Assembly: GCA_003141555.1 (NCBI GenBank)
Contig: PLMN01000007.1
Span: 70,514-134,513, forward strand
Origin: Candidatus Aminicenantota bacterium
GTDB lineage: Bacteria > Acidobacteriota > Aminicenantia > Aminicenantales > UBA4085
Direction of reading: 5' to 3'
Length of the DNA: 64,000 nt
This document shows, in pieces, positions 1 through 64,000 of the stretch; the stretch's first letter is position 1, and each line of letters opens with the position of its first letter. The notes beneath the pieces were generated by a model. That model had not been told where the DNA came from and ran no database searches. It saw only the letters and a list, made by a program, of their open reading frames with translations. Position numbers and translations under genes: made by a program.

Positions 1-519
1 GCCGGCGTGTCCTCGGTCGTCTACGGCCTGTTCGGATTGAGCCTGTTCGTCGTGTTCCTCAAGTTCGGGGTGTCCATCATCTCCGGGGCCCTGACCCTCG
101 GCGTCATGACCCTGCCGGTCATCATCACCACGACCCGGGAAGCGCTCCGGACCGTCCCCCGGTCCTACCGCGAGGTCAGCTTCTCGCTCGGGGCCACCCG
201 CTGGCAGACCGTCCGCCACTCCGTCCTGCCCTCGGCCGTCCCCGGGATCATCACCGGGGCCATCCTCAGCATCGGCCGCATCGCGGGCGAGACCGCGCCC
301 ATCCTCTTCACCGTCGCCGCCTTTTATCTCCCGAAGCTGCCCCACGGCCTCTCCGACCAGGCCATGGCCCTGCCCTATCACCTGTACATCATTTCGACCC
401 AGATCCCCGGCATCCCCGAGAATTACCGCTACGGGACGGCCCTGGTCCTGGTCGGACTCGTCCTGATCCTGAACATCTCGGCCACGATCGTCCGGGCGAG
501 ATACCGGAAGCGGAAATGA
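1..519 (+). CDS. pstA: Phosphate ABC transporter permease PstA, C-terminal part (5' end outside window)
   Basis: The open frame runs in from the left edge and ends in TGA at 517-519, so only about 172 C-terminal residues are seen. They contain several membrane helices and the cytoplasmic coupling loop of binding-protein-dependent permeases (REVSFSLGATRWQTVRHSVLP, roughly residues 57-76 here), followed by the GRIAGETAPILFT segment typical of PstA. In the known system PstA pairs with PstC to form the inner-membrane channel for phosphate delivered by periplasmic PstS. The next gene begins inside this stop codon (ATGA), and that gene is a PstB ATPase, which supports PstA over other permeases. pstS and pstC presumably lie to the left. 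Confidence 0.93.
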   Translation, partial: AGVSSVVYGLFGLSLFVVFLKFGVSIISGALTLGVMTLPVIITTTREALRTVPRSYREVSFSLGATRWQTVRHSVLPSAVPGIITGAILSIGRIAGETAPILFTVAAFYLPKLPHGLSDQAMALPYHLYIISTQIPGIPENYRYGTALVLVGLVLILNISATIVRARYRKRK

Positions 520-1283
520 CCGCCGAAGCGCCGACCCCCAAGATCGAGGTCCGGGACCTGACCGTCGCCTACGGGCGGGAAAGCGCCCTCCGAAACCTGT
601 CGCTCGACATCCTCCCGAACGAGATCCTGAGCATTATCGGCCCCTCGAACTCGGGCAAGACTTCATTCCTCCGGGCCCTGAACCGGATGAACGACCTCGA
701 GCCCCGCATCCGGACGACGGGCACGATCCGCCTCGACGGCGCGGACATCCGCCGCGATCTCGCCGCCGAGGACCTGCGGAAGCGGGTCGGGATGATCTTC
801 GCCCTGCCGAATCCCCTTCCCCTGTCCATCTTCGAGAACATCGTCTACGGGCCCCGGAGGTCCGGTGTCCGCGACAAAAACATCCTGGCCGGGCTCGTCG
901 AGAGCAGCTTGCGATCCGCCTTCCTCTGGGATGAGGTCAAGGACCGGCTCCAAAGCTCGGCCTTCAAGCTCTCCGGAGGGCAACAGCAGCGCCTGTGCAT
1001 CGCCCGGACCCTGGCCCTCGGGCCTGAGGTGATCCTCTACGACGAGCCCTGCTCGGGCCTCGACCCCATCTCGACGGCCAAGGTCGAGGAGTCCATGACC
1101 GAGCTCCGGAAGAGCCAGACCATCGTCCTCGTGACCAACAACACCAAGCAGGCGGCCCGGGTCGGGACGCGGACGGCCTTCTTCCTATCGGGCGAGATGG
1201 TCGAGATCGGGCCGACCGACAAGATCTTCACCGCGCCCGACGACAAGCGGACGGAAGACTACATCGTGGGACGGTTCGGATGA
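516..1283 (+). CDS. pstB: Phosphate ABC transporter ATP-binding protein, first PstB paralogue with altered Q- and H-loops
   Basis: 255 residues, normal for PstB. Seen: Walker A GPSNSGKT (42-49), ABC signature LSGGQ (152-156), Walker B VILYDE (172-177) and the D-loop SGLD. Two otherwise near-invariant residues are changed. The Q-loop glutamine of the usual FQRPNPFP is alanine 96 (FALPNPLP), and the switch histidine of VTHN is asparagine 208 (VTNN). In ABC ATPases these residues contact the gamma-phosphate/Mg and trigger hydrolysis, so the ATP site built on this subunit's Walker A is probably weak or dead. The signature motif, which completes the partner's site, is intact. It overlaps pstA and the second pstB by 4 bases each, implying coupled translation. 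PstB family membership is firm; the partner arrangement is inference. Confidence 0.92.
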
Positions 1284-2038
1284 GCGCCAAGATCGAGGTC
1301 GCGAAGCTGAACCTCTGGTACGGGGACTTCCAGGCGCTGATCGACGTCGACCTGGCCGTCCGGGAGAAGACCATCACCGCCCTGATCGGCTCCTCGGGCT
1401 GCGGCAAGTCGACGCTCCTCCGCTGCCTCGACCGGATGAACGATCGGATCGACGGCGTCCGCATCACGGGCTCCGTCCGGATCGACGGCGAGGACATCTA
1501 CCGGATGAAGAAGGCCGAGCTGCCCCGCCTCCGAAAGAAAGTCGGCATGGTCTTCCAGCGGCCAAACCCGTTCCCCCTGAGCGTCTACAAGAACGTCGCC
1601 TTCGGGCCCACGGTCCACCATCAGGCTAACCACGACGAGCTCGACGCCCTCGTCGAGGAGAGCCTCCGGGCGGTCAACCTCTGGGATGAGCTGAAGGACC
1701 GGCTCGACGAGAGTGCGCTCGGGCTGTCGCTCGAGCAGAAGCAGCGCCTGTGCATCGCCCGTCTGGTCGCGGTCAAGTCCGAGGTCCTGCTCATGGACGA
1801 GCCCTGCTCGGCCCTGGACCCGGTGGCCACCCTCAAGATCGAGGAGCTGATGCGCCGCCTCCGGGCTGATTTCACGATCGTCATCGTCACCCACAACATG
1901 CAGCAGGCCGCCCGCGTCTCCCAGGAAACGGGGTTTATGCTCCTCGGCGAGCTGGTCGAGTTTGGCCGGACGCCGGACATCTTCACCAGCCCGCGCGACA
2001 AGCGCACCGAAGATTACATCACTGGAAGATTCGGGTAA
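1280..2038 (+). CDS. pstB: Phosphate ABC transporter ATP-binding protein, second PstB paralogue with degenerate signature motif
   Basis: 252 residues. Walker A GSSGCGKS (37-44), the Q-loop glutamine in VFQRPNPFP (Q93), Walker B VLLMDE (169-174) and the switch histidine in VTHN (H205) are all canonical. The ABC signature normally LSGGQ reads LSLEQ (149-153), removing both glycines that bind the nucleotide across the dimer interface. This is the mirror image of the first PstB, which has a good signature but altered Q/H loops. The gene starts within the stop of pstB1 (ATGA). No phoU follows; the operon appears to end here, about 107 bases before an unrelated peptidase gene. Confidence 0.92.
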
Positions 2039-2145
2039 TCTCCCCTTTTCTCCTCCGCCTTTCGGCCCCCTGGAAGATTCGCCGCCGTCCTGCGTCTAAA
2101 ATATGGGGAGAAGTGTCCCTAATTCCGGGAGGAGGTAACCACCGC

Positions 2146-3711
2146 ATGAAGCGCACCCTGACCGTCTTTGCCGCGCTCGTCGCATTCGCCGCCCTGGCGA
2201 CCCTCGCCGCGGGCGCGGAGCTGAAGCTCGACGTCAAGGAACACGTGCTGGCCAACGGGATGAAGATCCTGATGATCCCCCGGCCCGGCGTTCCTCGCGT
2301 CGTCTGCCACGTCTACTTCAAGGTCGGCTCGATCAACGAGCGGCCGGGCATCACCGGGATCGCCCACATCCACGAGCACATGATGTTCAAGGGCACCCAG
2401 GTCGTCGGCGTCACGGACTTCGCCAAGGACGCCGAGATCGACAAGCAGATCGACTCCGTCATGGACAAGATCTACCGCGAGAAGTACTGGAAGGCCGACG
2501 GCGACAAGGCCAAGATCGCCGAGTGGCAGAAGGAGTACGACGCCCTGGCCAAGGCCGAGAAGGCCTACATCGTCAAAGACGAGCTCGACAACCTGTACGC
2601 CAACAACGGCGGGACGGGGGTCAACGCCTCGACCGGCACCGAGAACACGGGCTACTATGTGACCATGCCCTCGAACAAGGTCGAGCTCCAGATGTTCATG
2701 GAGTCCGACCGGATGCTGAACGCCTACTTCCGCGAATTCTATTCGGAGAAGGACGTCATCATGGAGGAGCGGCGGCTGAGCGAGAACCAGCCCGGGTTCT
2801 TCTTCAGTGAGCAGGTCAACGGCGCCTTCTACGCGGCCACGGGCTACCACTGGGACACGGTCGGCTGGATGGACGACATCCAGAGGATCACCAAGGCCGA
2901 TCTCATCGAGTTTCATACCAAATACTATGTCCCCAACAATGCGGTCGCCATCTACGTCGGCGACTTCGATCCCGCCTCCTTGGCGGCCATGGCCGAAAAA
3001 TACTTCGGCCGCGTCCCGCGCGGTCCCGAGATCGAGCCGCTCCGCACGGCTGAGCCTCCTCAATACAGTGAGAAGCGGATGTACGGCGAAAGCTCCGCCC
3101 CGACAAGCCTCCTGATGATGTTCCACAGCGTCGCGGCCGGGCAGCCCGACGCGGCCCCGCTCCAAGTGCTGGCCAGCATCCTCGGCGGCGGGGGCGGCGG
3201 CATGCGCGGCGGCCTCGGCCCCGACGGGGAGGAGATCGGCCAGCGCGGCGGCCGCGGGTTCGGCGGCGGCGGGACCGGGCGCTTGAACAAGATCCTGGTC
3301 CAGGAGAAGCAGATGGCCGTCAGCGTCTCGGCGGCCAGCCGGGCCCAGTGGTACGTGGGCGCCTTCCAGTTCAACGCCACGCCCCGCCAGGACAAGAACG
3401 TCACGCCCGAGGACCTGGAGAAGGAAATCTGGGTCGAGATCGACAAGGTCAAGAAGGACGGCGTGACGCCCGACGAGATCCAGAAGGCCAAGAACCGGTT
3501 CGAAGCCCAGTTCATCCGCAGCCTGTCGAGCTCCAGCGGGCTCGCCGGGAGCGTCGGCCGGGCCGAGCTCATGCGCAGCTGGAAGTCGATCATGACCGAC
3601 GTCGACGACCTGAAGAAGGTCACGAACGACGACATCAAGCGCGTGGCCGCCAAGTATTTCGTCAAGGACAACAGCCTGACGGCCATCAACCGGCGCGGCT
3701 CCGGGCGGTAA
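2146..3711 (+). CDS. Exported M16 zinc metallopeptidase, catalytic partner
   Basis: 521 residues from the ATG preceded by GGGAGGAGGTAACC; an in-frame start 33 bases upstream would put extra residues before the signal peptide. An N-terminal hydrophobic signal ends near residue 25. The inverted zinc motif HxxEH is present as HIHEH (74-78), with conserved acidic residues further on, so this is a potentially active M16 peptidase. A glycine-rich insertion (about residues 347-383) interrupts the C-terminal M16 domain where the R/Y-containing segment normally lies. The following gene encodes an M16 protein lacking the zinc motif, the usual active/inactive M16B pair of bacterial envelopes. Substrate unknown. 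Confidence 0.92.
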   Translation: MKRTLTVFAALVAFAALATLAAGAELKLDVKEHVLANGMKILMIPRPGVPRVVCHVYFKVGSINERPGITGIAHIHEHMMFKGTQVVGVTDFAKDAEIDKQIDSVMDKIYREKYWKADGDKAKIAEWQKEYDALAKAEKAYIVKDELDNLYANNGGTGVNASTGTENTGYYVTMPSNKVELQMFMESDRMLNAYFREFYSEKDVIMEERRLSENQPGFFFSEQVNGAFYAATGYHWDTVGWMDDIQRITKADLIEFHTKYYVPNNAVAIYVGDFDPASLAAMAEKYFGRVPRGPEIEPLRTAEPPQYSEKRMYGESSAPTSLLMMFHSVAAGQPDAAPLQVLASILGGGGGGMRGGLGPDGEEIGQRGGRGFGGGGTGRLNKILVQEKQMAVSVSAASRAQWYVGAFQFNATPRQDKNVTPEDLEKEIWVEIDKVKKDGVTPDEIQKAKNRFEAQFIRSLSSSSGLAGSVGRAELMRSWKSIMTDVDDLKKVTNDDIKRVAAKYFVKDNSLTAINRRGSGR

Positions 3712-3724
3712 GGAGAAATCCATC

Positions 3725-5185
3725 ATGAAAAAGACAATCATCCTCACCCTCACCTGCGCCTTCCTGATCACCGGGCTCGGCCTCGGCCAGGCCCAGAAGC
3801 CGGCGGATCTCAAGTACCCGCCCCTGACCTACACCCCGCCCGATCCGGCGGCTTACCGGGTGACGTTCGCCAACGGGCTGCGGGGCTTCGTCCAGGAAGA
3901 CCACAGCCTGCCCCTGGTCAACGTCACGGCCCACATCAATTTCGGCGGCCTGTACCTGCCCAAGGACAAGCAGGGCCTCGAAAACCTGATGAGCGGCGCC
4001 TTGATCCAGGGCGGGACCAAGACCAAGGAAGGAACGGCCATCCAGGAGCGGCTCGATTTCCTCGGCGCCTCGCTGGGCTTCAACGTGGCCGAGCGGACGG
4101 CGACCCTGACGCTCTCGGTCCTGAGCAAGGACCTCGACGAAGGGCTCGGCCTGTTCTTCGACGTCCTGATGAACCCCGAATTCCGGGAAGGCCCCCTGAA
4201 CTTGGTCAAGGCCCGCGCCCTCCAGCAGCTCCGGCAGGCCAACGACCAGCCGTCCGGCGTCCTCTCCCGGGAATACGAGAAGCTCCTCTACGGCGACCAC
4301 CCGCTGACCTGGCAGCCGGTCAAGAAGAACTACGATGTCGTCACGTCCGCGGACCTGAAAGCCGTCCACGAAAAGTTCTTTTTCCCGAAGAACATCATCC
4401 TCTCCGCGGCGGGCGACTTCGCCAAGGCCGACTTCAAGGCCAAGGTGGATAAGTACGTTTCCCCCTGGAAGAACAAGGACCTGGCCTTCCCGGCCCTTTC
4501 CAAGGCCTTCCCGGCGCCCGAGCCCGGCGTCTACTTCATCCAGATGCCGACAAACCAGGGCTACATCAATATCGGCCACCTCGGGCCCGAGGACACGAGC
4601 CCCGACTACCACGCCGTCCAGGTCATGAACTTCATCCTCGGCGGCGGCAGCTTCTCCTCGCGCATCACGTCCAAGGTCCGCTCGACCGAAGGCCTGTCGT
4701 ACAACCAGGGCAGCCGCTTCACCTACCGCTGGGGATTCCCCGGGACGTTCTCGGGCTATGTCCAAACCAAGTCCTCCACGGTCGGCTACGCGATCTCGCT
4801 CATCCTGGACGAATTCAACCGCATCCGCAAGGAGCCCGTCTCGGACGCGGAGCTGGCGACCGCGATCAACTACTACCTCGAGAGTTTCGCCAACGGGTTC
4901 GAATCGCCCCAGGGAACGATGGCGAGCTTCGCCAACCTCGAGATGACCGGCAGGCCCCTGGACTACTACAAGACCTACCGGGACAAGATCAAGGCCGTGA
5001 CCAAGGCCAAAGTCCAGGAGGTCGCCAACAAGTACGTCCATCCGGACAAGGCCGTGATCATGATCGCCGGCGACTGGGATCCCTGCAACAAGGGAAGCGA
5101 CAAGTGTCCCGGACCGCTCGACAAGCTCGGCAAGGTCCACAAACTCACGCTCGCGGACCCGCTGACGGGCGAAATCACCAAGTGA
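3725..5185 (+). CDS. Exported M16 peptidase-like protein, non-catalytic partner
   Basis: 486 residues with a signal peptide (MKKTIILTLTCAFLITG, cleavage near 23). It has two M16-type domains, but the zinc motif region reads GLENLMSGALIQGG with no HxxEH, so it cannot bind zinc in the normal way. The C-terminal domain keeps the Arg/Tyr-type segment (FSSRITSKVRSTEGLSYNQG) that in M16 pairs contacts the substrate backbone in the partner's active site. It starts 13 bases after the catalytic gene, behind AAGGAGA, and is followed by an intrinsic terminator, so the two form one transcription unit. Heterodimer formation is inferred from the family. Confidence 0.9.
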   Translation: MKKTIILTLTCAFLITGLGLGQAQKPADLKYPPLTYTPPDPAAYRVTFANGLRGFVQEDHSLPLVNVTAHINFGGLYLPKDKQGLENLMSGALIQGGTKTKEGTAIQERLDFLGASLGFNVAERTATLTLSVLSKDLDEGLGLFFDVLMNPEFREGPLNLVKARALQQLRQANDQPSGVLSREYEKLLYGDHPLTWQPVKKNYDVVTSADLKAVHEKFFFPKNIILSAAGDFAKADFKAKVDKYVSPWKNKDLAFPALSKAFPAPEPGVYFIQMPTNQGYINIGHLGPEDTSPDYHAVQVMNFILGGGSFSSRITSKVRSTEGLSYNQGSRFTYRWGFPGTFSGYVQTKSSTVGYAISLILDEFNRIRKEPVSDAELATAINYYLESFANGFESPQGTMASFANLEMTGRPLDYYKTYRDKIKAVTKAKVQEVANKYVHPDKAVIMIAGDWDPCNKGSDKCPGPLDKLGKVHKLTLADPLTGEITK

Positions 5186-5199
5186 CGCATCCGTAATGA

Positions 5200-5230
5200 G
5201 GGGGGCGGCATCTGCCGCCCCCCATTTTAA
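5200..5230 (+). terminator. Intrinsic terminator after the M16 pair
   Basis: A GC-rich perfect inverted repeat (GGGGGGCGGCA 5200-5210 with TGCCGCCCCCC 5213-5223) is followed by ATTTTAATT. It starts 14 bases after the stop of the M16 gene. Confidence 0.8.
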
Positions 5231-5232
5231 TT

Positions 5233-5370
5233 GGTGACAGTAACCTGATTTCCTAATTTAACTATCATATAATTAACAAGTTGCATCGGGAATTCAATTT
5301 GCGAACCTCTATCTGCTTTGTTTTCAATAAGCATAATAGAGACTAATTCGGAAATCAGGTTACTGTCACC
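5233..5370. repeat. Repeat family A: 138-bp MITE-like element with terminal inverted repeats
   Basis: The left end GGTGACAGTAACCTGATTTCC (5233-5253) and the right end 5344-5370 are inverted copies, matching without mismatch over 21 bases and with few mismatches beyond. The roughly 90-base interior is strikingly AT-rich and encodes nothing recognisable. The right end recurs at 24661-24692 and the left-type end at 49423-49440. The ends resemble REP/MITE sequences mobilised by Y1 (RAYT-type) transposases, from general knowledge; no transposase is in the window. Confidence 0.75.
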
Positions 5371-5396
5371 GATTTAATGACATCCCCTTATTCGTC

Positions 5397-5425
5397 TGGA
5401 CGTCATCCTCGCTTTCCCTTATAAT
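5397..5425 (+). promoter_or_regulatory. Sigma70-like promoter for the CPPC protein gene
   Basis: A -35 TGGACG (5397-5402), 17-base spacer and perfect -10 TATAAT (5420-5425) lie 26 bases before the start codon at 5452. The bases after the -10 are GGGC, as at 24721 and 43940. Confidence 0.6.
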
Positions 5426-5451
5426 GGGCGTTCAAGTTGGGAGATAACTGT

Positions 5452-7014
5452 ATGAAAAAAAAGAATTTCCGCATTGTTTTCGCCGCAGCGGCGCTCCTGG
5501 GCTTCGTCCTCGCGAACCTGACCTTCGCCCAGACCCAGTCGCAGCAGCCGCCCGAATACAAAGAGGTCGTCGCCGCCAGCCGCATTCAGGACCTCGCCGC
5601 CAAGATCAAGGAGCTCGAGCGGATCAAGGCCGCTTATCCCACCACGCAGTACCTGTCCACGATCGACAGCTGGATCCTCGCGGCCAAGATCGACCTGTCC
5701 GATTCGCTCGAGGCCATCCTGGGCCTCCAGAAGGAATTCCTGACCAAGGGCAAGGGGCCGGACCTCGTCCAGGCTCCGTACATGGCCGCCGACCAGATCG
5801 TCAGCCATCCCAAGCTCAAAACCTTCGACAAGGCCAAAGTCCTGGCCGCCGTCCTGGGCTACAAGGAGGCGGTCCTCAAAGCCGTCGCGAGCCCCGAAGC
5901 CCTGCAGGGCATCCCCCTGGAACAGCGGAATTCGTTCAAGACCTTCTTTTCGTCCGGGATCGACGTCCTGGTCGCCCAAGCCCAGCTGAACACCGGCGAC
6001 GCGGCCAAGGCGCTGGCCTCCCTCGAGAGCTACCGGACCGCCGGCGGGACGGTCGACGGCCAGTATTCGTACACCAAGGCCGAGGCCCTTGTCCTTCAGG
6101 GCAAGACCAAGGAGGCCTACGAGGCCTACCTCCTCGCCGCCACCGAGAACTACGCGAAGTCGGCCGAAAAGGCCAAGGAGCTCTACGTCAAGCTCAACGG
6201 CAAGGCCGACGGCTTCGACGCCGCGCTCGAGGCCAAGCTCAAGGCGCTGCCGTATCATCCCGAGGAATTCAAGCCCGAGCCCGGCTGGAAGGGCAAAGCC
6301 GTGCTGGCCGAGATCTTCACCGGGTCCGAATGCCCTCCGTGCGTCGGGGCCGACCTCGCCTTCGACGGCCTGATCGAATCCGTGCCGGCCGACTATCTCG
6401 CCATCCTCGAATACCACCTTCCCATTCCGCGCCCCGATCCGATCATGAACCCCGCGACCAAGAAGCGGCAGGATTACTATGGCGTCAACAGTACGCCGAC
6501 GATCATCATCGACGGGGACAAGAAGCTGGTCGGCGGCGGCAGCCGGGGCATGGCCGAGGGCAAGTACAAGGAATATCGGGCCGGGATCGAAGCGCGCCTC
6601 GCCGCGGTGCCCGCCGTGGCCCTCAAGGCCAAGGCGTCCCGCGCCGGCGACGCGGTCAAGGTCGAGGCCTCGTTCGACAAGGTCGTGCCCGGCGCCGAAT
6701 ACTACGTCGTCCTCATCCAGAGAGAGGAAAAGTACAAGGGCTCGAACGGAATCGTCTTCCACAAAATGGTCGTCCGCGACCTCGCCGTCCTCGACCCCGC
6801 CGCGCCCAAGGCCGTCACGTTCGACCTGGCCGCCTCAGAACAGGCGACCGACGCCTACCTGACGGATTTCGAGAAGACGAGCACCCGCTTCCAGAACTTC
6901 AAGTTCCCCGAGCGGCACGCCAAGATCGACCGGTCGAAGCTCGGCGTCGTCTTCTTCGCCCAGGACAAGGAGACCAAGAAGGTCTTGAACGCCGTCGTCG
7001 CCGGCGTGAAGTGA
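5452..7014 (+). CDS. Exported thioredoxin-like protein with CPPC motif
   Basis: 520 residues from the ATG that has GGGAG eight bases upstream; an in-frame GTG/ATG slightly upstream would precede the signal peptide (MKKKNFRIVFAAAALLGFVL, cleavage near 26). Residues about 35-260 are helical and repeat-like (possibly TPR-related). A thioredoxin-like domain follows from about 280 with C294-P-P-C297 and a cis-proline-like segment STPTIII near 350. The C-terminal part looks beta-rich. The location implies a periplasmic thiol oxidoreductase or sensor. CPPC differs from the CGPC of thioredoxin and the CPHC of DsbA; the partner is unknown. It stands alone under its own promoter. Confidence 0.82.
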   Translation: MKKKNFRIVFAAAALLGFVLANLTFAQTQSQQPPEYKEVVAASRIQDLAAKIKELERIKAAYPTTQYLSTIDSWILAAKIDLSDSLEAILGLQKEFLTKGKGPDLVQAPYMAADQIVSHPKLKTFDKAKVLAAVLGYKEAVLKAVASPEALQGIPLEQRNSFKTFFSSGIDVLVAQAQLNTGDAAKALASLESYRTAGGTVDGQYSYTKAEALVLQGKTKEAYEAYLLAATENYAKSAEKAKELYVKLNGKADGFDAALEAKLKALPYHPEEFKPEPGWKGKAVLAEIFTGSECPPCVGADLAFDGLIESVPADYLAILEYHLPIPRPDPIMNPATKKRQDYYGVNSTPTIIIDGDKKLVGGGSRGMAEGKYKEYRAGIEARLAAVPAVALKAKASRAGDAVKVEASFDKVVPGAEYYVVLIQREEKYKGSNGIVFHKMVVRDLAVLDPAAPKAVTFDLAASEQATDAYLTDFEKTSTRFQNFKFPERHAKIDRSKLGVVFFAQDKETKKVLNAVVAGVK

Positions 7015-7044
7015 CGCGGTGATCTTCCTCCGAAGAAGAGGGGA

Positions 7045-7072
7045 TCCCTCGCTGCGCTCGGGATAACATAGG
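7045..7072. repeat. Small palindromic repeat-like sequence
   Basis: ATCCCTCGCTGCGCTCGGGAT (about 7047-7067) is an imperfect palindrome. A similar core (TCGCTCGTTCCGCTCGGGA) lies near 37857-37875. It resembles dispersed palindromes common in many bacterial genomes. Too short to judge further. Confidence 0.35.
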
Positions 7073-7081
7073 AAATTCGAC

Positions 7082-7091
7082 GGGGGGGGGG
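7082..7091 (+). repeat. G10 homopolymer overlapping the ribosome-binding region
   Basis: Ten consecutive G residues end five bases before the ATG at 7097, exactly where the Shine-Dalgarno sequence should lie. No AGGAGG-type motif is seen nearby, so the tract may itself act as the ribosome-binding site. Confidence 0.7.
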
Positions 7092-7096
7092 AACGC

Positions 7097-9673
7097 ATGA
7101 CCGTCGCGTATTCGGTCGAGACCGTCAGGAAGCTCCAGGACAAGTTCCGCGGCCTGAACATCCTCCGGCCCCTGCGGGTCGGCCGCTACGAGCCCGGAAC
7201 CACGCTGGAATTCGAGCTGCGGGGCGTCATCCCCGCCGGCCGGGCCGCGGCCCGCTTCGAGGTCATTAAATTCGTCGGCGGCGGCTTCGCCGGTCAGGTC
7301 TACAAGATCAAGCTCCTCGAGCTCTCCCCCAACGAAGGTGAGGTCCGAGGCCTCGAGCCGGGAGGCGTCTATGCCCTCAAAATCCTCATCCCTCCTTCTG
7401 GGCTCGCCAAGAAAATCAGGGACCTTTTCTACGGCTTCGCTTTCCAAGGCCCGTTCTCCCTCCAGGTGAACCCCGCCGCCGGCCGGGCCCAAGCCCTCTG
7501 GCAGAAATTCATCCGGCGCGCGGCAAAGATCGAGCTCGGCCGGGAGGACGCCGTGGCCGACATCCTGGCGACGCTCGTCGACCCGACCCTCGGCAGCTGC
7601 GGAGAGGTCCTCGAATGGGTGGACGGCCGGCTCTGGCGGTTTGAGGTCGACGACGACCTCGACACCCGCCATGCCTGGAAACCCGGCCGCCCCGGCGCTG
7701 GCGTCGGTTCGCCCGAATACCGGGCCAAGCGGACGTTCATGGCCCGCCTGGTCGAGCTCATGCACCGGATGGGCGCCGTGGAGCTCGCCCGCCAGTACGA
7801 ATGGTGGTCGCTCAAGAGCCAGCCCAACGCCCTGAAGCGCCTGGCGAGCGATCCCGACCCCGAAGCCGGCCTGGTGGCCGTGGATTTCAAGGCCGGGATG
7901 GCCCTGACACCCGTGACGCCCCAATGCCCGGCCGACGTCAAGCTCGTGTTCCAGGGCCTCTTCCGGGGCAGCCTCGTCCAGTTCGACCGGGGCGATTTCC
8001 GCAAGCTCGACGCCTACCTCGCCGCCCACCCGGACGCATTCGCCGATATGGCTCCCGCCCTCGACGAGCTCAAGACGGCGGATGCCTCCTACCGCGATTC
8101 GCTTCCCGATTTCACCCACCACCATGTCCGGCTCCTCGGCCCCCGGCTTTGGAGATCGATCCTGGCCGCCATGCGCGAGAGCTGGCGGATCCGGAAGATG
8201 ACCGACGAACGCGCGGCGGCAAAACTCGAGCGAAGCACCCTCCGCTCGCTCGCCTTCATGCTCTTCCCCTTCCTGGCCCTCGCGACGCCCCTCCTCCTCG
8301 TCTTCGCCTTCCCCGGCCCGGTCTGGTGGAAATACCCGCTCTGGCTCGCGCCGCTCGTCCTCGTCCCGTTCCTGCGGAGGCTCTGGGGGCGGGGCGACCT
8401 CCGGCGCCATTACGGGAAGATGCTGACGAGCCCGCGCTATTTCCTGCGCGCGAGCCGGGCCCGGATCGCCGAGTCGCTCATCCGCTGGCACCGGCAAGGC
8501 CGCGTGTCCGAGACGCGGGCCCTGTCCCTCGCCGAATCGCCCCTGCGCTTCTATCTCCACCTTCCCCTGTCCGTCCTGCCGCCCGGGCTGCACCGGATGC
8601 TGACGGACAAGGCCGTCTTCAAGCACAGGCTTTACCTTATCTTCGTCCGGCCGATCCGCCTGTATTTCAAGGCCGAGGAGCGCAAGAAGTGGCTCCGGGA
8701 CATGCTCGCCGCGGGCGAGCGCAACGGCATGCTGTCCCGCACCGAAGCCGCCCGCATCGACGCCCAGGTCGACGAGCCGTTCATCCAGAAGTACCTGAAA
8801 AGCCTGGCGATCCACATCGTGCTCATGCCCACGACGCACGTCGTCGCCCTGATCGTGGCCTTCATCTATCTCCGCTTCCACGCCGAGATGACGTGGCAGC
8901 AGGCGACCCTGACCACGGGTGTCATCTTCGCCCTCTTCCAGATCATCCCCATCTCTCCCGGCTCGATCGCCCGCGGGATTTACACCACCAGCCTCATCCT
9001 CCGGGAGAGGAACTTCAAGGACTACAGCATCGCCTTCTGGATGAGCTTCTTCAAATACATCGGGTATTTCTCGTTCCCGGTCCAGATGGCTTATCGCTAT
9101 CCCGACCTCGCCCGGTTCATGGCCGGCCACACGGCGACGAGCGCCGTCCACATCGTGCCCGTCTTCGGGGAGAAAGGCGCCTGGCTGGAGCACACCGTCT
9201 TCGACCTGTTCTACAATTTTCCCCTGACGATCCGGCACCGGATCAAGGCCCGGGCGCGGAGGAACGCCGGGAAAAAGGCGAGGACGTGGCCCGCCCTCCT
9301 CATCGTCCTGGCCGCGACGATGGGCCTTGCGGCCCTCGATTTCGGCTTCTTCAAGGTCCGGGGGCGCGTCCCCGAGCTCAAGAACGTCTGGGCGTTGGCC
9401 CTCTGGGTGCCTGCGTTCGCCTCGGCCTTCATAAGCCGCCTGGCGGGCGGCTCCAGACTGGGAAAAAGGATCGCCCTGGGGACGATCAGCGCCGGGGTCA
9501 TCGGCCTGCTTTACGCGCTGGCGACTGCGTTCCTGCCGCCGCTCTACGCGGCCGCGGCGGCCTCCTCCCCGGCGCTCGGGCCTCTCGCGATCAAGGTCTT
9601 CTGGCACGTCTTCCTCTTTACCCTGGCGGGCGTTGGGGGCGCGGTTATCGCCGAAACGCGCAAAGTCCGGTAA
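7097..9673 (+). CDS. Large membrane protein with N-terminal atypical kinase-like domain
   Basis: 858 residues. The N-terminal third resembles a protein-kinase/ABC1-like fold: a glycine-rich loop GGGFAGQVYK (61-70), a VYALKI lysine (K95), and a later SQPN...VAVDFKAG segment (S241-N244, D263-F264-K265) placed like the catalytic loop and DFG. The usual catalytic-loop aspartate is not where expected and DFG reads DFK, so activity is doubtful. From about residue 375 the protein is membrane-embedded, with roughly eight hydrophobic segments. One stretch (IIPISPGSIARG) recalls flippase-like or LPG-synthase membrane domains. No family name can be given with confidence. It is flanked upstream by a G10 tract and downstream by a hairpin. 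Confidence 0.7.
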   Translation: MTVAYSVETVRKLQDKFRGLNILRPLRVGRYEPGTTLEFELRGVIPAGRAAARFEVIKFVGGGFAGQVYKIKLLELSPNEGEVRGLEPGGVYALKILIPPSGLAKKIRDLFYGFAFQGPFSLQVNPAAGRAQALWQKFIRRAAKIELGREDAVADILATLVDPTLGSCGEVLEWVDGRLWRFEVDDDLDTRHAWKPGRPGAGVGSPEYRAKRTFMARLVELMHRMGAVELARQYEWWSLKSQPNALKRLASDPDPEAGLVAVDFKAGMALTPVTPQCPADVKLVFQGLFRGSLVQFDRGDFRKLDAYLAAHPDAFADMAPALDELKTADASYRDSLPDFTHHHVRLLGPRLWRSILAAMRESWRIRKMTDERAAAKLERSTLRSLAFMLFPFLALATPLLLVFAFPGPVWWKYPLWLAPLVLVPFLRRLWGRGDLRRHYGKMLTSPRYFLRASRARIAESLIRWHRQGRVSETRALSLAESPLRFYLHLPLSVLPPGLHRMLTDKAVFKHRLYLIFVRPIRLYFKAEERKKWLRDMLAAGERNGMLSRTEAARIDAQVDEPFIQKYLKSLAIHIVLMPTTHVVALIVAFIYLRFHAEMTWQQATLTTGVIFALFQIIPISPGSIARGIYTTSLILRERNFKDYSIAFWMSFFKYIGYFSFPVQMAYRYPDLARFMAGHTATSAVHIVPVFGEKGAWLEHTVFDLFYNFPLTIRHRIKARARRNAGKKARTWPALLIVLAATMGLAALDFGFFKVRGRVPELKNVWALALWVPAFASAFISRLAGGSRLGKRIALGTISAGVIGLLYALATAFLPPLYAAAAASSPALGPLAIKVFWHVFLFTLAGVGGAVIAETRKVR

Positions 9674-9678
9674 GCCGA

Positions 9679-9710
9679 CGCGGAATTCGGTGTGCCACCG
9701 AATTCCCGCG
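9679..9710 (+). other. Hairpin after the kinase-like membrane protein
   Basis: CGCGGAATTCGGTG (9679-9692) pairs with CACCGAATTCCCGCG (9696-9710) with one bulged base. It starts 6 bases after the stop codon and has no U-tract. It could be a weak terminator, an mRNA-stabilising hairpin or a REP-like element. Confidence 0.5.
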
Positions 9711-9747
9711 GCCGTCCAATCGGAGATTTTGAGGAAAATCCAACGGC

Positions 9748-9777
9748 TTGATTTCGACGGCGGGCAAGATTTACAAT
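9748..9777 (+). promoter_or_regulatory. Sigma70-like promoter for the signalling island
   Basis: -35 TTGATT (9748-9753), 18-base spacer, -10 TACAAT (9772-9777), 22 bases before the histidine kinase start at 9800. Confidence 0.5.
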
Positions 9778-9799
9778 AGGGATAGTCAGCAGGTTCCTC

Positions 9800-11050
9800 A
9801 TGCCCTCGAAAAAGCCGGGTCCTCGAAAACCGAAAAAAGGCGGCGGAAACTCGCCCGCCCAAAAAAAGAAGGCCGCAGCCGCAAAAGACCGGCGAAAAGC
9901 CGGGCGCACCCCCGCGGAGGAGAGACTGAAGGAATCCGAAGCGGAATACCGCAGCCTGTTCGAAGATCCCTTGATAGGAATCTCGCAGACCCTGCCGAAC
10001 GGGCGACTGATCCGGGTGAACACGACCTATGCCCGAATGTACGGATATGCGGGTCCAGACGAGATCATCGCGGAAATCAACAATATCGGGCGGCAACTTT
10101 ATGCCCACCCGGAGGAGCGGAAGGAGGTCCTCCGGATTCTCAATGAAAAAAGCGGCCCGGCGCCGAGGGAGTTTTGCGTGGGCAGGCGCGATGGGACACA
10201 GATCTACGTCGCCGTCGCGGCGCGCGCCGTCAAGGATTCGGACGGCACGCTGCGCTACAACCAGGCGACGCACGTGGACATCACGGAGCAAAAGCGCACG
10301 GAGCAGGCGCTTCGCGAATCCGAGTCGAATCTGCGCGCTCTGACCCTGGAACTCTCGCGGACCGAAGAACGCGAGCGCCGGCGCCTGGCCACCTGCCTCC
10401 ATGACGAGATCGGCCAATCCCTCGCCCTGGTCCAATTGAAGCTCGGCGGTCTCGCCGCCGCCTCGAAATCGAGATCCGACAAGCGCAGCATGGGAGCCTT
10501 GCGCGATCTGCTGGAGACGGTCATCGAGCAAACGCACGCCCTGATTTTTGAGCTGAGTCCGCCGGTCCTCCATCAATTAGGGCTGGCGGCGGCGATCGAG
10601 TGGGCCGGGGAAAAGATCAGCCGGGACCATGGGCTCAATTTTGCGTTTAACGATGACGGAGTGGCGAAGTCTCTGAATTCCGATCTCCAGGCGGTCTTGT
10701 TCCGTTGCATTCGCGAATTGATGCTCAATACGGTCAAGCATGCGAAGGCCCGGCGTTTGACGGTGGCGATCGGACGGACGGACGAGACAATATTCTTCAC
10801 CGTGGCCGACGATGGAATCGGCTTCGACGCATCGCGCCAGAACGCCCGGCCGGAGAACGGGGGCTACGGCCTTTTCAGCATCCGGGAGCACCTGGCCACG
10901 ATCGGCGGGGCCTGTCGGATCCAGTCCAGGCCCGGACAGGGGAGCCGCATCACGTTGACCGTCCCGGCGACGAACGGGACGCCCTTGGAGAACGAGGCGG
11001 CCGGCCCAAAGACGCTTTGGCCCCCTGTCCGAAAGAACGAGCCGAGATGA
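9800..11050 (+). CDS. Cytoplasmic PAS sensor histidine kinase, NarL-partner type (HisKA_3)
   Basis: 416 residues without membrane segments. The first about 45 residues are lysine/alanine-rich and basic. A PAS domain follows (about 48-170, ending in the THVDITEQKR coupling motif). A HisKA_3 dimerisation domain carries the phospho-acceptor histidine in RRLATCLHDEIGQSLA (near 198). An HATPase domain has N-box RELMLNTVKHAKA and G-boxes DDGIGFD and GGYGLFSIREH. HisKA_3 kinases typically pair with LuxR-type response regulators, and such a regulator follows with a 4-base ATGA overlap, so the two are almost certainly a cognate pair. The signal sensed by the PAS domain is unknown. Confidence 0.92.
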   Translation: MPSKKPGPRKPKKGGGNSPAQKKKAAAAKDRRKAGRTPAEERLKESEAEYRSLFEDPLIGISQTLPNGRLIRVNTTYARMYGYAGPDEIIAEINNIGRQLYAHPEERKEVLRILNEKSGPAPREFCVGRRDGTQIYVAVAARAVKDSDGTLRYNQATHVDITEQKRTEQALRESESNLRALTLELSRTEERERRRLATCLHDEIGQSLALVQLKLGGLAAASKSRSDKRSMGALRDLLETVIEQTHALIFELSPPVLHQLGLAAAIEWAGEKISRDHGLNFAFNDDGVAKSLNSDLQAVLFRCIRELMLNTVKHAKARRLTVAIGRTDETIFFTVADDGIGFDASRQNARPENGGYGLFSIREHLATIGGACRIQSRPGQGSRITLTVPATNGTPLENEAAGPKTLWPPVRKNEPR

Positions 11051-11694
11051 AGATCCTGCTGGCGGACGATCACAAGCTGATGCGGGAAGGTCTTCGGATG
11101 CTGCTCGAAAAGACCGGCCGCGCGACGGTCGTCGGGGAAGCCGGGGACGGGATCTCGACCGTGCGCCTCGCCCGGGAGCTGAAACCCGATCTGGTCTTGA
11201 TGGATATCGCCCTGCCCGACCTCAACGGCATCGAAGCGACGCGCCGGATTCGAGCCGAGGTCCCCGAGGTCAAGGTGATCGCCCTCACCATGCATGCGGA
11301 CATCCGGTTCGTCCGACACATGCTCGAAGCGGGGGCGGCGGGATATGTCCTCAAAGGGGCGGCGTTCGAAGAGGTCGCCGCCGCCATCCGGACCGTCGCG
11401 GCGGGCCGGACCTATATCAGCCCTAAGATCAACAAGCTGGTCATCGGGGACTATCTCAATCTGCTGAGCAAGGCGTCCCCCGGCGGCAAGCCGCTTCTCT
11501 CGGCCCGCGAGCGGGAGGTCCTGCAGCTTCTGGCCGAAGGCCAAAGCAGCCGCAAAATCGCGGAACGCCTCCATGTCAGCGTCACGACCGTGGACACTCA
11601 CCGCAAGCACATCATGGATAAGCTCGGGTTCCGGAGCATCGCCGAGCTCACAAAGTACGCCATCCGCGAAGGCCTGACGTCTCTCGACGCATAG
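11047..11694 (+). CDS. NarL/FixJ-family response regulator
   Basis: 215 residues, starting inside the stop codon of the kinase gene. The receiver domain has the acidic pair D7-D8, phospho-acceptor D53 (LVLMDIALPD) and a lysine in GYVLKGA. The C-terminal LuxR-type helix-turn-helix (about 150-210) reads LSAREREVLQLLAEGQSSRKIAERLHVS in register with the family. Predicted role: DNA-binding output of the upstream PAS kinase. Its targets are not shown by the sequence; the GATTTCCCC repeats 33 bases downstream of its stop are candidate sites. Confidence 0.95.
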   Translation: MKILLADDHKLMREGLRMLLEKTGRATVVGEAGDGISTVRLARELKPDLVLMDIALPDLNGIEATRRIRAEVPEVKVIALTMHADIRFVRHMLEAGAAGYVLKGAAFEEVAAAIRTVAAGRTYISPKINKLVIGDYLNLLSKASPGGKPLLSAREREVLQLLAEGQSSRKIAERLHVSVTTVDTHRKHIMDKLGFRSIAELTKYAIREGLTSLDA

Positions 11695-11726
11695 CTCCGC
11701 CGCCTGACCGGCCTCGGCCGCCGGTC

Positions 11727-11790
11727 GATTTCCCCACTGGCCCCGGATCAAGATTTCCCCAGCTCAAAATCCTGATTTCCCCGGATTTCC
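11727..11790 (+). promoter_or_regulatory. Array of GATTTCCCC direct repeats, possible operator
   Basis: GATTTCCCC occurs at 11727-11735, 11752-11760 and 11774-11782, with a shorter GATTTCC at 11784-11790. Start-to-start distances are 25, 22 and 10 bases, near whole or double helical turns. The array fills the 175-base gap before the degenerate receiver gene. Confidence 0.5.
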
Positions 11791-11869
11791 GAAAGCCTCG
11801 AGATGAGGGATTCTATATAAGGGTGAATAGCCTCGGATCCCATAAATGAAAATAAAAGGTCAGGCCCAA

Positions 11870-12289
11870 ATGTCTCATGGTATCCTCCTTCTTGGCGACG
11901 GCTCCGATGCTGGTCGCTGTCTGAAGCTCCTGATCGAAGCTCTGCCCGGCTGGTGTGTCATTGGCGAAATGACCTGCGAAAACGCCGTGGCCGGGAGCCC
12001 GCTCAGGTCAACGCCCGACGTCGTCATCGCCGAGCTGAACCAGCTCGACGCGAGCATGATGCCCCTGATCTCGGCAATCCGCGACAAGTTCGGCGGCTCT
12101 AAATTATTGGCGGTCTCGGACCAGCAGGACTCCCGGTTGGTCCTGCGAATCATCCATGCCGGGGCCAACGGCTTCATGATCACGGACCGGGCCCCGGAAG
12201 AGCTGGCCGCCGCGATCCGGACGATCGCCGCCGGCGGGATGTTCTTGAGCCCGGGCATCGCCGGACTCGAGGGAAGGCACCCCCGGTAA
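11870..12289 (+). CDS. Stand-alone degenerate receiver (pseudo-receiver) domain protein
   Basis: 139 residues from the ATG preceded by AAAGGTCAGG; an ATG 24 bases upstream is possible. The fold follows a NarL-type receiver: beta1 HGILLLGDG, then a hydrophobic strand VVIAEL where the phospho-acceptor should be, and the alpha4-beta5 stretch ANGFMITDRAPEELAAAIRTIAAGGMFLSP, which parallels the neighbouring NarL protein. The acidic pair is missing (LLGDGSDAG), the acceptor aspartate is replaced (IAEL) and the usual lysine is absent (FMITDR). The helix-turn-helix is missing; the protein stops shortly after the linker. It may act as a phosphorylation-independent partner or be a decaying NarL copy. 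Confidence 0.72.
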   Translation: MSHGILLLGDGSDAGRCLKLLIEALPGWCVIGEMTCENAVAGSPLRSTPDVVIAELNQLDASMMPLISAIRDKFGGSKLLAVSDQQDSRLVLRIIHAGANGFMITDRAPEELAAAIRTIAAGGMFLSPGIAGLEGRHPR

Positions 12290-12308
12290 CGCGGGGAAAG
12301 GGAAAACG

Positions 12309-13466
12309 ATGAAAAAGCACGCGGAACAGACAAATAAGGCCCGGAAGAAGCTGGAAGCGGCCCAATTATTAAAAAATTACCCTAGTGAATTCGCCGAGAA
12401 CATCATAAACACGGTCCGTGAACCCCTGATCGTCCTAGATCAAGATCTCCGAGTCGTCAAAGTCAGCCGGTCCTTCTATGATTTCTTCAAGGTCAAGCCT
12501 GAAGACACCGTCGGACAGCTCATTTATGATCTGGGCGACAAACAGTGGGATATTCCCAAGCTGCGGGATCTGCTGGAAACCATCCTTCCCCAAAAGGCGG
12601 CCTTCGATAGCTACGAGGTGGAACACGATTTTGTCGGCATCGGCAAGCGCACGATGCTTTTAAACGCTCGGCAAATCGAACAACCGCTGGGCAAGGAGCG
12701 GATCATCCTCCTGGCCATCGAGGACATCACCGAGCGTAAGGCGATCGAAGCCGGCCTGGAAAATACCCGCAAAGAGCTGGAAGCGGCCAACAAGGAACTG
12801 GAAGCGTTCACCTACTCCGTGTCCCACGATCTGCGCGCGCCGCTGCGGGCGGTGATCGGCTTTTCACGCATCCTGATCGACGAACACGCCGCACTTCTTT
12901 CTCCGGAAATCCAACGCTACCTCGGCCTGGTCCTCTCGAATACGCTTCAAATGGGCCGTCTGGTGGACGATCTTCTCTCGTTCTCGCGGTTCAACCGGCA
13001 GGCGATGGCCGGCGGCCTCGTCGATCCGGTTCAGCTCGTCCGTGAAGCCATGGATCTGTTGGGCGGCGAGCAACCGGACCGCCGGGTGAAGCTGACCGTC
13101 GGCGACCTGCCCTCCTGCCGAGGCGACCGCGCGATGCTGAAGCAGGTCTTCGTCAACCTGCTCTCCAACTCCCTGAAATTCACGCATCATCGGGATCCGG
13201 CGGTCATCGAAGTCGGCTCCAGCCGCAAGGACGGGGAGACCATCTACTTCGTCCGCGACAACGGCGCCGGGTTCGACATGCGCTATGTCGGCAAGCTGTT
13301 CAGCGTTTTCCAGCGCCTGCATTCGTCCGAAACCTACGAGGGGACGGGCGTCGGGCTGGCCATCGTCCAACGGATCGTCCACCGCCACGGCGGGCGCGCA
13401 TGGGCGGAAGGGGAGCCGGACAAGGGCGCGACGTTTTATTTCACGCTGGGAGGAATGAATTCATGA
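12309..13466 (+). CDS. PAS sensor histidine kinase, phytochrome-like HisKA type
   Basis: 385 residues, no membrane segment. A PAS domain (about 30-145, ending AIEDITERK) and a short coiled linker (ENTRKELEAANKELEAF) lead to a HisKA domain with the acceptor histidine in YSVSHDLRAPLRAV (near 176). The HATPase has N-box QVFVNLLSNSLKFTHH, RDNGAGFD and GTGVGLAIVQRIVHRHGG. The SHDLRAPLR form is common in phytochrome-type and related soluble kinases, which often pair with Rcp1-like single-domain regulators. One such gene follows with an ATGA overlap. No GAF/PHY or bilin-binding region is present, so it is not itself a phytochrome. Confidence 0.92.
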   Translation: MKKHAEQTNKARKKLEAAQLLKNYPSEFAENIINTVREPLIVLDQDLRVVKVSRSFYDFFKVKPEDTVGQLIYDLGDKQWDIPKLRDLLETILPQKAAFDSYEVEHDFVGIGKRTMLLNARQIEQPLGKERIILLAIEDITERKAIEAGLENTRKELEAANKELEAFTYSVSHDLRAPLRAVIGFSRILIDEHAALLSPEIQRYLGLVLSNTLQMGRLVDDLLSFSRFNRQAMAGGLVDPVQLVREAMDLLGGEQPDRRVKLTVGDLPSCRGDRAMLKQVFVNLLSNSLKFTHHRDPAVIEVGSSRKDGETIYFVRDNGAGFDMRYVGKLFSVFQRLHSSETYEGTGVGLAIVQRIVHRHGGRAWAEGEPDKGATFYFTLGGMNS

Positions 13467-13903
13467 ATACGAACGCCGTGGAAGTCCTGTTGGTGGAAGA
13501 CAACCCCAACGACGTGGAGTTGACGCTGCACGCGTTCCGCAAGCACAACCTCGCCAACCGGATCCATATCGTCCGCGATGGGGCGGAAGCGCTGGACTTC
13601 CTGTTCTGTCGGGGCCCTTATCAAGATCGGGACCCCGTCATACCCAAGGTGATCCTGCTCGACTTGAAGCTGCCGAAGGTTGACGGCCTCGAGGTCCTTC
13701 GTCAGCTCCGCGCCGACGAGAGGACCCGGCTGATGCCCGTGGTCGTCATGACCTCCTCGCGCCAGGAGAACGATGTCGTCGAAGCGTACAAGCTGGGGAT
13801 CAACAGCTACATCGTGAAGCCCGTCGATTTCGATCAATTCACCGAGTCCGTCCGCCAGATCGGCTACTACTGGCTGCTCCTGAACCAGCCTCCGAAGCTC
13901 TAG
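13463..13903 (+). CDS. Single-domain response regulator, Rcp1-like
   Basis: 146 residues, a receiver domain only. Acidic residues in VLLVEDNPNDVEL, phospho-acceptor aspartate in VILLDLKLPKVDG, a conserved MTSS threonine/serine and the lysine in SYIVKPVDF are all present, so it should be phosphorylatable. The long loop after beta3 (FLFCRGPYQDRDPVIPK) is typical of Rcp1-type regulators. The start overlaps the stop of the kinase gene (ATGA) behind GGGAGG. With no output domain it probably acts by protein contact, perhaps on the HD-GYP protein encoded 33 bases downstream. Confidence 0.93.
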   Translation: MNTNAVEVLLVEDNPNDVELTLHAFRKHNLANRIHIVRDGAEALDFLFCRGPYQDRDPVIPKVILLDLKLPKVDGLEVLRQLRADERTRLMPVVVMTSSRQENDVVEAYKLGINSYIVKPVDFDQFTESVRQIGYYWLLLNQPPKL

Positions 13904-13936
13904 ACGAGAGGCGCAGGGGGGAAGGAAAGCGAACCG

Positions 13937-16096
13937 ATGTCGACGAAGCTCAAGGTGCTGCTCGTAGAAGACCGGGCCGCCGACGCGGAGCTTGTCCTGC
14001 ACGAACTGCGTCGGGCCGGCTATGATCCGGAGTGGACGCGGGTCGAGACGGAGGCGGAATTTCTGGCCCAGATCGGCCAGGGCTGGGACATCATCCTGGC
14101 CGACTACAATCTGCCCGAGTTCAGCGGACTGCGGGCGCTCGAATTGCTCCGCGAACGCGAGCCGGATTTGCCGTTCATCCTCGTCTCCGGCACCATCGGC
14201 GAGGACAACGCCGTCGCGGCCCTGAAAGCCGGGGCGAACTATTATGTCATGAAGGACCGGTTGGTCGGATTGGGGCCGGCCGTCGAACGGGAATTGCGCG
14301 AGGCCATAGAGCAGAAAAAAAGGAAATGGGCAGAAGCCGCGCTTCGAGCGAGTGAAACGCGGTATCATCTTTTGATCGAGAAAGCGCAATTTCCCATCGT
14401 TGTCGTCTCCGCCCAGGATCTCCGCGTTCTGTTCATCAACGATCATGCGTCCCACCTGTTCGGGGTACCCGCGCCCCAAGCCATTGGAATGCGCGTTTCC
14501 AGGTTCTGGTGCCAGAAAGAGGATTTGTCTCGATTTATCCGTCTCATCCAGGAAGAGGGCGAAGTCAAGGATTTCGAGACTGAGCTCCATTCGAAATATA
14601 GCGCCAAGATGACGGTGATGCTCTCGTCCAATGTCATAGAGTACGCCGGCAGGCAAGCCAATATCACCGTCTTCCAGGATATCTCCGACCGCAAGAGGAA
14701 AGAGGAGCAGCTACAGGAATCCGAAAAGAAATACAAGCTGCTGGCCGACAATGCCACGGACATCGTGTGGACCATGACTCTCGGGACGAACAAGTTCACC
14801 TACTTCAGTCCCTCCGTGCAAAAACTCCGCGGGTACACTCCGGCGGAAGCGATGGAAATCCCGCTGGACAAAACGGTGACGCCGGATTCCTACAAGCGAG
14901 TTTTGATCGAAATCGGCGAGGCGCTTGAAAGGGAGAAAGCGCCCGGCAGCGATCCCGACCGCACAAGCCAGTATGAGTTCCAGCAATTCCGCAAGGACGG
15001 TTCCATTGTTTCCACCGAAGCGCGGGTCAAGTTTCTCCACGACGCGAACGGAAGGCCCACCAGCCTCCTGGGCATATCCAGGGACATCACGGAGCGCCAG
15101 CGGACGCAAGAGGCTCTGCGCAACGCCGAAAAGAACTTCCGCCTGTCCCTGGACGAATCTCCGTTGGGGATTCGCATCGTCAGCGCCGAAGGCGAAACGA
15201 TCTATGCCAACCGGGCCATCCTGGACTTTTTCGGCTATGCCGACCTCCGGGAGCTGAATCAGATCCCCCTCAGGGACCGCTACACGCCCGAAAGCTATGC
15301 CGATTTCCGGGTGAGAGATCGGCAGCGGAAAAACGGCGAGAACGCCCCCTCCGAATATGAAATCAGCATCGTCCGGAAAACGGGCGAAATCCGTCATCTC
15401 CAGGTCTTCAGAAAAGAAATCATATGGGACGGACAGAAACGGTATCAATCGATTTACCAGGATGTCACCGAGCGCCGGAAGGCCGAAGCCAGTCTCCAGA
15501 AAACCCTCCTCGGCCTGCGCAAAGCCCTCGCCGGCATCATCCAGGTCCTGGCCTCGGTTTCGGAAATCCGGGATCCCTATACGGCCGGACACCAGAGGCG
15601 GGTCGCGGACCTCGCCCGGGCCATCGCCCAGGAAATGGGACTCTCCCCGGACCGGGTGGAGGGCATCCGCGTGACCGGCCTGATTCATGACATCGGAAAG
15701 ATGTCCATCCCCGCGGAAATCCTGAGCAAGCCGGCACTTCTTTCGAAGATCGAATATGCGCTGATCCAATCCCACGCCCAAATCGGCCATGACATCCTCA
15801 GCGAAATCGAATTCGCCTGGCCCATCGCCAAAATGATTCTCCAGCACCATGAACGGATGGATGGGTCCGGGTATCCGCAGCGGCTGAAGGGGGACGATAT
15901 CATGCTCGAATCCCGAATTCTGGCCGTGGCCGACGTCATCGAGGCGATGGCCTCCCATCGGCCCTACCGACCTTCCTTGGGAATCGAGGCCGCGCTCCGG
16001 GAGATCGAAAACGACGGGGGCGTCCTCTTTGACCCGGCCGTCGTTGCGGCCTGCCTGCGGCTCTTCCGGGAAAAGGGATACAAGCTGAAGGATTGA
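13937..16096 (+). CDS. Response regulator with REC, three PAS domains and an HD-GYP phosphodiesterase domain
   Basis: 719 residues, soluble. Order: receiver (1-125; LLVEDRAADAEL, DYNLPEFSG, lysine in YYVMKDR), PAS (about 140-255, ending FQDISDRKRK), PAS (about 265-385, ending SRDITERQR), PAS (about 395-505, ending YQDVTERRK) and HD-GYP (about 520-719). The HD-GYP ligands are intact: HQRRV, HDIGK, HHERMDGSGYP. HD-GYP domains hydrolyse cyclic-di-GMP (or cGAMP in some Geobacter/Myxococcus relatives). The D-Y-N receiver motif keeps the phospho-acceptor. It likely turns kinase and PAS signals into nucleotide degradation. It lies just after the Rcp1-like gene and before a second HD-GYP gene. Confidence 0.93.
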   Translation: MSTKLKVLLVEDRAADAELVLHELRRAGYDPEWTRVETEAEFLAQIGQGWDIILADYNLPEFSGLRALELLREREPDLPFILVSGTIGEDNAVAALKAGANYYVMKDRLVGLGPAVERELREAIEQKKRKWAEAALRASETRYHLLIEKAQFPIVVVSAQDLRVLFINDHASHLFGVPAPQAIGMRVSRFWCQKEDLSRFIRLIQEEGEVKDFETELHSKYSAKMTVMLSSNVIEYAGRQANITVFQDISDRKRKEEQLQESEKKYKLLADNATDIVWTMTLGTNKFTYFSPSVQKLRGYTPAEAMEIPLDKTVTPDSYKRVLIEIGEALEREKAPGSDPDRTSQYEFQQFRKDGSIVSTEARVKFLHDANGRPTSLLGISRDITERQRTQEALRNAEKNFRLSLDESPLGIRIVSAEGETIYANRAILDFFGYADLRELNQIPLRDRYTPESYADFRVRDRQRKNGENAPSEYEISIVRKTGEIRHLQVFRKEIIWDGQKRYQSIYQDVTERRKAEASLQKTLLGLRKALAGIIQVLASVSEIRDPYTAGHQRRVADLARAIAQEMGLSPDRVEGIRVTGLIHDIGKMSIPAEILSKPALLSKIEYALIQSHAQIGHDILSEIEFAWPIAKMILQHHERMDGSGYPQRLKGDDIMLESRILAVADVIEAMASHRPYRPSLGIEAALREIENDGGVLFDPAVVAACLRLFREKGYKLKD

Positions 16097-16133
16097 CGCT
16101 TCGGAAGCCGCTGAGCTAGGAGTAGATTAGATC

Positions 16134-17789
16134 ATGTTATGGCAGTGGTCTCCCAGCGTCATTGCCGAAGTCACCGCCGCGGCGGGCCTCCTTCTCATCG
16201 CCATCTACTTTCCCTGGCGGAACCTTAACCGCCGGGCGAGTTTTTTTGGAGCTTCGCTTCTCCTGGCTTGCGCGTTGTGGGTCCTGTCGCACGCCATGGA
16301 GATAGGTCTGCCTTTTCCCTCCTATAAGAGCTATCTGATGGGAGCCCAGCTCATCTGGGGCGTCATCGCCCTGACGTTTTGGTTGCTCTATATCGTTCAC
16401 CATATCGGTCCAAAAAAATGGATGACCCGCCACGCTTATGCTCTTCTCGGCATCATGCCGCTCATAGGCATCGTGGGGATTTGTACCAATCATGTTCATA
16501 ACCTGATCTGGAGCAACCCCGGCTTGGACGGCCATAATCCCTACCTGCCGCTTCAGCCCACCTATGGTTTGATTTATTGGATCTGCATGGCTTATGTGGT
16601 CGTCCTGATTCTTACCGGCAGCTTTCTGCTTATCTCGAGCGTCGTCCGGCTTCATCATGGCCGCAACAAGGAATCCGCCGGCTTGCTGATTGCCGCGGTG
16701 CTTCCCATGCTGGCCGCCCTCATTGAAACACTCGGCTTGAGTGACTTTTTGAAGCTGTCGATTGGAATTACGCCGTGGGTATCCTTTATCGGCGCCGTGA
16801 TCCTGGTTTGGAATCTGCCGCGATTCCACCTCCATGAAGTGCTGCCTTATGCCCGCGATACCATCTTTGAACGCATTGAAGATTACATCATCGTCCTGGA
16901 TGATTGGGACCGCATCCTGGACCTGAATCCTGCCGCGGAACGATTTTTGGGTCACGGAATTTCGGATGTCCTCGGCTTCTCCGTGAAACAGATTTTGCCT
17001 CAATGGCCCGACCGGGTCGGCAAAGCCGGCCGTACGATCGGATCCGCCAAGGAAATCGTCCTGGAACGAGGCGGCGTGCAGCGGACCTATAATCTGAGCG
17101 TTTCCGTGGCGTCCGATCCTGAGGGCCATTCCCCGAGCAAGGTAGTTTTACTGGCGGATATAACCTATCGAAAAAAGGCCGAGGAGGAGCGCCTCCAAGG
17201 TGCGGAGCAATTACAAAATGCCCTGAAGGCGACCATCGAGTCCATATCGAGGACAACTGAGATAAGAGACCCCTACACGGGGGGTCACCAAAAGCGGGTG
17301 GCGCAACTTTCCTTTGCCATAGCCGGTGAGATGGGATTGTCGAAAGACAAAACTGAAGCCGTCCATATGGCTGCCGTCATCCACGATATCGGCAAGATCA
17401 TCGTTCCCGCGGAAATCCTGTCCAAGCCGGGCAAACTAAATAAAATCGAGTTTGACATGCTCAAGCAGCATCCCCAGGCGGGTTTCGATATATTGAAAGA
17501 CATAGCCTTTCCCTGGCCGATCGCCCAAATCGTCTTTCAACATCACGAGAGGATGAACGGTTCCGGCTATCCTTCCGGTCTATCGGGGGAAGCGATAATA
17601 ATCGAAGCAAGGATCTTGGCCGTCGCCGATGTCGTCGAAGCCATGGCTTCCAACCGACCTTATCGGCCTGCGCTCGGGATAGACAAAGCTCTGGAGGAAA
17701 TCGGCCGGAACAAGGGCATCTTTTATGATCCTGATGTGGTGGACGCTTGCACGCGCCTGTTCAATGAAAAAAAGTTTAAATTTGAATAG
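16134..17789 (+). CDS. Membrane HD-GYP protein with seven-helix N-terminal sensor and PAS domain
   Basis: 551 residues. About seven transmembrane helices in residues 1-225 (7TM sensor of the type found at the N-terminus of many histidine kinases) are followed by a PAS domain (about 240-345, YIIVLDDWDRILDLNPAAERFLG) and an HD-GYP domain (about 365-551). The ligands HQKRV, HDIGK and HHERMNGSGYP are present, so phosphodiesterase activity is plausible. TAGGAG lies 11 bases before the ATG. The HD-GYP domain closely resembles that of the preceding gene, suggesting a tandem duplication with different sensory parts. It is the last gene of the plus-strand signalling island and converges on the minus-strand esterase. 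Confidence 0.93.
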   Translation: MLWQWSPSVIAEVTAAAGLLLIAIYFPWRNLNRRASFFGASLLLACALWVLSHAMEIGLPFPSYKSYLMGAQLIWGVIALTFWLLYIVHHIGPKKWMTRHAYALLGIMPLIGIVGICTNHVHNLIWSNPGLDGHNPYLPLQPTYGLIYWICMAYVVVLILTGSFLLISSVVRLHHGRNKESAGLLIAAVLPMLAALIETLGLSDFLKLSIGITPWVSFIGAVILVWNLPRFHLHEVLPYARDTIFERIEDYIIVLDDWDRILDLNPAAERFLGHGISDVLGFSVKQILPQWPDRVGKAGRTIGSAKEIVLERGGVQRTYNLSVSVASDPEGHSPSKVVLLADITYRKKAEEERLQGAEQLQNALKATIESISRTTEIRDPYTGGHQKRVAQLSFAIAGEMGLSKDKTEAVHMAAVIHDIGKIIVPAEILSKPGKLNKIEFDMLKQHPQAGFDILKDIAFPWPIAQIVFQHHERMNGSGYPSGLSGEAIIIEARILAVADVVEAMASNRPYRPALGIDKALEEIGRNKGIFYDPDVVDACTRLFNEKKFKFE

Positions 17790-17827
17790 TAGACTGAGTA
17801 GGCGTCGGGGGTCGCTGCGAACCCTCC

Positions 17828-19588
17828 TCACTTCGCGACGGCGCCGTCCTTGATAACAACCACGCCCGCCGCATTCATCTTCTCCGCGTAAGCCGCGGAG
17901 AGACGCCAATCGCCGTCGAACCGCCCCTCCGCGACCGGTGTCGCCGGTGAATCCTTGAAAAGGAGGAAATCCTGGAAGGCGTTGAGGCCGAGGGCGGTTC
18001 CGGCGGCAAATCCTCCCCGGCGCGCAGGGGCGGCTGGCGGAGGCGGAGCGGCCGCGCTTGGCGCGGTTACGACCTGCGGCGCTCCTGCGCCACGCGTCGG
18101 TAGCGTCCACCAGGGCAGGCCGGAGCTGACGACGACGTAATGGTCGTCAATCGGGAAGATATAGACCAGACCATAATTCGATACCGCCGCGGGATCCAAG
18201 TGGATCGGAAGGCGGTCCGCGAATTTCTCGATGAGGGCATTGGTTTCCTTCGTCCCGAAGAGGATGAGGTTCGAGGTCGCGAGATCGCTCGGCCGTACTT
18301 CGCGGTCGGCGATTGCCCGCGGGAAGACCATCAACCGCCCCCTCGCCGAGGACCAGTCCGCCGCCTTGGCCGCAATGTCGCGGCGGGCCAGCGATTCCTC
18401 GCGCGCCGGATTTCCCTCGGTCCCGTAGACATAGACGTGGCGGCCGGCCAGCGCCTCGCCGAGCGGGCCCTCCGCGCCTTTGCGCTTCGCCCCGGCGGAC
18501 GCTTCGTATTTGGCCGCCGTCCAGGCGCCGTCGCGGCGAACGAGGGCGAGATCTCCGCCCGCGGCGCGCGCCGCGACGTCCTGCCCGTCGATCGCCACAT
18601 CCAAAGGCTTGCCCGACGCGAACTTCGGGTGTCCCGCCAATCGCAGGGTGAGGGCCTCGAGCCCGGCCGTCGCGATCTCCAGCCGGTTGGGCGATGTGAA
18701 TTTCGCGTCGACGCTCGCCGCCGTGCCCGGCGTGAGCCGGTCGATCCGGACCCAATATGCGCCGTCGTATTTGTAGCGCGTGGTGACAAACCGCACCCGC
18801 TCGGGGAAGCGGTTCCGCTTGAACTTCGCAAACCAGCTGAAGATCGCCGCGTCTTTATAGGCATTCTCCCAGCTGTTGTGCTGGACGTCCGGATATTCGG
18901 TGTATCCGACGTCGGTTCCCAAATCCTTGAGCCTCTTCACCCAGTCGCGCGTCCCCTCGGGCTTCACCACGGGGTCGGCCCCGCCCTGGTGGATGTGGAC
19001 CGGGAGGTTCAGGGCGTTGGGCGCAAGGTCCGCCGCCTCGGCCGGCGGAGCGGGGCAGACGGGTGCGATCGCCGCCCAAAGGTCGGGCCGGGTCAGCCCC
19101 AGCCACAGCGTGCCCCCGCCGCCCATGGACAGGCCCGTCAGATAAATTCGGTCCTCGTCGATCGAAAACCGGCGCCGGACGTCGGCCAGGGCGTCATAGA
19201 CGTCCTTCTCGGCCAAGCCCTGATAACCCATGGTTCCGCGCGCGAAAGGCGAGACGACGATGTAGTCGACATCCTTCAACGCGGCGAAATAGCGGGTCGC
19301 CTCGACATCTGTCTCGCCGCCGGCGTTGCTCATCCCGAACACGCGGCGCAGGTTCAGGCGGTGGTTCGACCCGGCGCCGTGGAGGCTGACGACGAGCGGG
19401 TATCTCTTCCGGGGATTGTAGCCGCGCGGCAGGTAGAGCCCGTAGGGCTGCTCGGTGTCATCGACGTCCGAGAAGAACGTCAAAACCTGCGGGCCCGGCT
19501 TGAGCGTCTGGCCCGGCGCGGGACGGGCGGCGGCCAGGAGGCCGAGAGCGAGGGCGGCGAAGGTGAGGTGGCGGATATTCAGATGCAC
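17828..19588 (-). CDS. Exported alpha/beta-hydrolase (esterase/prolyl-oligopeptidase-like)
   Basis: 586 residues from a GTG preceded by AAAGGAGGAACGCC. A signal peptide (residues 1 to about 27) precedes an esterase-type domain: LVVSLHGAGSNHR (oxyanion region), nucleophile serine in TGLSMGGGGT, aspartate in QGGADPVVKP and histidine in PDVQHNSW. This is the complete Ser-Asp-His triad of PHB-depolymerase/feruloyl-esterase-like enzymes. The C-terminal half (about 300-586) is a separate region with a Pro/Ala-rich low-complexity linker near 520-535. Its function is unrecognised. A periplasmic or secreted location is likely; the substrate cannot be read. Confidence 0.85.
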   Translation of the reverse strand: MHLNIRHLTFAALALGLLAAARPAPGQTLKPGPQVLTFFSDVDDTEQPYGLYLPRGYNPRKRYPLVVSLHGAGSNHRLNLRRVFGMSNAGGETDVEATRYFAALKDVDYIVVSPFARGTMGYQGLAEKDVYDALADVRRRFSIDEDRIYLTGLSMGGGGTLWLGLTRPDLWAAIAPVCPAPPAEAADLAPNALNLPVHIHQGGADPVVKPEGTRDWVKRLKDLGTDVGYTEYPDVQHNSWENAYKDAAIFSWFAKFKRNRFPERVRFVTTRYKYDGAYWVRIDRLTPGTAASVDAKFTSPNRLEIATAGLEALTLRLAGHPKFASGKPLDVAIDGQDVAARAAGGDLALVRRDGAWTAAKYEASAGAKRKGAEGPLGEALAGRHVYVYGTEGNPAREESLARRDIAAKAADWSSARGRLMVFPRAIADREVRPSDLATSNLILFGTKETNALIEKFADRLPIHLDPAAVSNYGLVYIFPIDDHYVVVSSGLPWWTLPTRGAGAPQVVTAPSAAAPPPPAAPARRGGFAAGTALGLNAFQDFLLFKDSPATPVAEGRFDGDWRLSAAYAEKMNAAGVVVIKDGAVAK

Positions 19589-19652
19589 GGCGTTCCTCCT
19601 TTGTCGACAGGCGGCGGTTCCGCGGGTCGGGCGGCGGGGCGCCGGCCCGGAG

Positions 19653-21392
19653 CTATTTGAGCTTCAGCCCCAGATCGGCCAGCTGGCGCTCGTCGACCTC
19701 GGACGGCGAGTTCGTCATGAGGTCCATGGCGCTCGTCGTCTTGGGGAACGGGATGACTTCCCGGATGGACTCCTCGCCGGCCAGGAGCATGACCAGCCGG
19801 TCGAAGCCGAAGGCGATCCCGCCGTGGGGCGGCGCGCCGAAGCTCAGGGCCTCGAGGAAGTAGCCGAACTTGGCCTCGGTCTCGGCGTCGGAGAGGCCGA
19901 GCGCCTTGAAGATCCGGCGCTGGACGTTCATCTCGTGGATACGAATCGAGCCGCCGCCCACCTCGACCCCATTGAGGATCATGTCGTAGGCCTTGGCCCG
20001 GACCCGTCCCGGCTCGCTCTCCAGCAACGGCAGGTCCTCCTCGACCGGCGAGGTGAACGGGTGGTGCATGGAGACGTACCGGCGCTCCTCCTCGCTCCAC
20101 TCGAAGAGCGGAAAATCCGTCACCCAGGCGAAGGACAGAGTGCCTTTCTTCAGCGACTCGTCCACCGGCCAGGTCCGCCGGATCTCGCCAAGGGCCTTGA
20201 GGGCGACGTCGCGCTTGTCGGCGATGAGAAGGGCCAGGTCGGCCGCGCCCCCGCCGAGCCCGGCCCAGATCCGCTCGTACTCGGCCTCGGCCAGCTTGAG
20301 CCCGGCCTTCCAGCCGTCCTGCCGCTTGATCCAGACCAGGCCCTTGGCCCCGAGCGACCTGGCCTTGTCGCCCAGCTTGTCGAGCTGGGCCCGGGAGAGG
20401 CTCCCGGCGCCGGGGACGAGCAAGCCCTTGAGCTCGCCGCCCGCGGCGAATACGGCCTTGAGCATCTCGGAGGACAGGCCTTTGCCGATTTCGGTGAGGT
20501 CCCGCATCTCGAGCGGGACGCGCAGGTCGGGCTTGTCCGAGCCGTACTTGTCCATGGCCTCGCGATAGGTCAGACGAGGGAACGGCCGGGCGAGCGTCCG
20601 TCCGGTCAGGGCGAAGAGGGCCTCCATCAGGCCTTCGTTCAGGTCGAAGAACTCCTCGCGGTCGATGAAGCTCATCTCGATGTCGATCTGGGTGAACTCG
20701 GGCTGGCGGTCGGCGCGCAGGTCCTCGTCACGGAAGCATCGGACGATCTGGAAGTAGCGGTCGAAGCCCGAGATCATCAGCGTCTGTTTGAACTGCTGGG
20801 GAGACTGGGGCAGGGCATAGAAGCGGCCCTTGTACATCCGGCTCGGTACGAGATAATCCCGCGCCCCCTCGGGCGTGGGATTGGCCAGGATGGGCGTTTC
20901 GATCTCGAGAAACCCGTTCCGGCTCATGTAGTTGCGGGCGGCCAGGGCGGCGTCGTGGCGGAGGCGCATCAAGCGCTGCATCTTGGGCCGGCGCAGGTCC
21001 AGGTAGCGGTATTTGAGCCGCAGCTCCTCGGAGGCCTGGGGTGGATCGGCTATGGCGAAGGGGGGGACCTTGGACGCGGCGAAGATCTTGAGGTCCGCGG
21101 CTTCGACCTCGACCTCGCCGGTCGGAATATCCTTGTTCACGGCCTCGCGCCGGCGGACCTTGCCCCGGACGCCGATGACGAACTCGCCCCGCAGCTTCTT
21201 GGCTTCTTCCATCAGCCCCGCGGTCTCCGAGCGGAACACGACCTGGGCCAGGCCCTCGCGGTCGCGGACGTCGACGAAGACGAGGTGGCCCATGTCGCGG
21301 GTCTTGTGGACCCAGCCCAGGAGGCAGACGTCGGCCCCGGCGTCCCCGGCCCGCAGGGCGCCGCAGTAGTGGGTTCGTTTCCAGGCGTTCAT
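19653..21392 (-). CDS. aspS: Aspartyl-tRNA synthetase
   Basis: 579 residues, bacterial-type AspRS length. The start is the ATG overlapping the hisS stop codon; the frame stays open further upstream but that part is inside hisS. Seen: N-terminal OB-fold anticodon domain (LLGWVHKTRDMGHLVFVDVR), class II motif 2 region FRDEDLRADRQPEFTQIDIEMS, a GAD-type insertion (about 300-420) and motif 3 GIAFGFDRLVMLLAG. The histidine in GWVH is the residue I associate with non-discriminating AspRS (which also charges tRNA-Asn). That would require GatCAB elsewhere and is only a hint. Confidence 0.97.
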   Translation of the reverse strand: MNAWKRTHYCGALRAGDAGADVCLLGWVHKTRDMGHLVFVDVRDREGLAQVVFRSETAGLMEEAKKLRGEFVIGVRGKVRRREAVNKDIPTGEVEVEAADLKIFAASKVPPFAIADPPQASEELRLKYRYLDLRRPKMQRLMRLRHDAALAARNYMSRNGFLEIETPILANPTPEGARDYLVPSRMYKGRFYALPQSPQQFKQTLMISGFDRYFQIVRCFRDEDLRADRQPEFTQIDIEMSFIDREEFFDLNEGLMEALFALTGRTLARPFPRLTYREAMDKYGSDKPDLRVPLEMRDLTEIGKGLSSEMLKAVFAAGGELKGLLVPGAGSLSRAQLDKLGDKARSLGAKGLVWIKRQDGWKAGLKLAEAEYERIWAGLGGGAADLALLIADKRDVALKALGEIRRTWPVDESLKKGTLSFAWVTDFPLFEWSEEERRYVSMHHPFTSPVEEDLPLLESEPGRVRAKAYDMILNGVEVGGGSIRIHEMNVQRRIFKALGLSDAETEAKFGYFLEALSFGAPPHGGIAFGFDRLVMLLAGEESIREVIPFPKTTSAMDLMTNSPSEVDERQLADLGLKLK

Positions 21393-22657
21393 TGTTTTTC
21401 CTTGATGACGGCCAGCAGGGCGTCGGGAGCGCCCTCGATCTGGGTTCCAGCAGCCATGTCCTTGAGCTTGAAGAAGCCCTTGGCCAGCTCGTCGTCGCCG
21501 ATGATCAGCACCCAGGCCGCGCCGAGCTTGTTGGCCCGGGAGAACTGGGCCTTGAAACCGCGGCCGGCGTATTCGATGAGCGTTTCCACCCCCGCCCGGC
21601 GGAACATCCGGGCCAGGCGGATGGCCTCGGCCCGGGCCTTGTCGCCCATGTGAACGACGTAGAGCGACTTGCGCGGCTCGGGAGCAAGAGCCAGCATGGC
21701 CACGAGCCGCTCGACGCCCAGGGCGAACCCTATCCCGCAAATGTCCGGCCCCCCGAAGTCCTTCATCATGTCGTCGTAGCGGCCGCCGCCCAGGACCGCG
21801 TTCTGCTGGCCGCCGCCGAGGGCGATCACCTCGAACGTGGTTTTGGTGTAGTAGTCAAGGCCTCGGACCATGTTCGGGTCCACCTTGTATCTCAGGCCGT
21901 AGAGGTCGAGCGCCGCCCGGACTCCGGCGAAGTGGTCCCGGCACTCCGGACAGAGGAATTCCGAGATCTTGGGAAAGCTCCGGGCCGCCTCCCGGCAGCC
22001 TTCGACCTTGCAGTCGAAGATGCGGAGGGGGTTGGTCTCGATCTTGCGCCGGCAGTCGGGGCAGAGCCGGTCGCGGACGAGGCCGGCCGCCTCCCGGAGG
22101 GCTTGGGAATAGGCCGGACGGCAGGCCCGGCAGCCGACCGAGTTGATGAGCGTTTCGGTCTGCGTGACCCCGAGCGTGCGGAGGAGGGCGTCGGCCATCT
22201 CGATGATCTCGGCGTCGACGGCCGGGTCCTTCTCGTTGAAGACTTCGACGTCCATCTGGTGGAACTGCCGGTACCGGCCCTTCTGGGGCTTGTCGTAGCG
22301 GAACATGGGGCCGATGTAGTAATAGCGCATGGGAAGGCCCAGGAGGTCGAGCCGGTGCTCGACGATGGCCCGGGCCACGGACGGGGTATATTCCGGGCGG
22401 AGGGTGATCGACCGGCCGCCCTTGTCGACGAAGGTGTACATTTCCTTCGTGACGATGTCGGTCGTCTCGCCCGTCCCCTTCTCGAAGAGCTCGGTATGCT
22501 CGATGACGGGCGCCCGGAGCTCGCGGTAGCCGTAGCTCTCGAACAGGCGTGCCGCGACGGTCTCGACCTTCTGCCAGACCTCAACCTCGCCGGGGAGGAT
22601 GTCGTGCGTCCCCTTGACGGCGGTCAGCTCTTTTTTGGCGGGAGTTTCGGCGCTCAC
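21389..22657 (-). CDS. hisS: Histidyl-tRNA synthetase
   Basis: 422 residues from a GTG that overlaps the accA stop (GTGA). Class II core: VKGTHDILPGE, motif 2 RYYYIGPMFRYDKPQKGRYR with QFHQMDVE, HisA-type GLDYYTKTTFEV and motif 3 GIGFALGVERLVAML. A C-terminal anticodon-binding domain follows (about 325-422). Residues about 170-235 hold four Cys pairs or near-pairs (CRAC, CPDC, DCKVEGC, CPEC), suggesting a zinc-stabilised insertion; such insertions exist in some bacterial HisRS. It is translationally coupled to accA upstream and aspS downstream. Confidence 0.97.
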   Translation of the reverse strand: MSAETPAKKELTAVKGTHDILPGEVEVWQKVETVAARLFESYGYRELRAPVIEHTELFEKGTGETTDIVTKEMYTFVDKGGRSITLRPEYTPSVARAIVEHRLDLLGLPMRYYYIGPMFRYDKPQKGRYRQFHQMDVEVFNEKDPAVDAEIIEMADALLRTLGVTQTETLINSVGCRACRPAYSQALREAAGLVRDRLCPDCRRKIETNPLRIFDCKVEGCREAARSFPKISEFLCPECRDHFAGVRAALDLYGLRYKVDPNMVRGLDYYTKTTFEVIALGGGQQNAVLGGGRYDDMMKDFGGPDICGIGFALGVERLVAMLALAPEPRKSLYVVHMGDKARAEAIRLARMFRRAGVETLIEYAGRGFKAQFSRANKLGAAWVLIIGDDELAKGFFKLKDMAAGTQIEGAPDALLAVIKEKQ

Positions 22658-23610
22658 GATTCGGTGAAGATCCCCATCTTTCGAAACTTCTGGTAGCGGG
22701 CCTCGAGGAGATCGGGCTTCGGCACCGTCCTGAGGGCGGCCAGGGTCCGGGCCAGGTATTCGTCCACGGCCGCCAACGTGCGGTCGGGATCGATGTGGGC
22801 CCCTCCGGGCGGCTCGGGAATGATCTCGTCGATGATTCCGAAGGCGTAGAGGTCGCGCGCCCGGATCTTCATGGCCGCGGCGGCCTGCTTGACCGCGTTC
22901 TGGTCCTTCCAGAGGATGGCCGCGCAGCCCTCGGGACTGATGACGGAATAAAAGGAATTCTCGAGCATCGCCACCGCATCGCCGATGCCGATGCCCAGGG
23001 CCCCGCCGCTCCCGCCCTCGCCGATGACGACGATGACGATCGGGGTCCGGAGAGAGGAGAAGACCTTGAGGTTGTTGGCGATGGCCTCGGCTTGGCCACG
23101 CTCCTCGGCCCCGAGGCCGGGGTAGGCGCCGGGCGTGTCGATGAAACTCACCAACGGGAAGCCGAACTTCTCGGCCATTTTCGCCACCCGGAGGGCTTTG
23201 CGGTAGCCTTCGGGGTTCATCTGGCCGAAGTTGCGGTCGATCCGCTCGCGGGTCGACCGGCCCTTCTGGTGCCCGACGACCGCCACGGTCTCGCCCTTAT
23301 AGAAGGCGAGGCCGGCCACGAGCGCCGGGTCGTCGGCGAAGCGCCGGTCGCCGTGGATCTCGGTGAAATCCTGCATCAGGAGCTTGATGTAGTCCATGGT
23401 GTAAGGCCGCTTGGGGTGGCGGGCGATCTGGACGATCTGGTGGGGGGTCAGGTTGGGGTAGATCTTGACCCACTCCTCCTCGATCTCCCGGCGCAAGGCG
23501 GCGATTTTATCCCGCGCCCCCGGCTCGGCGGTCAGGGCGAGGACGTCGATCTGCTCCTTGAGCAGGGTGATGGGGCGCTCCAACTGATAAAAATCTTCGA
23601 CGATGGCCAT
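22654..23610 (-). CDS. accA: Acetyl-CoA carboxylase carboxyltransferase subunit alpha
   Basis: 318 residues, the usual AccA length. Recognisable blocks: ARHPKRPYTMDYI near residue 62, GHQKGRSTRERIDRNFG, ALRVAKMAEKFGFPLVSFIDTPGAYPG, GEGGSGGALGIGIGDAV and SVISPEGCAAILWKD. The enzyme transfers carboxyl from biotin to acetyl-CoA, making malonyl-CoA for fatty acid synthesis, with AccD as partner; accD, accB and accC are not in the window. It heads an accA-hisS-aspS transcription unit with GTGA and ATGA overlaps, an unusual but plausible housekeeping operon. Confidence 0.97.
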   Translation of the reverse strand: MAIVEDFYQLERPITLLKEQIDVLALTAEPGARDKIAALRREIEEEWVKIYPNLTPHQIVQIARHPKRPYTMDYIKLLMQDFTEIHGDRRFADDPALVAGLAFYKGETVAVVGHQKGRSTRERIDRNFGQMNPEGYRKALRVAKMAEKFGFPLVSFIDTPGAYPGLGAEERGQAEAIANNLKVFSSLRTPIVIVVIGEGGSGGALGIGIGDAVAMLENSFYSVISPEGCAAILWKDQNAVKQAAAAMKIRARDLYAFGIIDEIIPEPPGGAHIDPDRTLAAVDEYLARTLAALRTVPKPDLLEARYQKFRKMGIFTES

Positions 23611-23680
23611 GGATTTTCCGTTCGGCGTTGGTACGCTGATACGCGGCTATTCTAAGGGGAGCGGGGGGGAGCTGTCAATT

Positions 23681-23751
23681 TGAAAAAGGGGACACAGAAC
23701 ACTCGCTTCCCTTCAACAAAGCGAATTCGGGGTTCTGTGTCCCCTTTTTCA
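23681..23751. repeat. Repeat family C: REP-like hairpin
   Basis: TGAAAAAGGGGACACAGAAC (23681-23700) and its perfect 20-base reverse complement (23732-23751) flank a 31-base loop. The TGA at the right edge, read on the minus strand, is the stop codon of rlmB. A second copy lies at 48080-48150. The GGGGACACAGAACC core resembles REP sequences found with RAYT transposases, from general knowledge. Confidence 0.8.
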
Positions 23752-24519
23752 GCCCCCGACCCGCTGCCGGACGACCTCGAAGAGAAAGACCGAGGCGGCC
23801 GAGGCCACGTTCAGGGAATTGACCTTACCCCGCACGGGGATGGAAAGGACCTTGTCGCAGGTTTTCCGGACGAGGGGCCTCAGGCCGCGGCCCTCCGAGC
23901 CGAGGACCAGGCCGACGGGCAGGGCGTAATCGAATTCCCAGTAGCCGCCCTCGACGCCGCCCTCGGCCCCGACGAGCCAGACGCCCAGATACTTGAGCCG
24001 CTCCATCGCCTGGACCAGGTTCGGCACGCGGGCGACGCGGAGGTGCTCGAGGGCCCCGGCGGACACCTCGTAGACGGCCTCGGACAAGCCGGCGCTCCGG
24101 CGTTCGGGGAGGATGACCCCGTCCACGCCCGCGACCTCGGCGCTGCGGAGGATCGCCCCGAGGTTCTGGGGATCTTCGATCTCGTCGAGGAGAACGAGGA
24201 AGGGATTCGCCAGCGGATCCGAAGCCTTATCCAGGGCAGCGTCCCGCGCCAGGACGGTTTCCACGCGGCTGAGGATATCCTCGAACGGGATGAACTCCTT
24301 CGGGGCGATCAGGGCCACGACGCCCTGGTGGTAGGCGGAGAGCTTGTCGAGGGCCTGCTTGGGGACGAAGAGATAGGGAATGTGTCCGGCCTTGGCCAGG
24401 GCCACGATCTCGCCCGCCGGCCGCCGCCCGCCCTCCTTCTGGAGGAGGATCTTGTTGACCCGGCCGGGCGAGGTCCGCAGGATCTCGAGCAGGGGGTTGA
24501 TCCGGTTGATCTTGTCCAT
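23749..24519 (-). CDS. rlmB: 23S rRNA 2'-O-ribose methyltransferase, TrmH/SpoU family (RlmB-like)
   Basis: 256 residues from MDKINRINPLLEIL; the frame is open upstream but runs into repeat B. An N-terminal substrate-binding domain (1 to about 90) precedes a SPOUT domain with motif 1 NLGAILRSAEVAG, motif 2 LVLGSEGRGL and motif 3 IPVRGKVNSLNVASA, all intact. Homologues methylate G2251 of 23S rRNA; the exact nucleotide cannot be told from sequence alone, and a TrmH-like tRNA role is an alternative. The stop codon is the first three bases of a family-C repeat. Confidence 0.9.
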   Translation of the reverse strand: MDKINRINPLLEILRTSPGRVNKILLQKEGGRRPAGEIVALAKAGHIPYLFVPKQALDKLSAYHQGVVALIAPKEFIPFEDILSRVETVLARDAALDKASDPLANPFLVLLDEIEDPQNLGAILRSAEVAGVDGVILPERRSAGLSEAVYEVSAGALEHLRVARVPNLVQAMERLKYLGVWLVGAEGGVEGGYWEFDYALPVGLVLGSEGRGLRPLVRKTCDKVLSIPVRGKVNSLNVASAASVFLFEVVRQRVGG

Positions 24520-24548
24520 GGGCCGAGCCGATCTTATCACCCGCGTTT

Positions 24549-24657
24549 TGGAGACACAATACCCCAAAATGGGGACACCCACCGTCGGAACTAAGCGCTA
24601 ATCGCGAAATTGGAGGCTGGGTGTCCTCATTTTGAGGGACCGGGTATTGTGTCTCCA
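24549..24657. repeat. Repeat family B: nested palindromic element upstream of rlmB
   Basis: The outer arms TGGAGACACAATACCC (24549-24564) and 24642-24657 are a perfect 16-base inverted repeat. The inner arms 24566-24581 and 24618-24633 match with one mismatch around GGGGACACCCA. It sits 30 bases upstream of the rlmB start. Confidence 0.75.
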
Positions 24658-24660
24658 TTT

Positions 24661-24692
24661 TAATTCGGAAATCAGGTTACTGTCACCGATTT
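24661..24692. repeat. Repeat family A, solitary right end
   Basis: These 32 bases are identical to 5344-5375, the right end of the family-A element plus five flanking bases. No left end is nearby. It directly follows repeat B and precedes the carA promoter by 5 bases. Confidence 0.75.
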
Positions 24693-24697
24693 CGGTA

Positions 24698-24726
24698 TTG
24701 CCTTGCCTGGAACCATAACTTATAAT
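24698..24726 (+). promoter_or_regulatory. Sigma70-like promoter of carAB
   Basis: -35 TTGCCT (24698-24703), 17-base spacer and perfect -10 TATAAT (24721-24726). A transcript would begin near 24733, which rules out the in-frame TTG at 24703 as the carA start. Confidence 0.75.
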
Positions 24727-24756
24727 GGGCCGACTCGAAAGGAGCATTTCCCCTCT

Positions 24757-25833
24757 TTGAAAGCGATCCTGGTCCTCGAAGACGGCAGCGTCTGGCCGGG
24801 CGAAGGGTTCGGAGCCTTCGCCAAAGTCTCGGGGGAGGTCGTTTTCAACACGGGCATGGTCGGCTACCCCGAATCCATCACCGACCCCTCCTATCACGGC
24901 CAGATCCTCTGCCAGACCTATCCCCTGATCGGAAACTACGGGATCAACCCCCGGAGCTTCGAGTCGGACAAGCCCAAGATCTGGGGCTACGCGGTCAGCG
25001 AATTGTGCGAGCATCCCTCGCACGCCACCTCGGAAGCCGCGCTCTCCGACCTGCTCAAGGAGAACGGCATTCCGGGGATCTCCGGGATCGACACGCGGGC
25101 CCTGACCAAGAGGCTCCGCGTCCACGGGGTGATGCTCGGCATCCTCGAGACCTATTTCTCCAAGGTCGACCTCGGCTCGCTCCGCCGCGAGGCGAAGCTC
25201 ATCCCCGATCCGAACAAGCGCCGCCTCGTTGCCGAGGTCACGGCCAAGAAGATCAAGGTCTACAACAAGGACGCGACGCGGACCGTGGTCCTGATCGACT
25301 GCGGGACGAAGCTCAACATCATCCAATCGCTGGTCCGACGCGGCGTGCGCGTCGTGCGCGTCCCCGCCTCGACGCCCGCCGGGCGCATCGTCGAGCACGT
25401 GCCCGCCGGCGTCATCATCTCCAACGGCCCGGGCGACCCCAAGCAGTGCCCGGACACGATCGCCGCGGTCAAACGCCTCATGCAGGACAATATCCCCCTA
25501 TTGGGCATCTGCCTCGGTAACCAGATCCTGTCGCTCGCGGCCGGGGCCAACACCTACAAGCTCAAGTTCGGCCACCGCGGCCAGAACCAGCCCTGCCTCC
25601 AGGAGGGCACGAAGCGCTGCTACATCACCAGCCAGAACCACGGCTTCGCCGTCGACGTCCGCAGCCTGCCCAAGCCCTGGAAGCCCTGGTTCACCAACGC
25701 CAACGACGGGACGAACGAGGGTGTCCGCCACGTCTCCAAGCCCTTCATGAGCGTCCAGTTCCACCCGGAGGCGGCCCCCGGGCCGACGGACACCGAGTTC
25801 CTGTTCGACGAGTTCCTCGGAGGCCTGCGGTGA
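24757..25833 (+). CDS. carA: Carbamoyl-phosphate synthase small (glutaminase) subunit
   Basis: 358 residues starting at a TTG (LKAILVLEDGSVWPG) 12 bases after AAAGGAG (24738-24744). The longer in-frame start at 24703 lies in the promoter. The N-terminal CPSase_sm domain (VVFNTGMVGYPESITDPSY, GISGIDTRALTK) is followed by a class I glutamine amidotransferase domain with the nucleophile cysteine in GICLGNQ and the His/Glu pair in VQFHPEAAPGP. It supplies ammonia from glutamine to CarB for carbamoyl phosphate, feeding pyrimidine and arginine synthesis. It overlaps carB by 4 bases (GTGA). Confidence 0.96.
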   Translation: MKAILVLEDGSVWPGEGFGAFAKVSGEVVFNTGMVGYPESITDPSYHGQILCQTYPLIGNYGINPRSFESDKPKIWGYAVSELCEHPSHATSEAALSDLLKENGIPGISGIDTRALTKRLRVHGVMLGILETYFSKVDLGSLRREAKLIPDPNKRRLVAEVTAKKIKVYNKDATRTVVLIDCGTKLNIIQSLVRRGVRVVRVPASTPAGRIVEHVPAGVIISNGPGDPKQCPDTIAAVKRLMQDNIPLLGICLGNQILSLAAGANTYKLKFGHRGQNQPCLQEGTKRCYITSQNHGFAVDVRSLPKPWKPWFTNANDGTNEGVRHVSKPFMSVQFHPEAAPGPTDTEFLFDEFLGGLR

Positions 25834-28800
25834 GCCCGAAGGCGAAGCGCGCCCACCCGGCCGGCGCCGCCGTGCCGGGGCGCCGCCTCAAGAAAGTCCT
25901 GGTCCTCGGCAGCGGCGCCTTGAAGATCGGCGAGGCCGGCGAATTCGACTATTCCGGCAGCCAGGCCATCAAGGCCCTGAAGGACGAAGGCCTCAAGGTC
26001 GTCCTCATCAATCCCAACATCGCCACCATCCAGACTTCCGAGCACCTCGCCGACACGATCTACTTCCTGCCCGTGACGCCCGATTTCGTCGAAAAGGTGA
26101 TCGCCCGGGAAAAGCCCGACGGGATCCTGCTCTCCTTCGGCGGCCAGACCGCGCTCAACTGCGGCCTGGCCCTCTGGGAATCGGGCGCCCTCGCCCGCCA
26201 CGGCCTGGCCGTGCTCGGCACCCCGGTCGAAGCCATCCGCAACACTGAGGACCGCGAGCTCTTCAACGCCAAGCTGGCCGAAGCCGTCCTCAAGTCCCCG
26301 CGCGGGATCGCGGCGAGCCGGCTGGAGGACGGCCTGCGGGTCGCGGAGAAGATCGGCTACCCCGTCATGGCCCGCGCGGCGTTCTCCCTGGGCGGCCGGG
26401 GCAGCGGCCTGGCCCGGAACGAGGACGAGCTGCGGGAGACCCTGAAAAAGGCCTTCGCCCACGCCCCCCAGGTCCTCATCGAGGAATATCTCGAGGGCTG
26501 GAAGGAAGTCGAATACGAAGTCGTCCGCGACGCCGTGGACAACTGCATCACGGTCTGCAACATGGAGAATTTCGACCCGATGGGGATCCACACCGGGGAG
26601 AGCATCGTCATCGCCCCGTCGCAGACCCTGACCAACACCGAGTACCACCGCCTGCGCGAGATCGCGATCAAGGCCGTCCGCCACCTCGGGATCGTGGGCG
26701 AATGCAACATCCAGTACGCCCTCAACCCACGCGACGGCGACTACCGGATCATCGAAGTCAACGCCCGGCTCTCGCGCAGCTCCGCCCTGGCCAGCAAGGC
26801 GACCGGCTACCCGCTGGCCTACATCGCGGCCAAGCTCGCCCTGGGGCACACCCTGCCCGGGCTCACGAACTCCATCACCCGCAAGACCACGGCCTGCTTC
26901 GAGCCGGCCCTCGATTACCTCGTGGTCAAGATCCCGCGCTGGGACCTAAAGAAGTTCCGCCGCGTCTCGAAGAAGATCGGCTCGGAGATGAAGTCGGTCG
27001 GGGAGGTCATGGCCATCGGCCGGAGCTTCGAAGAGGCCATTCAGAAGGCGACCCGGATGCTCCAGATCGGGATGTACGGCGTCGTGGGCAACGAGAGCTA
27101 CTCCTTCCGCGACCTGGAGAAGGAGCTCTCCCAACCCACCGACGAGCGGCTGTTCGGGATCGCCGAGGCCCTCCGGAAGGGCTGGTCGGTCGACCGGATC
27201 CACCGCCTGACGAGGATCGACCGCTGGTTCCTGTTTAAAATCAAGTCCATCGTCGATCTCGCCGAGACCCTCCGCGGCCGCGCCCTCCACGACGTCTCCC
27301 CCGGGCTCATGAGCGAGGCCAAGAAGAAGGGCTTCTCGGACAAGCAGATCGCCATCCTCACTAGCTCGGACGAACTCGAGGTCCGGAAGCGCCGGACGCG
27401 CCTCCGGATCCTGCCCGTCGTGAAGCAGATCGACACCCTGGCCGCCGAATACCCGGCCCGGACGAACTACCTCTATCTCACCTACCACGGCCGGGAGGAC
27501 GACGTCCGCTTCAAAGCCGGCGGAGGCAAGGTCATGGTCCTCGGCTCGGGCTCATACAGCATCGGCTCCTCGGTCGAATTCGACTGGTGCTGCGTCTCGG
27601 CCGTAACCGCGCTCAAAAGGATGGGCGTCGAGACGCTGATGGTCAACTACAACCCCGAGACCGTCTCGACGGACTACGACATCTGCGACCGCCTGTATTT
27701 CGAAGAGCTGAGCTTCGAGCGGGTGCTGGACATCTATCAGCGCGAGAAGCCGCGGGGCGTCATCCTCTCCATGGGCGGCCAGATCCCGAACAACCTGGCC
27801 ATGAAATGCCGCACGGCCGGCATGCGCATCCTCGGCACGTCGCCCGAATCAATCGACATGGCCGAGAACCGCTACAAGTTCTCGAAGCTCCTCGACGGCC
27901 TGGGCATCGACCAGCCGGCCTGGAAGGAGCTCCGGAGCATCCGCGAGGCCGAGGCGTTCGCCGAGGATGCCGGCTACCCCGTGCTCGTCCGGCCGTCCTA
28001 CGTCCTGAGCGGCGCGGCGATGAGCGTCGTTTTCGACCGGGCCGACATGGACACCTACCTCAAGAAGGCGGTGAAGGTCTCGCCCGAGTATCCGGTCGTC
28101 ATCAGCAAGTTCATCCTCCGGGCCAAGGAGATCGAGATGGACGCCGTGGCCAAGGACGGCCTGATCATCGCCTCGGCCATCGTCGAGCACGTCGAGAACG
28201 CGGGCGTCCACTCGGGCGACGCGACCATGGTCCTCCCGCCCCAAAAAACCTACCTCGGCACGATCCGCAAGATCCAGAGCACGGGGCGGCGGATCGCCGC
28301 CGCCCTCGACATCACCGGCCCGTTCAACATCCAGTTCCTGGCCAAGGCGGGCGAGATCAAGGTCATCGAGTGCAACCTTCGCGCCTCCCGCTCGTTCCCG
28401 TTCGTCTCGAAGGTCTCGCGGGTCAACTTCGTCGAGCTGGCCGTCGAGGCGATGCTGGGCCGGCCGGCCCGGAACCGGAAATCGACCCTCGACCTCGACT
28501 ACGTGGGCGTCAAGGCCCCCCAGTTCTCGTTCTCGCGCCTCAAGGGCGCCGACCCGACGCTCGGCGTGGAGATGGCCTCGACGGGCGAGGTCGCCTGCCT
28601 GGGCGAGGACGTCCACGAGGCCTTCCTTAAGTCCATCCTCTCGGCCGGGTTCGTCCTGCCCCGCACCTCGATCCTGCTCAGCATCGGCAGCCGGGCGGAC
28701 AAGCTCAAGTTCCTGGAATCGGCGGAGGTCCTGCGCGACCTGGGGTTCACGATCTACGCCACGGAGCAGACCTCGGCCGTGCTGGCCGCCCACGGCGTGC

Positions 28801-29066
28801 CCAACACGCTCCTCCACAAGGTTCACGAGAACCGGACGCCCAATATCATGGAGTATCTCACCGAGCGGAAGATCGAGTTCGTGATCTCGATCCCCGACCC
28901 GGAGCGGAAGTCCTCGTTCGACAGCGACTACATCCTCCGCCGGACGGCCGTCGACTTCTCGATTCCCCTCCTGACGAACCTCCAGGTGGCCGAGCTCTTC
29001 GTCCAGGCGATCGCCCACAAGACGGTGGACGACCTCCAGATCAAGGCCTGGGGGGAGTACGTCTAG
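25830..29066 (+). CDS. carB: Carbamoyl-phosphate synthase large subunit
   Basis: 1078 residues, the standard length, from a GTG overlapping the carA stop. Two homologous synthetase halves are visible, each with an ATP-grasp domain: the first begins KVLVLGSGALKIGEAGEFDYSG near residue 24 and the second VMVLGSGSYSIGSSVEFDWC near 570. The oligomerisation region lies between them. The C-terminal MGS-like allosteric domain (about 945-1078) contains VLPRTSILLSIGSRADKLKF. The protein makes carbamoyl phosphate from bicarbonate, two ATP and ammonia from CarA. A family-D inverted repeat begins 10 bases after the stop. Confidence 0.97.
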   Translation: MSPKAKRAHPAGAAVPGRRLKKVLVLGSGALKIGEAGEFDYSGSQAIKALKDEGLKVVLINPNIATIQTSEHLADTIYFLPVTPDFVEKVIAREKPDGILLSFGGQTALNCGLALWESGALARHGLAVLGTPVEAIRNTEDRELFNAKLAEAVLKSPRGIAASRLEDGLRVAEKIGYPVMARAAFSLGGRGSGLARNEDELRETLKKAFAHAPQVLIEEYLEGWKEVEYEVVRDAVDNCITVCNMENFDPMGIHTGESIVIAPSQTLTNTEYHRLREIAIKAVRHLGIVGECNIQYALNPRDGDYRIIEVNARLSRSSALASKATGYPLAYIAAKLALGHTLPGLTNSITRKTTACFEPALDYLVVKIPRWDLKKFRRVSKKIGSEMKSVGEVMAIGRSFEEAIQKATRMLQIGMYGVVGNESYSFRDLEKELSQPTDERLFGIAEALRKGWSVDRIHRLTRIDRWFLFKIKSIVDLAETLRGRALHDVSPGLMSEAKKKGFSDKQIAILTSSDELEVRKRRTRLRILPVVKQIDTLAAEYPARTNYLYLTYHGREDDVRFKAGGGKVMVLGSGSYSIGSSVEFDWCCVSAVTALKRMGVETLMVNYNPETVSTDYDICDRLYFEELSFERVLDIYQREKPRGVILSMGGQIPNNLAMKCRTAGMRILGTSPESIDMAENRYKFSKLLDGLGIDQPAWKELRSIREAEAFAEDAGYPVLVRPSYVLSGAAMSVVFDRADMDTYLKKAVKVSPEYPVVISKFILRAKEIEMDAVAKDGLIIASAIVEHVENAGVHSGDATMVLPPQKTYLGTIRKIQSTGRRIAAALDITGPFNIQFLAKAGEIKVIECNLRASRSFPFVSKVSRVNFVELAVEAMLGRPARNRKSTLDLDYVGVKAPQFSFSRLKGADPTLGVEMASTGEVACLGEDVHEAFLKSILSAGFVLPRTSILLSIGSRADKLKFLESAEVLRDLGFTIYATEQTSAVLAAHGVPNTLLHKVHENRTPNIMEYLTERKIEFVISIPDPERKSSFDSDYILRRTAVDFSIPLLTNLQVAELFVQAIAHKTVDDLQIKAWGEYV

Positions 29067-29076
29067 GACGCGCCCG

Positions 29077-29120
29077 GCGGGTCCTGGCGCCGACCGGGGC
29101 TGGTCGGCGACAGGACCCGC
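29077..29120. repeat. Repeat family D: short inverted repeat after carB
   Basis: GCGGGTCCTGGCGCCGACC (29077-29095) and its reverse complement with one mismatch (29102-29120) form a tight hairpin. It shares its arms with the long family-D element at 48047-48255. Confidence 0.75.
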
Positions 29121-29140
29121 TGGGCTCGCAATGATGATTG

Positions 29141-29189
29141 AATAAAAAAGGGGCGCGGCCCCGGTCCTTTCGAACCGGGGCCGCGCCCC
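29141..29189 (-). terminator. Intrinsic terminator of the minus-strand exported protein gene
   Basis: GGGGCGCGGCCCCGGT (29150-29165) pairs perfectly with 29174-29189. Read on the minus strand the 16-bp stem is followed by CTTTTTTATT. It lies 31 bases beyond the stop codon at 29221. Confidence 0.88.
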
Positions 29190-29220
29190 GTTCGGTCGGT
29201 GTTCTAAATCGCTGCGCGGC

Positions 29221-29949
29221 TTACCGCTTCTGGAGGTCCTCCATGTTCAGGGTCGCCGTCTTGGTGAAGCCGGCCGGGACGGAATAAGCGCCCGCCGGGG
29301 GAGACTTCTTCGTGATCTCCATGACCTCGGTCGCGGTGTGCATCTTGGCGCCCATGATGTCGCCGGTCATGTCGCTCGCGATCTGGTAGCCCTTCATCTT
29401 GGCGAATTCCATGGCCGAGGCATCGTCGAGCCGCATCTGGCCCTTGAGCATGTTCCCCATGAACTTAGCGTTGAAGTCCGCGAAGTCGAACGGCACGTCG
29501 GCGCTCACCCAGGAGCGCATCTTCATGGCCATGCCCATGATCGTCAAGTTCACGTCGTAGCCCGTGCAGTTCCAGGTGCCGATCTTCTTGGTCTCGGTCG
29601 TGGGCGTCACGGTGGCCGTCATCTTGAGCATGCCGGCCATGGCCGCGGCCTGCGGGGGCAGGATCTTGCTGAAGTCGAGGGGCAGGGGCGTCTCGACGTA
29701 GGTCTTCGACTTGGGGTTGATCATAAAGGCTACATTCTTAGTCAGGTCGATGATCATCGTCTGTTCGGGCGTGACCGTGGCGAATACCTTGTCGCCGATC
29801 CACGACTCGCTGACATCATCTCTGGCCGGGGTGTTCTGGCCCATGACCGACATGGCGTCGGTGTGGGTCTTGGTCTTGATGTAGATGTCGGCGTGCAGCG
29901 AAATCGCCGCAACGACGATTATCGCTAGGACAGTAAGGGTCTTTTTCAT
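29221..29949 (-). CDS. Exported protein of unknown function (DUF4412-like)
   Basis: 242 residues with a clear signal peptide (MKKTLTVLAIIVVAAISLHA). The mature part is rich in methionine and threonine, with repeated beta-type stretches (VTPEQTMIIDLTKNVAFMINPKSKTY, then WNCTGYDVNLTIMGMAMKMRSWVS in outline). This pattern matches periplasmic DUF4412 proteins as I remember them; no function is established for these. GGAGATTGC lies before the ATG. It has its own strong terminator downstream and no operon partner, so it is likely monocistronic or co-transcribed with the barrel gene upstream on the same strand. Confidence 0.75.
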   Translation of the reverse strand: MKKTLTVLAIIVVAAISLHADIYIKTKTHTDAMSVMGQNTPARDDVSESWIGDKVFATVTPEQTMIIDLTKNVAFMINPKSKTYVETPLPLDFSKILPPQAAAMAGMLKMTATVTPTTETKKIGTWNCTGYDVNLTIMGMAMKMRSWVSADVPFDFADFNAKFMGNMLKGQMRLDDASAMEFAKMKGYQIASDMTGDIMGAKMHTATEVMEITKKSPPAGAYSVPAGFTKTATLNMEDLQKR

Positions 29950-30021
29950 CGCAATCTCCTTTATTCTCAGAATTGAACCTAATTTTGTCGAATCATTACC
30001 GGATTCGGGCTTGAAACGAGC

Positions 30022-30546
30022 TTATTTCAGGCAGAAGGTCACGCCGAGCGCGCCGCCGACGCCCCCACCTGTGACCAAAGGAGCGAATACTCTAAGGCTG
30101 ATGGCCATCTTGGGCGAAATATAGTACCGGCCTCCGAAGATGGGTTCCAGGATCAGGCCCGAGCCGCCTGAGAGTCCGCCCGTAAGGGTGCCGGAGGAAT
30201 AGCTCTCGCTCCAGATCCCATAGCCAAGGCCTACGCCTAAATAAAGGTCGATTTTGTCCGCGGCCAGCTTGATGAAGTGATAGTTCGCCTCCGCGGAGAG
30301 CATGATCCACGTATAGGAGGCGTACGAATCGCTCCAAAGCTGGGTCATGACCGAGCCGCCGATGCCGATATTCTCGGTCAATGCGTATTCAGCATTGACC
30401 CCGAAGGGGATGCTTCCCCCATACGAGTTGATCCCGACCTGCGGCGTCAGGTAGAAACTGCCCATAGAGAACTCTTTCGACGAGGCCGACGCTAGGCCGG
30501 AAACGACCAGCAAGATCGCCAAAAGAACACTGAGTTTCTTGATCAT
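30022..30546 (-). CDS. Small outer-membrane beta-barrel protein
   Basis: 174 residues from MIKKLSVLLAILLVV, preceded by GGGAGGC; an upstream in-frame ATG would precede the signal peptide. After cleavage near residue 22 the sequence is a run of short amphipathic strands alternating with glycine/serine turns (GSFYLTPQVGINSYGG, FGVNAEYALTENIGIGGS, YLGVGLGYGIWSES, LEPIFGGRYYISPKMAISL). It ends in a phenylalanine-containing strand GVTFCLK. This is the appearance of OmpA/OmpW-type porin-like barrels. No catalytic motif. Confidence 0.82.
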   Translation of the reverse strand: MIKKLSVLLAILLVVSGLASASSKEFSMGSFYLTPQVGINSYGGSIPFGVNAEYALTENIGIGGSVMTQLWSDSYASYTWIMLSAEANYHFIKLAADKIDLYLGVGLGYGIWSESYSSGTLTGGLSGGSGLILEPIFGGRYYISPKMAISLRVFAPLVTGGGVGGALGVTFCLK

Positions 30547-30726
30547 TTTATAGCCTCCCAATTTGGCAAGGAAAATATGCATATATTGTAGCCGAACGGA
30601 CGTTCCCTGTCAACCGACAAGGGCGGAGGAAATCCCGCGGAGGGCGAGGGCGCTTTCACCCGATCGAGGCCCGGGCCGGGGCCGGACGCCTTTCCATCGC
30701 CCCCCGATTGTGGTAATACAACGGTG

Positions 30727-31671
30727 ATGGCCAAGCGCAGAACGCTCTCGTTCCTTCTCAAGCTGGCCTTTTCCGCCGCCGCTCTCGTTCTCTTCTTCCT
30801 CACCTCAAAGGTCTCGTTTCGGGACATCGGCCGCACGCTCGCCGGCGTGGCCTGGGGGTGGCTGGCCGTCGCCTTCTCCCTCCACACGCTCGGCCTGCTG
30901 TTCAGCGCCTACCGCTGGCGCATCCTGATCCGGGCCCAGGGCGACGACGTCCCCCTCTCCTTCCTGGTCAAGTCCTACCTCGTCGGGACGTTCTTCAACA
31001 ACTTCCTGCCCACGCGCTTCGGCGGCGACGTGGTCCGCATCTGGGACGGGTCGAAGTATTCCCAATCGCTCGTCCGGTCCTCGGCCGTCGTCCTCGTCGA
31101 GCGCGCGACCGGGATCATCGTCCTTTTCCTTTTCGCCCTGGTCGCGTCGCTCTTCCGCCTCGACATGGCCCGCAGCATACCGATCATCTGGGCGGCGCTC
31201 ACCCTGGGGATCGTCGGACTGACCGCTGCGGCCCTGTTCTTCCTCCCGGCCGTCGGACGGGTTCTGGCCCGCCTCCCCGAGAGAGGGCTGCCGGGCCGGT
31301 TCAAGCACACGATCATCGCCTTCCGCGGGACGATCCTCCGCTACCGCGAGGCGCGGGCGGAGTTCGCCCGGGCTTCTGTCCTGGCCGTGCTCCTCCAGCT
31401 GAATGTCATCCTCTACTATTTCCTCATCGGCCAGGCCCTCCACCTGCCCGTCGGGCTCCTCGACTATTTCATCTTCATTCCCATCGTCCACCTGATCCAA
31501 AACATCCCCATCACGATCAACGGCTTCGGACTACGCGAGGGCGCCTACGTCCAGATTTTCCGTTTCTACGGAATGCCGGCCGAGGCCGCCTGGTCTTTCT
31601 CGATCATCGACGTCGTTTTCGGGCTGCTGGTCGGGCTCGTCGGCGGCGCGGTCTACCTCTCCCGAAAATGA
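30727..31671 (+). CDS. Flippase-like integral membrane protein (LPG synthase TM domain family)
   Basis: 314 residues with about eight transmembrane helices; a GTG one codon upstream is an equal start candidate. Family hallmarks are FFNNFLPTRFGGDVVRIWD near residue 95, ERATGIIVL near 127 and the late NGFGLREGAYV near 263. These are the motifs of the UPF0104/AglD-type domain also found at the N-terminus of lysylphosphatidylglycerol synthases. No C-terminal synthetase domain is attached, so lipid or polyprenyl-sugar movement is more likely than aminoacylation. The start of the EnvC-like gene overlaps its stop (ATGA), tying it to the envelope cluster. Confidence 0.85.
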   Translation: MAKRRTLSFLLKLAFSAAALVLFFLTSKVSFRDIGRTLAGVAWGWLAVAFSLHTLGLLFSAYRWRILIRAQGDDVPLSFLVKSYLVGTFFNNFLPTRFGGDVVRIWDGSKYSQSLVRSSAVVLVERATGIIVLFLFALVASLFRLDMARSIPIIWAALTLGIVGLTAAALFFLPAVGRVLARLPERGLPGRFKHTIIAFRGTILRYREARAEFARASVLAVLLQLNVILYYFLIGQALHLPVGLLDYFIFIPIVHLIQNIPITINGFGLREGAYVQIFRFYGMPAEAAWSFSIIDVVFGLLVGLVGGAVYLSRK

Positions 31672-32873
31672 AACCGATCCCCCCCGTCCCGGCCGCCCTC
31701 CTCGGGCTCTTCCTCCTCGCCCTCGCCGCCCCGCAGGGCGGAGCGGCAGGCGCTGGCAGCGCGACCACGGCAGCTCCGCAGGGCGCGTCCGAATCCCGGG
31801 ACTACGAACAGCGCCTGGCCCGGATCCAGGTCGAGATCGACAGCCTCCGGGGCAAGCTGGCCGAGGAGGAAAAGAAGGAAAAGACCACGCTCTCGGCGCT
31901 CGACCGGATCGGGTACACGAAGAGCCTTCTCCGCAACGAGCTCACCCTCCTTTCCATGCAGCTCGGCAAGAACCGGGCCGACCTCGCCTCGATCGCCAAG
32001 AACATCCCGGCGATCCAGTCCAACCTGGACCGAGAGCGCGACGCCCTGGCCCGGATCCTCGTCACCCTCTACAAATACGGGCGGTTCGACATCCTTCGGG
32101 TCATCCTCGAGTCCTCGAGCCTGGCCACGCTGCTCGGCGAAACCAAGCACCTGGGGCTCCTCGCGGACGCCCAGGAGCGGGTGATCACCGACTACGCCAA
32201 GAACCTGACCGACCTCGGGAAAGAGGCCGAGGCCCACAAGGCCAAAGAAGGCGAAATCCAGGACCTCATCCGGAAAGCGACGGCCAAGAAGGCCGAGCTC
32301 GACGTCCAGGAGGAGCGGTACCGGGCGCTCGTCGGCGAGATCACGTCGAACAAGAAGACCTACGAGCAGACGATCAACGAGCTAAACCTCCGGGCCCAGG
32401 AGCTGCAAAAGATCCTCCAGAAGCTCGAAGCCCAATCCCCCGGCCTGATGTTTCCCCTGGTCCCGTTCCTCGACCGGAAGGGGAAGCTCCCCTGGCCGTC
32501 CCCCGGCGCCGTCGTCCAGAAGTTCGGGATCCAGCGCCATCCTCAATACAACACCGTGACCATGAACAACGGCCTGGAGATCGCCCCGCCCAAAGATGAC
32601 CTCCAGGTGCGGGCCGTGCATGGGGGAAAGGTCGTCTTCGCCGATTACATCCAGGGATACGGGTACTCGATCATCATCAACCACGGAGGGTCCTACCACA
32701 CGGTCTACGGCCACTGTGCCGAACTCCTCGTCGGCCTGAACGACTTCGTGTCCGGCGGCCAGGTGATAGCCGTCGCGGGCGATACGGGCTCGCTCGTCGG
32801 AGTTTCGGTCTATTTCCAGATCAGCTATCAAGCCAAACCCCTCGATCCCTTGCAATGGCTCTCGCGAAGGTGA
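31668..32873 (+). CDS. EnvC-like murein hydrolase activator with degenerate LytM (M23) domain
   Basis: 401 residues, start overlapping the previous stop (ATGA). A signal peptide (to about residue 25) is followed by a long coiled coil (about 42-255) and a LytM domain (about 275-401). M23 zinc ligands are incomplete: the first His/Asp pair (HxGxD) is N300xGxE304, YGH keeps H349, and the final HxH histidine is Y382 in VYFQ. Loss of ligands with retention of the fold is what defines E. coli EnvC, which activates amidases during septum splitting instead of cutting peptidoglycan. The downstream ctp-like and YibQ-like genes match the conserved envC neighbourhood. Confidence 0.88.
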   Translation: MKPIPPVPAALLGLFLLALAAPQGGAAGAGSATTAAPQGASESRDYEQRLARIQVEIDSLRGKLAEEEKKEKTTLSALDRIGYTKSLLRNELTLLSMQLGKNRADLASIAKNIPAIQSNLDRERDALARILVTLYKYGRFDILRVILESSSLATLLGETKHLGLLADAQERVITDYAKNLTDLGKEAEAHKAKEGEIQDLIRKATAKKAELDVQEERYRALVGEITSNKKTYEQTINELNLRAQELQKILQKLEAQSPGLMFPLVPFLDRKGKLPWPSPGAVVQKFGIQRHPQYNTVTMNNGLEIAPPKDDLQVRAVHGGKVVFADYIQGYGYSIIINHGGSYHTVYGHCAELLVGLNDFVSGGQVIAVAGDTGSLVGVSVYFQISYQAKPLDPLQWLSRR

Positions 32874-32903
32874 TACAATCCGGCATCTTTTAAAGTGCAA
32901 ATC

Positions 32904-34049
32904 ATGCTGAAAACAAGGAAAGTCCGGGTCCTCCTGACGTCGGCCCTCGCCGCCGCGGCCTTCTTTTTCTGGCTCGAAAAGGGCATCTTCCCGGGCGCTC
33001 CCCAGAAGCCCTCGCCCCGCGAAAGCTTCCAGGTCATGGAGCGGGTGATCGGCTACATCAAAGCCGATTACCTCGAGGAGCCCGACCCTAAAAAAGTCAT
33101 GGACGGCGCCTTCCAAGGGCTGATCAACTCCCTCGACGTCCTCTCCGGCTACCTCGACAAGCCGGCCGCGGCCACCTACGCCGCCGCAGCCAAAGCCCCG
33201 CTCAAGGACATCGGCGCCATCCTCTTCAAGCAGGCGAACGCCTTTCCGCTCGTCGTCGGCGTCCTCGAAACCTCACCGGCGGCGAAAGCTGGACTCCGAG
33301 TAGGCGACACCCTGAGCGCCGTAGACGACCGATCGACCATCATCTGGAGCCTGACCGAGGCGGAAGTCCGTCTCAAAGATCCGGTCGGCGGCAAGGTCAA
33401 GCTCCGGGTCATCCGGGACAACGCCACCAAGGAATTGGACATCGAGCGCGCGACGATTTACGACAAATCCTTCACCATGAGCGCCCAGAAGGGGACGGCG
33501 GGGATTGTGCGGATCCACCATTTCTTCCCCCCCCTCGCCGCCGAATTCCGCAAGACCGTTCTTCCCGGCCTGACGTCGGCCGTGGGGCCGCTCATCCTGG
33601 ACCTGCGGGACTGCCACGAAGGGGACGCAGCCGAAGCCGCGGCCTTCCTGAACATCTTCCTCAAATCCGACCGGATCGGCTACTTCGAAAAGAAGGGCGG
33701 GGCGAAGGACGACCTCGGCTGCCCGGCCGCGCCGGCCCTCGAGACGCTCCCCCTGGCGGTCTGGGTGAACCAGGCGACGATGGGCCCGGCGGAGATCGCG
33801 GCCGCAGCCCTGCGCGACCAGAAGCGAGCCAAGGTCGTGGGAATCGCGACCCCCGGCCTGACGGGCCGGCGGGAGATTTTCCCCCTCGACCAGGGCGACG
33901 CGCTTGTCCTCACCACCGCGGTGTTCTTCCTTCCCTCGGGCGACAAGCTCTGGGGCAAGGGCGTGACGCCCGATATTAAAATCGACCTCCGCAAGATGGA
34001 GACGAAGGACTACCTCGACAAGACTCCCGGCCTCGCCCCCGGCCGCTGA
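32904..34049 (+). CDS. Exported Ctp/S41-like PDZ protein, probably catalytically dead
   Basis: 381 residues (a GTG 9 bases upstream is possible). An N-terminal membrane or signal segment precedes an S41 N-terminal helical region (40-90), a PDZ domain (about 95-180; SPAAKAGLRVGDTLSAVDD) and an S41 core (about 195-355). The block usually reading NGGSASASEI is NQATMGPAEI (289-298): the catalytic serine aligns with T292, and the FGK lysine aligns with L319 (PGLTGRR). With Ser and Lys both gone, peptidase activity is unlikely. Its place between EnvC-like and YibQ-like genes suggests a scaffold or regulator of cell-wall hydrolysis; that role is inferred. Confidence 0.85.
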   Translation: MLKTRKVRVLLTSALAAAAFFFWLEKGIFPGAPQKPSPRESFQVMERVIGYIKADYLEEPDPKKVMDGAFQGLINSLDVLSGYLDKPAAATYAAAAKAPLKDIGAILFKQANAFPLVVGVLETSPAAKAGLRVGDTLSAVDDRSTIIWSLTEAEVRLKDPVGGKVKLRVIRDNATKELDIERATIYDKSFTMSAQKGTAGIVRIHHFFPPLAAEFRKTVLPGLTSAVGPLILDLRDCHEGDAAEAAAFLNIFLKSDRIGYFEKKGGAKDDLGCPAAPALETLPLAVWVNQATMGPAEIAAAALRDQKRAKVVGIATPGLTGRREIFPLDQGDALVLTTAVFFLPSGDKLWGKGVTPDIKIDLRKMETKDYLDKTPGLAPGR

Positions 34050-34052
34050 TCG

Positions 34053-34946
34053 ATGAGGCGATCGCTCTCGCTTCCCCTGGCTTTCCTGGCCGTCGGAGTC
34101 ATCGCCCTGGCCGTTTTTCTTCTTCTGGACCGCGGCGGCCGGCCGTCCCGGCGCGCCTTGACCGGACCTTCCCCCATTCCCTCCGAAACAAAAGGCAAGA
34201 CGCCCGGCCGCGAAAGCCCCGGCGGCAAGCCCCTCGCCCCCGCCAGGAAGCCGGCCGCCCGCCCGCAGCCGCGGACGCCTGGCGAGCCCGCGCGGGCGGC
34301 CATCATCATGGACGACCTGGGGAACAGCCTCGAGCCCCTGCGGGCGCTGTGCGCCTTGGGCCGGAGGATCACGGCCTCCGTCCTGCCCTTCGCCGCCGAA
34401 ACCCTGCCCAGCGTCAAGGCCGCTCACGAATGCGGCCTCGAGGTCATGCTCCACCTGCCCCTCGAATCGCTGGTGAAGCCGGCCCGGACGCCCGGAGGGA
34501 TGATTTCCTCGGGGATGAGCCGGGACGAGGTCCGCGCCGGCGTCCTGGCCTGCCTCGAGCAGATCCCGGGATGCCGGGGGGTGAACAACCACGCCGGTTC
34601 GAAGGTCACGGAGGACGGCGTCCTCATGCCCGTGATCCTCGAGGTCGTGCGGGACAAGGGCCTGTACTTCGTCGACAGCCGGACGACCAGCTCCTCGGTC
34701 GCCTACGAAACCGCGCGCAGCCTGGGCGTGCCCGCGGCCGAGCGGCACGTTTTCCTCGACGGAGTTTTGGAGGACGGGGCGATCAAGGGCCGGATCGAGG
34801 AGCTTTTCCGGAAGGCGCGCGACGCCGGGCGGGCGGTCGGCATCTGCCATCCCAAGGCCGAGACGCTCGCCGCGCTCCGAAATTACCTCGGCCTGGCCGA
34901 GGCCTACGGCGTCACGCTCGTCTTCGCCTCCGAGATCGTGGAGTAA
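34053..34946 (+). CDS. Divergent polysaccharide deacetylase (YibQ-like)
   Basis: 297 residues. A short cytoplasmic N-terminus and one membrane anchor (about 8-28), then a Pro/Arg/Lys-rich low-complexity linker (about 30-80), then a deacetylase-fold domain (about 85-297). Typical blocks are AAIIMDDLGNSLEPLRAL, SVLPFAAET, GLEVMLHLPLES, GVNNHAGSKVTED and GLYFVDSRTTSSS. The MDD and NNH residues occupy the metal-site positions of the family. E. coli yibQ lies directly after envC, as here apart from the inserted ctp-like gene. The substrate is unknown; a peptidoglycan-related role is inferred from context. Confidence 0.87.
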   Translation: MRRSLSLPLAFLAVGVIALAVFLLLDRGGRPSRRALTGPSPIPSETKGKTPGRESPGGKPLAPARKPAARPQPRTPGEPARAAIIMDDLGNSLEPLRALCALGRRITASVLPFAAETLPSVKAAHECGLEVMLHLPLESLVKPARTPGGMISSGMSRDEVRAGVLACLEQIPGCRGVNNHAGSKVTEDGVLMPVILEVVRDKGLYFVDSRTTSSSVAYETARSLGVPAAERHVFLDGVLEDGAIKGRIEELFRKARDAGRAVGICHPKAETLAALRNYLGLAEAYGVTLVFASEIVE

Positions 34947-34962
34947 CCCTCCCCGACCGTCC

Positions 34963-36747
34963 TTAAGGCAAATCCACCCGGAACATCGAGGTCGCGTCCG
35001 CGACATCGGCGATGTTCTGGGTCTTGAGGCCGCGCGGCAGCACCCAGCAGACCGCCGACTTCCCCCGGAAATAGCGCATGGCGCTCTCGACCGCCTTCTT
35101 GAGGGGGAACGGCTCGCGACTGACGACGTTGACCACGATCATCAGCCAGTTCATCGAGTAATGGCTGATGTTCGAGCCCTGCTTCAGGAGTTGGATGACG
35201 GACGGCCCGGCCGTCTTCTTCTTGGCATGGCCGAAGTCGGGCGCGTCGGGGGGGCCGATCGTCTTCAAGCCCGACGCCTTGGGGAACGCGGCGCTCGCCC
35301 AGCGGGCGACGGTATCGCAATTCGAAATGCGCGTATAGTCGCATTCGTAGATGTCCATGATCAGCTCGCAAGCCGTCGCCAACCCCTTTTCCTGGGGGAG
35401 CTTGAAGTCCGGGGCGAAGGCCTCGGCGCTTTCGATGAGCTTCGGCCGGTGGATCTGCGAGACAACGTCGATCCCGTGGCTCTCGGGCGTTTTCAGGTGG
35501 GTCTTGTAGATCTTGCTCGCCCTCCGGATGTCCTTGATCCCGCCGAACGACCCGCGGGGGATATGCCAGCAGACGGCCGAGCCCGCGCCGAAGAAGTCCA
35601 GGGAGAAGTCTACGGCCTCATCGACCGGGAGCGAGGCGCAGGTGAAGATGTTGGCCGAGGCCGTCGCCCCGAAGCGCCGGTAATTGATGGCGCTCGTCTC
35701 GATGTACTGGACGAGAGTGTCGCCCTCGTCCATCGCCGGGCTCGAGACGACCGGCGATCCGTAGGCGACCATCCCGATCGCCTTGCAGGTCTCGCGGCTC
35801 CACTGGGCGACCTGCCTGCCGTTCGGCCGCTTCCGGCCCGGGAGGTCGATGTCCATGACGATCTCCTCGCCGTACTTATCGACTTCGAGGCGCCGCTGGA
35901 ACTCGGGATACGGGACGGCCGAGATCTCGGGCGAGTACCAGCTCGTCTTGATCCCCGCCCGCTTGAAGTTCCGCCGGGCGTTGGCCTCCGCGTTCTTGAA
36001 GAGGCGCTTGCCCTTGGAGCCCGCGGTCAGCGAGAACGGCCCGCCCATGTAGCTCACATTGGCGAACTGGACGACGCGGACGTCGTCGAACGTCCGTTCG
36101 ATCTGCCGCCAGCTGCCGGGCGCCTCGAACGGCTGGAGGATGAGCGCTCCCGTCTGGTGGATGGTGATGCCGTCCTCCCTGAGGGCATCCTTGACGCTTT
36201 CGTAGAAGCTGGTGTTGAACAAGCTCTTGGCCGGCCCGATCGGGTCGGTGCTGTCGATTATGACCGCGTCGCACTGGCCCTTGAGCCGGCGGATGACCTC
36301 GGCCCCGTCGCCGACGATGAGCTCGAAGCGCGGGTCGTCGAAGATGCCGGCCGAGATCGCGGGCATGTGCTCCCGGCAGAGGTCGATGACCATCCGGTCG
36401 ATCTCGACCATGGTCACTTTCTTGATGTACCGGTGACGAAGGACCTCCCGGGCGACACCCCCGTCCCCGCCGCCGATGATGAGCACGTGCTCGGCCGGCT
36501 TGGGCAGGGCAAAGAGGGGCCAATGGGCGATCCATTCATGGTAAATCCCCTCGTCCTCCTCGGTGAGCTGGACGATGCCGTCGAGGACGAGCACCCGGCC
36601 GAAGCGGTTGGTCTCGAGGATCATGAGCTTCTGGAAGCCCGTATCGGTTTCGGGGACGACGATCTTGGACACCTCAAAGCCGTAAGTGACGTCGGTATAG
36701 AGATCCTCGAAGAACCAAAGCTTGTTTCCCTTCTTGACCAGACCCAT
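34963..36747 (-). CDS. speE: Spermidine synthase fused to two AdoMet-decarboxylase-like domains
   Basis: 594 residues from MGLVKKGNKLWFFED, preceded by AAAGGAG; an open upstream extension runs into the promoter. Residues 1 to about 285 are a spermidine synthase: ILETNRFGRVLVLDG, GGGDGGVAREVL (92-103), VEIDRMV and IDSTDPIGPAKSLF (164-177), with aminopropyl-transfer residues intact. Two related domains follow (about 290-420 and 455-594), each ending in SAVCWxxPRG. They resemble bacterial AdoMetDC: the first has IETSAI (349-354) where the self-cleaving ES motif should lie and FTC (368-370) at the catalytic cysteine. The second has lost the cysteine. Whether either is processed is uncertain. Confidence 0.85.
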   Translation of the reverse strand: MGLVKKGNKLWFFEDLYTDVTYGFEVSKIVVPETDTGFQKLMILETNRFGRVLVLDGIVQLTEEDEGIYHEWIAHWPLFALPKPAEHVLIIGGGDGGVAREVLRHRYIKKVTMVEIDRMVIDLCREHMPAISAGIFDDPRFELIVGDGAEVIRRLKGQCDAVIIDSTDPIGPAKSLFNTSFYESVKDALREDGITIHQTGALILQPFEAPGSWRQIERTFDDVRVVQFANVSYMGGPFSLTAGSKGKRLFKNAEANARRNFKRAGIKTSWYSPEISAVPYPEFQRRLEVDKYGEEIVMDIDLPGRKRPNGRQVAQWSRETCKAIGMVAYGSPVVSSPAMDEGDTLVQYIETSAINYRRFGATASANIFTCASLPVDEAVDFSLDFFGAGSAVCWHIPRGSFGGIKDIRRASKIYKTHLKTPESHGIDVVSQIHRPKLIESAEAFAPDFKLPQEKGLATACELIMDIYECDYTRISNCDTVARWASAAFPKASGLKTIGPPDAPDFGHAKKKTAGPSVIQLLKQGSNISHYSMNWLMIVVNVVSREPFPLKKAVESAMRYFRGKSAVCWVLPRGLKTQNIADVADATSMFRVDLP

Positions 36748-36841
36748 GCGACGCTCTCCTTTGCGAGAAACTCCCCGCGATCCGCTTCTGCCGCTAGGAA
36801 CGGGCCGGGGACCGCCCGGCGACCGGGCTGATTCGCTGTCT

Positions 36842-36870
36842 TTAATAGAATGAAATCGAAAAAATGTCAA
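36842..36870 (-). promoter_or_regulatory. Strong sigma70-like promoter of the spermidine synthase gene
   Basis: On the minus strand: perfect -35 TTGACA (36865-36870), 17-base spacer, -10 TATTAA (36842-36847). It lies about 95 bases upstream of the start codon at 36747, leaving a leader of roughly 88 bases that shows no recognisable riboswitch. Confidence 0.75.
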
Positions 36871-36918
36871 TTGCGGCGGTGGGGTAGCGGACCCGCCGAC
36901 ACGTCTTAGACGAATGCC

Positions 36919-37848
36919 CTATCGCACGATAGAATACTTGTCGATCAACACAAACACCGCCAAGGAAAATACCGCGAGCACGGCCCAAAAAGCGACGCGC
37001 AGCGCGGGGCGGGATTTCAGCCTAAGATAGACGCCGCGGAGGCACGCGTCCAGGGCAAACACCTCGAGGGCGAAGACGGCGAATCCCCCGAAGCCAAAGA
37101 CCGGCATCTGGAAGATCCGGCCGAAATTCAGATAGGGAATGTGATACTCCCAGTGCGATCCCGAGAACCAGTTCAGGAATTCCCAGAAAACCCCGGCCGC
37201 CAGGCCGGCGGCCATCCAGGCGAGAACGGGCGATCGCCTCCCCTCCTCAAGGTCGCGGAGGAACGACCGCCGCCCCCGCCTGTAATTCAGGGGCTCGATC
37301 AGGAAGATGAAGCCGACCCAGACCAAGGGGAAAAAGAGCCGCGGCGCGGTAAGCGTCAGAACGAGACTCAGGACGCCGGCGACGACCGAGGCGCAAAGCA
37401 GAGCGGGCTTCGCCCGGCGCCGAGCCGATTCGGCCGCGCCCGCCATGGGAGACCGGCCCTTCATGAGGGACCGGGCAAGCGCGGCCAGCTCCTTAAGGGC
37501 GGGGATCACCGTGGCGAAGGCGATCGCGTACCCGAGCCAGCGGACGGCGAGGCTCGTCGGCAGCCCGTGGTAGGACCAATTCCCCAGGCGGACGTTGAAG
37601 GCCTCGAAGACGAGCCAGACGGGGATCGAGACAAGCGCCGTCCAGGCGAAGCCCGGGGGCTCCGAGGCCAGGGGCGAGACGCCCGTCCGCAGGACATTCA
37701 CCGCGTCCAGGATCAGGACAAGGGGCCACCAGGCGAAGCAATAGAACCAGGTCCGCGGGAACGGGACGCCGCGGGCGAGGAGCGCCGCGGACCCGGCGAA
37801 GACGATCCCTCCCGCCGCAATTTCCGCCCAAGCCCGTTTCTTCATCAC
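36919..37848 (-). CDS. Integral membrane protein of unknown function
   Basis: 309 residues with about nine hydrophobic segments arranged in two halves separated by a basic loop near residues 125-145 (LMKGRSPMAGAAESARRRAK). Tryptophan-rich motifs stand out (WFYCFAWWPLVLILDAVNV, GNWSYHG, EFLNWFSGSHWEYHIPY), and the two halves may be related, each carrying a W-x-Y-HG/HI-type motif. No family is recognised. No operon partner: speE lies downstream on the same strand beyond the speE promoter. Confidence 0.72.
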   Translation of the reverse strand: MMKKRAWAEIAAGGIVFAGSAALLARGVPFPRTWFYCFAWWPLVLILDAVNVLRTGVSPLASEPPGFAWTALVSIPVWLVFEAFNVRLGNWSYHGLPTSLAVRWLGYAIAFATVIPALKELAALARSLMKGRSPMAGAAESARRRAKPALLCASVVAGVLSLVLTLTAPRLFFPLVWVGFIFLIEPLNYRRGRRSFLRDLEEGRRSPVLAWMAAGLAAGVFWEFLNWFSGSHWEYHIPYLNFGRIFQMPVFGFGGFAVFALEVFALDACLRGVYLRLKSRPALRVAFWAVLAVFSLAVFVLIDKYSIVR

Positions 37849-37870
37849 CCTCGCCTCTCGCTCGTTCCGC

Positions 37871-37921
37871 TCGGGAAGACGAATCGCCTACGCGATTGCT
37901 TCGCTTCGCTCGCAATGACGG
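37871..37921. repeat. Dispersed palindrome-like sequence between divergent genes
   Basis: The core ATTGCTTCGCTTCGCTCGCAAT (37895-37916) is a hairpin with 5-base perfect arms and a pyrimidine-rich loop, next to GAATCGCC. Part (GCTCGCAATGA) recurs near 29125-29135. Sequences of this kind are widely dispersed in many bacterial genomes. Confidence 0.4.
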
Positions 37922-37929
37922 GCCATTGG

Positions 37930-37958
37930 TTGCCAAACCCCGGCCCATCCGCTATATT
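37930..37958 (+). promoter_or_regulatory. Sigma70-like promoter of the lipoprotein gene
   Basis: -35 TTGCCA (37930-37935), 17-base spacer, -10 TATATT (37953-37958), 22 bases before the start codon. Confidence 0.65.
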
Positions 37959-37980
37959 AAAATACGACAAGGAGATGCCC

Positions 37981-38535
37981 ATGATACACCGACGCCCCGC
38001 TTTCGGCCTGGCCCTCATCCTCTCGGCGCTCTTGCCCTCGCTCGCCCTCCTCTCGGCGTGCAAGAGCCCCTCGTCCGACGAGGTCAAGAAATCCATGGAG
38101 GTCGTCGGGTTGGAGTCGAAATGGGTCTCCCGGGAATACAAGACCTGGCCCCGTCCGAAGCTGATCCTGGTCCCGGCGATCACCTTCCGCGTCAAGAATC
38201 TGTCCTCCGCCCCTATGACGTTCGTCAATTTCAACGCCTTGTTCAGAGAAAGCGACGCCACCAAATTCAACGGCGACTGCTATCTGGCGGCCATCCGGGA
38301 CAAGGGCGTCCCGGCGGGCGAGCTGAGCGACCTGATCACCATGACGAGCAACCTCGGGGTCGAGGGCACGACGCTCGCCTCCATCCGGGACAACAAGCTC
38401 TGGAAGCCGTGGAAAGTCAGGTTGTTTACCGACACGAGAGGGTCTAGCCCTATCCTGCTCGGCGACTGGGACGTTTCCCGGACCATCGATTTCAAGGAGG
38501 ATACGGTTCCCGCCCCCAAGGACGTCAAAAAGTAG
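37981..38535 (+). CDS. Lipoprotein of unknown function
   Basis: 184 residues. The ATG is chosen because AAGGAG (37969-37974) is six bases upstream; an ATG two codons earlier abuts the ribosome-binding site. A lipoprotein signal ends in the lipobox LLSAC, with the lipidated cysteine near residue 27. The mature part contains a beta-sandwich-like stretch (PKLILVPAITFRVKNLSSAPMTFVNFNALF in outline) reminiscent of Ig/FxLYD-like small periplasmic domains. No motif assigns an activity. It has its own promoter and lies between divergent and convergent neighbours, so it is probably monocistronic. Confidence 0.8.
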   Translation: MIHRRPAFGLALILSALLPSLALLSACKSPSSDEVKKSMEVVGLESKWVSREYKTWPRPKLILVPAITFRVKNLSSAPMTFVNFNALFRESDATKFNGDCYLAAIRDKGVPAGELSDLITMTSNLGVEGTTLASIRDNKLWKPWKVRLFTDTRGSSPILLGDWDVSRTIDFKEDTVPAPKDVKK

Positions 38536-38550
38536 AGCGCCGGATCTCCC

Positions 38551-39525
38551 TCAGTTCCCAATCGGGTTGGGCTTCAGGATCTTGATGTAGCTCTTTTTCT
38601 TGAGGTTGGTCAGGAACTCGGTGAGCTTCGCGTTCTGCTTCTCGGCGTAGAGGCGGTCTTCGATTTGCTTGCGCGCCTCGTCGAAGGTCAGCTGCCGGCT
38701 GTCCTTCTTGTCCTCGAGTCTGAGCAGATAGAGGCCGTTCTTGGCGGTCACCCAGGGCGAAGTTTCGCCCTTCTTCAGCTTCTCCACCGCCGCGAGCAGC
38801 GTCGCGTCCATCTCCGGCCGCTTCATCGTCCCCAGATCGCCCTTGGACTCCTTCATGGGGGCGTCCGATTCCGTTCCCGAGAGCTCGACGAAATCCGCGC
38901 CGGCTTTGAGCTTGTCATCGATCGCCTTCTTTTTAGCCTCGAGGTCGGCCGCCGAAGCCTCGGTCGTGGAAAGATAGATCGTCCGGAGCTTGAATTCATC
39001 GGGGATGACGAACTTGTCCAGGTTCTTCTTGTAGAAATCGACGACCTGGGCGTCGTCGAGGACGATCGACCGGTTGACCTCTTTATAGATGACGCCCTCT
39101 CGCATCATTCTTTCTTCGAGCTGCTTCAAGAATACGTCCCAGTCCATGCCCTGGCTCTGCACGGCCCGCTTGAGATCATCGTCGGACTCGAGGTTGTTCT
39201 CTTTCTTGATGTTTTCGAGGGCCATCTTGACCTGGTCGGTGACGTTCGTATTGTCCACCTTGGCCATCTGGAGGATCAGCGTGTCGGTGATCATCGCCTC
39301 GAGAAGGCCGGCCTTGGCCTGGACGATCCATTTGTCCAGGTCCTCGCCCTTGTACTGGGCCTGGGCGGACTGGAGCCGGAGGTCGTACTCGTGCTTGAAT
39401 TGGGTGAGGGTGATCGCCTCGTCGTTGACGATGGCCACGATTTCCTCGACGACCTGCTGGGCGAGCCCGAGCGCAGCCGCCGCGGCGAAGATGAAGACGA
39501 AGAGCCGGATTTTGGATCGGGTCAT
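38551..39525 (-). CDS. Periplasmic SurA-like peptidyl-prolyl isomerase/chaperone
   Basis: 324 residues with a signal peptide (to about residue 23). A SurA_N chaperone-type region (about 25-165; EEIVAIVNDEAITLTQFKHEY, KAGLLEAMITDTLILQMA) is followed by one parvulin domain (about 180-285). The parvulin domain has degenerate but recognisable blocks (SKGDLGTMKRPEMDATLLAAVEKLKKGE, PWVTAKNGLYLLRL in outline). E. coli SurA has two parvulin domains; this has one, as in many other phyla. It is translationally coupled (ATGA) to the next gene, a second isomerase. Likely role: folding outer-membrane proteins. Confidence 0.88.
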   Translation of the reverse strand: MTRSKIRLFVFIFAAAAALGLAQQVVEEIVAIVNDEAITLTQFKHEYDLRLQSAQAQYKGEDLDKWIVQAKAGLLEAMITDTLILQMAKVDNTNVTDQVKMALENIKKENNLESDDDLKRAVQSQGMDWDVFLKQLEERMMREGVIYKEVNRSIVLDDAQVVDFYKKNLDKFVIPDEFKLRTIYLSTTEASAADLEAKKKAIDDKLKAGADFVELSGTESDAPMKESKGDLGTMKRPEMDATLLAAVEKLKKGETSPWVTAKNGLYLLRLEDKKDSRQLTFDEARKQIEDRLYAEKQNAKLTEFLTNLKKKSYIKILKPNPIGN

Positions 39526-40481
39526 GTTTCGTTCCTTTGATAGGCGAAGGGGAGGTTTTCGGTCCGGGCCTTCCAGTCGAGGCCCGCCTTGAGCGTGTCC
39601 AGGTGGGCCGTGACGGCGTCCTTGGACTTCCTGTCGGCGAGCCTGGCCCGGATGGACGGGGCCGCGTCATCGAAGGACATGAGGCGCGCCTCAAGCTTCT
39701 TGTCGAGGCGGAAGATGTGATAGCCGTAGGGCGATTCGACGACGCGGCTGATCTCGCCTTCCTTCATGGGAAAGATGAACTTCTCGAGCTCGGGCGGGAG
39801 CTGGCCGGCGCTGAAGACGCCCATCACCCCGCCCCGCTCGGCCTCGGGCCCGGCCGACCGGGTCCGGGCGATCAGCCGGAAGTCATCCTCGGAGGCGTTG
39901 TTCAGCCGCTCCCGGACCTCGGTCGCGGCGCCCTGGGAGGCGAACAGGATCTGGCTGACCTGCAGCTTCTCGGGCTGGAGGTATTCGCTCTTGTGCTCGG
40001 CATAATAGGCCGCGACCTCGCGGTCGTCGACCTTGAGGTCCTTGACGAGCTGGGTCAGGTATTTTTCGACCACGAGCCGCTCTACGAGGAAGGTGTCGGT
40101 GTCCGGCTTCGATGGCGCGGAATTTCCCCCCGCCGAGCCTTCGCGCTTCTCGACAAACTGCCGCCTTTCTTCCTCGGTCAGGGAGACGGCTTTGGACTGG
40201 GCCTGCCTGAGGAGGATCTTCTCGTCGACGAAGTCGTCGAAGAGGCGGCTGAGGGCCGGGACGGTCAGGGCGGCGGCGCCCTCGCCGACGGTCGTCCGGA
40301 CGTACTTGCTGAAATCCTCGTTGGTGTAGCTCATGGTGTCCACGGTCAGCACGACCAGAGCCTTCTTCTTTGGGTCGGCGAGAGAGAGCGCGGCGCCCGA
40401 GTTGCCCGGCGAGGACTTCCCGCAGGCAAAGAAGGCCGCCAGACCGAAAGCGGCGGCCAGAACGGCGCTCATCTTCTTCAT
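39522..40481 (-). CDS. Peptidyl-prolyl isomerase lipoprotein (PpiC/PrsA-like)
   Basis: 319 residues from MKKMSAVLAAAFG; an upstream in-frame ATG lies ahead of the promoter's -10. A lipoprotein signal ends in AFFAC. A SurA_N-like helical region (about 50-165; SRLFDDFVDEKILLRQAQ) precedes a PpiC parvulin domain (about 170-270; KLQVSQILFAS, GGVMGVFSAGQLPPELEKFIF, SPYGYHIFRL), which is better conserved than that of the neighbour. It is probably anchored in the periplasm and acts with the SurA-like protein. A strong promoter places the transcription start only a few bases before the ATG, so the message may be nearly leaderless. Confidence 0.88.
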   Translation of the reverse strand: MKKMSAVLAAAFGLAAFFACGKSSPGNSGAALSLADPKKKALVVLTVDTMSYTNEDFSKYVRTTVGEGAAALTVPALSRLFDDFVDEKILLRQAQSKAVSLTEEERRQFVEKREGSAGGNSAPSKPDTDTFLVERLVVEKYLTQLVKDLKVDDREVAAYYAEHKSEYLQPEKLQVSQILFASQGAATEVRERLNNASEDDFRLIARTRSAGPEAERGGVMGVFSAGQLPPELEKFIFPMKEGEISRVVESPYGYHIFRLDKKLEARLMSFDDAAPSIRARLADRKSKDAVTAHLDTLKAGLDWKARTENLPFAYQRNET

Positions 40482-40490
40482 AATCAAAGT

Positions 40491-40519
40491 ATTATAGTAC
40501 AATCCTATAACTCCTTCAA
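40491..40519 (-). promoter_or_regulatory. Promoter of the isomerase pair, overlapping the end of mfd
   Basis: Minus strand: -35 TTGAAG (40514-40519), 17-base spacer, perfect -10 TATAAT (40491-40496). The -35 lies inside the last codons of mfd. The predicted start site is near 40484, about 3 bases before the ATG at 40481. Confidence 0.65.
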
Positions 40520-43500
40520 GGCGGCGATCGTTTCAGCCAGGAAAGCGGCGTCGCTACAGGGCGGAGCTGCATGCGCCGTAGGCGCGACTATGGCAGCCCC
40601 GAGGGCCTTGAAGTTCAGGGTCATGACGCCCTGGGGGGTGAGCGTCCCCGCCGTGCGGTTCAAGAGCGAGGTCATGCGCTGGATCTGGATCGGCGTGGAA
40701 GGCAGGAATTTGAGGACGAGCCTGTCGTCGACCCGGTCCACGGCCTGGATCTTCAGCTTCTGGGCGAGATACTTGATCCGCCCGACCTGGCAAAGATTGG
40801 CCAGGCTCTGGGGAGGCGGGCCGAACCGGTCGCGGACCTCGTCCTCGACGGCCGCTATTTCGTCCAGGCTCTCGGCCGCGGAGATGCGCTTGTAGAGGTC
40901 CAGCCGGAGGTTCATCGGAGGCAGGTACTCTTCGGGGATCCGGATGTCGGCTTTCAGGTGGATCTCGCTCTTGACCTCCTCCACGGCCTCGCCCTTGAGC
41001 TCGCGGATGGTCTGCTCGAGAAGCTGGATGTAATAGTCGAAGCCGACGGCCTCCATCGTGCCGTGCTGGTGCGCGCCGAAGACGTTGCCCGCCCCGCGGA
41101 TCTCGAGGTCCTTCATGGCCAGGCGGAACCCCGAGCCGAGGTCGCTGAACTCCTTGAGGGCCTCGAGCCGGCGCTCGGCCAGGACCGACAGTCCCGAGGA
41201 CGGCGGGACGAGGAAATAGGCGAACGCCTGGCGCGACGAGCGGCCGACCCGGCCCCGGAGCTGGTAGAGCTGGGCCAGGCCGAAATGATCGGCCCGGTGG
41301 ACGATCAGGGTGTTGACGAGCGGGATGTCGATCCCGTTTTCGATGATGGTCGTCGAGACCAGGACGTCGTACCGCCGCTCGACGAAATCCAGCATTCGCT
41401 TCTCGAGCTCGGCCGGGACCATTTGGCCGTGGACGGACACGACCCGGGCCGCCGGCGCCCACTGGGCGATGAGGGCGGCGATCGACTCCATGTCCTCGAT
41501 CTTGTTGAAGATGTAGTAGACCTGGCCCCCGCGGGCGAGCTCCTGCTTGATCGCCCCGGCCACCAGGTTCGGCTGGAAGGCGGTCACCACGGTATGGACG
41601 GCCAGCCGGTCCTTGGGCGGCGTCTCGATCAGGCTGATGTCCCGCAGCCCGGAGAGGGACATGTTGAGCGTCCGGGGGATGGGCGTGGCGGTGAGGGTCA
41701 GGACATCGACGGCCGCCTTCATCTGCTTGATCTTCTCCTTGTGCTTGACTCCGAAACGCTGCTCCTCGTCGACGACGAGCAGGCCCAGGTCGCGGAAGGC
41801 CACGTCCGCGGAGAGGAGCCGGTGCGTGCCGATGATGATGTCGACCGCCCCCTTCCGCAGATCGGCGACGGCCTGGGCCTGTTCGGCCTTCGACTGGAGC
41901 CGGGTCAGGGCCGCGACGCGGACCGGAAAGAGGACCATCCGTGCGGAGAAGGTCTTGAAGTGCTGGCTGGCCAGGACCGTGGTCGGGCAGAGGACGGCCA
42001 CCTGCTTGCCGTCCATGACGGCCTTGAAGGCGGCCCGCATGGCCACCTCGGTCTTGCCGTAGCCCACGTCGCCGCAGAGGAGCCGGTCCATGGGCGCCTC
42101 GCTCTCCATGTCGTTTTTAATCTCGCGGATGGAGCGGAGCTGGTCCTCGGTCTCCTCGAACTCGAAGGTCTTCTCGAACTCGGTCTGCCAGTTCCCCTCA
42201 GGGCTGAACCGGAATCCCTTGAGCGACTTGCGCTGGGCGTAGAGCTCCAAGAGCTCCCGGGCCATCGACTCCACGGCCTTCTTCGTCCGCTCCTTGGTCT
42301 TCTGCCAAGTGCCCGTGCCCAGCTTGTCGAGCGCGGGCGGGGCCGGGCCGACCTGGGCATACTTCTGGACGAGGTTCAGGTCCTCGACCGGGACGAACAG
42401 CTTGTCGTCGTCGCGGTAGCGGAGCTCCATGAACTCGCGGCCCGCGCCCTCCAGGTCCATCCGGATCAGGCCGTGGAAGACGCCCACGCCGTAGTCCGCG
42501 TGGACGATGAAGTCGCCGGCCTTCAGGTCCTGGAACTGGGTCAGCGCGGCCCGGATCGAGGGCCGGCTGACGATGACCTTCTCCTCGGTGATGATGTCGC
42601 CCTCGGCGAAGAAGACGATCTTCTCCCGGGCGAAGCCGAACCCCCGGGGAAGCTCGCCGAGGACGAGCAGGACCTCGCCGCTGCGGGGCTCGGCCCGCGG
42701 AGAGTCGGCCTCCGCGGCCGGAATTTCGCTCCGGGAGAGCAGGGTTCCGAATTTGGTCCTGAGGGCCGGCGTGGAGAGGAAGAGGTAGCACCGCTCCCGC
42801 TCGCGCTGCAGCCGCCGCAGGTAGTCCAGAAAGAACGGGATCCGGTTCTCGAAGCGCGGGACGGACTGGAACGGGAGGACGACGGTCCGGCCTGCAACCT
42901 CGCTTTCGATGTCCTCGCAGAGGACGGCCCGGGCGCGGACCGGCTTCCAGCTCGGCGGGGCGAAGAGCTCCTCGACCGAGGGGACCTCTTTGCCCGTCCG
43001 GCGGAGCTCCTTCTCCTGGGCGCGCAGGTCGTCGATGAGCGCTTCCCACTCGCGCTCGACCTCGCCGGGGCGGTCGATCACGAAGACCGCGTCCTCGAAA
43101 TAGCGGGTGAAGAGCGACGAGCCCGCCTCCGGTCCCGACGATTCGCGCAGGGACGGCACCAGGACGGTGTCGATCCTCCGGATCGACTTCTGGGTCGACG
43201 GGTCGAACTCGCGGATCGAGACGATCCCGTCGCTTCCGAACTCGATCCGGCAGGGCGCGTTCTCCCAGGGCGAATAGATATCCACGATGCCGCCCCGGCC
43301 GGCGTATTCGCCGCGATAGGAGATCAGGTCCTCGCGGGCATAGCCGTAGGATTCGAGGGTTCCGAGGACGTCGTCCCGGTCATAGGGATCGTCCTTGTCC
43401 AGGCGGAGGAAGAGGCGCGGCAGGTCCTCGGGGGTGGGGAAGGGCCGGAGGAGCCCGGCCAGGTTGGTCACGACGAGCGAGGGCGGGCGGTAAAGGAGAT

Positions 43501-43831
43501 CGTAGAAAAGCCGCATCCGGGCCGAGACGGAATCGAGAGGCGGGCGGGCTTCGTGGTAGGGGCTCTCGGTCAGGGCCGGCAGGGCGCGGGCGTGTTTCCT
43601 CGAACCGAGCTGGGCGAAGAAGAAGGCGCTCTCCTCCTCGAAGGCCGCGGGCGACTCAGCAATCGGCCGGACGAACACGACCGGCTTGGGCAGGGCGATC
43701 GCAAGGGAAGCAAAGACATAGGGTTTGGCCGGGGCGGCGACCCCCGACAACCGGAGTCCCCGCTCGCCCGCCTCGAGCGCGCGGACGAGTCCCTTGAAAT
43801 CGGGCACCTCGCGGAGGAAATCGAGGCTCAT
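40505..43831 (-). CDS. mfd: Transcription-repair coupling factor Mfd
   Basis: 1108 residues from MSLDFLREVPDF. Two upstream in-frame starts are less likely, one because its ATG lies within a TATAAT -10 element. Domains in order: UvrB-like N-terminal region (1 to about 330), RNA polymerase-interacting domain (about 440-520; GDFIVHADYGVGVFHGL), SF2 translocase (about 545-930; Walker A CGDVGYGKTE, VDEEQRFG, TATPIPRT, GRVGRS) and TRCF C-terminal domain (about 960-1070). It removes stalled RNA polymerase from DNA lesions and recruits UvrA. Slightly shorter than E. coli Mfd (1148) but with all major blocks seen. Confidence 0.96.
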   Translation of the reverse strand: MSLDFLREVPDFKGLVRALEAGERGLRLSGVAAPAKPYVFASLAIALPKPVVFVRPIAESPAAFEEESAFFFAQLGSRKHARALPALTESPYHEARPPLDSVSARMRLFYDLLYRPPSLVVTNLAGLLRPFPTPEDLPRLFLRLDKDDPYDRDDVLGTLESYGYAREDLISYRGEYAGRGGIVDIYSPWENAPCRIEFGSDGIVSIREFDPSTQKSIRRIDTVLVPSLRESSGPEAGSSLFTRYFEDAVFVIDRPGEVEREWEALIDDLRAQEKELRRTGKEVPSVEELFAPPSWKPVRARAVLCEDIESEVAGRTVVLPFQSVPRFENRIPFFLDYLRRLQRERERCYLFLSTPALRTKFGTLLSRSEIPAAEADSPRAEPRSGEVLLVLGELPRGFGFAREKIVFFAEGDIITEEKVIVSRPSIRAALTQFQDLKAGDFIVHADYGVGVFHGLIRMDLEGAGREFMELRYRDDDKLFVPVEDLNLVQKYAQVGPAPPALDKLGTGTWQKTKERTKKAVESMARELLELYAQRKSLKGFRFSPEGNWQTEFEKTFEFEETEDQLRSIREIKNDMESEAPMDRLLCGDVGYGKTEVAMRAAFKAVMDGKQVAVLCPTTVLASQHFKTFSARMVLFPVRVAALTRLQSKAEQAQAVADLRKGAVDIIIGTHRLLSADVAFRDLGLLVVDEEQRFGVKHKEKIKQMKAAVDVLTLTATPIPRTLNMSLSGLRDISLIETPPKDRLAVHTVVTAFQPNLVAGAIKQELARGGQVYYIFNKIEDMESIAALIAQWAPAARVVSVHGQMVPAELEKRMLDFVERRYDVLVSTTIIENGIDIPLVNTLIVHRADHFGLAQLYQLRGRVGRSSRQAFAYFLVPPSSGLSVLAERRLEALKEFSDLGSGFRLAMKDLEIRGAGNVFGAHQHGTMEAVGFDYYIQLLEQTIRELKGEAVEEVKSEIHLKADIRIPEEYLPPMNLRLDLYKRISAAESLDEIAAVEDEVRDRFGPPPQSLANLCQVGRIKYLAQKLKIQAVDRVDDRLVLKFLPSTPIQIQRMTSLLNRTAGTLTPQGVMTLNFKALGAAIVAPTAHAAPPCSDAAFLAETIAALKEL

Positions 43832-43844
43832 GGGTCGAAGCGCC

Positions 43845-43850
43845 ATTATA
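43845..43850 (-). promoter_or_regulatory. Candidate -10 element of mfd
   Basis: Minus strand TATAAT, 13 bases before the mfd start codon. No convincing -35 is seen; a family-D repeat occupies that position. Confidence 0.4.
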
Positions 43851-43865
43851 CACGATTTTATAAAA

Positions 43866-43891
43866 GCGGGTCCTGTCGCCGGCCAACCCCA
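43866..43891. repeat. Repeat family D, solitary arm upstream of mfd
   Basis: GCGGGTCCTGTCGCCGGCCA plus the following CCCCA matches the left arm at 48045-48070 with two mismatches. No inverted partner is nearby. Confidence 0.65.
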
Positions 43892-43915
43892 TCCCCCGAG
43901 CCACCCCCGTCGCCG

Positions 43916-43945
43916 TTGCAAATTCTCCGGGGCGCGGCCTATAAT
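43916..43945 (+). promoter_or_regulatory. Sigma70-like promoter of the small ORF and oxidoreductase operon
   Basis: -35 TTGCAA (43916-43921), 18-base spacer, perfect -10 TATAAT (43940-43945) followed by GGGC. Predicted transcript start near 43952. Confidence 0.65.
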
Positions 43946-43991
43946 GGGCGCGGTGTTTCACCATAAGCCGAGCATGGCAGGAGGAGATCCT

Positions 43992-44120
43992 ATGTCCCAC
44001 AAAACGTCCCTGTCTACGAGTCTGGGTTTTCTGATTGTCCGCGGATCGGTTTGGGGTCCATCCGAGGCCGCCCTCGGCCCGGCGCTCGAGCGCTGCGCCA
44101 AGCTCACCCGTCTCGGCTGA
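43992..44120 (+). CDS. 42-residue small protein or leader peptide
   Basis: A short frame, MSHKTSLSTSLGFLIVRGSV to the stop at 44118, is led by a near-perfect ribosome-binding site (AGGAGG, 43979-43984) seven bases before the ATG and by a good promoter. The first half is mildly hydrophobic; the second contains ALERCAKLTRLG. No family is recognised. It ends 15 bases before the Tat-signal Fe-S subunit gene, whose own ribosome-binding site is weak, so translation of this ORF may be coupled to that gene. It could be a small protein of the complex, a leader peptide or chance; the strong initiation signals argue against chance. Confidence 0.55.
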   Translation: MSHKTSLSTSLGFLIVRGSVWGPSEAALGPALERCAKLTRLG

Positions 44121-44135
44121 TCAGGGACGTCTCTC

Positions 44136-44762
44136 ATGGATACGCCCCGCAAGAAGAAGAAAGCCGTCAGCCGGAGGGCCTTCCTCCAGACCATGGGCGG
44201 CGGCGCCGTGGGCGCCGGCGTCGTCTCGCGCGTCCTGGGCAAGGAGATGCCCGCCCTCCAAGCCGGCCCCGGGCCGATGGACGTCGTCTCGTCGAAGACG
44301 ATCAGCCTGACCGTGAACGGCCGCAAGGTGAAGGTCGCCGCCGAGGCCGGCGAAACCCTCCTCCAGGTGCTCCGCGAAAAGCTGCAGCTCACCGGCGCCA
44401 AGCGGGTCTGCAACCGGGGCGAATGCGGCGGGTGCACGGTCCTCGTCGGCGGCAAGCCCGTCTACGCCTGCCACACGCTGGCCCTGCAGATCGACGGGGC
44501 CGAGATCCTGACCGTCGAGGGGCTGGCGGAGGGAGACAAGCTCCATCCCGTCCAGCAGGCATTCATCGACAAGGACGGCTACCAGTGCGGGTTCTGCACC
44601 CCGGGATTCATCATGGCCTCGGTCGGGCTGCTGAAGAAGAATCCCCAGCCGACGTTCGACGAGATCCGGGCCGGCGTCTCCGGCAACCTCTGCCGCTGCG
44701 GCAACTACCAGAAAATATATGCCGCGGTCGGCGCCGCCGCCGAGACAATGAGGAGGGGCTGA
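44136..44762 (+). CDS. Tat-exported [2Fe-2S] subunit of a PaoABC-like aldehyde oxidoreductase
   Basis: 208 residues. The N-terminus has a twin-arginine signal (SRRAFLQTMGGGAVGAG), implying export of the folded complex. A plant-type ferredoxin domain (about 53-130) carries CNRGECGGC and a single later cysteine in YACHTL. A four-helix [2Fe-2S] domain (about 135-205) has CGFCTPG and CRCGNY. This is the small subunit of the xanthine oxidase family. The Tat signal and the cysteine-rich FAD subunit two genes on point to the periplasmic PaoABC (YagTSR) type, where PaoA carries the signal. Substrate unproven. Confidence 0.9.
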   Translation: MDTPRKKKKAVSRRAFLQTMGGGAVGAGVVSRVLGKEMPALQAGPGPMDVVSSKTISLTVNGRKVKVAAEAGETLLQVLREKLQLTGAKRVCNRGECGGCTVLVGGKPVYACHTLALQIDGAEILTVEGLAEGDKLHPVQQAFIDKDGYQCGFCTPGFIMASVGLLKKNPQPTFDEIRAGVSGNLCRCGNYQKIYAAVGAAAETMRRG

Positions 44763-44763
44763 G

Positions 44764-47040
44764 ATGAAAACTCCTCCCCCGATCGACGACGCTTTCGCGG
44801 AATACGCCGAGCTCGCCCGAACCCAAGGGACGCAGACCGCGACGCCCGGGTCGACCGCCCCTGCCGCGCCGGCCCCCCAACCCAAGCCCGATGAATTCAA
44901 GTATATCGGCAAGGCTACGCCCCGGGTCGACGGCCGAATGGTCGTCACCGGCGCAGCCCGCTACACCCACGATCTCGCTTTCGGCGACATGCTGATCGGG
45001 AAGATCCTCCGCTCGCCGCACGCCTGCGCCGACCTGGTTTCGATCGACCTGTCCGGCGCGCTGGCTCTCCCCGGAGTCAAGGCCGCCCTGAAGCTCAAGG
45101 AGGGCCGGATCCGGTGGGCCGGCGAGCCCGTAGCGGCCGTCGCCGCCGTGAGCGAGAGCCGGGCCGAGGAGGCGCTGGCCCTCATCAAGGTCGAATACAA
45201 GCCGCTGCCCCACGTCACGGCTCCGGACAAGGCCATGGAAGCGGGAGCGCCGCTCGTCCAGGACCAGGGCAACGTCATCAAGTCCAACGACTACGCCCGG
45301 GGCGACGTCGAAAAGGGCTTCAAGGAGGCCGATGTCGTCTTGGAGCGCACATATAAGACATCGTGGGAAGTCCATCAGCCGACCGAGACCCACGGCAGCG
45401 TCGCCCGTTGGGACGGCGACGACCTCACGGTCTGGGATTCGACCCAGGCGGTCCAGTCCATCCGCGACGGCTTGGCCCGCGCGCTCTCCATCCCGGCCGG
45501 CCGGGTGAAAGTCCTCAAGCACTACATGGGCGGCGGTTTCGGGAGCAAGCTCAACCTGGGAGACTACACGGTCACGGCGGCCAAGCTGGCCAAGGAAACG
45601 GGCCGCCCGGTCAAGATCACGCTGACCCGCCGTGAGAACTCGATATGCGTCGGGTACCGGCCGACCGCCTGGATGACGGTCAAGGCCGGCGCCCGCAAGG
45701 ACGGCACGCTGACCGCCCTGTCGGTCAAGAGCTACAATTGCGGCGGCGTCGGCCGGGGCGACCGCGTCTCCGAGCCCTACTCCGACATGTATGCCTGCCC
45801 GAACGTCAAGATCGAGGAGTTTTCGGTCTTCGTCAACGCCTGCGCGTCGCGCGCGACCCGCGCCCCCGGCCACACCCAGGCTACCCTCGGCCTGGAAGGG
45901 ATGATGGAGGAGTTGGCCGCCGCGCTGGGCATGGACCCGCTGGCCCTCCGGATGAAGAATTTCGCGGCCAAGGACAAAGGCGACACGGGGATCCCCTACT
46001 CCACGAAGGGCCTGGAGCAGTGCTACAAACTCGGCTCGGAGAAAATCGGCTGGGACCGCCGCAACAAGAAGCCGGGCGGGGGAAGCGGCAAGGTTCGGAC
46101 GGGCCTCGGCATGGCCAGCCAGATCTGGCCCGGCGCCGGCGCGCCCGGGACGCTGGCCGACGTCAAGCTCTACCCCGACGGGAGCGTCGAGGTGGAATGC
46201 GGGACGCAGGACATCGGCACGGGCACGCGGACGCACATCGCCGTCGTGGCCGCCGAGACGCTCGGCCTGGAGCCGAAGGACATCATCGTTCACATCGGGA
46301 ATTCGGACCTGCCCTGGGCGCCGATCTCGGGCGGCAGTATGACCACGCCGTCCGTGGCCCCGGCCGTGCGCGACGCCGCGCTCAAGGCGGCCGAACATCT
46401 CAAGAATCTCGCCTCCAAGAAGCTCGGCCTGCCGCCGGCGGAGATCGTCCTCGAAAACCGGAAGGCGGCGTCCAAGGCCGACCCAACCAAGGCGATCGAG
46501 CTCAAGGAGCTGGCCCGCGGCCTCCCGCGGCCCCTGCCCTTCCACGGGGAGCGGAGTAATTATCCGTCCACCTTCGCCTTCCAGACATTCGGGGTCCAGT
46601 TCGCCGAGGTCGAGGTGGACACGGAGACGGGAAAGATCAAGGTCAAGAAGGTCGTCGCGGCCCACGACATCGGCCGGGTGATCAATCGCCAGACGGCCGA
46701 AAGCCAGGTGCTGGGCGGGGTCGTCCAGGGGATGAGCGCCGCACTCTTCGAGGAAAAGATCATGGATCCGCGGACCGGGACCATGGTCAACCCGAACTAT
46801 CACGACTACAAGGTGGCCACGGCCATGGACATCCCCGAGATCGTGCCGCTCTTCGCCGACGTCATCGACGAACGGCTGAACAACCTCGGGGCGAAGGGCC
46901 TGGGCGAACCGGGGCGGATCCCCGCCTCGGCCTGCATCGCCAACGCGGTGTACAACGCCCTCGGGGTGCATGTCCGCGAGATCCCGATGACCCCGGCCCG
47001 CGTCCTGGCCGCCCTGAAGCGAAAGGAGGCCCGGCCATGA
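44764..47040 (+). CDS. Molybdenum cofactor-binding large subunit of a PaoABC-like aldehyde oxidoreductase
   Basis: 758 residues, starting 1 base after the Fe-S subunit stop. A Pro/Ala-rich N-terminal tail (20-45) precedes the aldehyde oxidase a/b hammerhead domain (about 48-155) and the molybdopterin-binding domains (about 165-745). Visible cofactor or active-site blocks: MGGGFGSKL near 257, CASRATRAPGHTQATLG near 360, GSGxGxxxQ-like GTQDIGTGTRTH near 480 and the GLGEPGRIP active-site glutamate near 718. These hydroxylases use water to oxidise aldehydes or N-heterocycles. No signal peptide of its own; it would be co-exported with the Tat subunit. Confidence 0.92.
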   Translation: MKTPPPIDDAFAEYAELARTQGTQTATPGSTAPAAPAPQPKPDEFKYIGKATPRVDGRMVVTGAARYTHDLAFGDMLIGKILRSPHACADLVSIDLSGALALPGVKAALKLKEGRIRWAGEPVAAVAAVSESRAEEALALIKVEYKPLPHVTAPDKAMEAGAPLVQDQGNVIKSNDYARGDVEKGFKEADVVLERTYKTSWEVHQPTETHGSVARWDGDDLTVWDSTQAVQSIRDGLARALSIPAGRVKVLKHYMGGGFGSKLNLGDYTVTAAKLAKETGRPVKITLTRRENSICVGYRPTAWMTVKAGARKDGTLTALSVKSYNCGGVGRGDRVSEPYSDMYACPNVKIEEFSVFVNACASRATRAPGHTQATLGLEGMMEELAAALGMDPLALRMKNFAAKDKGDTGIPYSTKGLEQCYKLGSEKIGWDRRNKKPGGGSGKVRTGLGMASQIWPGAGAPGTLADVKLYPDGSVEVECGTQDIGTGTRTHIAVVAAETLGLEPKDIIVHIGNSDLPWAPISGGSMTTPSVAPAVRDAALKAAEHLKNLASKKLGLPPAEIVLENRKAASKADPTKAIELKELARGLPRPLPFHGERSNYPSTFAFQTFGVQFAEVEVDTETGKIKVKKVVAAHDIGRVINRQTAESQVLGGVVQGMSAALFEEKIMDPRTGTMVNPNYHDYKVATAMDIPEIVPLFADVIDERLNNLGAKGLGEPGRIPASACIANAVYNALGVHVREIPMTPARVLAALKRKEARP

Positions 47041-48017
47041 AGGCCTTCCAATTCGGATCGCCGAAGTCGCTCGAGCAAGTGACGGCCTATCTGGCCGGCG
47101 CGGACGGCGACGTCCGGCTCATGGGAGGCGGGACGGACCTGCTGGGCGAGATCAAGGAGGGGACGATCCAGCCCGATGTGGTCGTCGATCTCAAGGCCGT
47201 CCCGGGCCTGGCCTTCATCCGCCGGGACGCGGACGGGCTTGCGATCGGCGCCTGCACGGCCGTGGCCGACCTGGCCGCGGACCCGGACGTCGCGCGCGAC
47301 TACCGCGGGCTGCACGAGGCGGCCGCGGTCGTGGCCTCTCCCCAATTGCGGAACATGGGCACGGTCGGCGGCAACCTCTGCCAGCGGCCGCGCTGCTGGT
47401 ACTTCCGCGATGCCGCGACCGTCTGCAACAAGAAGGGCGGGAGCCAGTGCTTTGCAGAACAGGGGCGCAACAAGTATCACGCCGTATTCGGCGGCGGCTT
47501 GTGCTGGTCCGTCTATCCGTCCGACCTGGCCCCGGCCCTGATCGCCCTCGAGTCGAAGGTCGTGGTCGCCTCGCCCCAGGGCGAACGGACGATTCCCCTC
47601 GCCGAATTCTACGCGCCGCCGATCGTCAACGTCCGGAAGGAGAACATCCTCAGTCGGCAGGACGTCGTGAAGGAAATCCGGGTGCCGGCGCCGAAAAAGG
47701 GCGACCGCGGCGCCTATGTCAAGTTCATGGAGCGCGGGGCCTGGGACTTCGCCGTGGTCTCCGCGGCCGTGAAGCTGACGCTCGCCGGGAACTCGATCAG
47801 TGACGTCCGCATCGTCTGCGGCGGCGTCGCGCCCGTCCCCTGGCGGCTCAAGGCGGCCGAGGACGCGCTCCGCGGCCGGACCGTCTCGGAGTCCGCGGCG
47901 GCCCAAGCCGCCGCCCGGGCCGCCGGCGACGCCCGCCCGCTCGCCGAGAACGGATACAAGGTCGACATCTTCAAGGCCGTCGTGGCGAGGGCGGTCCTCG
48001 CCGCGGCGAAGGGATGA
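47037..48017 (+). CDS. FAD-binding subunit with extra Fe-S loop of a PaoABC-like aldehyde oxidoreductase
   Basis: 326 residues, overlapping the large subunit by 4 bases. The FAD-binding domain has the LMGGGTDLLGEIK loop (28-40) and SPQLRNMGTVGGNL (101-114). A cysteine-rich insertion follows with C115, C120, C130, C138 and C156 (NLCQRPRCWYFRDA, VCNKKGGSQC, GLCWSVYPSDLA). This closely parallels E. coli PaoB (YagS) and the beta subunit of 4-hydroxybenzoyl-CoA reductase, where such a loop binds a [4Fe-4S] cluster. Gene order here is FeS-Mo-FAD, unlike paoA-B-C, and no PaoD/XdhC-type maturation gene follows; instead a composite repeat begins 28 bases later. Confidence 0.92.
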   Translation: MKAFQFGSPKSLEQVTAYLAGADGDVRLMGGGTDLLGEIKEGTIQPDVVVDLKAVPGLAFIRRDADGLAIGACTAVADLAADPDVARDYRGLHEAAAVVASPQLRNMGTVGGNLCQRPRCWYFRDAATVCNKKGGSQCFAEQGRNKYHAVFGGGLCWSVYPSDLAPALIALESKVVVASPQGERTIPLAEFYAPPIVNVRKENILSRQDVVKEIRVPAPKKGDRGAYVKFMERGAWDFAVVSAAVKLTLAGNSISDVRIVCGGVAPVPWRLKAAEDALRGRTVSESAAAQAAARAAGDARPLAENGYKVDIFKAVVARAVLAAAKG

Positions 48018-48046
48018 TCGAGTTGGTCGCGCGGGTCCTACTAGGC

Positions 48047-48255
48047 GGGTCCTGTCGCCGACCAGCCCCACCGGCCTCCGGAAAAAGGGGACACAGAACC
48101 CCGATGATGACCTGCTAAAAGTCGGCCGGCGTTCTATGTCCCCTTTTTCCAAAGCGCCCGGGTGGCGCCGACCGGGGCGCCCCAACGGCCGAAGCGAATG
48201 GGACCCTCGTCAGGGTGATGAGCGAAGCCGGTGGGGCTGGTCGGCGACAGGACCC
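48047..48255. repeat. Repeat family D: composite element enclosing a family-C hairpin
   Basis: A perfect 29-base inverted repeat (48047-48075 and 48227-48255) flanks about 150 bases that contain a complete family-C hairpin (48080-48150) and a GGCGCCGACCGGGG motif (48163-48176) shared with the D copy at 29087. It lies between the FAD-subunit stop and the C26-protein start. No open reading frame of note is inside. Confidence 0.8.
48080..48150. repeat. Repeat family C, second copy, nested in family D
   Basis: GGAAAAAGGGGACACAGAAC (48080-48099) is inverted at 48131-48150 with one mismatch. The loop is 31 bases, the same length as in the copy at 23681-23751, though the loop sequences differ. Confidence 0.8.
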
Positions 48256-48279
48256 GGGCGACTGATATAGGAGTCCAAG

Positions 48280-49443
48280 ATGCGCTTCAGAAAGACAGTT
48301 TCTCTCGTGATCCTCGTTTCGATGATCGCCGCCGGAGCCTTCGCCCAGACCGTCCCGGCGGCCAAGGGCAAGGCCGAGGCGCCGCCGCCCCGGTTCTTCG
48401 ACACCGCTCCCGAGCCGCACGCCAAAGCGCGGCTCACGGTCCTTTATCCGTCGGTGGGAACGCTCAAGGCTCTCATGGCGCTCAAGGAACAAGGATGGCT
48501 GCCCACCGAGAGCATCGAGATCGTCGGCGTCCACCACGCTAAGGAAAAGACCGACTACATTAGCGCGTACAAGTATGTCCAGGACAACAAGCTCGACTGG
48601 ATCAAGTTCCACGTCGTCTCGGCCGAGATCGGCCTGGCGGACATTTACAAACCCAACGCCGCCACCAAGGAGTTCGAGACGATTTTCGCCAAGTCCGACG
48701 GAGTGATCTTTTTCGGCGGGCCGGACATCGTCCCCGCGGCTTACGGCGAGAAAACGCATTTGCTGACGGTCATCGAGGATCCCTACCGCCATTACCTCGA
48801 GCTGTCCTTCGTCTTCCATCTCCTCGGCGGCTCGCAGAACGACGCAGCGCCCGCCCTCCTCGACAAACGGCCGGGCTTCGCCGTGCTCGGCATCTGCCTG
48901 GGGTGTCAGACTTTGAACGTGGGCACGGGCGGGACGCTGGTCCAGGACATCTGGAGCGAGACCTACGGCCTGAGCTTCCTCGAGGACGCGGTCGCGCTGG
49001 GCCAGCCCAATTGGCACACGAATCCCTGGCGAAGGCTCGATCCGCTCGACAAGAAGCTCCTGCCTTACATGCTCCACCCGATCAAGCTCGTGGACGGCGG
49101 AAAGCTCAGTGCCGGGCTCGGCTTCAAGGCGACCGACCAGCCATATGTCATGAGCGCCCACCACCAGGCCGCCGGAAAGATCGGGAAGGGGCTCCAGGTC
49201 GCGGCGACCTCGCTCGACGGGAAAGTCGTGGAGGCGCTCGGGCACGCGAAGTTCCCCAACGTCCTCGGCGTCCAATTCCACCCGGAATTCCCGATGCTCT
49301 GGGACGCGAAGACCGAGTACCATTTCACGCCGAAGGACAAGGATCTGTTCACGGTCAACGGCTTTCTCAAGTCCCACTCTCCCAGCCTCGAGTTCCACAA
49401 AAAGCTGTGGGCCTGGTTCTTCAAATCGGTGACAGTAACCTAA
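48280..49443 (+). CDS. Exported class I glutamine amidotransferase-like protein (peptidase C26 type)
   Basis: 387 residues, TAGGAG before the ATG. A signal peptide (to about residue 22) indicates a periplasmic protein. The core has the nucleophile elbow GICLGCQTLN (cysteine near 207), preceded by FFGGPDIVPAAYG, and a VQFHPEFP His/Glu block near 330. This is the triad of C26 gamma-glutamyl hydrolases such as PuuD. Export is unusual for this group. The last residues and stop (SVTVT plus TAA) are encoded by a family-A repeat end, so the C-terminus appears to have been altered by repeat insertion. Substrate unknown. Confidence 0.85.
   Translation: MRFRKTVSLVILVSMIAAGAFAQTVPAAKGKAEAPPPRFFDTAPEPHAKARLTVLYPSVGTLKALMALKEQGWLPTESIEIVGVHHAKEKTDYISAYKYVQDNKLDWIKFHVVSAEIGLADIYKPNAATKEFETIFAKSDGVIFFGGPDIVPAAYGEKTHLLTVIEDPYRHYLELSFVFHLLGGSQNDAAPALLDKRPGFAVLGICLGCQTLNVGTGGTLVQDIWSETYGLSFLEDAVALGQPNWHTNPWRRLDPLDKKLLPYMLHPIKLVDGGKLSAGLGFKATDQPYVMSAHHQAAGKIGKGLQVAATSLDGKVVEALGHAKFPNVLGVQFHPEFPMLWDAKTEYHFTPKDKDLFTVNGFLKSHSPSLEFHKKLWAWFFKSVTVT
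49423..49440. repeat. Repeat family A, partial end inside the C26 gene
   Basis: AAATCGGTGACAGTAACC is the exact reverse complement of 5358-5375. It encodes the last residues of the C26-type protein. Confidence 0.7.
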
Positions 49444-49480
49444 GGCTGCGATCCGGCCGTTCCGGAAGTGAGGAGCGCCC

Positions 49481-51919
49481 ATGACCAAGATATCGAAGGC
49501 GATTTCGCTCCTGGCACTCCTGGCCGCGCTCGGGACATTCATCAGCCCGCCCGCGAACGCGCGCGAACCTCAAGCCGCGACCGGCACCGCTCTTCGCACG
49601 CCGCCCGCCCCGCTCTTCCGCGATCCCGTCTACGACGGCGCGGCCGATCCATCCTTCGTCTGGAACGACAAGGAGCGCGCCTGGTGGGTCCTCTACACGA
49701 ACCGCCGGGCCAACGCCCCCGACGCCCAGGACGGCGTCCGCTGGTGCCACGGGACCGACCTCGGAATCGCCTCCTCACCCGACGGCCGGAGCTGGACCTA
49801 TCGGGGCACGGCCCAAGGCCTGGAATTCGAGCCGGGCCGGAACACCTTCTGGGCGCCCTGCCTCGTCACTTTCGGCGGCGCGTATCACATGTTCGTCGCC
49901 TACGTGCGCGGCGTCCCGGCCGACTGGAGCGGCGACCGGCACATCGTCCACTACACAAGCCGCGACCTGGTCCACTGGACCTTTAGGGCGGTCCTGACCC
50001 TGAGCTCGGACCGGGTCATCGACGCCTTCGTCTACGCCAAACCGTCCGGCGGCTGGCGGATGTGGTACAAAGACGAGGCGAACGGCTCCCGCATCTACGC
50101 CGCCGACAGCGAGGACCTCGACCGCTGGACGGTGAACGGCCCGGTCGTCACGAAGGCGGCGGGCCAGGAAGGGCCGGCCGTCTTTTTCTGGAGCGGGGCC
50201 TATTGGCTCCTCGTCGACCGCTGGCAGGGCATGGGCGTCCTCCGCTCGGACGACCTGGAGCGCTGGACCGAGCAGCCCGGGACGATCCTGGGCGTGCCCG
50301 GCAAACGGCCCGACGATGCCGACATCGGCCGCCACGGCGAGGTCATCGTCCAGGGCCCCGACGCCTACCTGTTCTATTTCACCCATCCCTATGGCCCCAA
50401 AGACCATGTCCAGCCGGGCAAGCACCGCTCCTCGCTCCAGGTGGCGAAGCTCGAGCTCATCGACGGCAAGCTCGCCTGCGACCGGAACAAGCCGTTCGAC
50501 CTCGAGCTCGGCCCACCGAGCGGCTACCGGCCGGCGCAGAGGCCGGCGAGCCCGCTCGAGCTCCGGACCTCCGATCCGAAGCTGGCGGCGGCCTTCGCCT
50601 GGGCCAAGGCGCAGGCCCTGGACTACGTCTTCCCCGCCTCCGTCCACGGCGATCCCGTCGGCGACTGGTACGAGGCGGCCCTGCCCAGCCGTTTCGCGTT
50701 CTGCATGCGCGACGTCTCGCACCAGGCGACGGGCGCCCAGGTCCTCGGCCTCGGCGCGTTCAACCTCAACATGCTGCGCAAGTTCGCCGCGAATCTTGCC
50801 GCGCCCCGGCAGTATTGCTCCTACTGGGAGATTGACAAGTGGAACCGGCCGGCGCCGGTCGACTACAAGAACGACAAGGACTTCTGGTACAACCTCCCGT
50901 CCAACTTCGACGTCATGGACGCCTGCCGGCGGCAGTACGAATGGACGAGGAACAAGATCTATATCGAAGACCCGGCGTTCCTCGATTTCTACCGGCTGAG
51001 CGCCGCGGCGTACATTGATGCCTGGGACAACGACAAGGACGGGATCCCCGATCACCGGAAACAGGACGGCAACCGGGGGCTGGGCAGCTACGACGAGGGG
51101 CCGCTTTCCGACCGGACCGCGATTGGGGCCGACCTCCTCGCCGCGGAGGCCTGCGCTTTCACGTCCTACGCCGCGACCCTGCGGGGAAAGGGCGACTCGG
51201 CCGGGGCGGACGCCCTCGAGGCGAAGGCCGCCGGGCTGCAGGACCTGTTTTATAAAAAGTGGTGGGACCCGAAACTCGGCCGCTTCGCGGGACTGATGTT
51301 CCAAGGAGGCGCGCTCCATTTCGTCGACGAATTCTGGTACGGCGTCTTCCCGCTGTATTTCGGATTCCTGCGCCCCGGGCCCGAACGCGAGGCCATCCTC
51401 GACCGGCACGTCGGGCGCGACACTGATGGGATCGAGGTCGAGTCCTACCTGCCGGAAATCTTCTACCGCTACGGCCGGGACGAGGCCGCCTACAGCGAGA
51501 TCCTGAAGCTCTCCGACCCGGGCAAGGCGCGGCGGGAATATCCCGAAGTGTCGTTCGCCCTCGTCGGGGCGATCGCGACGGGGACGATCGGGCTCGATCC
51601 TGACGCCGCGGCGCACTCCGTGGCGACGCGGTCGCGCCTCACGGCCGCGACGGCCTGGGCCGAGCTGGCCCGCGTGCCCGTCCTGGGTAATGTGGTCGAC
51701 GTCCGCCACGATGGCCGGACGCGCTCCGCACTCACGAACGTCTCCGGCTCGGCGCTCGCCTGGCGGGCGACGTTCGACGGGGCATGGGAATCTCTTACCG
51801 TGGACGGGCGGCAGGTCAAGGCAGCGCACGGAACGGACGAGGCCGGCCGGCCGCTGAGCTGGGTGACGGTCACCGTTCCGCCCGGAAAAACGATCGCCGT
51901 CGCCGTTCGGGCAAGCTAA
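49481..51919 (+). CDS. Exported two-domain glycosidase-like protein (GH43-like propeller plus (alpha/alpha)6 barrel)
   Basis: 812 residues with a signal peptide (to about 27). Residues about 40-340 look like a five-bladed beta-propeller of the GH43/GH32/GH62 kind: repeated blades with DPSFVWNDKERAWWVLYT, SSPDGRSWTYRG, TFWAPCLVTFGGAYHMFVAY, TSRDLVHWTFR and DLERWTEQPGTILG. The middle and C-terminal part (about 350-720) is alpha-helical with Trp/Tyr-rich motifs (DWYEAALPSRFAFCMRDVSHQATG, YNLPSNFDVMDACRRQYEWT in outline), like the toroid of glucosidase/GH-G clan enzymes. A small beta domain ends the protein. Such fusions suggest one plant or microbial polysaccharide target; specificity cannot be read. 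Confidence 0.75.
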   Translation: MTKISKAISLLALLAALGTFISPPANAREPQAATGTALRTPPAPLFRDPVYDGAADPSFVWNDKERAWWVLYTNRRANAPDAQDGVRWCHGTDLGIASSPDGRSWTYRGTAQGLEFEPGRNTFWAPCLVTFGGAYHMFVAYVRGVPADWSGDRHIVHYTSRDLVHWTFRAVLTLSSDRVIDAFVYAKPSGGWRMWYKDEANGSRIYAADSEDLDRWTVNGPVVTKAAGQEGPAVFFWSGAYWLLVDRWQGMGVLRSDDLERWTEQPGTILGVPGKRPDDADIGRHGEVIVQGPDAYLFYFTHPYGPKDHVQPGKHRSSLQVAKLELIDGKLACDRNKPFDLELGPPSGYRPAQRPASPLELRTSDPKLAAAFAWAKAQALDYVFPASVHGDPVGDWYEAALPSRFAFCMRDVSHQATGAQVLGLGAFNLNMLRKFAANLAAPRQYCSYWEIDKWNRPAPVDYKNDKDFWYNLPSNFDVMDACRRQYEWTRNKIYIEDPAFLDFYRLSAAAYIDAWDNDKDGIPDHRKQDGNRGLGSYDEGPLSDRTAIGADLLAAEACAFTSYAATLRGKGDSAGADALEAKAAGLQDLFYKKWWDPKLGRFAGLMFQGGALHFVDEFWYGVFPLYFGFLRPGPEREAILDRHVGRDTDGIEVESYLPEIFYRYGRDEAAYSEILKLSDPGKARREYPEVSFALVGAIATGTIGLDPDAAAHSVATRSRLTAATAWAELARVPVLGNVVDVRHDGRTRSALTNVSGSALAWRATFDGAWESLTVDGRQVKAAHGTDEAGRPLSWVTVTVPPGKTIAVAVRAS

Positions 51920-51969
51920 GCGCGGCCGGCGCAGCCTTCCGTACGGACCAGCCCACGGATCCTTCCTAT

Positions 51970-51998
51970 TTGCATAATCCCCTTGTTTAATGTAATTT
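51970..51998 (+). promoter_or_regulatory. Possible promoter of the HTH/FG-GAP gene
   Basis: -35 TTGCAT (51970-51975), 17-base spacer, -10 TAATTT (51993-51998) in an AT-rich island, 40 bases before the start codon. Confidence 0.4.
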
Positions 51999-52038
51999 TT
52001 CAACCTTCAGACCGATCAGAATTCGGGAGACGACGAAT

Positions 52039-53400
52039 ATGGCTGCTCCTCCTCCCCGGGCCGGCCGTCTCGACGGCTGGAAGGAAATCGCCAAGCACCT
52101 CAACTGCGACGTTCGCACGTGCCTGAGATGGGAGAAAGATCTCGGACTGCCCGTCATCCGGATCAACAAGGAATCCAAGCGCTCCAAGGTGATCGCCTAC
52201 GCGTCGGACATCGACGAATGGCTGACCGGCAACAGGGAGCCGCTCGCCGCCGAGCACCGATTATCCTCTCCTGCAAGAATCGCGATCGTTGCGGCCGCGG
52301 TCCTCGTCCTGGCCGCCGCGGCCTATATCGGGCTGTCCGCCCATCGGTCGACCGGCCCGGCCTATTGGGCGCTGAAAGGCCAGGCGCTCGTTTTCTACGA
52401 TGTTCGGGACCGGGAGCTCTGGTCTCTCGAGATCGACGGCTCGGCGAATCAATCGGAGGCCTATGCCGACCGCGGCCTCGTCAACTCCCAGGGACAGTCG
52501 ATCAATCTCAAATGGGACCGGCCGAAGGTCGCGATGGCCGATATCGACGGCGACGGGAAGAAAGAGGTCGCCTGCTTCCTGAACCACGAGAATCCGTTCA
52601 AACGTTCGATCTGGCTCGGAGATCACGATGGCAGGCGATTGTGGGAGAAGACGATTGGTTGCCGGGTGCGATATCCCCAGAAGCCCGTGTCGCAGGACTT
52701 CCGCCTCATGAAGATCGCCTTCGAGGACGTCAACGGCGACGGACGTCCGGAGATTCTCTCGCTCTGGGCCCACGTCCGGGAGCATCCGGGAATCTTCCTC
52801 ATCCATTCGCTCGAGGGAGAATGCTTATTCCGGTACGACCACACCGGGATCCTCCAGAATTTCCTCGTCCATTATGCTTCTCCGGAAGGCCGGGCCAAGG
52901 AGATTCTCCTGGGCGGAACGAATAACCTGCTCGGCGGAGATGCCGTCCTGATCGTCCTGGATTGCCGCGATTTGAAGAGCGGCCTGGGCCCGCCCTACGA
53001 GGTCCCGCCCGACCTCGCCGGCCGGAAGAACGGCTGGGGCGCTTACACCCCCGCCGATTTTGCAAGGGCCGGGCAAATGCGCTATTACCGCTTCCGGCAC
53101 GATGAGCTGGCGGACGCCCTGCGCATCACCTACCTGAACATCCTCGAGATCCGGCCCACGCCCGGCGGAGCCACGGCCCAGCTCGCCTACGGCGCCGAGG
53201 CATTCGTTTATTACAACCTGGATTTCGATAAGGGCGTCCTGGATGTTTCCCCCGGAGTGGACACGGGACGGACCTACGGGGATCTCCTGGCCCGGAAGAT
53301 GGTCTCCGCCCCGCTGGAGGACTTCCTCCACAAGGCCGGGACGCGCGTCCAGGTTTGGGACGGCGCCGGTTGGGGCTCCGTTCCCACAATAGGCCGCTAA
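52039..53400 (+). CDS. Membrane-bound one-component regulator: HTH, one TM helix, FG-GAP-like propeller
   Basis: 453 residues, CGGGAG before the ATG. Residues about 11-65 form a MerR/excisionase-like helix-turn-helix (GWKEIAKHLNCDVRTCLRWE, then SDIDEWL). One transmembrane helix (about 80-103; IAIVAAAVLVLAAAAYIGL) follows, then a beta-rich outer domain with calcium-type FG-GAP/EF-like repeats (MADIDGDGKKEVACF, FEDVNGDGRPEILSL). The topology predicts cytoplasmic DNA binding governed by a periplasmic sensor. Similar HTH-TM-sensor proteins are common in Acidobacteria, as I recall. Placed directly after the glycosidase-like gene, it may control it, though it is transcribed downstream. Confidence 0.8.
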   Translation: MAAPPPRAGRLDGWKEIAKHLNCDVRTCLRWEKDLGLPVIRINKESKRSKVIAYASDIDEWLTGNREPLAAEHRLSSPARIAIVAAAVLVLAAAAYIGLSAHRSTGPAYWALKGQALVFYDVRDRELWSLEIDGSANQSEAYADRGLVNSQGQSINLKWDRPKVAMADIDGDGKKEVACFLNHENPFKRSIWLGDHDGRRLWEKTIGCRVRYPQKPVSQDFRLMKIAFEDVNGDGRPEILSLWAHVREHPGIFLIHSLEGECLFRYDHTGILQNFLVHYASPEGRAKEILLGGTNNLLGGDAVLIVLDCRDLKSGLGPPYEVPPDLAGRKNGWGAYTPADFARAGQMRYYRFRHDELADALRITYLNILEIRPTPGGATAQLAYGAEAFVYYNLDFDKGVLDVSPGVDTGRTYGDLLARKMVSAPLEDFLHKAGTRVQVWDGAGWGSVPTIGR

Positions 53401-53485
53401 TGCCGCGGCTCGCGGCGGCAGCCGGATCAGGACTTCGCGCGCGAGGCCGGCACCGAGCGTGCCGTCCGGGCCGCCACCGGCCCGC

Positions 53486-54745
53486 TCACGGCTTCGATTT
53501 GGACGGGAAAACCGCCTGGGCGAAGCGGACGTAGACCGATTTTTTCGGCCCGCCCTCGGCCGCGGCCCGGGCGAATGTTTCGGCCAGGACCCGGGCGCTT
53601 GATTCCCAGGTGAAGGCTTGCGCCCGCACCGGCCCGGCCCGGGCCAGCTTCCGCTCGAGGGCCGCGTCCGTCAGGACGGAGAGCATGCCCCGGGCGATGT
53701 CCTCGGGCTCGTGAGGATCGACGTCCACGACCGCCTCGCCGCCGACCTCGGCCAGCGCCCCGCGCGACGATGTCACGACGGGCGCGCCGCAGGCCATGGC
53801 CTCGAGGACGGGCATCCCAAATCCCTCATAGAGCGACGGCAGGACGAAGAGCGCCGCCTCGCTCATCAGGGGCGCGCGGTCCTCCTCGTCGATGTAGCCC
53901 AGGAACTGGACCTGCGCCTCGAGGCCCAGCCGCTTGATCGTGGCGAACACATCGTCGTTCTTCCAGCCCTTTCCCCCGGCCACGACGAGCGGGTAGACCG
54001 CCCGCACGCCCGCGGGAAGCAGGGCGTAAGCCTGGATCAGCCGCGGGAAATTCTTGCGGGGCTCGACCGTGCTCAGGGAGAAGATGTAATCGCCGCCGAG
54101 GCCGTGCTTCCGGCGGACGTACTCGCGCACCGCCCAGGGGATGTCGGGCCGGAACGCCGTGAGGTCGATCGCCGGATAGACGACGTCGATTTTGTCGGCG
54201 GGGACGCCGAAGAATCTTATCAGCTCGGCCTTGATGCTCTCCGAGATGACGACCACCCGGGTCGCCTGCCGGATCGTCGCCGGCAGGTAGCGGCGGAGAT
54301 AATCGACGCTCCTGGCCTTGAGGATGTGGGGATAGCGCAGGTAGGAAAAATCGTAGATGACCGGGACGCTCGGCGACTGGCCGAGCGGCGGCCCGACGTA
54401 GTTCGGGTAGAAAAAGACCCGCGACCCCGGCTCGGTGAAGAGGTCGACGGGGAACGGGAGGCGGCGGTGGCGCCTCCGGAGGCGCTCATCGAGCGCGCTC
54501 GGCGTCAGCTTCATTTGGAGGTCGATCGCATAGCCAGTGGCCTCGGAGACCCGGCGAAGGTGGATGTCGGCCGGCCCCTGCCAGGGCTTGAAATACCAGC
54601 GCGAGCCCAGGATCCGCACCGGGAAATGGCCGGGAAGGGCCTCATACGCCCGCAGCAGCTCCCGGGTGTAATAGCCCACGCCGGAGAGCGGCGGGAAAAG
54701 GGCGCTGGGCTCGACGACGAGCTCGGGGGCCTCGCGGCGCGTCAC
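53486..54745 (-). CDS. Family 4 glycosyltransferase (GT-B)
   Basis: 419 residues from a GTG overlapping the rfaE2 stop (GTGA). N-terminal acceptor domain begins ELVVEPSALFPPLSGVGYYTRELL. C-terminal donor domain holds VEPRKNFPRLIQAYALL, the LVVAGGKGWK strand and the EGFGMPVLEAMACGAPVVTS block (E-x7-E), the nucleotide-sugar site of retaining GT4 enzymes. Located after wzm, wzt and rfaE2 on the same strand, it likely assembles surface polysaccharide; the sugar cannot be told from sequence. It is the last gene of the minus-strand run and converges on the HTH/FG-GAP gene. Confidence 0.9.
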   Translation of the reverse strand: MTRREAPELVVEPSALFPPLSGVGYYTRELLRAYEALPGHFPVRILGSRWYFKPWQGPADIHLRRVSEATGYAIDLQMKLTPSALDERLRRRHRRLPFPVDLFTEPGSRVFFYPNYVGPPLGQSPSVPVIYDFSYLRYPHILKARSVDYLRRYLPATIRQATRVVVISESIKAELIRFFGVPADKIDVVYPAIDLTAFRPDIPWAVREYVRRKHGLGGDYIFSLSTVEPRKNFPRLIQAYALLPAGVRAVYPLVVAGGKGWKNDDVFATIKRLGLEAQVQFLGYIDEEDRAPLMSEAALFVLPSLYEGFGMPVLEAMACGAPVVTSSRGALAEVGGEAVVDVDPHEPEDIARGMLSVLTDAALERKLARAGPVRAQAFTWESSARVLAETFARAAAEGGPKKSVYVRFAQAVFPSKSKP

Positions 54746-55224
54746 GTCGGCCCCCTTAAAATCTTATCGATGATGTTCGTGCTCGAGTGGCCTTTGAGGT
54801 AAGGGACACGGACCACCTTCCCCCCGGACGCCTCCACCTCGGCCCGCCCCACGATCTCGCCCGCGCCCCAGTCGCCGCCCTTGACCAGGACGTCGGGAAC
54901 CAGGGCGGCGATGATCTTCCGCGGCGTGTCCTCCGTGAACCAGGTCACGTAGTCGACGTCGGCCACGGCGGACAGGATCTCGAGCCGCTCCCGCAGGGGG
55001 AAGACCGGGCGCCCGGGCCCCTTGAGCCGCCGGACCGAGGCGTCGGAGTTGAGGGCTACGATCAGGACGTCGCCCCGCTTTTTCGCCCGATGGAAGAGCC
55101 CGATGTGGCCGCCGTGGATCAAGTCGAAGCAGCCGTTGGTGAAGACAACGGCCTTCCCTTCGCGGCGCAGGCGGGCGCGAACCTTGAGGAGGTCCCCGGG
55201 AGCCAGGATTTTCAGATTCCTCAT
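54742..55224 (-). CDS. rfaE2: D-glycero-beta-D-manno-heptose 1-phosphate adenylyltransferase
   Basis: 160 residues from MRNLKILAPGDLL, matching stand-alone RfaE2 (the C-terminal half of HldE). Nucleotidyltransferase motifs: NGCFDLIHGGHIG (HxGH type), LNSDASVRRLKGPGRP, and the VLVKGGDW block with IVGR typical of the heptose enzymes. It makes ADP-heptose for lipopolysaccharide core or glycoprotein heptose. No kinase half (rfaE1), gmhA or gmhB is in the window, so the pathway is split. It sits 35 bases after wzt and overlaps the GT4 gene. Confidence 0.92.
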   Translation of the reverse strand: MRNLKILAPGDLLKVRARLRREGKAVVFTNGCFDLIHGGHIGLFHRAKKRGDVLIVALNSDASVRRLKGPGRPVFPLRERLEILSAVADVDYVTWFTEDTPRKIIAALVPDVLVKGGDWGAGEIVGRAEVEASGGKVVRVPYLKGHSSTNIIDKILRGPT

Positions 55225-55259
55225 CGTGACCGGGCCGGGATTCCGCCCGCCGCGCCTCC

Positions 55260-56561
55260 CTAAGGTTCCTTCTCGTCCGGGGGACCGAACGCGATCCCAG
55301 GCGAAAACTCCCACGTGTGGGGGAGCCGGGCCACGCCGACGTCCTTGTGGGCCGCGGACGAGACCAGAAACGAATACATGTTCTGGTGGTAGTCGTAGGG
55401 ATAGCCGTCGCGCTTGTGGACGGCCACGTCGAGATAATAGGTGCCGTTGATGAGATTCAGCCGCTCGATCCGGCAGACGACCTTGCCCTGACCCTCGAAA
55501 TGCTTGGGCTCGAGGTCCTCGAGCTGGGTGTTGGTCCCATAGCAATGCGTCCCGAGCGAGTTGAAGACGCCGATTCCGAAGACGAAGTCCTCGACCGGAG
55601 AGGCCGCCGCCACGTCGAGCTCGATGGCCAGGCCCTCCTCCGGGTGAAAGACGTGCTTTTCCGCCCCGTCGAGGTCGCGGAGCGTGACCTTGCGGATCTC
55701 GACCTCGCGCTTGCCCCAGCGGTTCTCACGGCGGCCCTCCTCGAACACGGACGGGGCCGACCCCGTCGTCGCGGAGGCCGCCTCGGCGTGGCGTTCCTGG
55801 AAGTCCTCCTCCTGCTTGGCCGCGATGTCCTGGAGGTAGGCGGCCACGGTCCGCTTGGGCTCGCCCAGCATCTTGATCCGGCCGTCCTTGATCCAGGCTA
55901 CCCGGTCGCAGATTTTCTTGACCGTCTCCAGGTCGTGGCTGACGAAGACGATGGTCTTCTTCCGGCGGCGGAAATCGTCGATCTTGTCCAGACACTTGGG
56001 GACGAAAGCCGCGTCGCCGACCGACAGCACCTCGTCGGTGAGCAGAATGTCGGGGTTGACGTTGATCGCCACCGAGAAGCCGAGGCGCATGTACATGCCC
56101 GAGGAATAGGTCTTGACCGGCGCGTCGATGAACTCCTCGAGCTCGGCGAAGCGGACGATCTCGTCGAATTTCCGGCCGATCTCCTTCTTGGTCAGGCCGA
56201 GCATGATCCCGTTGATGAAGACGTTCTCCCGGCCCGTGATCTCCGGATGAAATCCGGCCCCGAGCTCGATCAGGGCCGAGATCTTGCCCACGGTCCGGAC
56301 CCGGCCCGCGGTCGGCTTGGCGATCCCGGCGATGAGCTTGAGGAGGGTGCTCTTGCCCGAGCCGTTCTCGCCGATGAGGCCGAACGTCTCTCCCTTTTCC
56401 ACCTGGAAGGTGATGTTGTCCACGGCGGTCACGATCTCGTTCGCCTTCAGGGAGCCGAAGAGGTCGCCCCGGACGAGGGCGCTCTTGAACGTCTGGAACC
56501 GGTGCCGGGACGAATATTTCTGGTAAACCCGGGAGACGCCGTCGAGCTCGATCGCGGGCAC
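55260..56561 (-). CDS. wzt: Polysaccharide ABC transporter ATPase, Wzt-like with C-terminal carbohydrate-binding domain
   Basis: 433 residues. The ATPase (about 1-245) has Walker A GENGSGKST (64-72), signature YSSGMYMRLGFSVA and Walker B ILLTDEVLSVGD, with the H-loop FVSHDL. The ELGAGFHPEITGRENV stretch is characteristic of O-antigen/teichoic-acid exporters. After an acidic linker (about 250-285), a beta-sandwich domain (about 290-425) resembles the Wzt C-terminal domain that reads the modified non-reducing end of the glycan. Immediately followed upstream in the genome (adjacent stop/start) by the permease wzm. Likely exports a surface polysaccharide across the inner membrane. Confidence 0.92.
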   Translation of the reverse strand: MPAIELDGVSRVYQKYSSRHRFQTFKSALVRGDLFGSLKANEIVTAVDNITFQVEKGETFGLIGENGSGKSTLLKLIAGIAKPTAGRVRTVGKISALIELGAGFHPEITGRENVFINGIMLGLTKKEIGRKFDEIVRFAELEEFIDAPVKTYSSGMYMRLGFSVAINVNPDILLTDEVLSVGDAAFVPKCLDKIDDFRRRKKTIVFVSHDLETVKKICDRVAWIKDGRIKMLGEPKRTVAAYLQDIAAKQEEDFQERHAEAASATTGSAPSVFEEGRRENRWGKREVEIRKVTLRDLDGAEKHVFHPEEGLAIELDVAAASPVEDFVFGIGVFNSLGTHCYGTNTQLEDLEPKHFEGQGKVVCRIERLNLINGTYYLDVAVHKRDGYPYDYHQNMYSFLVSSAAHKDVGVARLPHTWEFSPGIAFGPPDEKEP

Positions 56562-57386
56562 CTAGACCTCCTCCGGGAAGGAGTCGCGCAGCCGGTCGAA
56601 GACGGCGTAGCCGATAACGAAGAGGACCAGCGAAACGAGGAGGGTGATCCCCAGGCGCTTCCAGTGGAGGGGCGCGCCGTAGAACAGGCAGGAGTGGTAG
56701 CCCTCGATAATGTGGGTCATGGGGTTGAGGTCGATCAGCGTCCGGAGGAAAGAGGATTTCTGGATCGACTCGAAGGTCAGGGGGTAGATGATGGGCGTCG
56801 AGAAGAACCAGAGCGTCAAGAGGTTGGCCAGGATGTCCCGGATGTCGCGGAAGTGGACGGTCAGCGAGGAGATCAGCAGCCCCAGCCCGAGGGAGAAGAC
56901 CATCTGGATGAAGACGACCACGGGCAGGAGCAGGGCGTAGAGGGTCAGGCCCTTGCCGAACGCGATCAGGAAGAGGAGGAGGATGGGCAGGCCCAGGCTG
57001 AAGTGGACGAGGTTGCTCAGGACCGTCACGACGGGCAGGATCTCGGCCGGGAAGAGGATCTTCTTGATGAGGTTGCCGTTGACCATCAGGACGTTGGCCG
57101 ATTCCAGAGCGGACGCCGAGAACCAGGTCCAGGGCAGCAGCCCCGTGAAGAGGAAGACGGCGTAGAGAGTCGAGGAGTCGCCGAATTCGCTCCCCCTCCC
57201 GCCTTTAAGGATGAGGCCGAAGACCAGGGTATAAACGATCATCAGGAGAAGGGGATTGAAGAACGACCAGAGGAACCCGAGGACGGTCCCGCGGTAGCGG
57301 GCCTTGAGCTCGCGGCTCACCAAGTTCTGGACGAGGACCCGGAACTTGTAGAGCTCCTTCAGGTTATCGAACAGACGGACCACCAT
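56562..57386 (-). CDS. wzm: Polysaccharide ABC transporter permease, Wzm-like (ABC-2)
   Basis: 274 residues from MVVRLFDNLKELYKF, behind GAAGGGAGGG; the frame is open upstream inside the methyltransferase gene. About six transmembrane helices of the ABC-2 type. Family blocks: VSRELKARYRGTVLGFLWSFFNPLLLM, FTGLLPWTWFSASALESANVLMVNGNLIKKI and the late LIDLNPMTHIIEGYH. These are hallmarks of polysaccharide export permeases. Its 5' end overlaps the methyltransferase gene by 23 bases, and it abuts wzt downstream. Together with Wzt it would form the export channel. Confidence 0.92.
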   Translation of the reverse strand: MVVRLFDNLKELYKFRVLVQNLVSRELKARYRGTVLGFLWSFFNPLLLMIVYTLVFGLILKGGRGSEFGDSSTLYAVFLFTGLLPWTWFSASALESANVLMVNGNLIKKILFPAEILPVVTVLSNLVHFSLGLPILLLFLIAFGKGLTLYALLLPVVVFIQMVFSLGLGLLISSLTVHFRDIRDILANLLTLWFFSTPIIYPLTFESIQKSSFLRTLIDLNPMTHIIEGYHSCLFYGAPLHWKRLGITLLVSLVLFVIGYAVFDRLRDSFPEEV

Positions 57387-58121
57387 CCCTCCCTTCGAAG
57401 ATCGCCCGCGCCTCGCTCGTATGCCCGCCGGCCGCGTCGAACAGGACAAGCGGGTGCAGCGTCCGCGCTTCGCCCGGGCCGGGCCTGAGCTCGACCAGGA
57501 TATGCCCGGCCCGCACGCCGACGCGCGGCTGGACCGGACGCAGGACATGGATCCGCAGCCCGGCCCGGCCGGCCGCGGCCTCGAGATCGGCCCGGCGCCC
57601 TCCCGGGTAAACGACGTAGGCCCTCCCCGCAGGTTTCAGGAGCCGGGCGGCCGCGCGCAGAACGTCTAATATATCGCACTTTATCTCATGCTTTGCAACG
57701 GTTTTCTCCTCAGATGCGCTCGGGAAACCGGTCGATTTCGGGATGTACGGCGGGTTGGAATAGGCCACGTCGAACGCCCTCCCCGGGACGTATCCGCGGA
57801 GGTCGGCCTCGACCACCTCGATCCGGTCCGCCAGGCCGTTGAGGACGACGTTGCGCCGGGCCAGGTCGGCGAGCGCCGGCTGGATCTCGAGGGCGACGAG
57901 CCGGCGGAAGGGCTTGCGGGCGAGGAGCAGGGCGACGATGCCATTTCCGGCGCCCAGGTCGACGGCGTCCTCGCCCGGCTCGATCCTGACGAAATCGGCC
58001 AGGAGGGCGGCGTCGAGGGAAAAGCGGTAGCCTTTCTTCTTCTGGAGGACCTTGACCCGACCCCGATGGAAGGAATCCAGGGTCTCGTCCTCGCGAGGGA
58101 GGGCGTCGATGGAGGGCTCGG

Positions 58122-58125
<4 letters not shown>
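57364..58125 (-). CDS. TrmN6-like SAM-dependent N6-adenine methyltransferase
   Basis: 253 residues from MTEPSIDALPRED, whose ATG overlaps the atpC stop (ATGA). Features: YRFSLDAALLADFV, SAM motif VDLGAGNGIVALLLA near 60, acidic LEIQPALADLARRN, and the catalytic SNPPYIPK (N-P-P-Y), all typical of YfiC/TrmN6, which methylates A37 of tRNA1-Val. A related N6-adenine target is possible. Its position between the ATP synthase genes and a polysaccharide exporter looks like operon hitch-hiking. Confidence 0.88.
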
Positions 58126-59818
<1,693 letters not shown>

Positions 59819-59836
59819 TCACTCCAACAGCTTTCG

Positions 59837-60699
59837 TTACTCTTTCATCGCCTCGACGGCCGAGATGATCTCGAGGAGCTCCTTAGTGATGCCCGCCTGG
59901 CGGATCTTGTTCAGGACGAGGACCAGGTCGCCGATCAGCTCCCCGGCGTTCTTCGAAGCGTTGTCCATGGCCATCATCCGGGCCGCCTGCTCGGCCGCCT
60001 GCGACTCGCCGTAGACGTGGCGGAGCTGGTCCTCGACGTAGCGCGGGACAAGGGCCGTGAGGAGGGCCGGCGCGGCCGGCTCCCAGTCGGGGGCCGACAG
60101 CTCGAAGCCGGGGGCGGCCGCGTCCCGAGCGACGGGCAGAAGCCGGACGGTCGTGATCCGCGGGGCAAGGACGGACTTGAACTCGTTGTAGACGATATAG
60201 ACCGCGTCCGTCTCCTGGAAGGTGAAGGCCCGGCTCAGACGCCCGGCGAGCTCGGCGAAATCCGCGTCGCCCAAGCAGTCAGTCTTGTCGGCGTAGGCCT
60301 TCTCGATCGGAAACGGCTGCTTCTTGAAGAAATTCGAGGCCTTCTTACCGATCAGGATGAGCTTGACCTCGGCCCCGGCCGCCTTCGCCTGGATGAATTC
60401 GAGCGCCTTCGAAATCAGGTTCGAGTTGAAGGCCCCGCATAGCCCCTTGTCCGAGGTGAAGACGATGACGCGGACGCGCTTCTCCGCCCGGACGGCGAAC
60501 AGCGGGTGGGCGCCCGCGCCCGCCCAGGCCGATATCTGGCCCAGGACGCCGGGCGCCTCGTGCCAGAACGGCCGCCCTTCGAGAACGCCGCGCTGAGCTT
60601 TCCGGAACTTGACCGTCGAGACGGTCTTCATCGCCTTGGTGATCTGCTGCGTGTTCTTCACGCTTTTGATCCGGCGGCGAAGGTCGATGAGGTTCGGCA

Positions 60700-60700
<1 letters not shown>
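59837..60700 (-). CDS. atpG: ATP synthase F1 gamma subunit
   Basis: 287 residues. Conserved N-terminal helix LIDLRRRIKSVKNTQQITKAMKTVSTVK in outline and C-terminal helix with AARMMAMDNASKNAGELI, the two halves of the rotor shaft coiled coil; central FTSDKGLCGAFN strand. The start overlaps the atpA stop by one base (TGATG), which favours coupled translation. Confidence 0.97.
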
Positions 60701-62217
<1,517 letters not shown>

Positions 62218-62223
62218 GGCGTG

Positions 62224-62766
62224 CTACCTTTCTCGGATGATTTCCTTCAGCCGCTCGAGCTGGCCCTTGAGGGAAACGTCGTAGATCATGTTCCCCTTCC
62301 GGACGAGGAGACCGCCCACGATCGAAGGATCGAGGGCGTAGGCGCAGGACACGGGCCGCCGCTCGAGGGACCGGAGCGTCTCTTCGAGCCGCACCCGCTG
62401 GCCCTCCTTCAGGGGGACGACCGACCGGACCTCGAACGTCACGACCCCCTGCCGCTCGTTCCAAAGCGCGGGGAGCGCCCGGACGATATCGCCCAGGATA
62501 TCGAGTCGCCCGTGTTCGGCGAGGAGGAGGATGAGGCGCCGTGTCTTGTCTTGGTAGCCCTGGCGGGCGAGGATGTCCTCAAGGACCTCGGTCTTGCGAG
62601 CCGCCGGCACGAACGGCTGGAGCATCGTCGCTCGGAGCAGGTCGTGCGATTCGAGGAGGCCGGCGAATTCGCCGAGCTCGACCGAAACGGCCTTGTATTC
62701 CTCCTCCGTCCGGAGCGCGCCGGCCAGGCCCTCGGCGTAGCGGTTAATCAGGACGTCGTTCTTCAT
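62224..62766 (-). CDS. atpH: ATP synthase delta subunit
   Basis: 180 residues. N-terminal helical bundle (INRYAEGLAGALRTEEEYKA) and C-terminal IVGGLLVRKGNMIYDVSLKGQLERL, the usual closing signature of delta/OSCP. It links the peripheral stalk (b/b') to the top of F1. Its start lies 23 bases inside the end of atpF. Confidence 0.95.
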   Translation of the reverse strand: MKNDVLINRYAEGLAGALRTEEEYKAVSVELGEFAGLLESHDLLRATMLQPFVPAARKTEVLEDILARQGYQDKTRRLILLLAEHGRLDILGDIVRALPALWNERQGVVTFEVRSVVPLKEGQRVRLEETLRSLERRPVSCAYALDPSIVGGLLVRKGNMIYDVSLKGQLERLKEIIRER

Positions 62767-63325
62767 GGAGCTTCGTCAGGTCGGTGATGGATTTGTCGAT
62801 CAGGCCGGACTGGTCTTCGGGTGTGAGCCGGAGCTTCATCCGGCCCTCGGCCAGGCTGGCCGCCAGTCCGGCGGTGTATTCCTTCAATTCCTGGATCCCG
62901 GCTTTGAGCTGGAGATCGATCTCCTGCTGGGTGAACGACTGGATGCGCTGGGCTTCCTTTTCGGCGAGGGCCTTAATCTGCTCCGTCTCCGCCCGCCCTT
63001 CGGCCTCGGCCTCGACCCGGAGCCGGCCCATGTCGTCTTCGAGGGCCGCGAGCTTGGCCCGGGCCTCCTCGAGCTTGGCCTCGGCCCGGAGCCGGCCCTC
63101 CCGGGCCTCGTCGAGCGAGAGCTGGATGTCGCGGGTGCGCTTCGCCAGGAAATTCCGGGCGGGCTTGTAGAGGACGAAGGCCAGGGCGCCGAACAGGACG
63201 ACGAAGTTGATGACCTTGCCCAGCATGCCGCCCGACCCCGACGCATGCGGTTCGCCTTCGGCGGACATGAAAAGAAGGAACGGGACGGAGAGCAGGACGG
63301 CCCGGGCAACTTTGCGGTCGGACAT
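62744..63325 (-). CDS. atpF: ATP synthase b subunit
   Basis: 193 residues. One membrane helix (about 34-53; MLGKVINFVVLFGALAFVLYKP) after an apparent N-terminal hydrophobic segment that may be a cleaved signal (residues 6-22), then a long charged coiled coil (about 60-170). Longer at the N-terminus than typical b. It directly follows a second b-type gene, so the stalk is probably a b/b' heterodimer. Confidence 0.9.
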   Translation of the reverse strand: MSDRKVARAVLLSVPFLLFMSAEGEPHASGSGGMLGKVINFVVLFGALAFVLYKPARNFLAKRTRDIQLSLDEAREGRLRAEAKLEEARAKLAALEDDMGRLRVEAEAEGRAETEQIKALAEKEAQRIQSFTQQEIDLQLKAGIQELKEYTAGLAASLAEGRMKLRLTPEDQSGLIDKSITDLTKLHEERRPD

Positions 63326-63741
63326 CAGTCGAGCAGCCTCTTCTCGATGTCGCCCGCCAGCCGTTCGGCCTCGACGGCGAGCTCGGAGCGCAGGCGGGCG
63401 ATCTCGTCCCGGACCTGGGCCCTGGCTTTTTCGAGCCGATCCTTCGACACGGCGCCGGTTTCAGCCAGCAGGCGCGACTTCCCGCGCAGGGCGTCGGCTT
63501 CGATGTCATCACGGGCTTTGTCCGCGGCTGCCCTGGCCGTCTTCATGGCCGCGGCGACGTCCTGGAGGGATTTCTCATAAGCCTCGCCCCCCCGGCGCGA
63601 AGCCTCGCGGTCCGCGGCAAGGAGCGCATCGCGCTCGCCCGTGATCCGGCTCATGGGCTTCCAAAATACCTTGGACAGGACGAAAACGAGGATCCAGACC
63701 ACAAAAAAGGTCACCAAAAGGGACGCGTCGATCTGAAGCAT
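63325..63741 (-). CDS. ATP synthase b-type subunit (b')
   Basis: 138 residues. A membrane helix at the N-terminus (SLLVTFFVVWILVFVLSKVFWKP, about 7-29) and a coiled coil to the end. The motif VFWKPMSRITGERDA matches the family block after the membrane helix. Its stop codon overlaps the atpF start by one base. It is the first F-ATPase gene in transcription order; genes for subunits a and c do not precede it, as folC does. Confidence 0.9.
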   Translation of the reverse strand: MLQIDASLLVTFFVVWILVFVLSKVFWKPMSRITGERDALLAADREASRRGGEAYEKSLQDVAAAMKTARAAADKARDDIEADALRGKSRLLAETGAVSKDRLEKARAQVRDEIARLRSELAVEAERLAGDIEKRLLD

Positions 63742-63812
63742 GGGACTTTTTGGTCAGCCTCGTTTTAACGAGATAAAGTAGCATTTTCGGGCCGAAAATT
63801 CAAGGACGGGGC

Positions 63813-64000
63813 TTAGGAAATCAGGCGCGAGCCCAGCTTTTTGGCGGCGCCCACGAGGAAGAGTGAGCCGGTGACGACCACGACGCCCCGGGGCCCGGCC
63901 TCGGCCCGGGCGAGGGCGACGGCTTTTCTCAGGGACGGCTCGACGAGAATCTTCTCCCGGTAGGGGCGGACTCGGCGGAGGATGTCCTCGGGGGCGGCCG
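63813..64000 (-). CDS. folC: Folylpolyglutamate/dihydrofolate synthase, C-terminal end (5' part outside window)
   Basis: The minus-strand frame enters from the right edge and stops at TAA (63813-63815). The visible 61 residues end GVVVVTGSLFLVGAAKKLGS, the VxTGSLYLVGE-type closing block of FolC, preceded by a helical ALARAEAG stretch. The family match rests on this short piece alone. It is co-directional with the ATP synthase genes, 71 bases upstream of them. Confidence 0.75.
   Translation of the reverse strand, partial: AAPEDILRRVRPYREKILVEPSLRKAVALARAEAGPRGVVVVTGSLFLVGAAKKLGSRLIS

Follow-up and report, generated by a model that had tools for sequence, protein, structure and literature searches.

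A bacterial spermidine synthase joined to two SpeDC-like domains with complementary catalytic residues

Pyruvoyl decarboxylases of the AdoMetDC fold and their fusions

The AdoMet decarboxylase (AdoMetDC) homologues termed SpeDC are pyruvoyl ornithine decarboxylases, recognised by diagnostic Gln, Thr, Phe and Tyr residues near the processing site (Li et al. 2023, PMC10407285; phage forms in PMC9992855). In the SpeDCs known so far, one small protein chain carries Ser63, His68 and Cys83 together. The fusion described here, from Candidatus Aminicenantes, shares with them a QxIETS motif with the processing serine, a profile and clade match of both its domains, Cys83 in domain 1 and His68 in domain 2, but splits the set over two copies joined to the spermidine synthase SpeE. 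In SpeD-SpeDC fusions (Desulfotignum, Omnitrophica, and Victivallis with a degraded C half; PMC10407285), an AdoMetDC is paired with an ornithine decarboxylase or a dead one, speE is a neighbouring gene, and there are up to two pyruvoyl sites. The Aminicenantes protein also has tandem SpeD-fold domains, of which one is degraded in Victivallis; in contrast to these fusions, both of its copies are of SpeDC type, neither is complete alone, and SpeE lies within the chain.

Eukaryotic class 2 AdoMetDC likewise consists of two fused class 1b-like halves, and it provided the best full-length structural match to our tandem. In the human enzyme, the pyruvoyl group arises from Ser68, the first processing step depends on Ser229 and the second on His243, and Ser229 has its analogue in Ser55 of T. 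maritima AdoMetDC (PMC3975893). Residue numbering places both Ser229 and His243 in the C-terminal half of the human chain. By strand and alignment mapping, the Aminicenantes tandem has the same arrangement, with the pyruvoyl serine in the N half and the Ser229/His243 equivalents in the C half. However, there is no detectable sequence relationship between the two, and we found no descent from the eukaryotic family: the Aminicenantes tandem is bacterial, groups with SpeDC, from which it appears to derive within its own clade, and has a different predicted substrate. Finally, AdoMetDC-aminopropyltransferase fusions (Pelagibacter and others; PMC11107197) also place an AdoMetDC-fold domain and an aminopropyltransferase on one chain, but with one complete N-terminal AdoMetDC, whereas in the Aminicenantes protein SpeE is N-terminal to the two SpeDC-type half-domains.

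AdoMetDC-aminopropyltransferase fusions, SpeDC and SpeD-SpeDC fusions are thus already known. The literature we searched held no description of a SpeE-SpeDC fusion, or of SpeE with two SpeDC-type half-domains and a split site.

The fusion gene, its domains and its distribution

The window analysed is a 64,000-nucleotide stretch of an Aminicenantes genome, in which a model's sequence-only reading had singled out the open reading frame at 34963-36747. This frame was confirmed; it lies on the minus strand, which that reading left unstated, with its ATG at 36747 and its stop codon at 34963-34965. Its parts and putative expression signals are as follows:

34963..36747, minus strand: whole fusion gene SpeE-SpeDC1-SpeDC2, 594 aa; full length kept in 22 aligned sequences (the window and 21 relatives)
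36756..36760, minus strand: Shine-Dalgarno sequence AGGAG, 8 nt 5' of the ATG, as read from the sequence
36842..36870, minus strand: promoter-like TTGACA - 17 - TATTAA upstream of the fusion gene, as read from the sequence; a consensus match only
35881..36747, minus strand: spermidine synthase (SpeE) domain, residues 1-289, with GGGDG and DSTDP motifs (NF002010, PF01564/PF17284, Foldseek)
35503..35880, minus strand: SpeDC-like domain 1, about residues 290-415, with the predicted pyruvoyl serine and the catalytic cysteine (PF02675, SpeDC profile, tree, AF2/Foldseek)
35383..35502, minus strand: variable linker, about residues 416-455; its length varies in the alignment, and its dN/dS exceeds that of the other parts of the protein in every pair compared
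34966..35382, minus strand: SpeDC-like domain 2, about residues 456-594, with the Ser55 and His68 equivalents (SpeDC profile, hhalign to the SpeDC alignment)

Judged by profile and motif, residues 1-289 are a spermidine synthase, with spermidine formation from putrescine as the predicted activity. The SpeE part scores 285.2 bits against NF002010, above the cutoff of 260, and 167 bits against PF01564, and its GGGD and DSTDP motifs are invariant across the 22 aligned sequences. Foldseek matched the domain to 1iy9, 3o4f and 1inl, with the E. coli and human spermidine synthases among its matches; the full-length AF2 model is weak in this part (pTM 0.62) and served for fold matching only.

Two stretches of the C-terminal half (residues 290-594) match PF02675 (AdoMet_dc; 30.9 bits, cutoff 25, E 3.6e-7), and a profile comparison of domain 1 with domain 2 gave E 2.4e-15. 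The AF2 model of the tandem, built on a 24-sequence alignment, reached pLDDT 91 and pTM 0.92. Its ten best Foldseek matches in the PDB extended over the whole tandem, at probability 1.00 and about 310 columns, and were class 2 AdoMetDCs or their prozyme partners of Trypanosoma brucei and human origin. Next came single-domain matches to the T. maritima and Aquifex AdoMetDCs at TM 0.81-0.84; each domain matched the T. maritima enzyme (1tmi/1tlu), with TM up to 0.84. Superposition of the whole tandem on class 2 enzymes gave TM values of only about 0.41-0.54 and an rmsd of 9-12, the relative packing of the halves being that of the model only. Both domains are, in the predicted structure, of the AdoMetDC fold. 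The sequence-only reading had proposed SpeE followed by two such domains, and had named structure prediction as the check, with C-terminal domains unrelated to AdoMetDC as the outcome to set it aside; the prediction was run, Foldseek returned the AdoMetDC fold, and the proposed architecture holds on the NF002010, PF02675, AF2 and Foldseek evidence together. A PDB sequence search with the tandem profile found no sequence at E <= 10, and an NCBIfam search with the C-terminal half yielded a weak threonine synthase match alone (E 0.18).

The tandem cannot be put down to chance, because its two domains match each other at the profile level, the architecture is conserved in 24 species, the catalytic positions are invariant in 24 of 24 sequences and purifying selection acts on each of the two domains, with dN/dS of 0.07-0.29.

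Two other candidates were rejected: a chance resemblance to AdoMetDC, on the profile E-values and the fold, and a plain dead duplicate or decaying domain, on the 24/24 invariance and the dN/dS range.

The fusion is present as a single copy in its own genome (3.79 Mb, 97% complete). A relatives search placed the full fusion in 10 of 12 genomes of its family, its own included, at 63-100% identity. By name, nearly all of the 23 loci recovered in a GTDB contig scan belong to Candidatus Aminicenantes or Acidobacteria, and removal of duplicates left 24 distinct tandem sequences. In a phylum-wide draw of 247 genomes, the fusion occurred in its own and only two others, both from one other family of the same class. 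Among these loci, one each comes from metagenome-assembled genomes labelled Brevinematales (Spirochaetota) and Chrysiogenales (L042 and L039), whose fusions are 57-59% identical to the window's tandem; the bins may be mislabelled, or the gene may have been transferred horizontally. Searches for the fusion in viral, phage and plasmid sequences gave no match, and a phage- or plasmid-borne gene was rejected for that reason.

The neighbours of the fusion gene are a divergent polysaccharide deacetylase, an S41 peptidase, PPIC/SurA isomerases and mfd (the last by sequence reading), with no polyamine genes nearby, and an Rfam search around the gene found no element. Immediately upstream, a 309-aa membrane-protein-like open reading frame (window 36919-37848, minus strand) has no Pfam match.

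SpeDC affiliation and a divided catalytic set

As SpeDC references we used viral-contig proteins picked by the motif QFIETSxIxxHF and known from sequence alone. Against the resulting profile, domain 2 scored 52.9 bits and domain 1 41.7, compared with 18.3 for the genome's canonical SpeD, and hhalign of domain 2 to the SpeDC alignment gave E 3e-14. In a tree with long branches and these motif-picked references, SpeDC and both tandem domains split from SpeD (SH-aLRT 98), and the two tandem domains are sisters (SH-aLRT 93). Neither the tree nor the profile scores group the tandem with bona fide SpeD. Among the SpeDC-diagnostic residues, domain 1 has two of four (Gln and Thr) in all 24 sequences; the third position is Tyr/Phe in domain 2, and the fourth, Tyr, is absent from both domains. 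Because of the profile scores, the hhalign match and the tree grouping, the tandem looks like a duplicated SpeDC, and neither a duplicated SpeD nor a SpeD-SpeDC pair of the Desulfotignum/Omnitrophica kind. This profile and tree affiliation also lends support to the earlier suggestion of a fusion retooled to decarboxylate an amino acid.

The positions that bear on catalysis are:

35692..35694, minus strand: Ser352 codon (T. maritima Ser63 equivalent), predicted pyruvoyl precursor; Ser in 24/24, within IETS/VETS, with cleavage expected between Thr351 and Ser352
35638..35640, minus strand: Cys370 codon (T. maritima Cys83 equivalent); Cys in 24/24
35200..35202, minus strand: Ser516 codon, domain 2 (T. 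maritima Ser55/human Ser229 equivalent); Ser in 24/24, first residue of the matching strand
35176..35178, minus strand: Gly524 codon, the domain 2 position expected for a pyruvoyl serine; Gly in 24/24
35161..35163, minus strand: His529 codon, domain 2 (T. maritima His68/human His243 equivalent), in an SNISH motif; His in 24/24

Neither domain holds Ser63, His68 and Cys83 together, the combination that defines a class 1b AdoMetDC; the complete SpeDC catalytic set is absent from any single domain and is divided between the two. The losses are complementary, domain 1 keeping the Ser63 and Cys83 equivalents and domain 2 those of Ser55 and His68, invariantly in 24 of 24 sequences. In domain 1 the His68 equivalent is Arg (Arg357) in all 24, within a loop that has a two-residue deletion; the interval from the serine to the cysteine contains no histidine, apart from one of the 24 sequences with a His at another position; and the Ser55 equivalent is replaced by Thr. 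In domain 2 the Cys83-equivalent column is no longer conserved, with seven residue types among the 24 sequences.

These patterns revise the sequence-only reading in part. It described the motifs accurately: SAVCWxxPRG occurs twice, near residue 395 (SAVCWHIPRG) and near residue 568 (SAVCWVLPRG), domain 1 carries FTC and IETSAI, and domain 2 lacks the cysteine. However, it took IETSAI for loss of the self-processing ES motif, whereas IETS is how this motif normally reads in SpeDC, with Ser352 aligned to T. maritima Ser63. Nor is one copy simply dead, as it had supposed, since domain 2 invariantly keeps the Ser55 and His68 equivalents that domain 1 has lost or changed.

The same residue split is found in human class 2 AdoMetDC, from which we infer one composite site across a pseudo-dimer, its mirror-image counterpart being dead. 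The two SpeDC copies would fold as an intramolecular pseudo-dimer like that of the eukaryotic class 2 enzyme. Domain 1 would give the self-cleaving serine, with Thr351|Ser352 processed to a pyruvoyl group and to chains with calculated masses of 39.5 and 26.6 kDa, together with Cys370; domain 2 would give Ser516 and His529 across the interface, driving both processing and decarboxylation.

A domain 2 loop that precedes the His strand, DAPDFGHAKKKT (window 35190-35247), is invariant or nearly so in all 24 sequences and is better conserved than its counterpart in single SpeDCs (HFGHNxxH), with a possible role in binding either the SpeE domain or the substrate.

Other families of the order carry unfused tandem SpeD-type proteins of about 300-334 aa (L088, 1402-2349; L090, 1294-2295; L091, 1167-2072; all minus strand), with a broken copy at L089, 1538-2326. 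These fall on the SpeD side of the tree. Their dead N domain keeps Ser55 and His68 and is without Ser63 and Cys83, next to a live C domain (AESHISLH...FSC). They follow the same trans-site logic and lend side support to a composite site.

The main rival sees the tandem as a pseudoenzyme without catalysis of its own, acting as scaffold or sensor (of putrescine or decarboxylated AdoMet, for example) to regulate the SpeE on the same chain or to dock the separate SpeD, much as trypanosome prozyme activates AdoMetDC. Regulatory, catalytically dead AdoMetDC paralogs are known (PMC5201418), and the full Ser63/His68/Cys83 set is indeed present in neither domain alone. This reading is nevertheless hard to square with the pattern of kept and lost residues: it gives no reason for S352, C370, S516 and H529 to be invariant (24/24) while the non-contributing partner positions have been lost, and the retained residues are exactly those that a class 2 AdoMetDC needs. 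It would also leave the genome without a recognised putrescine source. We regard it as unlikely.

Polyamine pathway context and predicted substrate

A canonical SpeD (ISESHISTHTWPE...YTCG; 131 bits) is encoded elsewhere in the same genome. Of the 9 other fusion-bearing relatives that were searched, 8 have one too, and production of decarboxylated AdoMet is therefore not required of the fusion. At the canonical SpeD locus L005 (1408-1854 and 1918-2361, both minus strand), SpeD adjoins an Lrp/AsnC-like regulator, by sequence reading.

The 97% complete metagenome-assembled genome itself contained no match to PF02784 (PLP-dependent ornithine/arginine/DAP decarboxylase family) or PF01862 (pyruvoyl arginine decarboxylase, PvlArgDC family), nor to PF01276 (ornithine/lysine/arginine decarboxylase family) or PF00491 (arginase/agmatinase family), the last two of which were searched in this genome only. 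Eight complete PF02784 matches from family relatives have LysA as their best match. PvlArgDC was seen in a fusion-free relative (G016, locus L152) and, beside the fusion, in a fusion-bearing one (G003, locus L151). Because the listed families supplied no other recognised ornithine or arginine decarboxylase or agmatinase, ornithine is our best guess for the substrate; the same argument from the absence of other decarboxylases identified SpeDC (Li et al. 2023, PMC10407285).

We therefore favour, with a probability of roughly 60%, a SpeE joined to a duplicated SpeDC whose copies share one split pyruvoyl site, taking ornithine through putrescine to spermidine on one polypeptide. The composite decarboxylase would convert L-ornithine to putrescine, which would be handed over to the same-chain SpeE for aminopropylation to spermidine, with decarboxylated AdoMet supplied by the separate canonical SpeD; such coupling may carry a benefit.

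Activity of the composite site on arginine, as in SpeDA, or on another amino acid in place of ornithine, seems distinctly improbable. SpeDC is close to SpeDA, one phage enzyme of the group accepts both substrates, and the SpeDC-diagnostic Tyr is missing here, but the SpeDC Gln and Thr are present, and the genome has no member of the agmatinase/ureohydrolase family, so that this family could not process agmatine or aminopropylagmatine. We give very little credence to a bona fide AdoMet decarboxylase in a self-contained AdoMetDC-spermidine synthase, the two-step enzyme that the sequence-only reading had raised, despite functional AdoMetDC-aminopropyltransferase fusions with N-terminal SpeD in Pelagibacter (PMC11107197) and the same two-half layout in class 2 AdoMetDCs, since the domain order is reversed with SpeE first, the tandem lies far from SpeD and groups with SpeDC, and a separate canonical SpeD accompanies the fusion in its own genome and most fusion-bearing relatives.

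The odds appear about even that this bacterial lineage independently reinvented the class 2 AdoMetDC layout, a homodimeric pyruvoyl decarboxylase having been duplicated, fused and split into obligately complementary half-sites, in this case in an ornithine decarboxylase within a single ornithine-to-spermidine polypeptide. Current models for the origin of eukaryotic AdoMetDC from two small bacterial proteins use SpeD-SpeDC fusions where one of the copies has just decayed. The Aminicenantes fusion would offer a living bacterial example of a later stage, with neither copy intact and activity confined to the two together, and mutations made in each half separately would then put the trans-site logic to a direct test. 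The protein would also represent a fused enzyme leading from ornithine to spermidine around a pyruvoyl decarboxylase, and it would close a gap in polyamine synthesis for the Aminicenantes, which are widespread and uncultured.

Follow-up and report, generated by a model that had tools for sequence, protein, structure and literature searches.

A hairpin in the tip of a larger palindrome: two nested repeat families and a probable insertion-sequence landing site in a Candidatus Aminicenantota genome

REPs associated with RAYT transposases, and the BIMEs in which REPs are paired in alternating orientation, have been described in bacterial genomes (PMC2817692). Several elements of the IS110/IS1111 group target REPs, among them ISPa11, IS621, ISPpu9 and ISPpu10 (PMC1525189, PMC11187229). 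In the account of ISPa11, all six copies lay in a REP, between bases 6 and 7 (PMC1525189). IS1111-type elements are described as having subterminal repeats plus 7 and 3 extra bases, no target duplication, and a non-coding region after the gene from which a guide RNA is made (PMC11187229). Nesting of small repeats is also on record: pneumococcal BOX, RUP and SPRITE repeats are reported as inserted into one another (PMC3049150), and YPAL of Yersinia lies at or near dyad symmetries (PMC2229807).

The locus presented here lies in a window of 64,000 nucleotides (C17:70514-134513) from the genome of a Candidatus Aminicenantota bacterium (the own genome, G000; 3.79 Mb, 33 contigs). Contigs are written as C with a number, C alone denotes a hairpin, and L-numbers denote loci; positions given without a contig refer to the window. 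An inverted repeat enclosing a second palindrome had been reported at 48047-48255, and this structure was confirmed. The outer arms (48046-48078 and 48224-48256) are 33 nt long and 97% complementary, with one mismatch. Counted from 48046 they contain 30 uninterrupted paired bases, and the 29 given in the preliminary description are correct within its limits. Inside the outer arms lies a second inverted repeat (48080-48103 and 48127-48150) with arms of 24 nt that are 92% complementary. The copy of the inner palindrome reported at 23681-23751 was also present, as a solo C hairpin on the plus strand (L024) that lies outside D and was assigned by sequence and C pattern.

In a BLAST search of the 211-bp block against the own genome, 98 matches were obtained. 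Query positions 1-105 and 114-211 matched separately, and a full-length match was listed for the window copy alone. Because these two parts occur separately, the reading of the block as a single MITE-like element with terminal inverted repeats was rejected; the outer arms come from two units of a second palindrome, D. The window copy is a pair of D units in opposite orientation. The first is a truncated D with C in its tip (a DC hybrid), of which the right half is missing; its 33-nt left arm occupies 48046..48078 (+) and its C hairpin 48080..48150 (+), with a loop of the group found in C-in-D copies. An 8-bp spacer, AAAGCGCC, follows at 48151..48158. The second unit, at 48159..48256 (-), is a complete, inverted 98-bp D whose tip lacks C and which is 99% identical to the copies at C25:56667 and C2:168661. 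These assignments were based on BLAST for both D units, on sequence and anatomy for the left arm and the spacer, and on sequence, C pattern and loop group for the hairpin. The window copy is BIME-like in that two units of one palindrome stand close together in opposite orientation. The same order, DC followed by an inverted D, was seen a second time at C2:46528-46787, with ~70 bp between the units and a shortened left arm. The outer arms match each other because both are D left arms near the family consensus. Their perfection had been taken to suggest recent mobility or purifying selection; recent movement of this copy is not supported by it: the 33-base arm equals the consensus and occurs without mismatch in four other full D copies and in two further arm copies on C31.

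The block sits between two called genes, an intergenic location that was examined at the window block alone. Upstream, 47037..48017 (+) encodes the FAD-binding subunit of a molybdopterin dehydrogenase (PF00941, PF03450); downstream and co-directional, 48280..49443 (+) encodes a class-I glutamine amidotransferase-like protein (PF07722, PF00117). The block lies 28 bp past the upstream stop and 23 bp ahead of the downstream start. Folded as RNA, it reached -148.5 kcal/mol, with a z-score of -12.96 and none of 200 shuffled sequences equally stable. The orthologous gap in the same-genus genome G001 measures ~20 bases, contains neither D nor C, and is too diverged for base-by-base alignment to the window site. 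After the FAD-subunit gene of G003 (L249) and G004 (L248), which belong to two other genera, the gap carries a different GC-rich sequence that appears palindrome-like by eye. The block may have been kept for a role in the transcript, either attenuation or RNA stabilisation, between the dehydrogenase gene and its amidotransferase neighbour. The co-directional genes at short distances, the very stable fold and the palindrome-like sequence in the same gap of G003 and G004 are consistent with such a role. However, the gap of the same-genus relative does without a palindrome, and we regard this explanation as distinctly unlikely.

D is a 98-bp imperfect palindrome. In the own genome 16 full copies without C were found at 93-100% identity, the window's included, and a seventeenth, containing masked bases, at 83%; these counts are lower bounds, as scoring did not cover every first-look candidate. 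Among full-length relatives, identity reached 89% (G003) and 84% (G004, G007), and some match to D was present in 10 of the 39 genomes searched, own genome included. An alignment of 22 copies from four genomes (16 from the own genome and 6 from relatives) showed compensatory changes at 10 of 31 pairs, a count that ignores the relatedness of the copies. L059 (masked bases) as well as L096 and L105 (match not where cut) were left out of this alignment. D is probably an older, structure-conserved palindrome of this bacterial family. Around CACCCTGACGAGG, the core of D recurs with different arms in another genus of the family (L097 in G011, L098 in G002). A larger repeat, F, of about 340-430 bp has D as one end and, in some copies, a short piece of D arm as the other; its four copies are L041 (C4:90489-90921), L053/L086 (C19:86452-86787), L060 and L034. 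A flank family, E, adjoins seven D copies. A search of four loci against RNA families gave one microRNA-family match, at 31.9 bits where 150 were required, which was taken as chance.

Both palindromes proved to be multi-copy families, as the preliminary description had proposed; a lack of further copies in the genome would have refuted it and was not what the searches showed. With up to two mismatches, the C motif (the inner arm) occurred 39 times forward and 40 times reverse in the own genome, compared with 1 and 2 times for a reversed control pattern. In the loci examined, 37 hairpins fitted the 71-bp C pattern; the loop was 31 nt in 34 of them and 32 nt in 3. Three of the 37 (L001, L006 and L080) run into an insertion sequence (IS), and contig ends interrupt a few further C copies. 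Nineteen of the 37 hairpins were D-associated on the basis of their alignment scores; one of them, L011, abuts a C stub next to a D arm and was dropped from this count, leaving 18. For random flanks, used as a yardstick, the 99th percentile of the score lay at 24 on the left and 30 on the right, and isolated values reached 54 and 92, probably because the random piece happened to coincide with a genuine D. What stands of the reported nesting is thus the recurrence of C in D, with 18 of the 37 C hairpins adjoining D arms, and not the outer arms as the ends of one enclosing element. C is rare in relatives. With one mismatch allowed, G001 had two hairpins, G003 and G029 had one unpaired match each, and 35 of the other 38 genomes had no match. 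A genome collection, from which entries for the own genome or a very close one may be missing, contained the exact two-arm pattern in two stretches, both from Candidatus Aminicenantes isolate Chersky_507.

In the two-armed DC hybrid, C is preceded by the D left arm, is followed by the D right half, and replaces 19 bases (GCTCATCACCCTGACGAGG) of the D tip. Six such hybrids have both D arms nearly whole, and the junction and the 19-base replacement are common to all of them. Inside D, C points in one direction in 15 of 18 cases; L055, L067 and L070 have the opposite orientation. On a tree of C sequences, itself weak with 24 of 31 inner branches lacking support, the C-in-D label took 6 changes compared with 12.3 after shuffling, and none of 500 shuffles was as low. 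The D arms were compared by C status as well. Their nearest-neighbour score was 13.2 of 24 compared with 12.8 under permutation (833 of 2000 permutations as high), and DC as a separate group by D arms was rejected on this result. Eight two-armed DC units were tested, including two reconstructed from contig ends, and in every case no other DC was closer than the closest C-less D. Since C-in-D sequences tend to group and D arms are not sorted by C, what moves from one D copy to another seems to be the C-bearing tip and not the whole hybrid.

On this reading C would have arrived in the tip of D, displacing 19 bases, and the C-bearing tip would then have reached other D copies, whose arms and flanks differ, with strand switching or short gene conversion between paralogous hairpins as the most likely route. 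Arms may have been rearranged in like manner: right arms resembling left-arm copies (L065, L067) and an inverted tip (L055), seen by eye, fit strand switching or conversion. The window copy, a C-bearing D without its right half beside a whole inverted D, would be one product of these events. Against tip transfer, the tendency of C-in-D copies towards one orientation and one loop group would also fit directed insertion by a specialised C.

Compound units moving together had been proposed as a second explanation of the nesting. Dispersal of DC as a unit would account for the identical junction in the six two-armed copies and in two IS-interrupted ones, and D with flank E or F does recur within larger repeats. 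As compound movement predicts, two F-flanked DC copies share a ~45-base block that is missing from two F-flanked C-less copies. Independent entries of C had also been considered for the F-flanked copies and were dropped, as the four flanks offered too few informative sites (2, 1 and 1) and the shared block groups the two DC copies. However, a dispersing compound is at odds with D arms that are not sorted by C status. The arms of the DC at C13:90158 are identical to those of the C-less L044/L045, which carry the same E flank, and those of the DC at C4:90489 are identical to those of the C-less, F-flanked L034. Some facts thus favour compound movement, but the C-bearing copies form no separate group by their D arms, and we consider it unlikely.

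A further alternative is that C is a mobile hairpin inserting alone, and repeatedly, into the tips of extruded palindromes, be they D, older C or small palindromes, as single-strand (HUH/RAYT-type) transposition would permit. The flanks of solo copies point in this direction. Beyond the first two, 17 solo C hairpins averaged 1.76 contiguous complementary flanking pairs compared with 0.36 after shuffling (0/2000). L068, which has 13 flanking pairs, may be a D remnant; without it the values were 1.19 and, with shuffled partners, 0.32 (0/2000), and without L068, L074 and L080 they were 1.29 and 0.32 (1/2000). Such flanks could nevertheless have grown later, after insertion, by strand switching. 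At C12:211138 an older C encloses another C between its arms, and the G001 orthologue is a single C; one of the two Chersky_507 stretches yielded the same alignment. The inner loop at this site resembles the G001 loop, however, and arm duplication would explain the site too. At C9:47803 a C stands beside a C stub that adjoins a D arm. No clean empty site for C was found there, the G001 gap holding other repeat-like sequence, and at C9:44037 one flank only could be aligned. Simple insertion leaves the loss of 19 D bases at the junction unexplained, and C-in-D copies favour one loop group and one orientation. Repeated insertion of C by itself is possible but doubtful, and passage of the tip between D copies remains the preferred reading.

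The preliminary description had suggested looking for a Y1 (RAYT) transposase gene flanked by the same arms. The own genome has two Y1 transposase genes, one of them at C22:34963-35676; they scored 58.9 and 52.9 bits with the REP-associated NCBIfam model, below its cut-off of 80. Each is bounded by inverted repeats of its own, one by GGAGACACAATACC and the other by a 27-bp GGTGACAGTAACC repeat. At this second gene (L085, 5388-6068) the 27-bp inverted repeat, AAATCGGTGACAGTAACCTGATTTCCG, is perfect, and pieces of it recur at the contig ends C28_end and C32_start. Within 10-11 kb around both genes C and D gave short, weak matches only; a cognate RAYT flanked by C or D was not found among these two genes, and C does not share with RAYT-associated REPs the feature of flanking a Y1 gene of its genome. 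Twenty Y1 loci were scored for GGGGACA or TGTCCCC within 350 bp, in windows that assume 1,500 flanking bases, missing at some loci. The motif occurred on at least one side in 13 and on both sides in 8, compared with a distal background of 0.39 per 700 bp; the set includes one locus of the own genome, which has none. C resembles the GGGGACA-type repeats found beside Y1 (RAYT) genes in relatives, and it is probably a hairpin of that type.

The contig ends of the own genome (65 read, without C7_end) linked C to a mobile element. Six ends exit C into (C)TTCTATGATGGCGAA, towards CTTCTATGATGGCGAA, and six terminate at GAAAA/AGGTAGCATGATAGC. The outgoing class is uneven: past C, one base is visible at C27_end and two at C19_start, and C13_end shows a single C arm. 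Among 94 genomes, the 18-base outer end sequence was found exactly in G004, G007, G018 and G076. In G004 both ends bound an element of ~1.3 kb (1,297 bp, measured from the outer edge of one search pattern to that of the other), which encodes a 344-aa IS110-family transposase (NF033542, 195.9 bits with a cut-off of 140; PF01548, PF02371). A group II intron and a DDE transposon are alternatives for an unassembled repeat of this kind, and both were dropped upon the finding of this transposase. In the own genome no match to PF02371 (Transposase_20) was obtained and the IS interior is not in the assembly; this would be expected if the element had collapsed out of the assembly, and is not proof of it. 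The ends follow the IS1111 rule: the relatives' copies have ATGAT(A/G)GCGAAACGC, the subterminal inverted repeats are extended by 7 bp on the left and 3 bp on the right, and in the own genome the flanks GGAAAA and AGGGGACACAGAAC join to GGAAAAAGGGGACACAGAAC, an intact C arm, without target duplication. Other shared contig-end sequences of the own genome (L164-L223), namely GGGGTTCGACAGTCATAGAC, GCTGGTGTATAAGGATGTTCGC, GTCGTGTCAACTAATGTTCGC and CAGTAGTGTC, suggest further unassembled repeats.

Short-read assembly can be misled by palindromes, and the contigs of this metagenome-assembled genome do end at repeats. An artefactual origin of the hybrid structure and of the contig-end pattern is hardly credible, however: the contig that contains the window copy is 243 kb long, with the copy in its interior, DC was found in many contexts, exact matches to the outer 18 bases of one end class exist in other genomes, and the assembled G004 element agrees with the two classes of ends.

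The gene of the G004 copy is followed by a non-coding stretch of ~170 nt. All four relatives' copies, two of which are near-identical, have in this region a 10-nt slot between constant blocks. The slot matched its own target at 10 of 10 positions in G018, 8 of 10 in G004 and 4 or 5 of 10 in G027, with cross matches of up to 8 of 10; four element copies among 142 genomes are too few for guide/target statistics, and pairing between slot and target is suggestive only. Elements of this IS type in relatives occupy different recurrent sequences. In G018, five of eight IS ends follow ggcttccatg (L229, L237, L244, L245, L246), and in G076 all three follow a closely similar palindromic sequence ending in taa (L230, L238, L241).

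At least two of the six IS sites of the own genome have the C target within D. A rare paired change, CCAACCCC and GGGGTGCCCC, is common to C1_start and C29_start, which are probably the two halves of one DC. With the insertion point and the ends visible in the contig ends, the C arm would be the target of an IS110/IS1111-type insertion sequence, for which we infer, in the own genome, a transposase and a guide that matches GTGTCCCCTT; an RNA-guided IS probably uses C as its landing site. In the window, 12 contig ends from elsewhere in the genome predict an empty landing site, GGAAAA/AGGGG, at 48080..48090 (+), with break points between 48085 and 48086 and, in mirror position, between 48144 and 48145.

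Taken as a whole, the scheme of an older D, a C in its tip, transfer of this tip, a rearranged window copy and a C arm serving as target of an IS110/IS1111-type element is somewhat more probable than its opposite. A more general proposal, that C targets hairpin tips and not a sequence (D, older C, small palindromes), that palindromes stack in this way, and that an RNA-guided IS110-family element has specialised on C, is tentative and rather improbable. The natural series of empty site, D, D plus C, and D plus C plus IS allows one hairpin to be followed, independently of the arms, as it spreads through the tips of another hairpin family. It bears on how REP-like repeats multiply and on why RNA-guided IS110-type elements land in them.

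Like the RAYT-associated REPs and BIMEs described in PMC2817692, C and D are small, multi-copy palindromes with opposite-orientation pairs and compensatory arm changes, and GGGGACA-type repeats lie near Y1 transposase genes in related genomes. Among the differences, C and D, at 71 and 98 bp, exceed in length the REPs listed in that account, both Y1 genes here are flanked by other repeats, and one family sits in the tip of another. As with the REP-targeting IS110/IS1111 elements described, subterminal inverted repeats are present, target duplication is absent, and insertions fall in one palindrome family; the assembled G004 copy has an IS110-family transposase and a long non-coding region after the gene. 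Unlike in those elements, the target is a hairpin that itself lies in D at some of the sites, and the interior is unassembled in the own genome. Small non-autonomous repeats nested in or adjoining other palindromes are shared with the BOX, RUP, SPRITE and YPAL cases as described, from which this locus differs in its fixed insertion point, its 19 replaced tip bases and its many recurrences. No replacement of a REP tip by another REP came up in the literature searched, although a published case may exist. Each layer has precedents; tip replacement and stacking look new. Compared with the literature searched, the new features seem to be the repeated, position-fixed replacement of the tip, a tip that changes hosts independently of the arms, and an IS in the inner hairpin.
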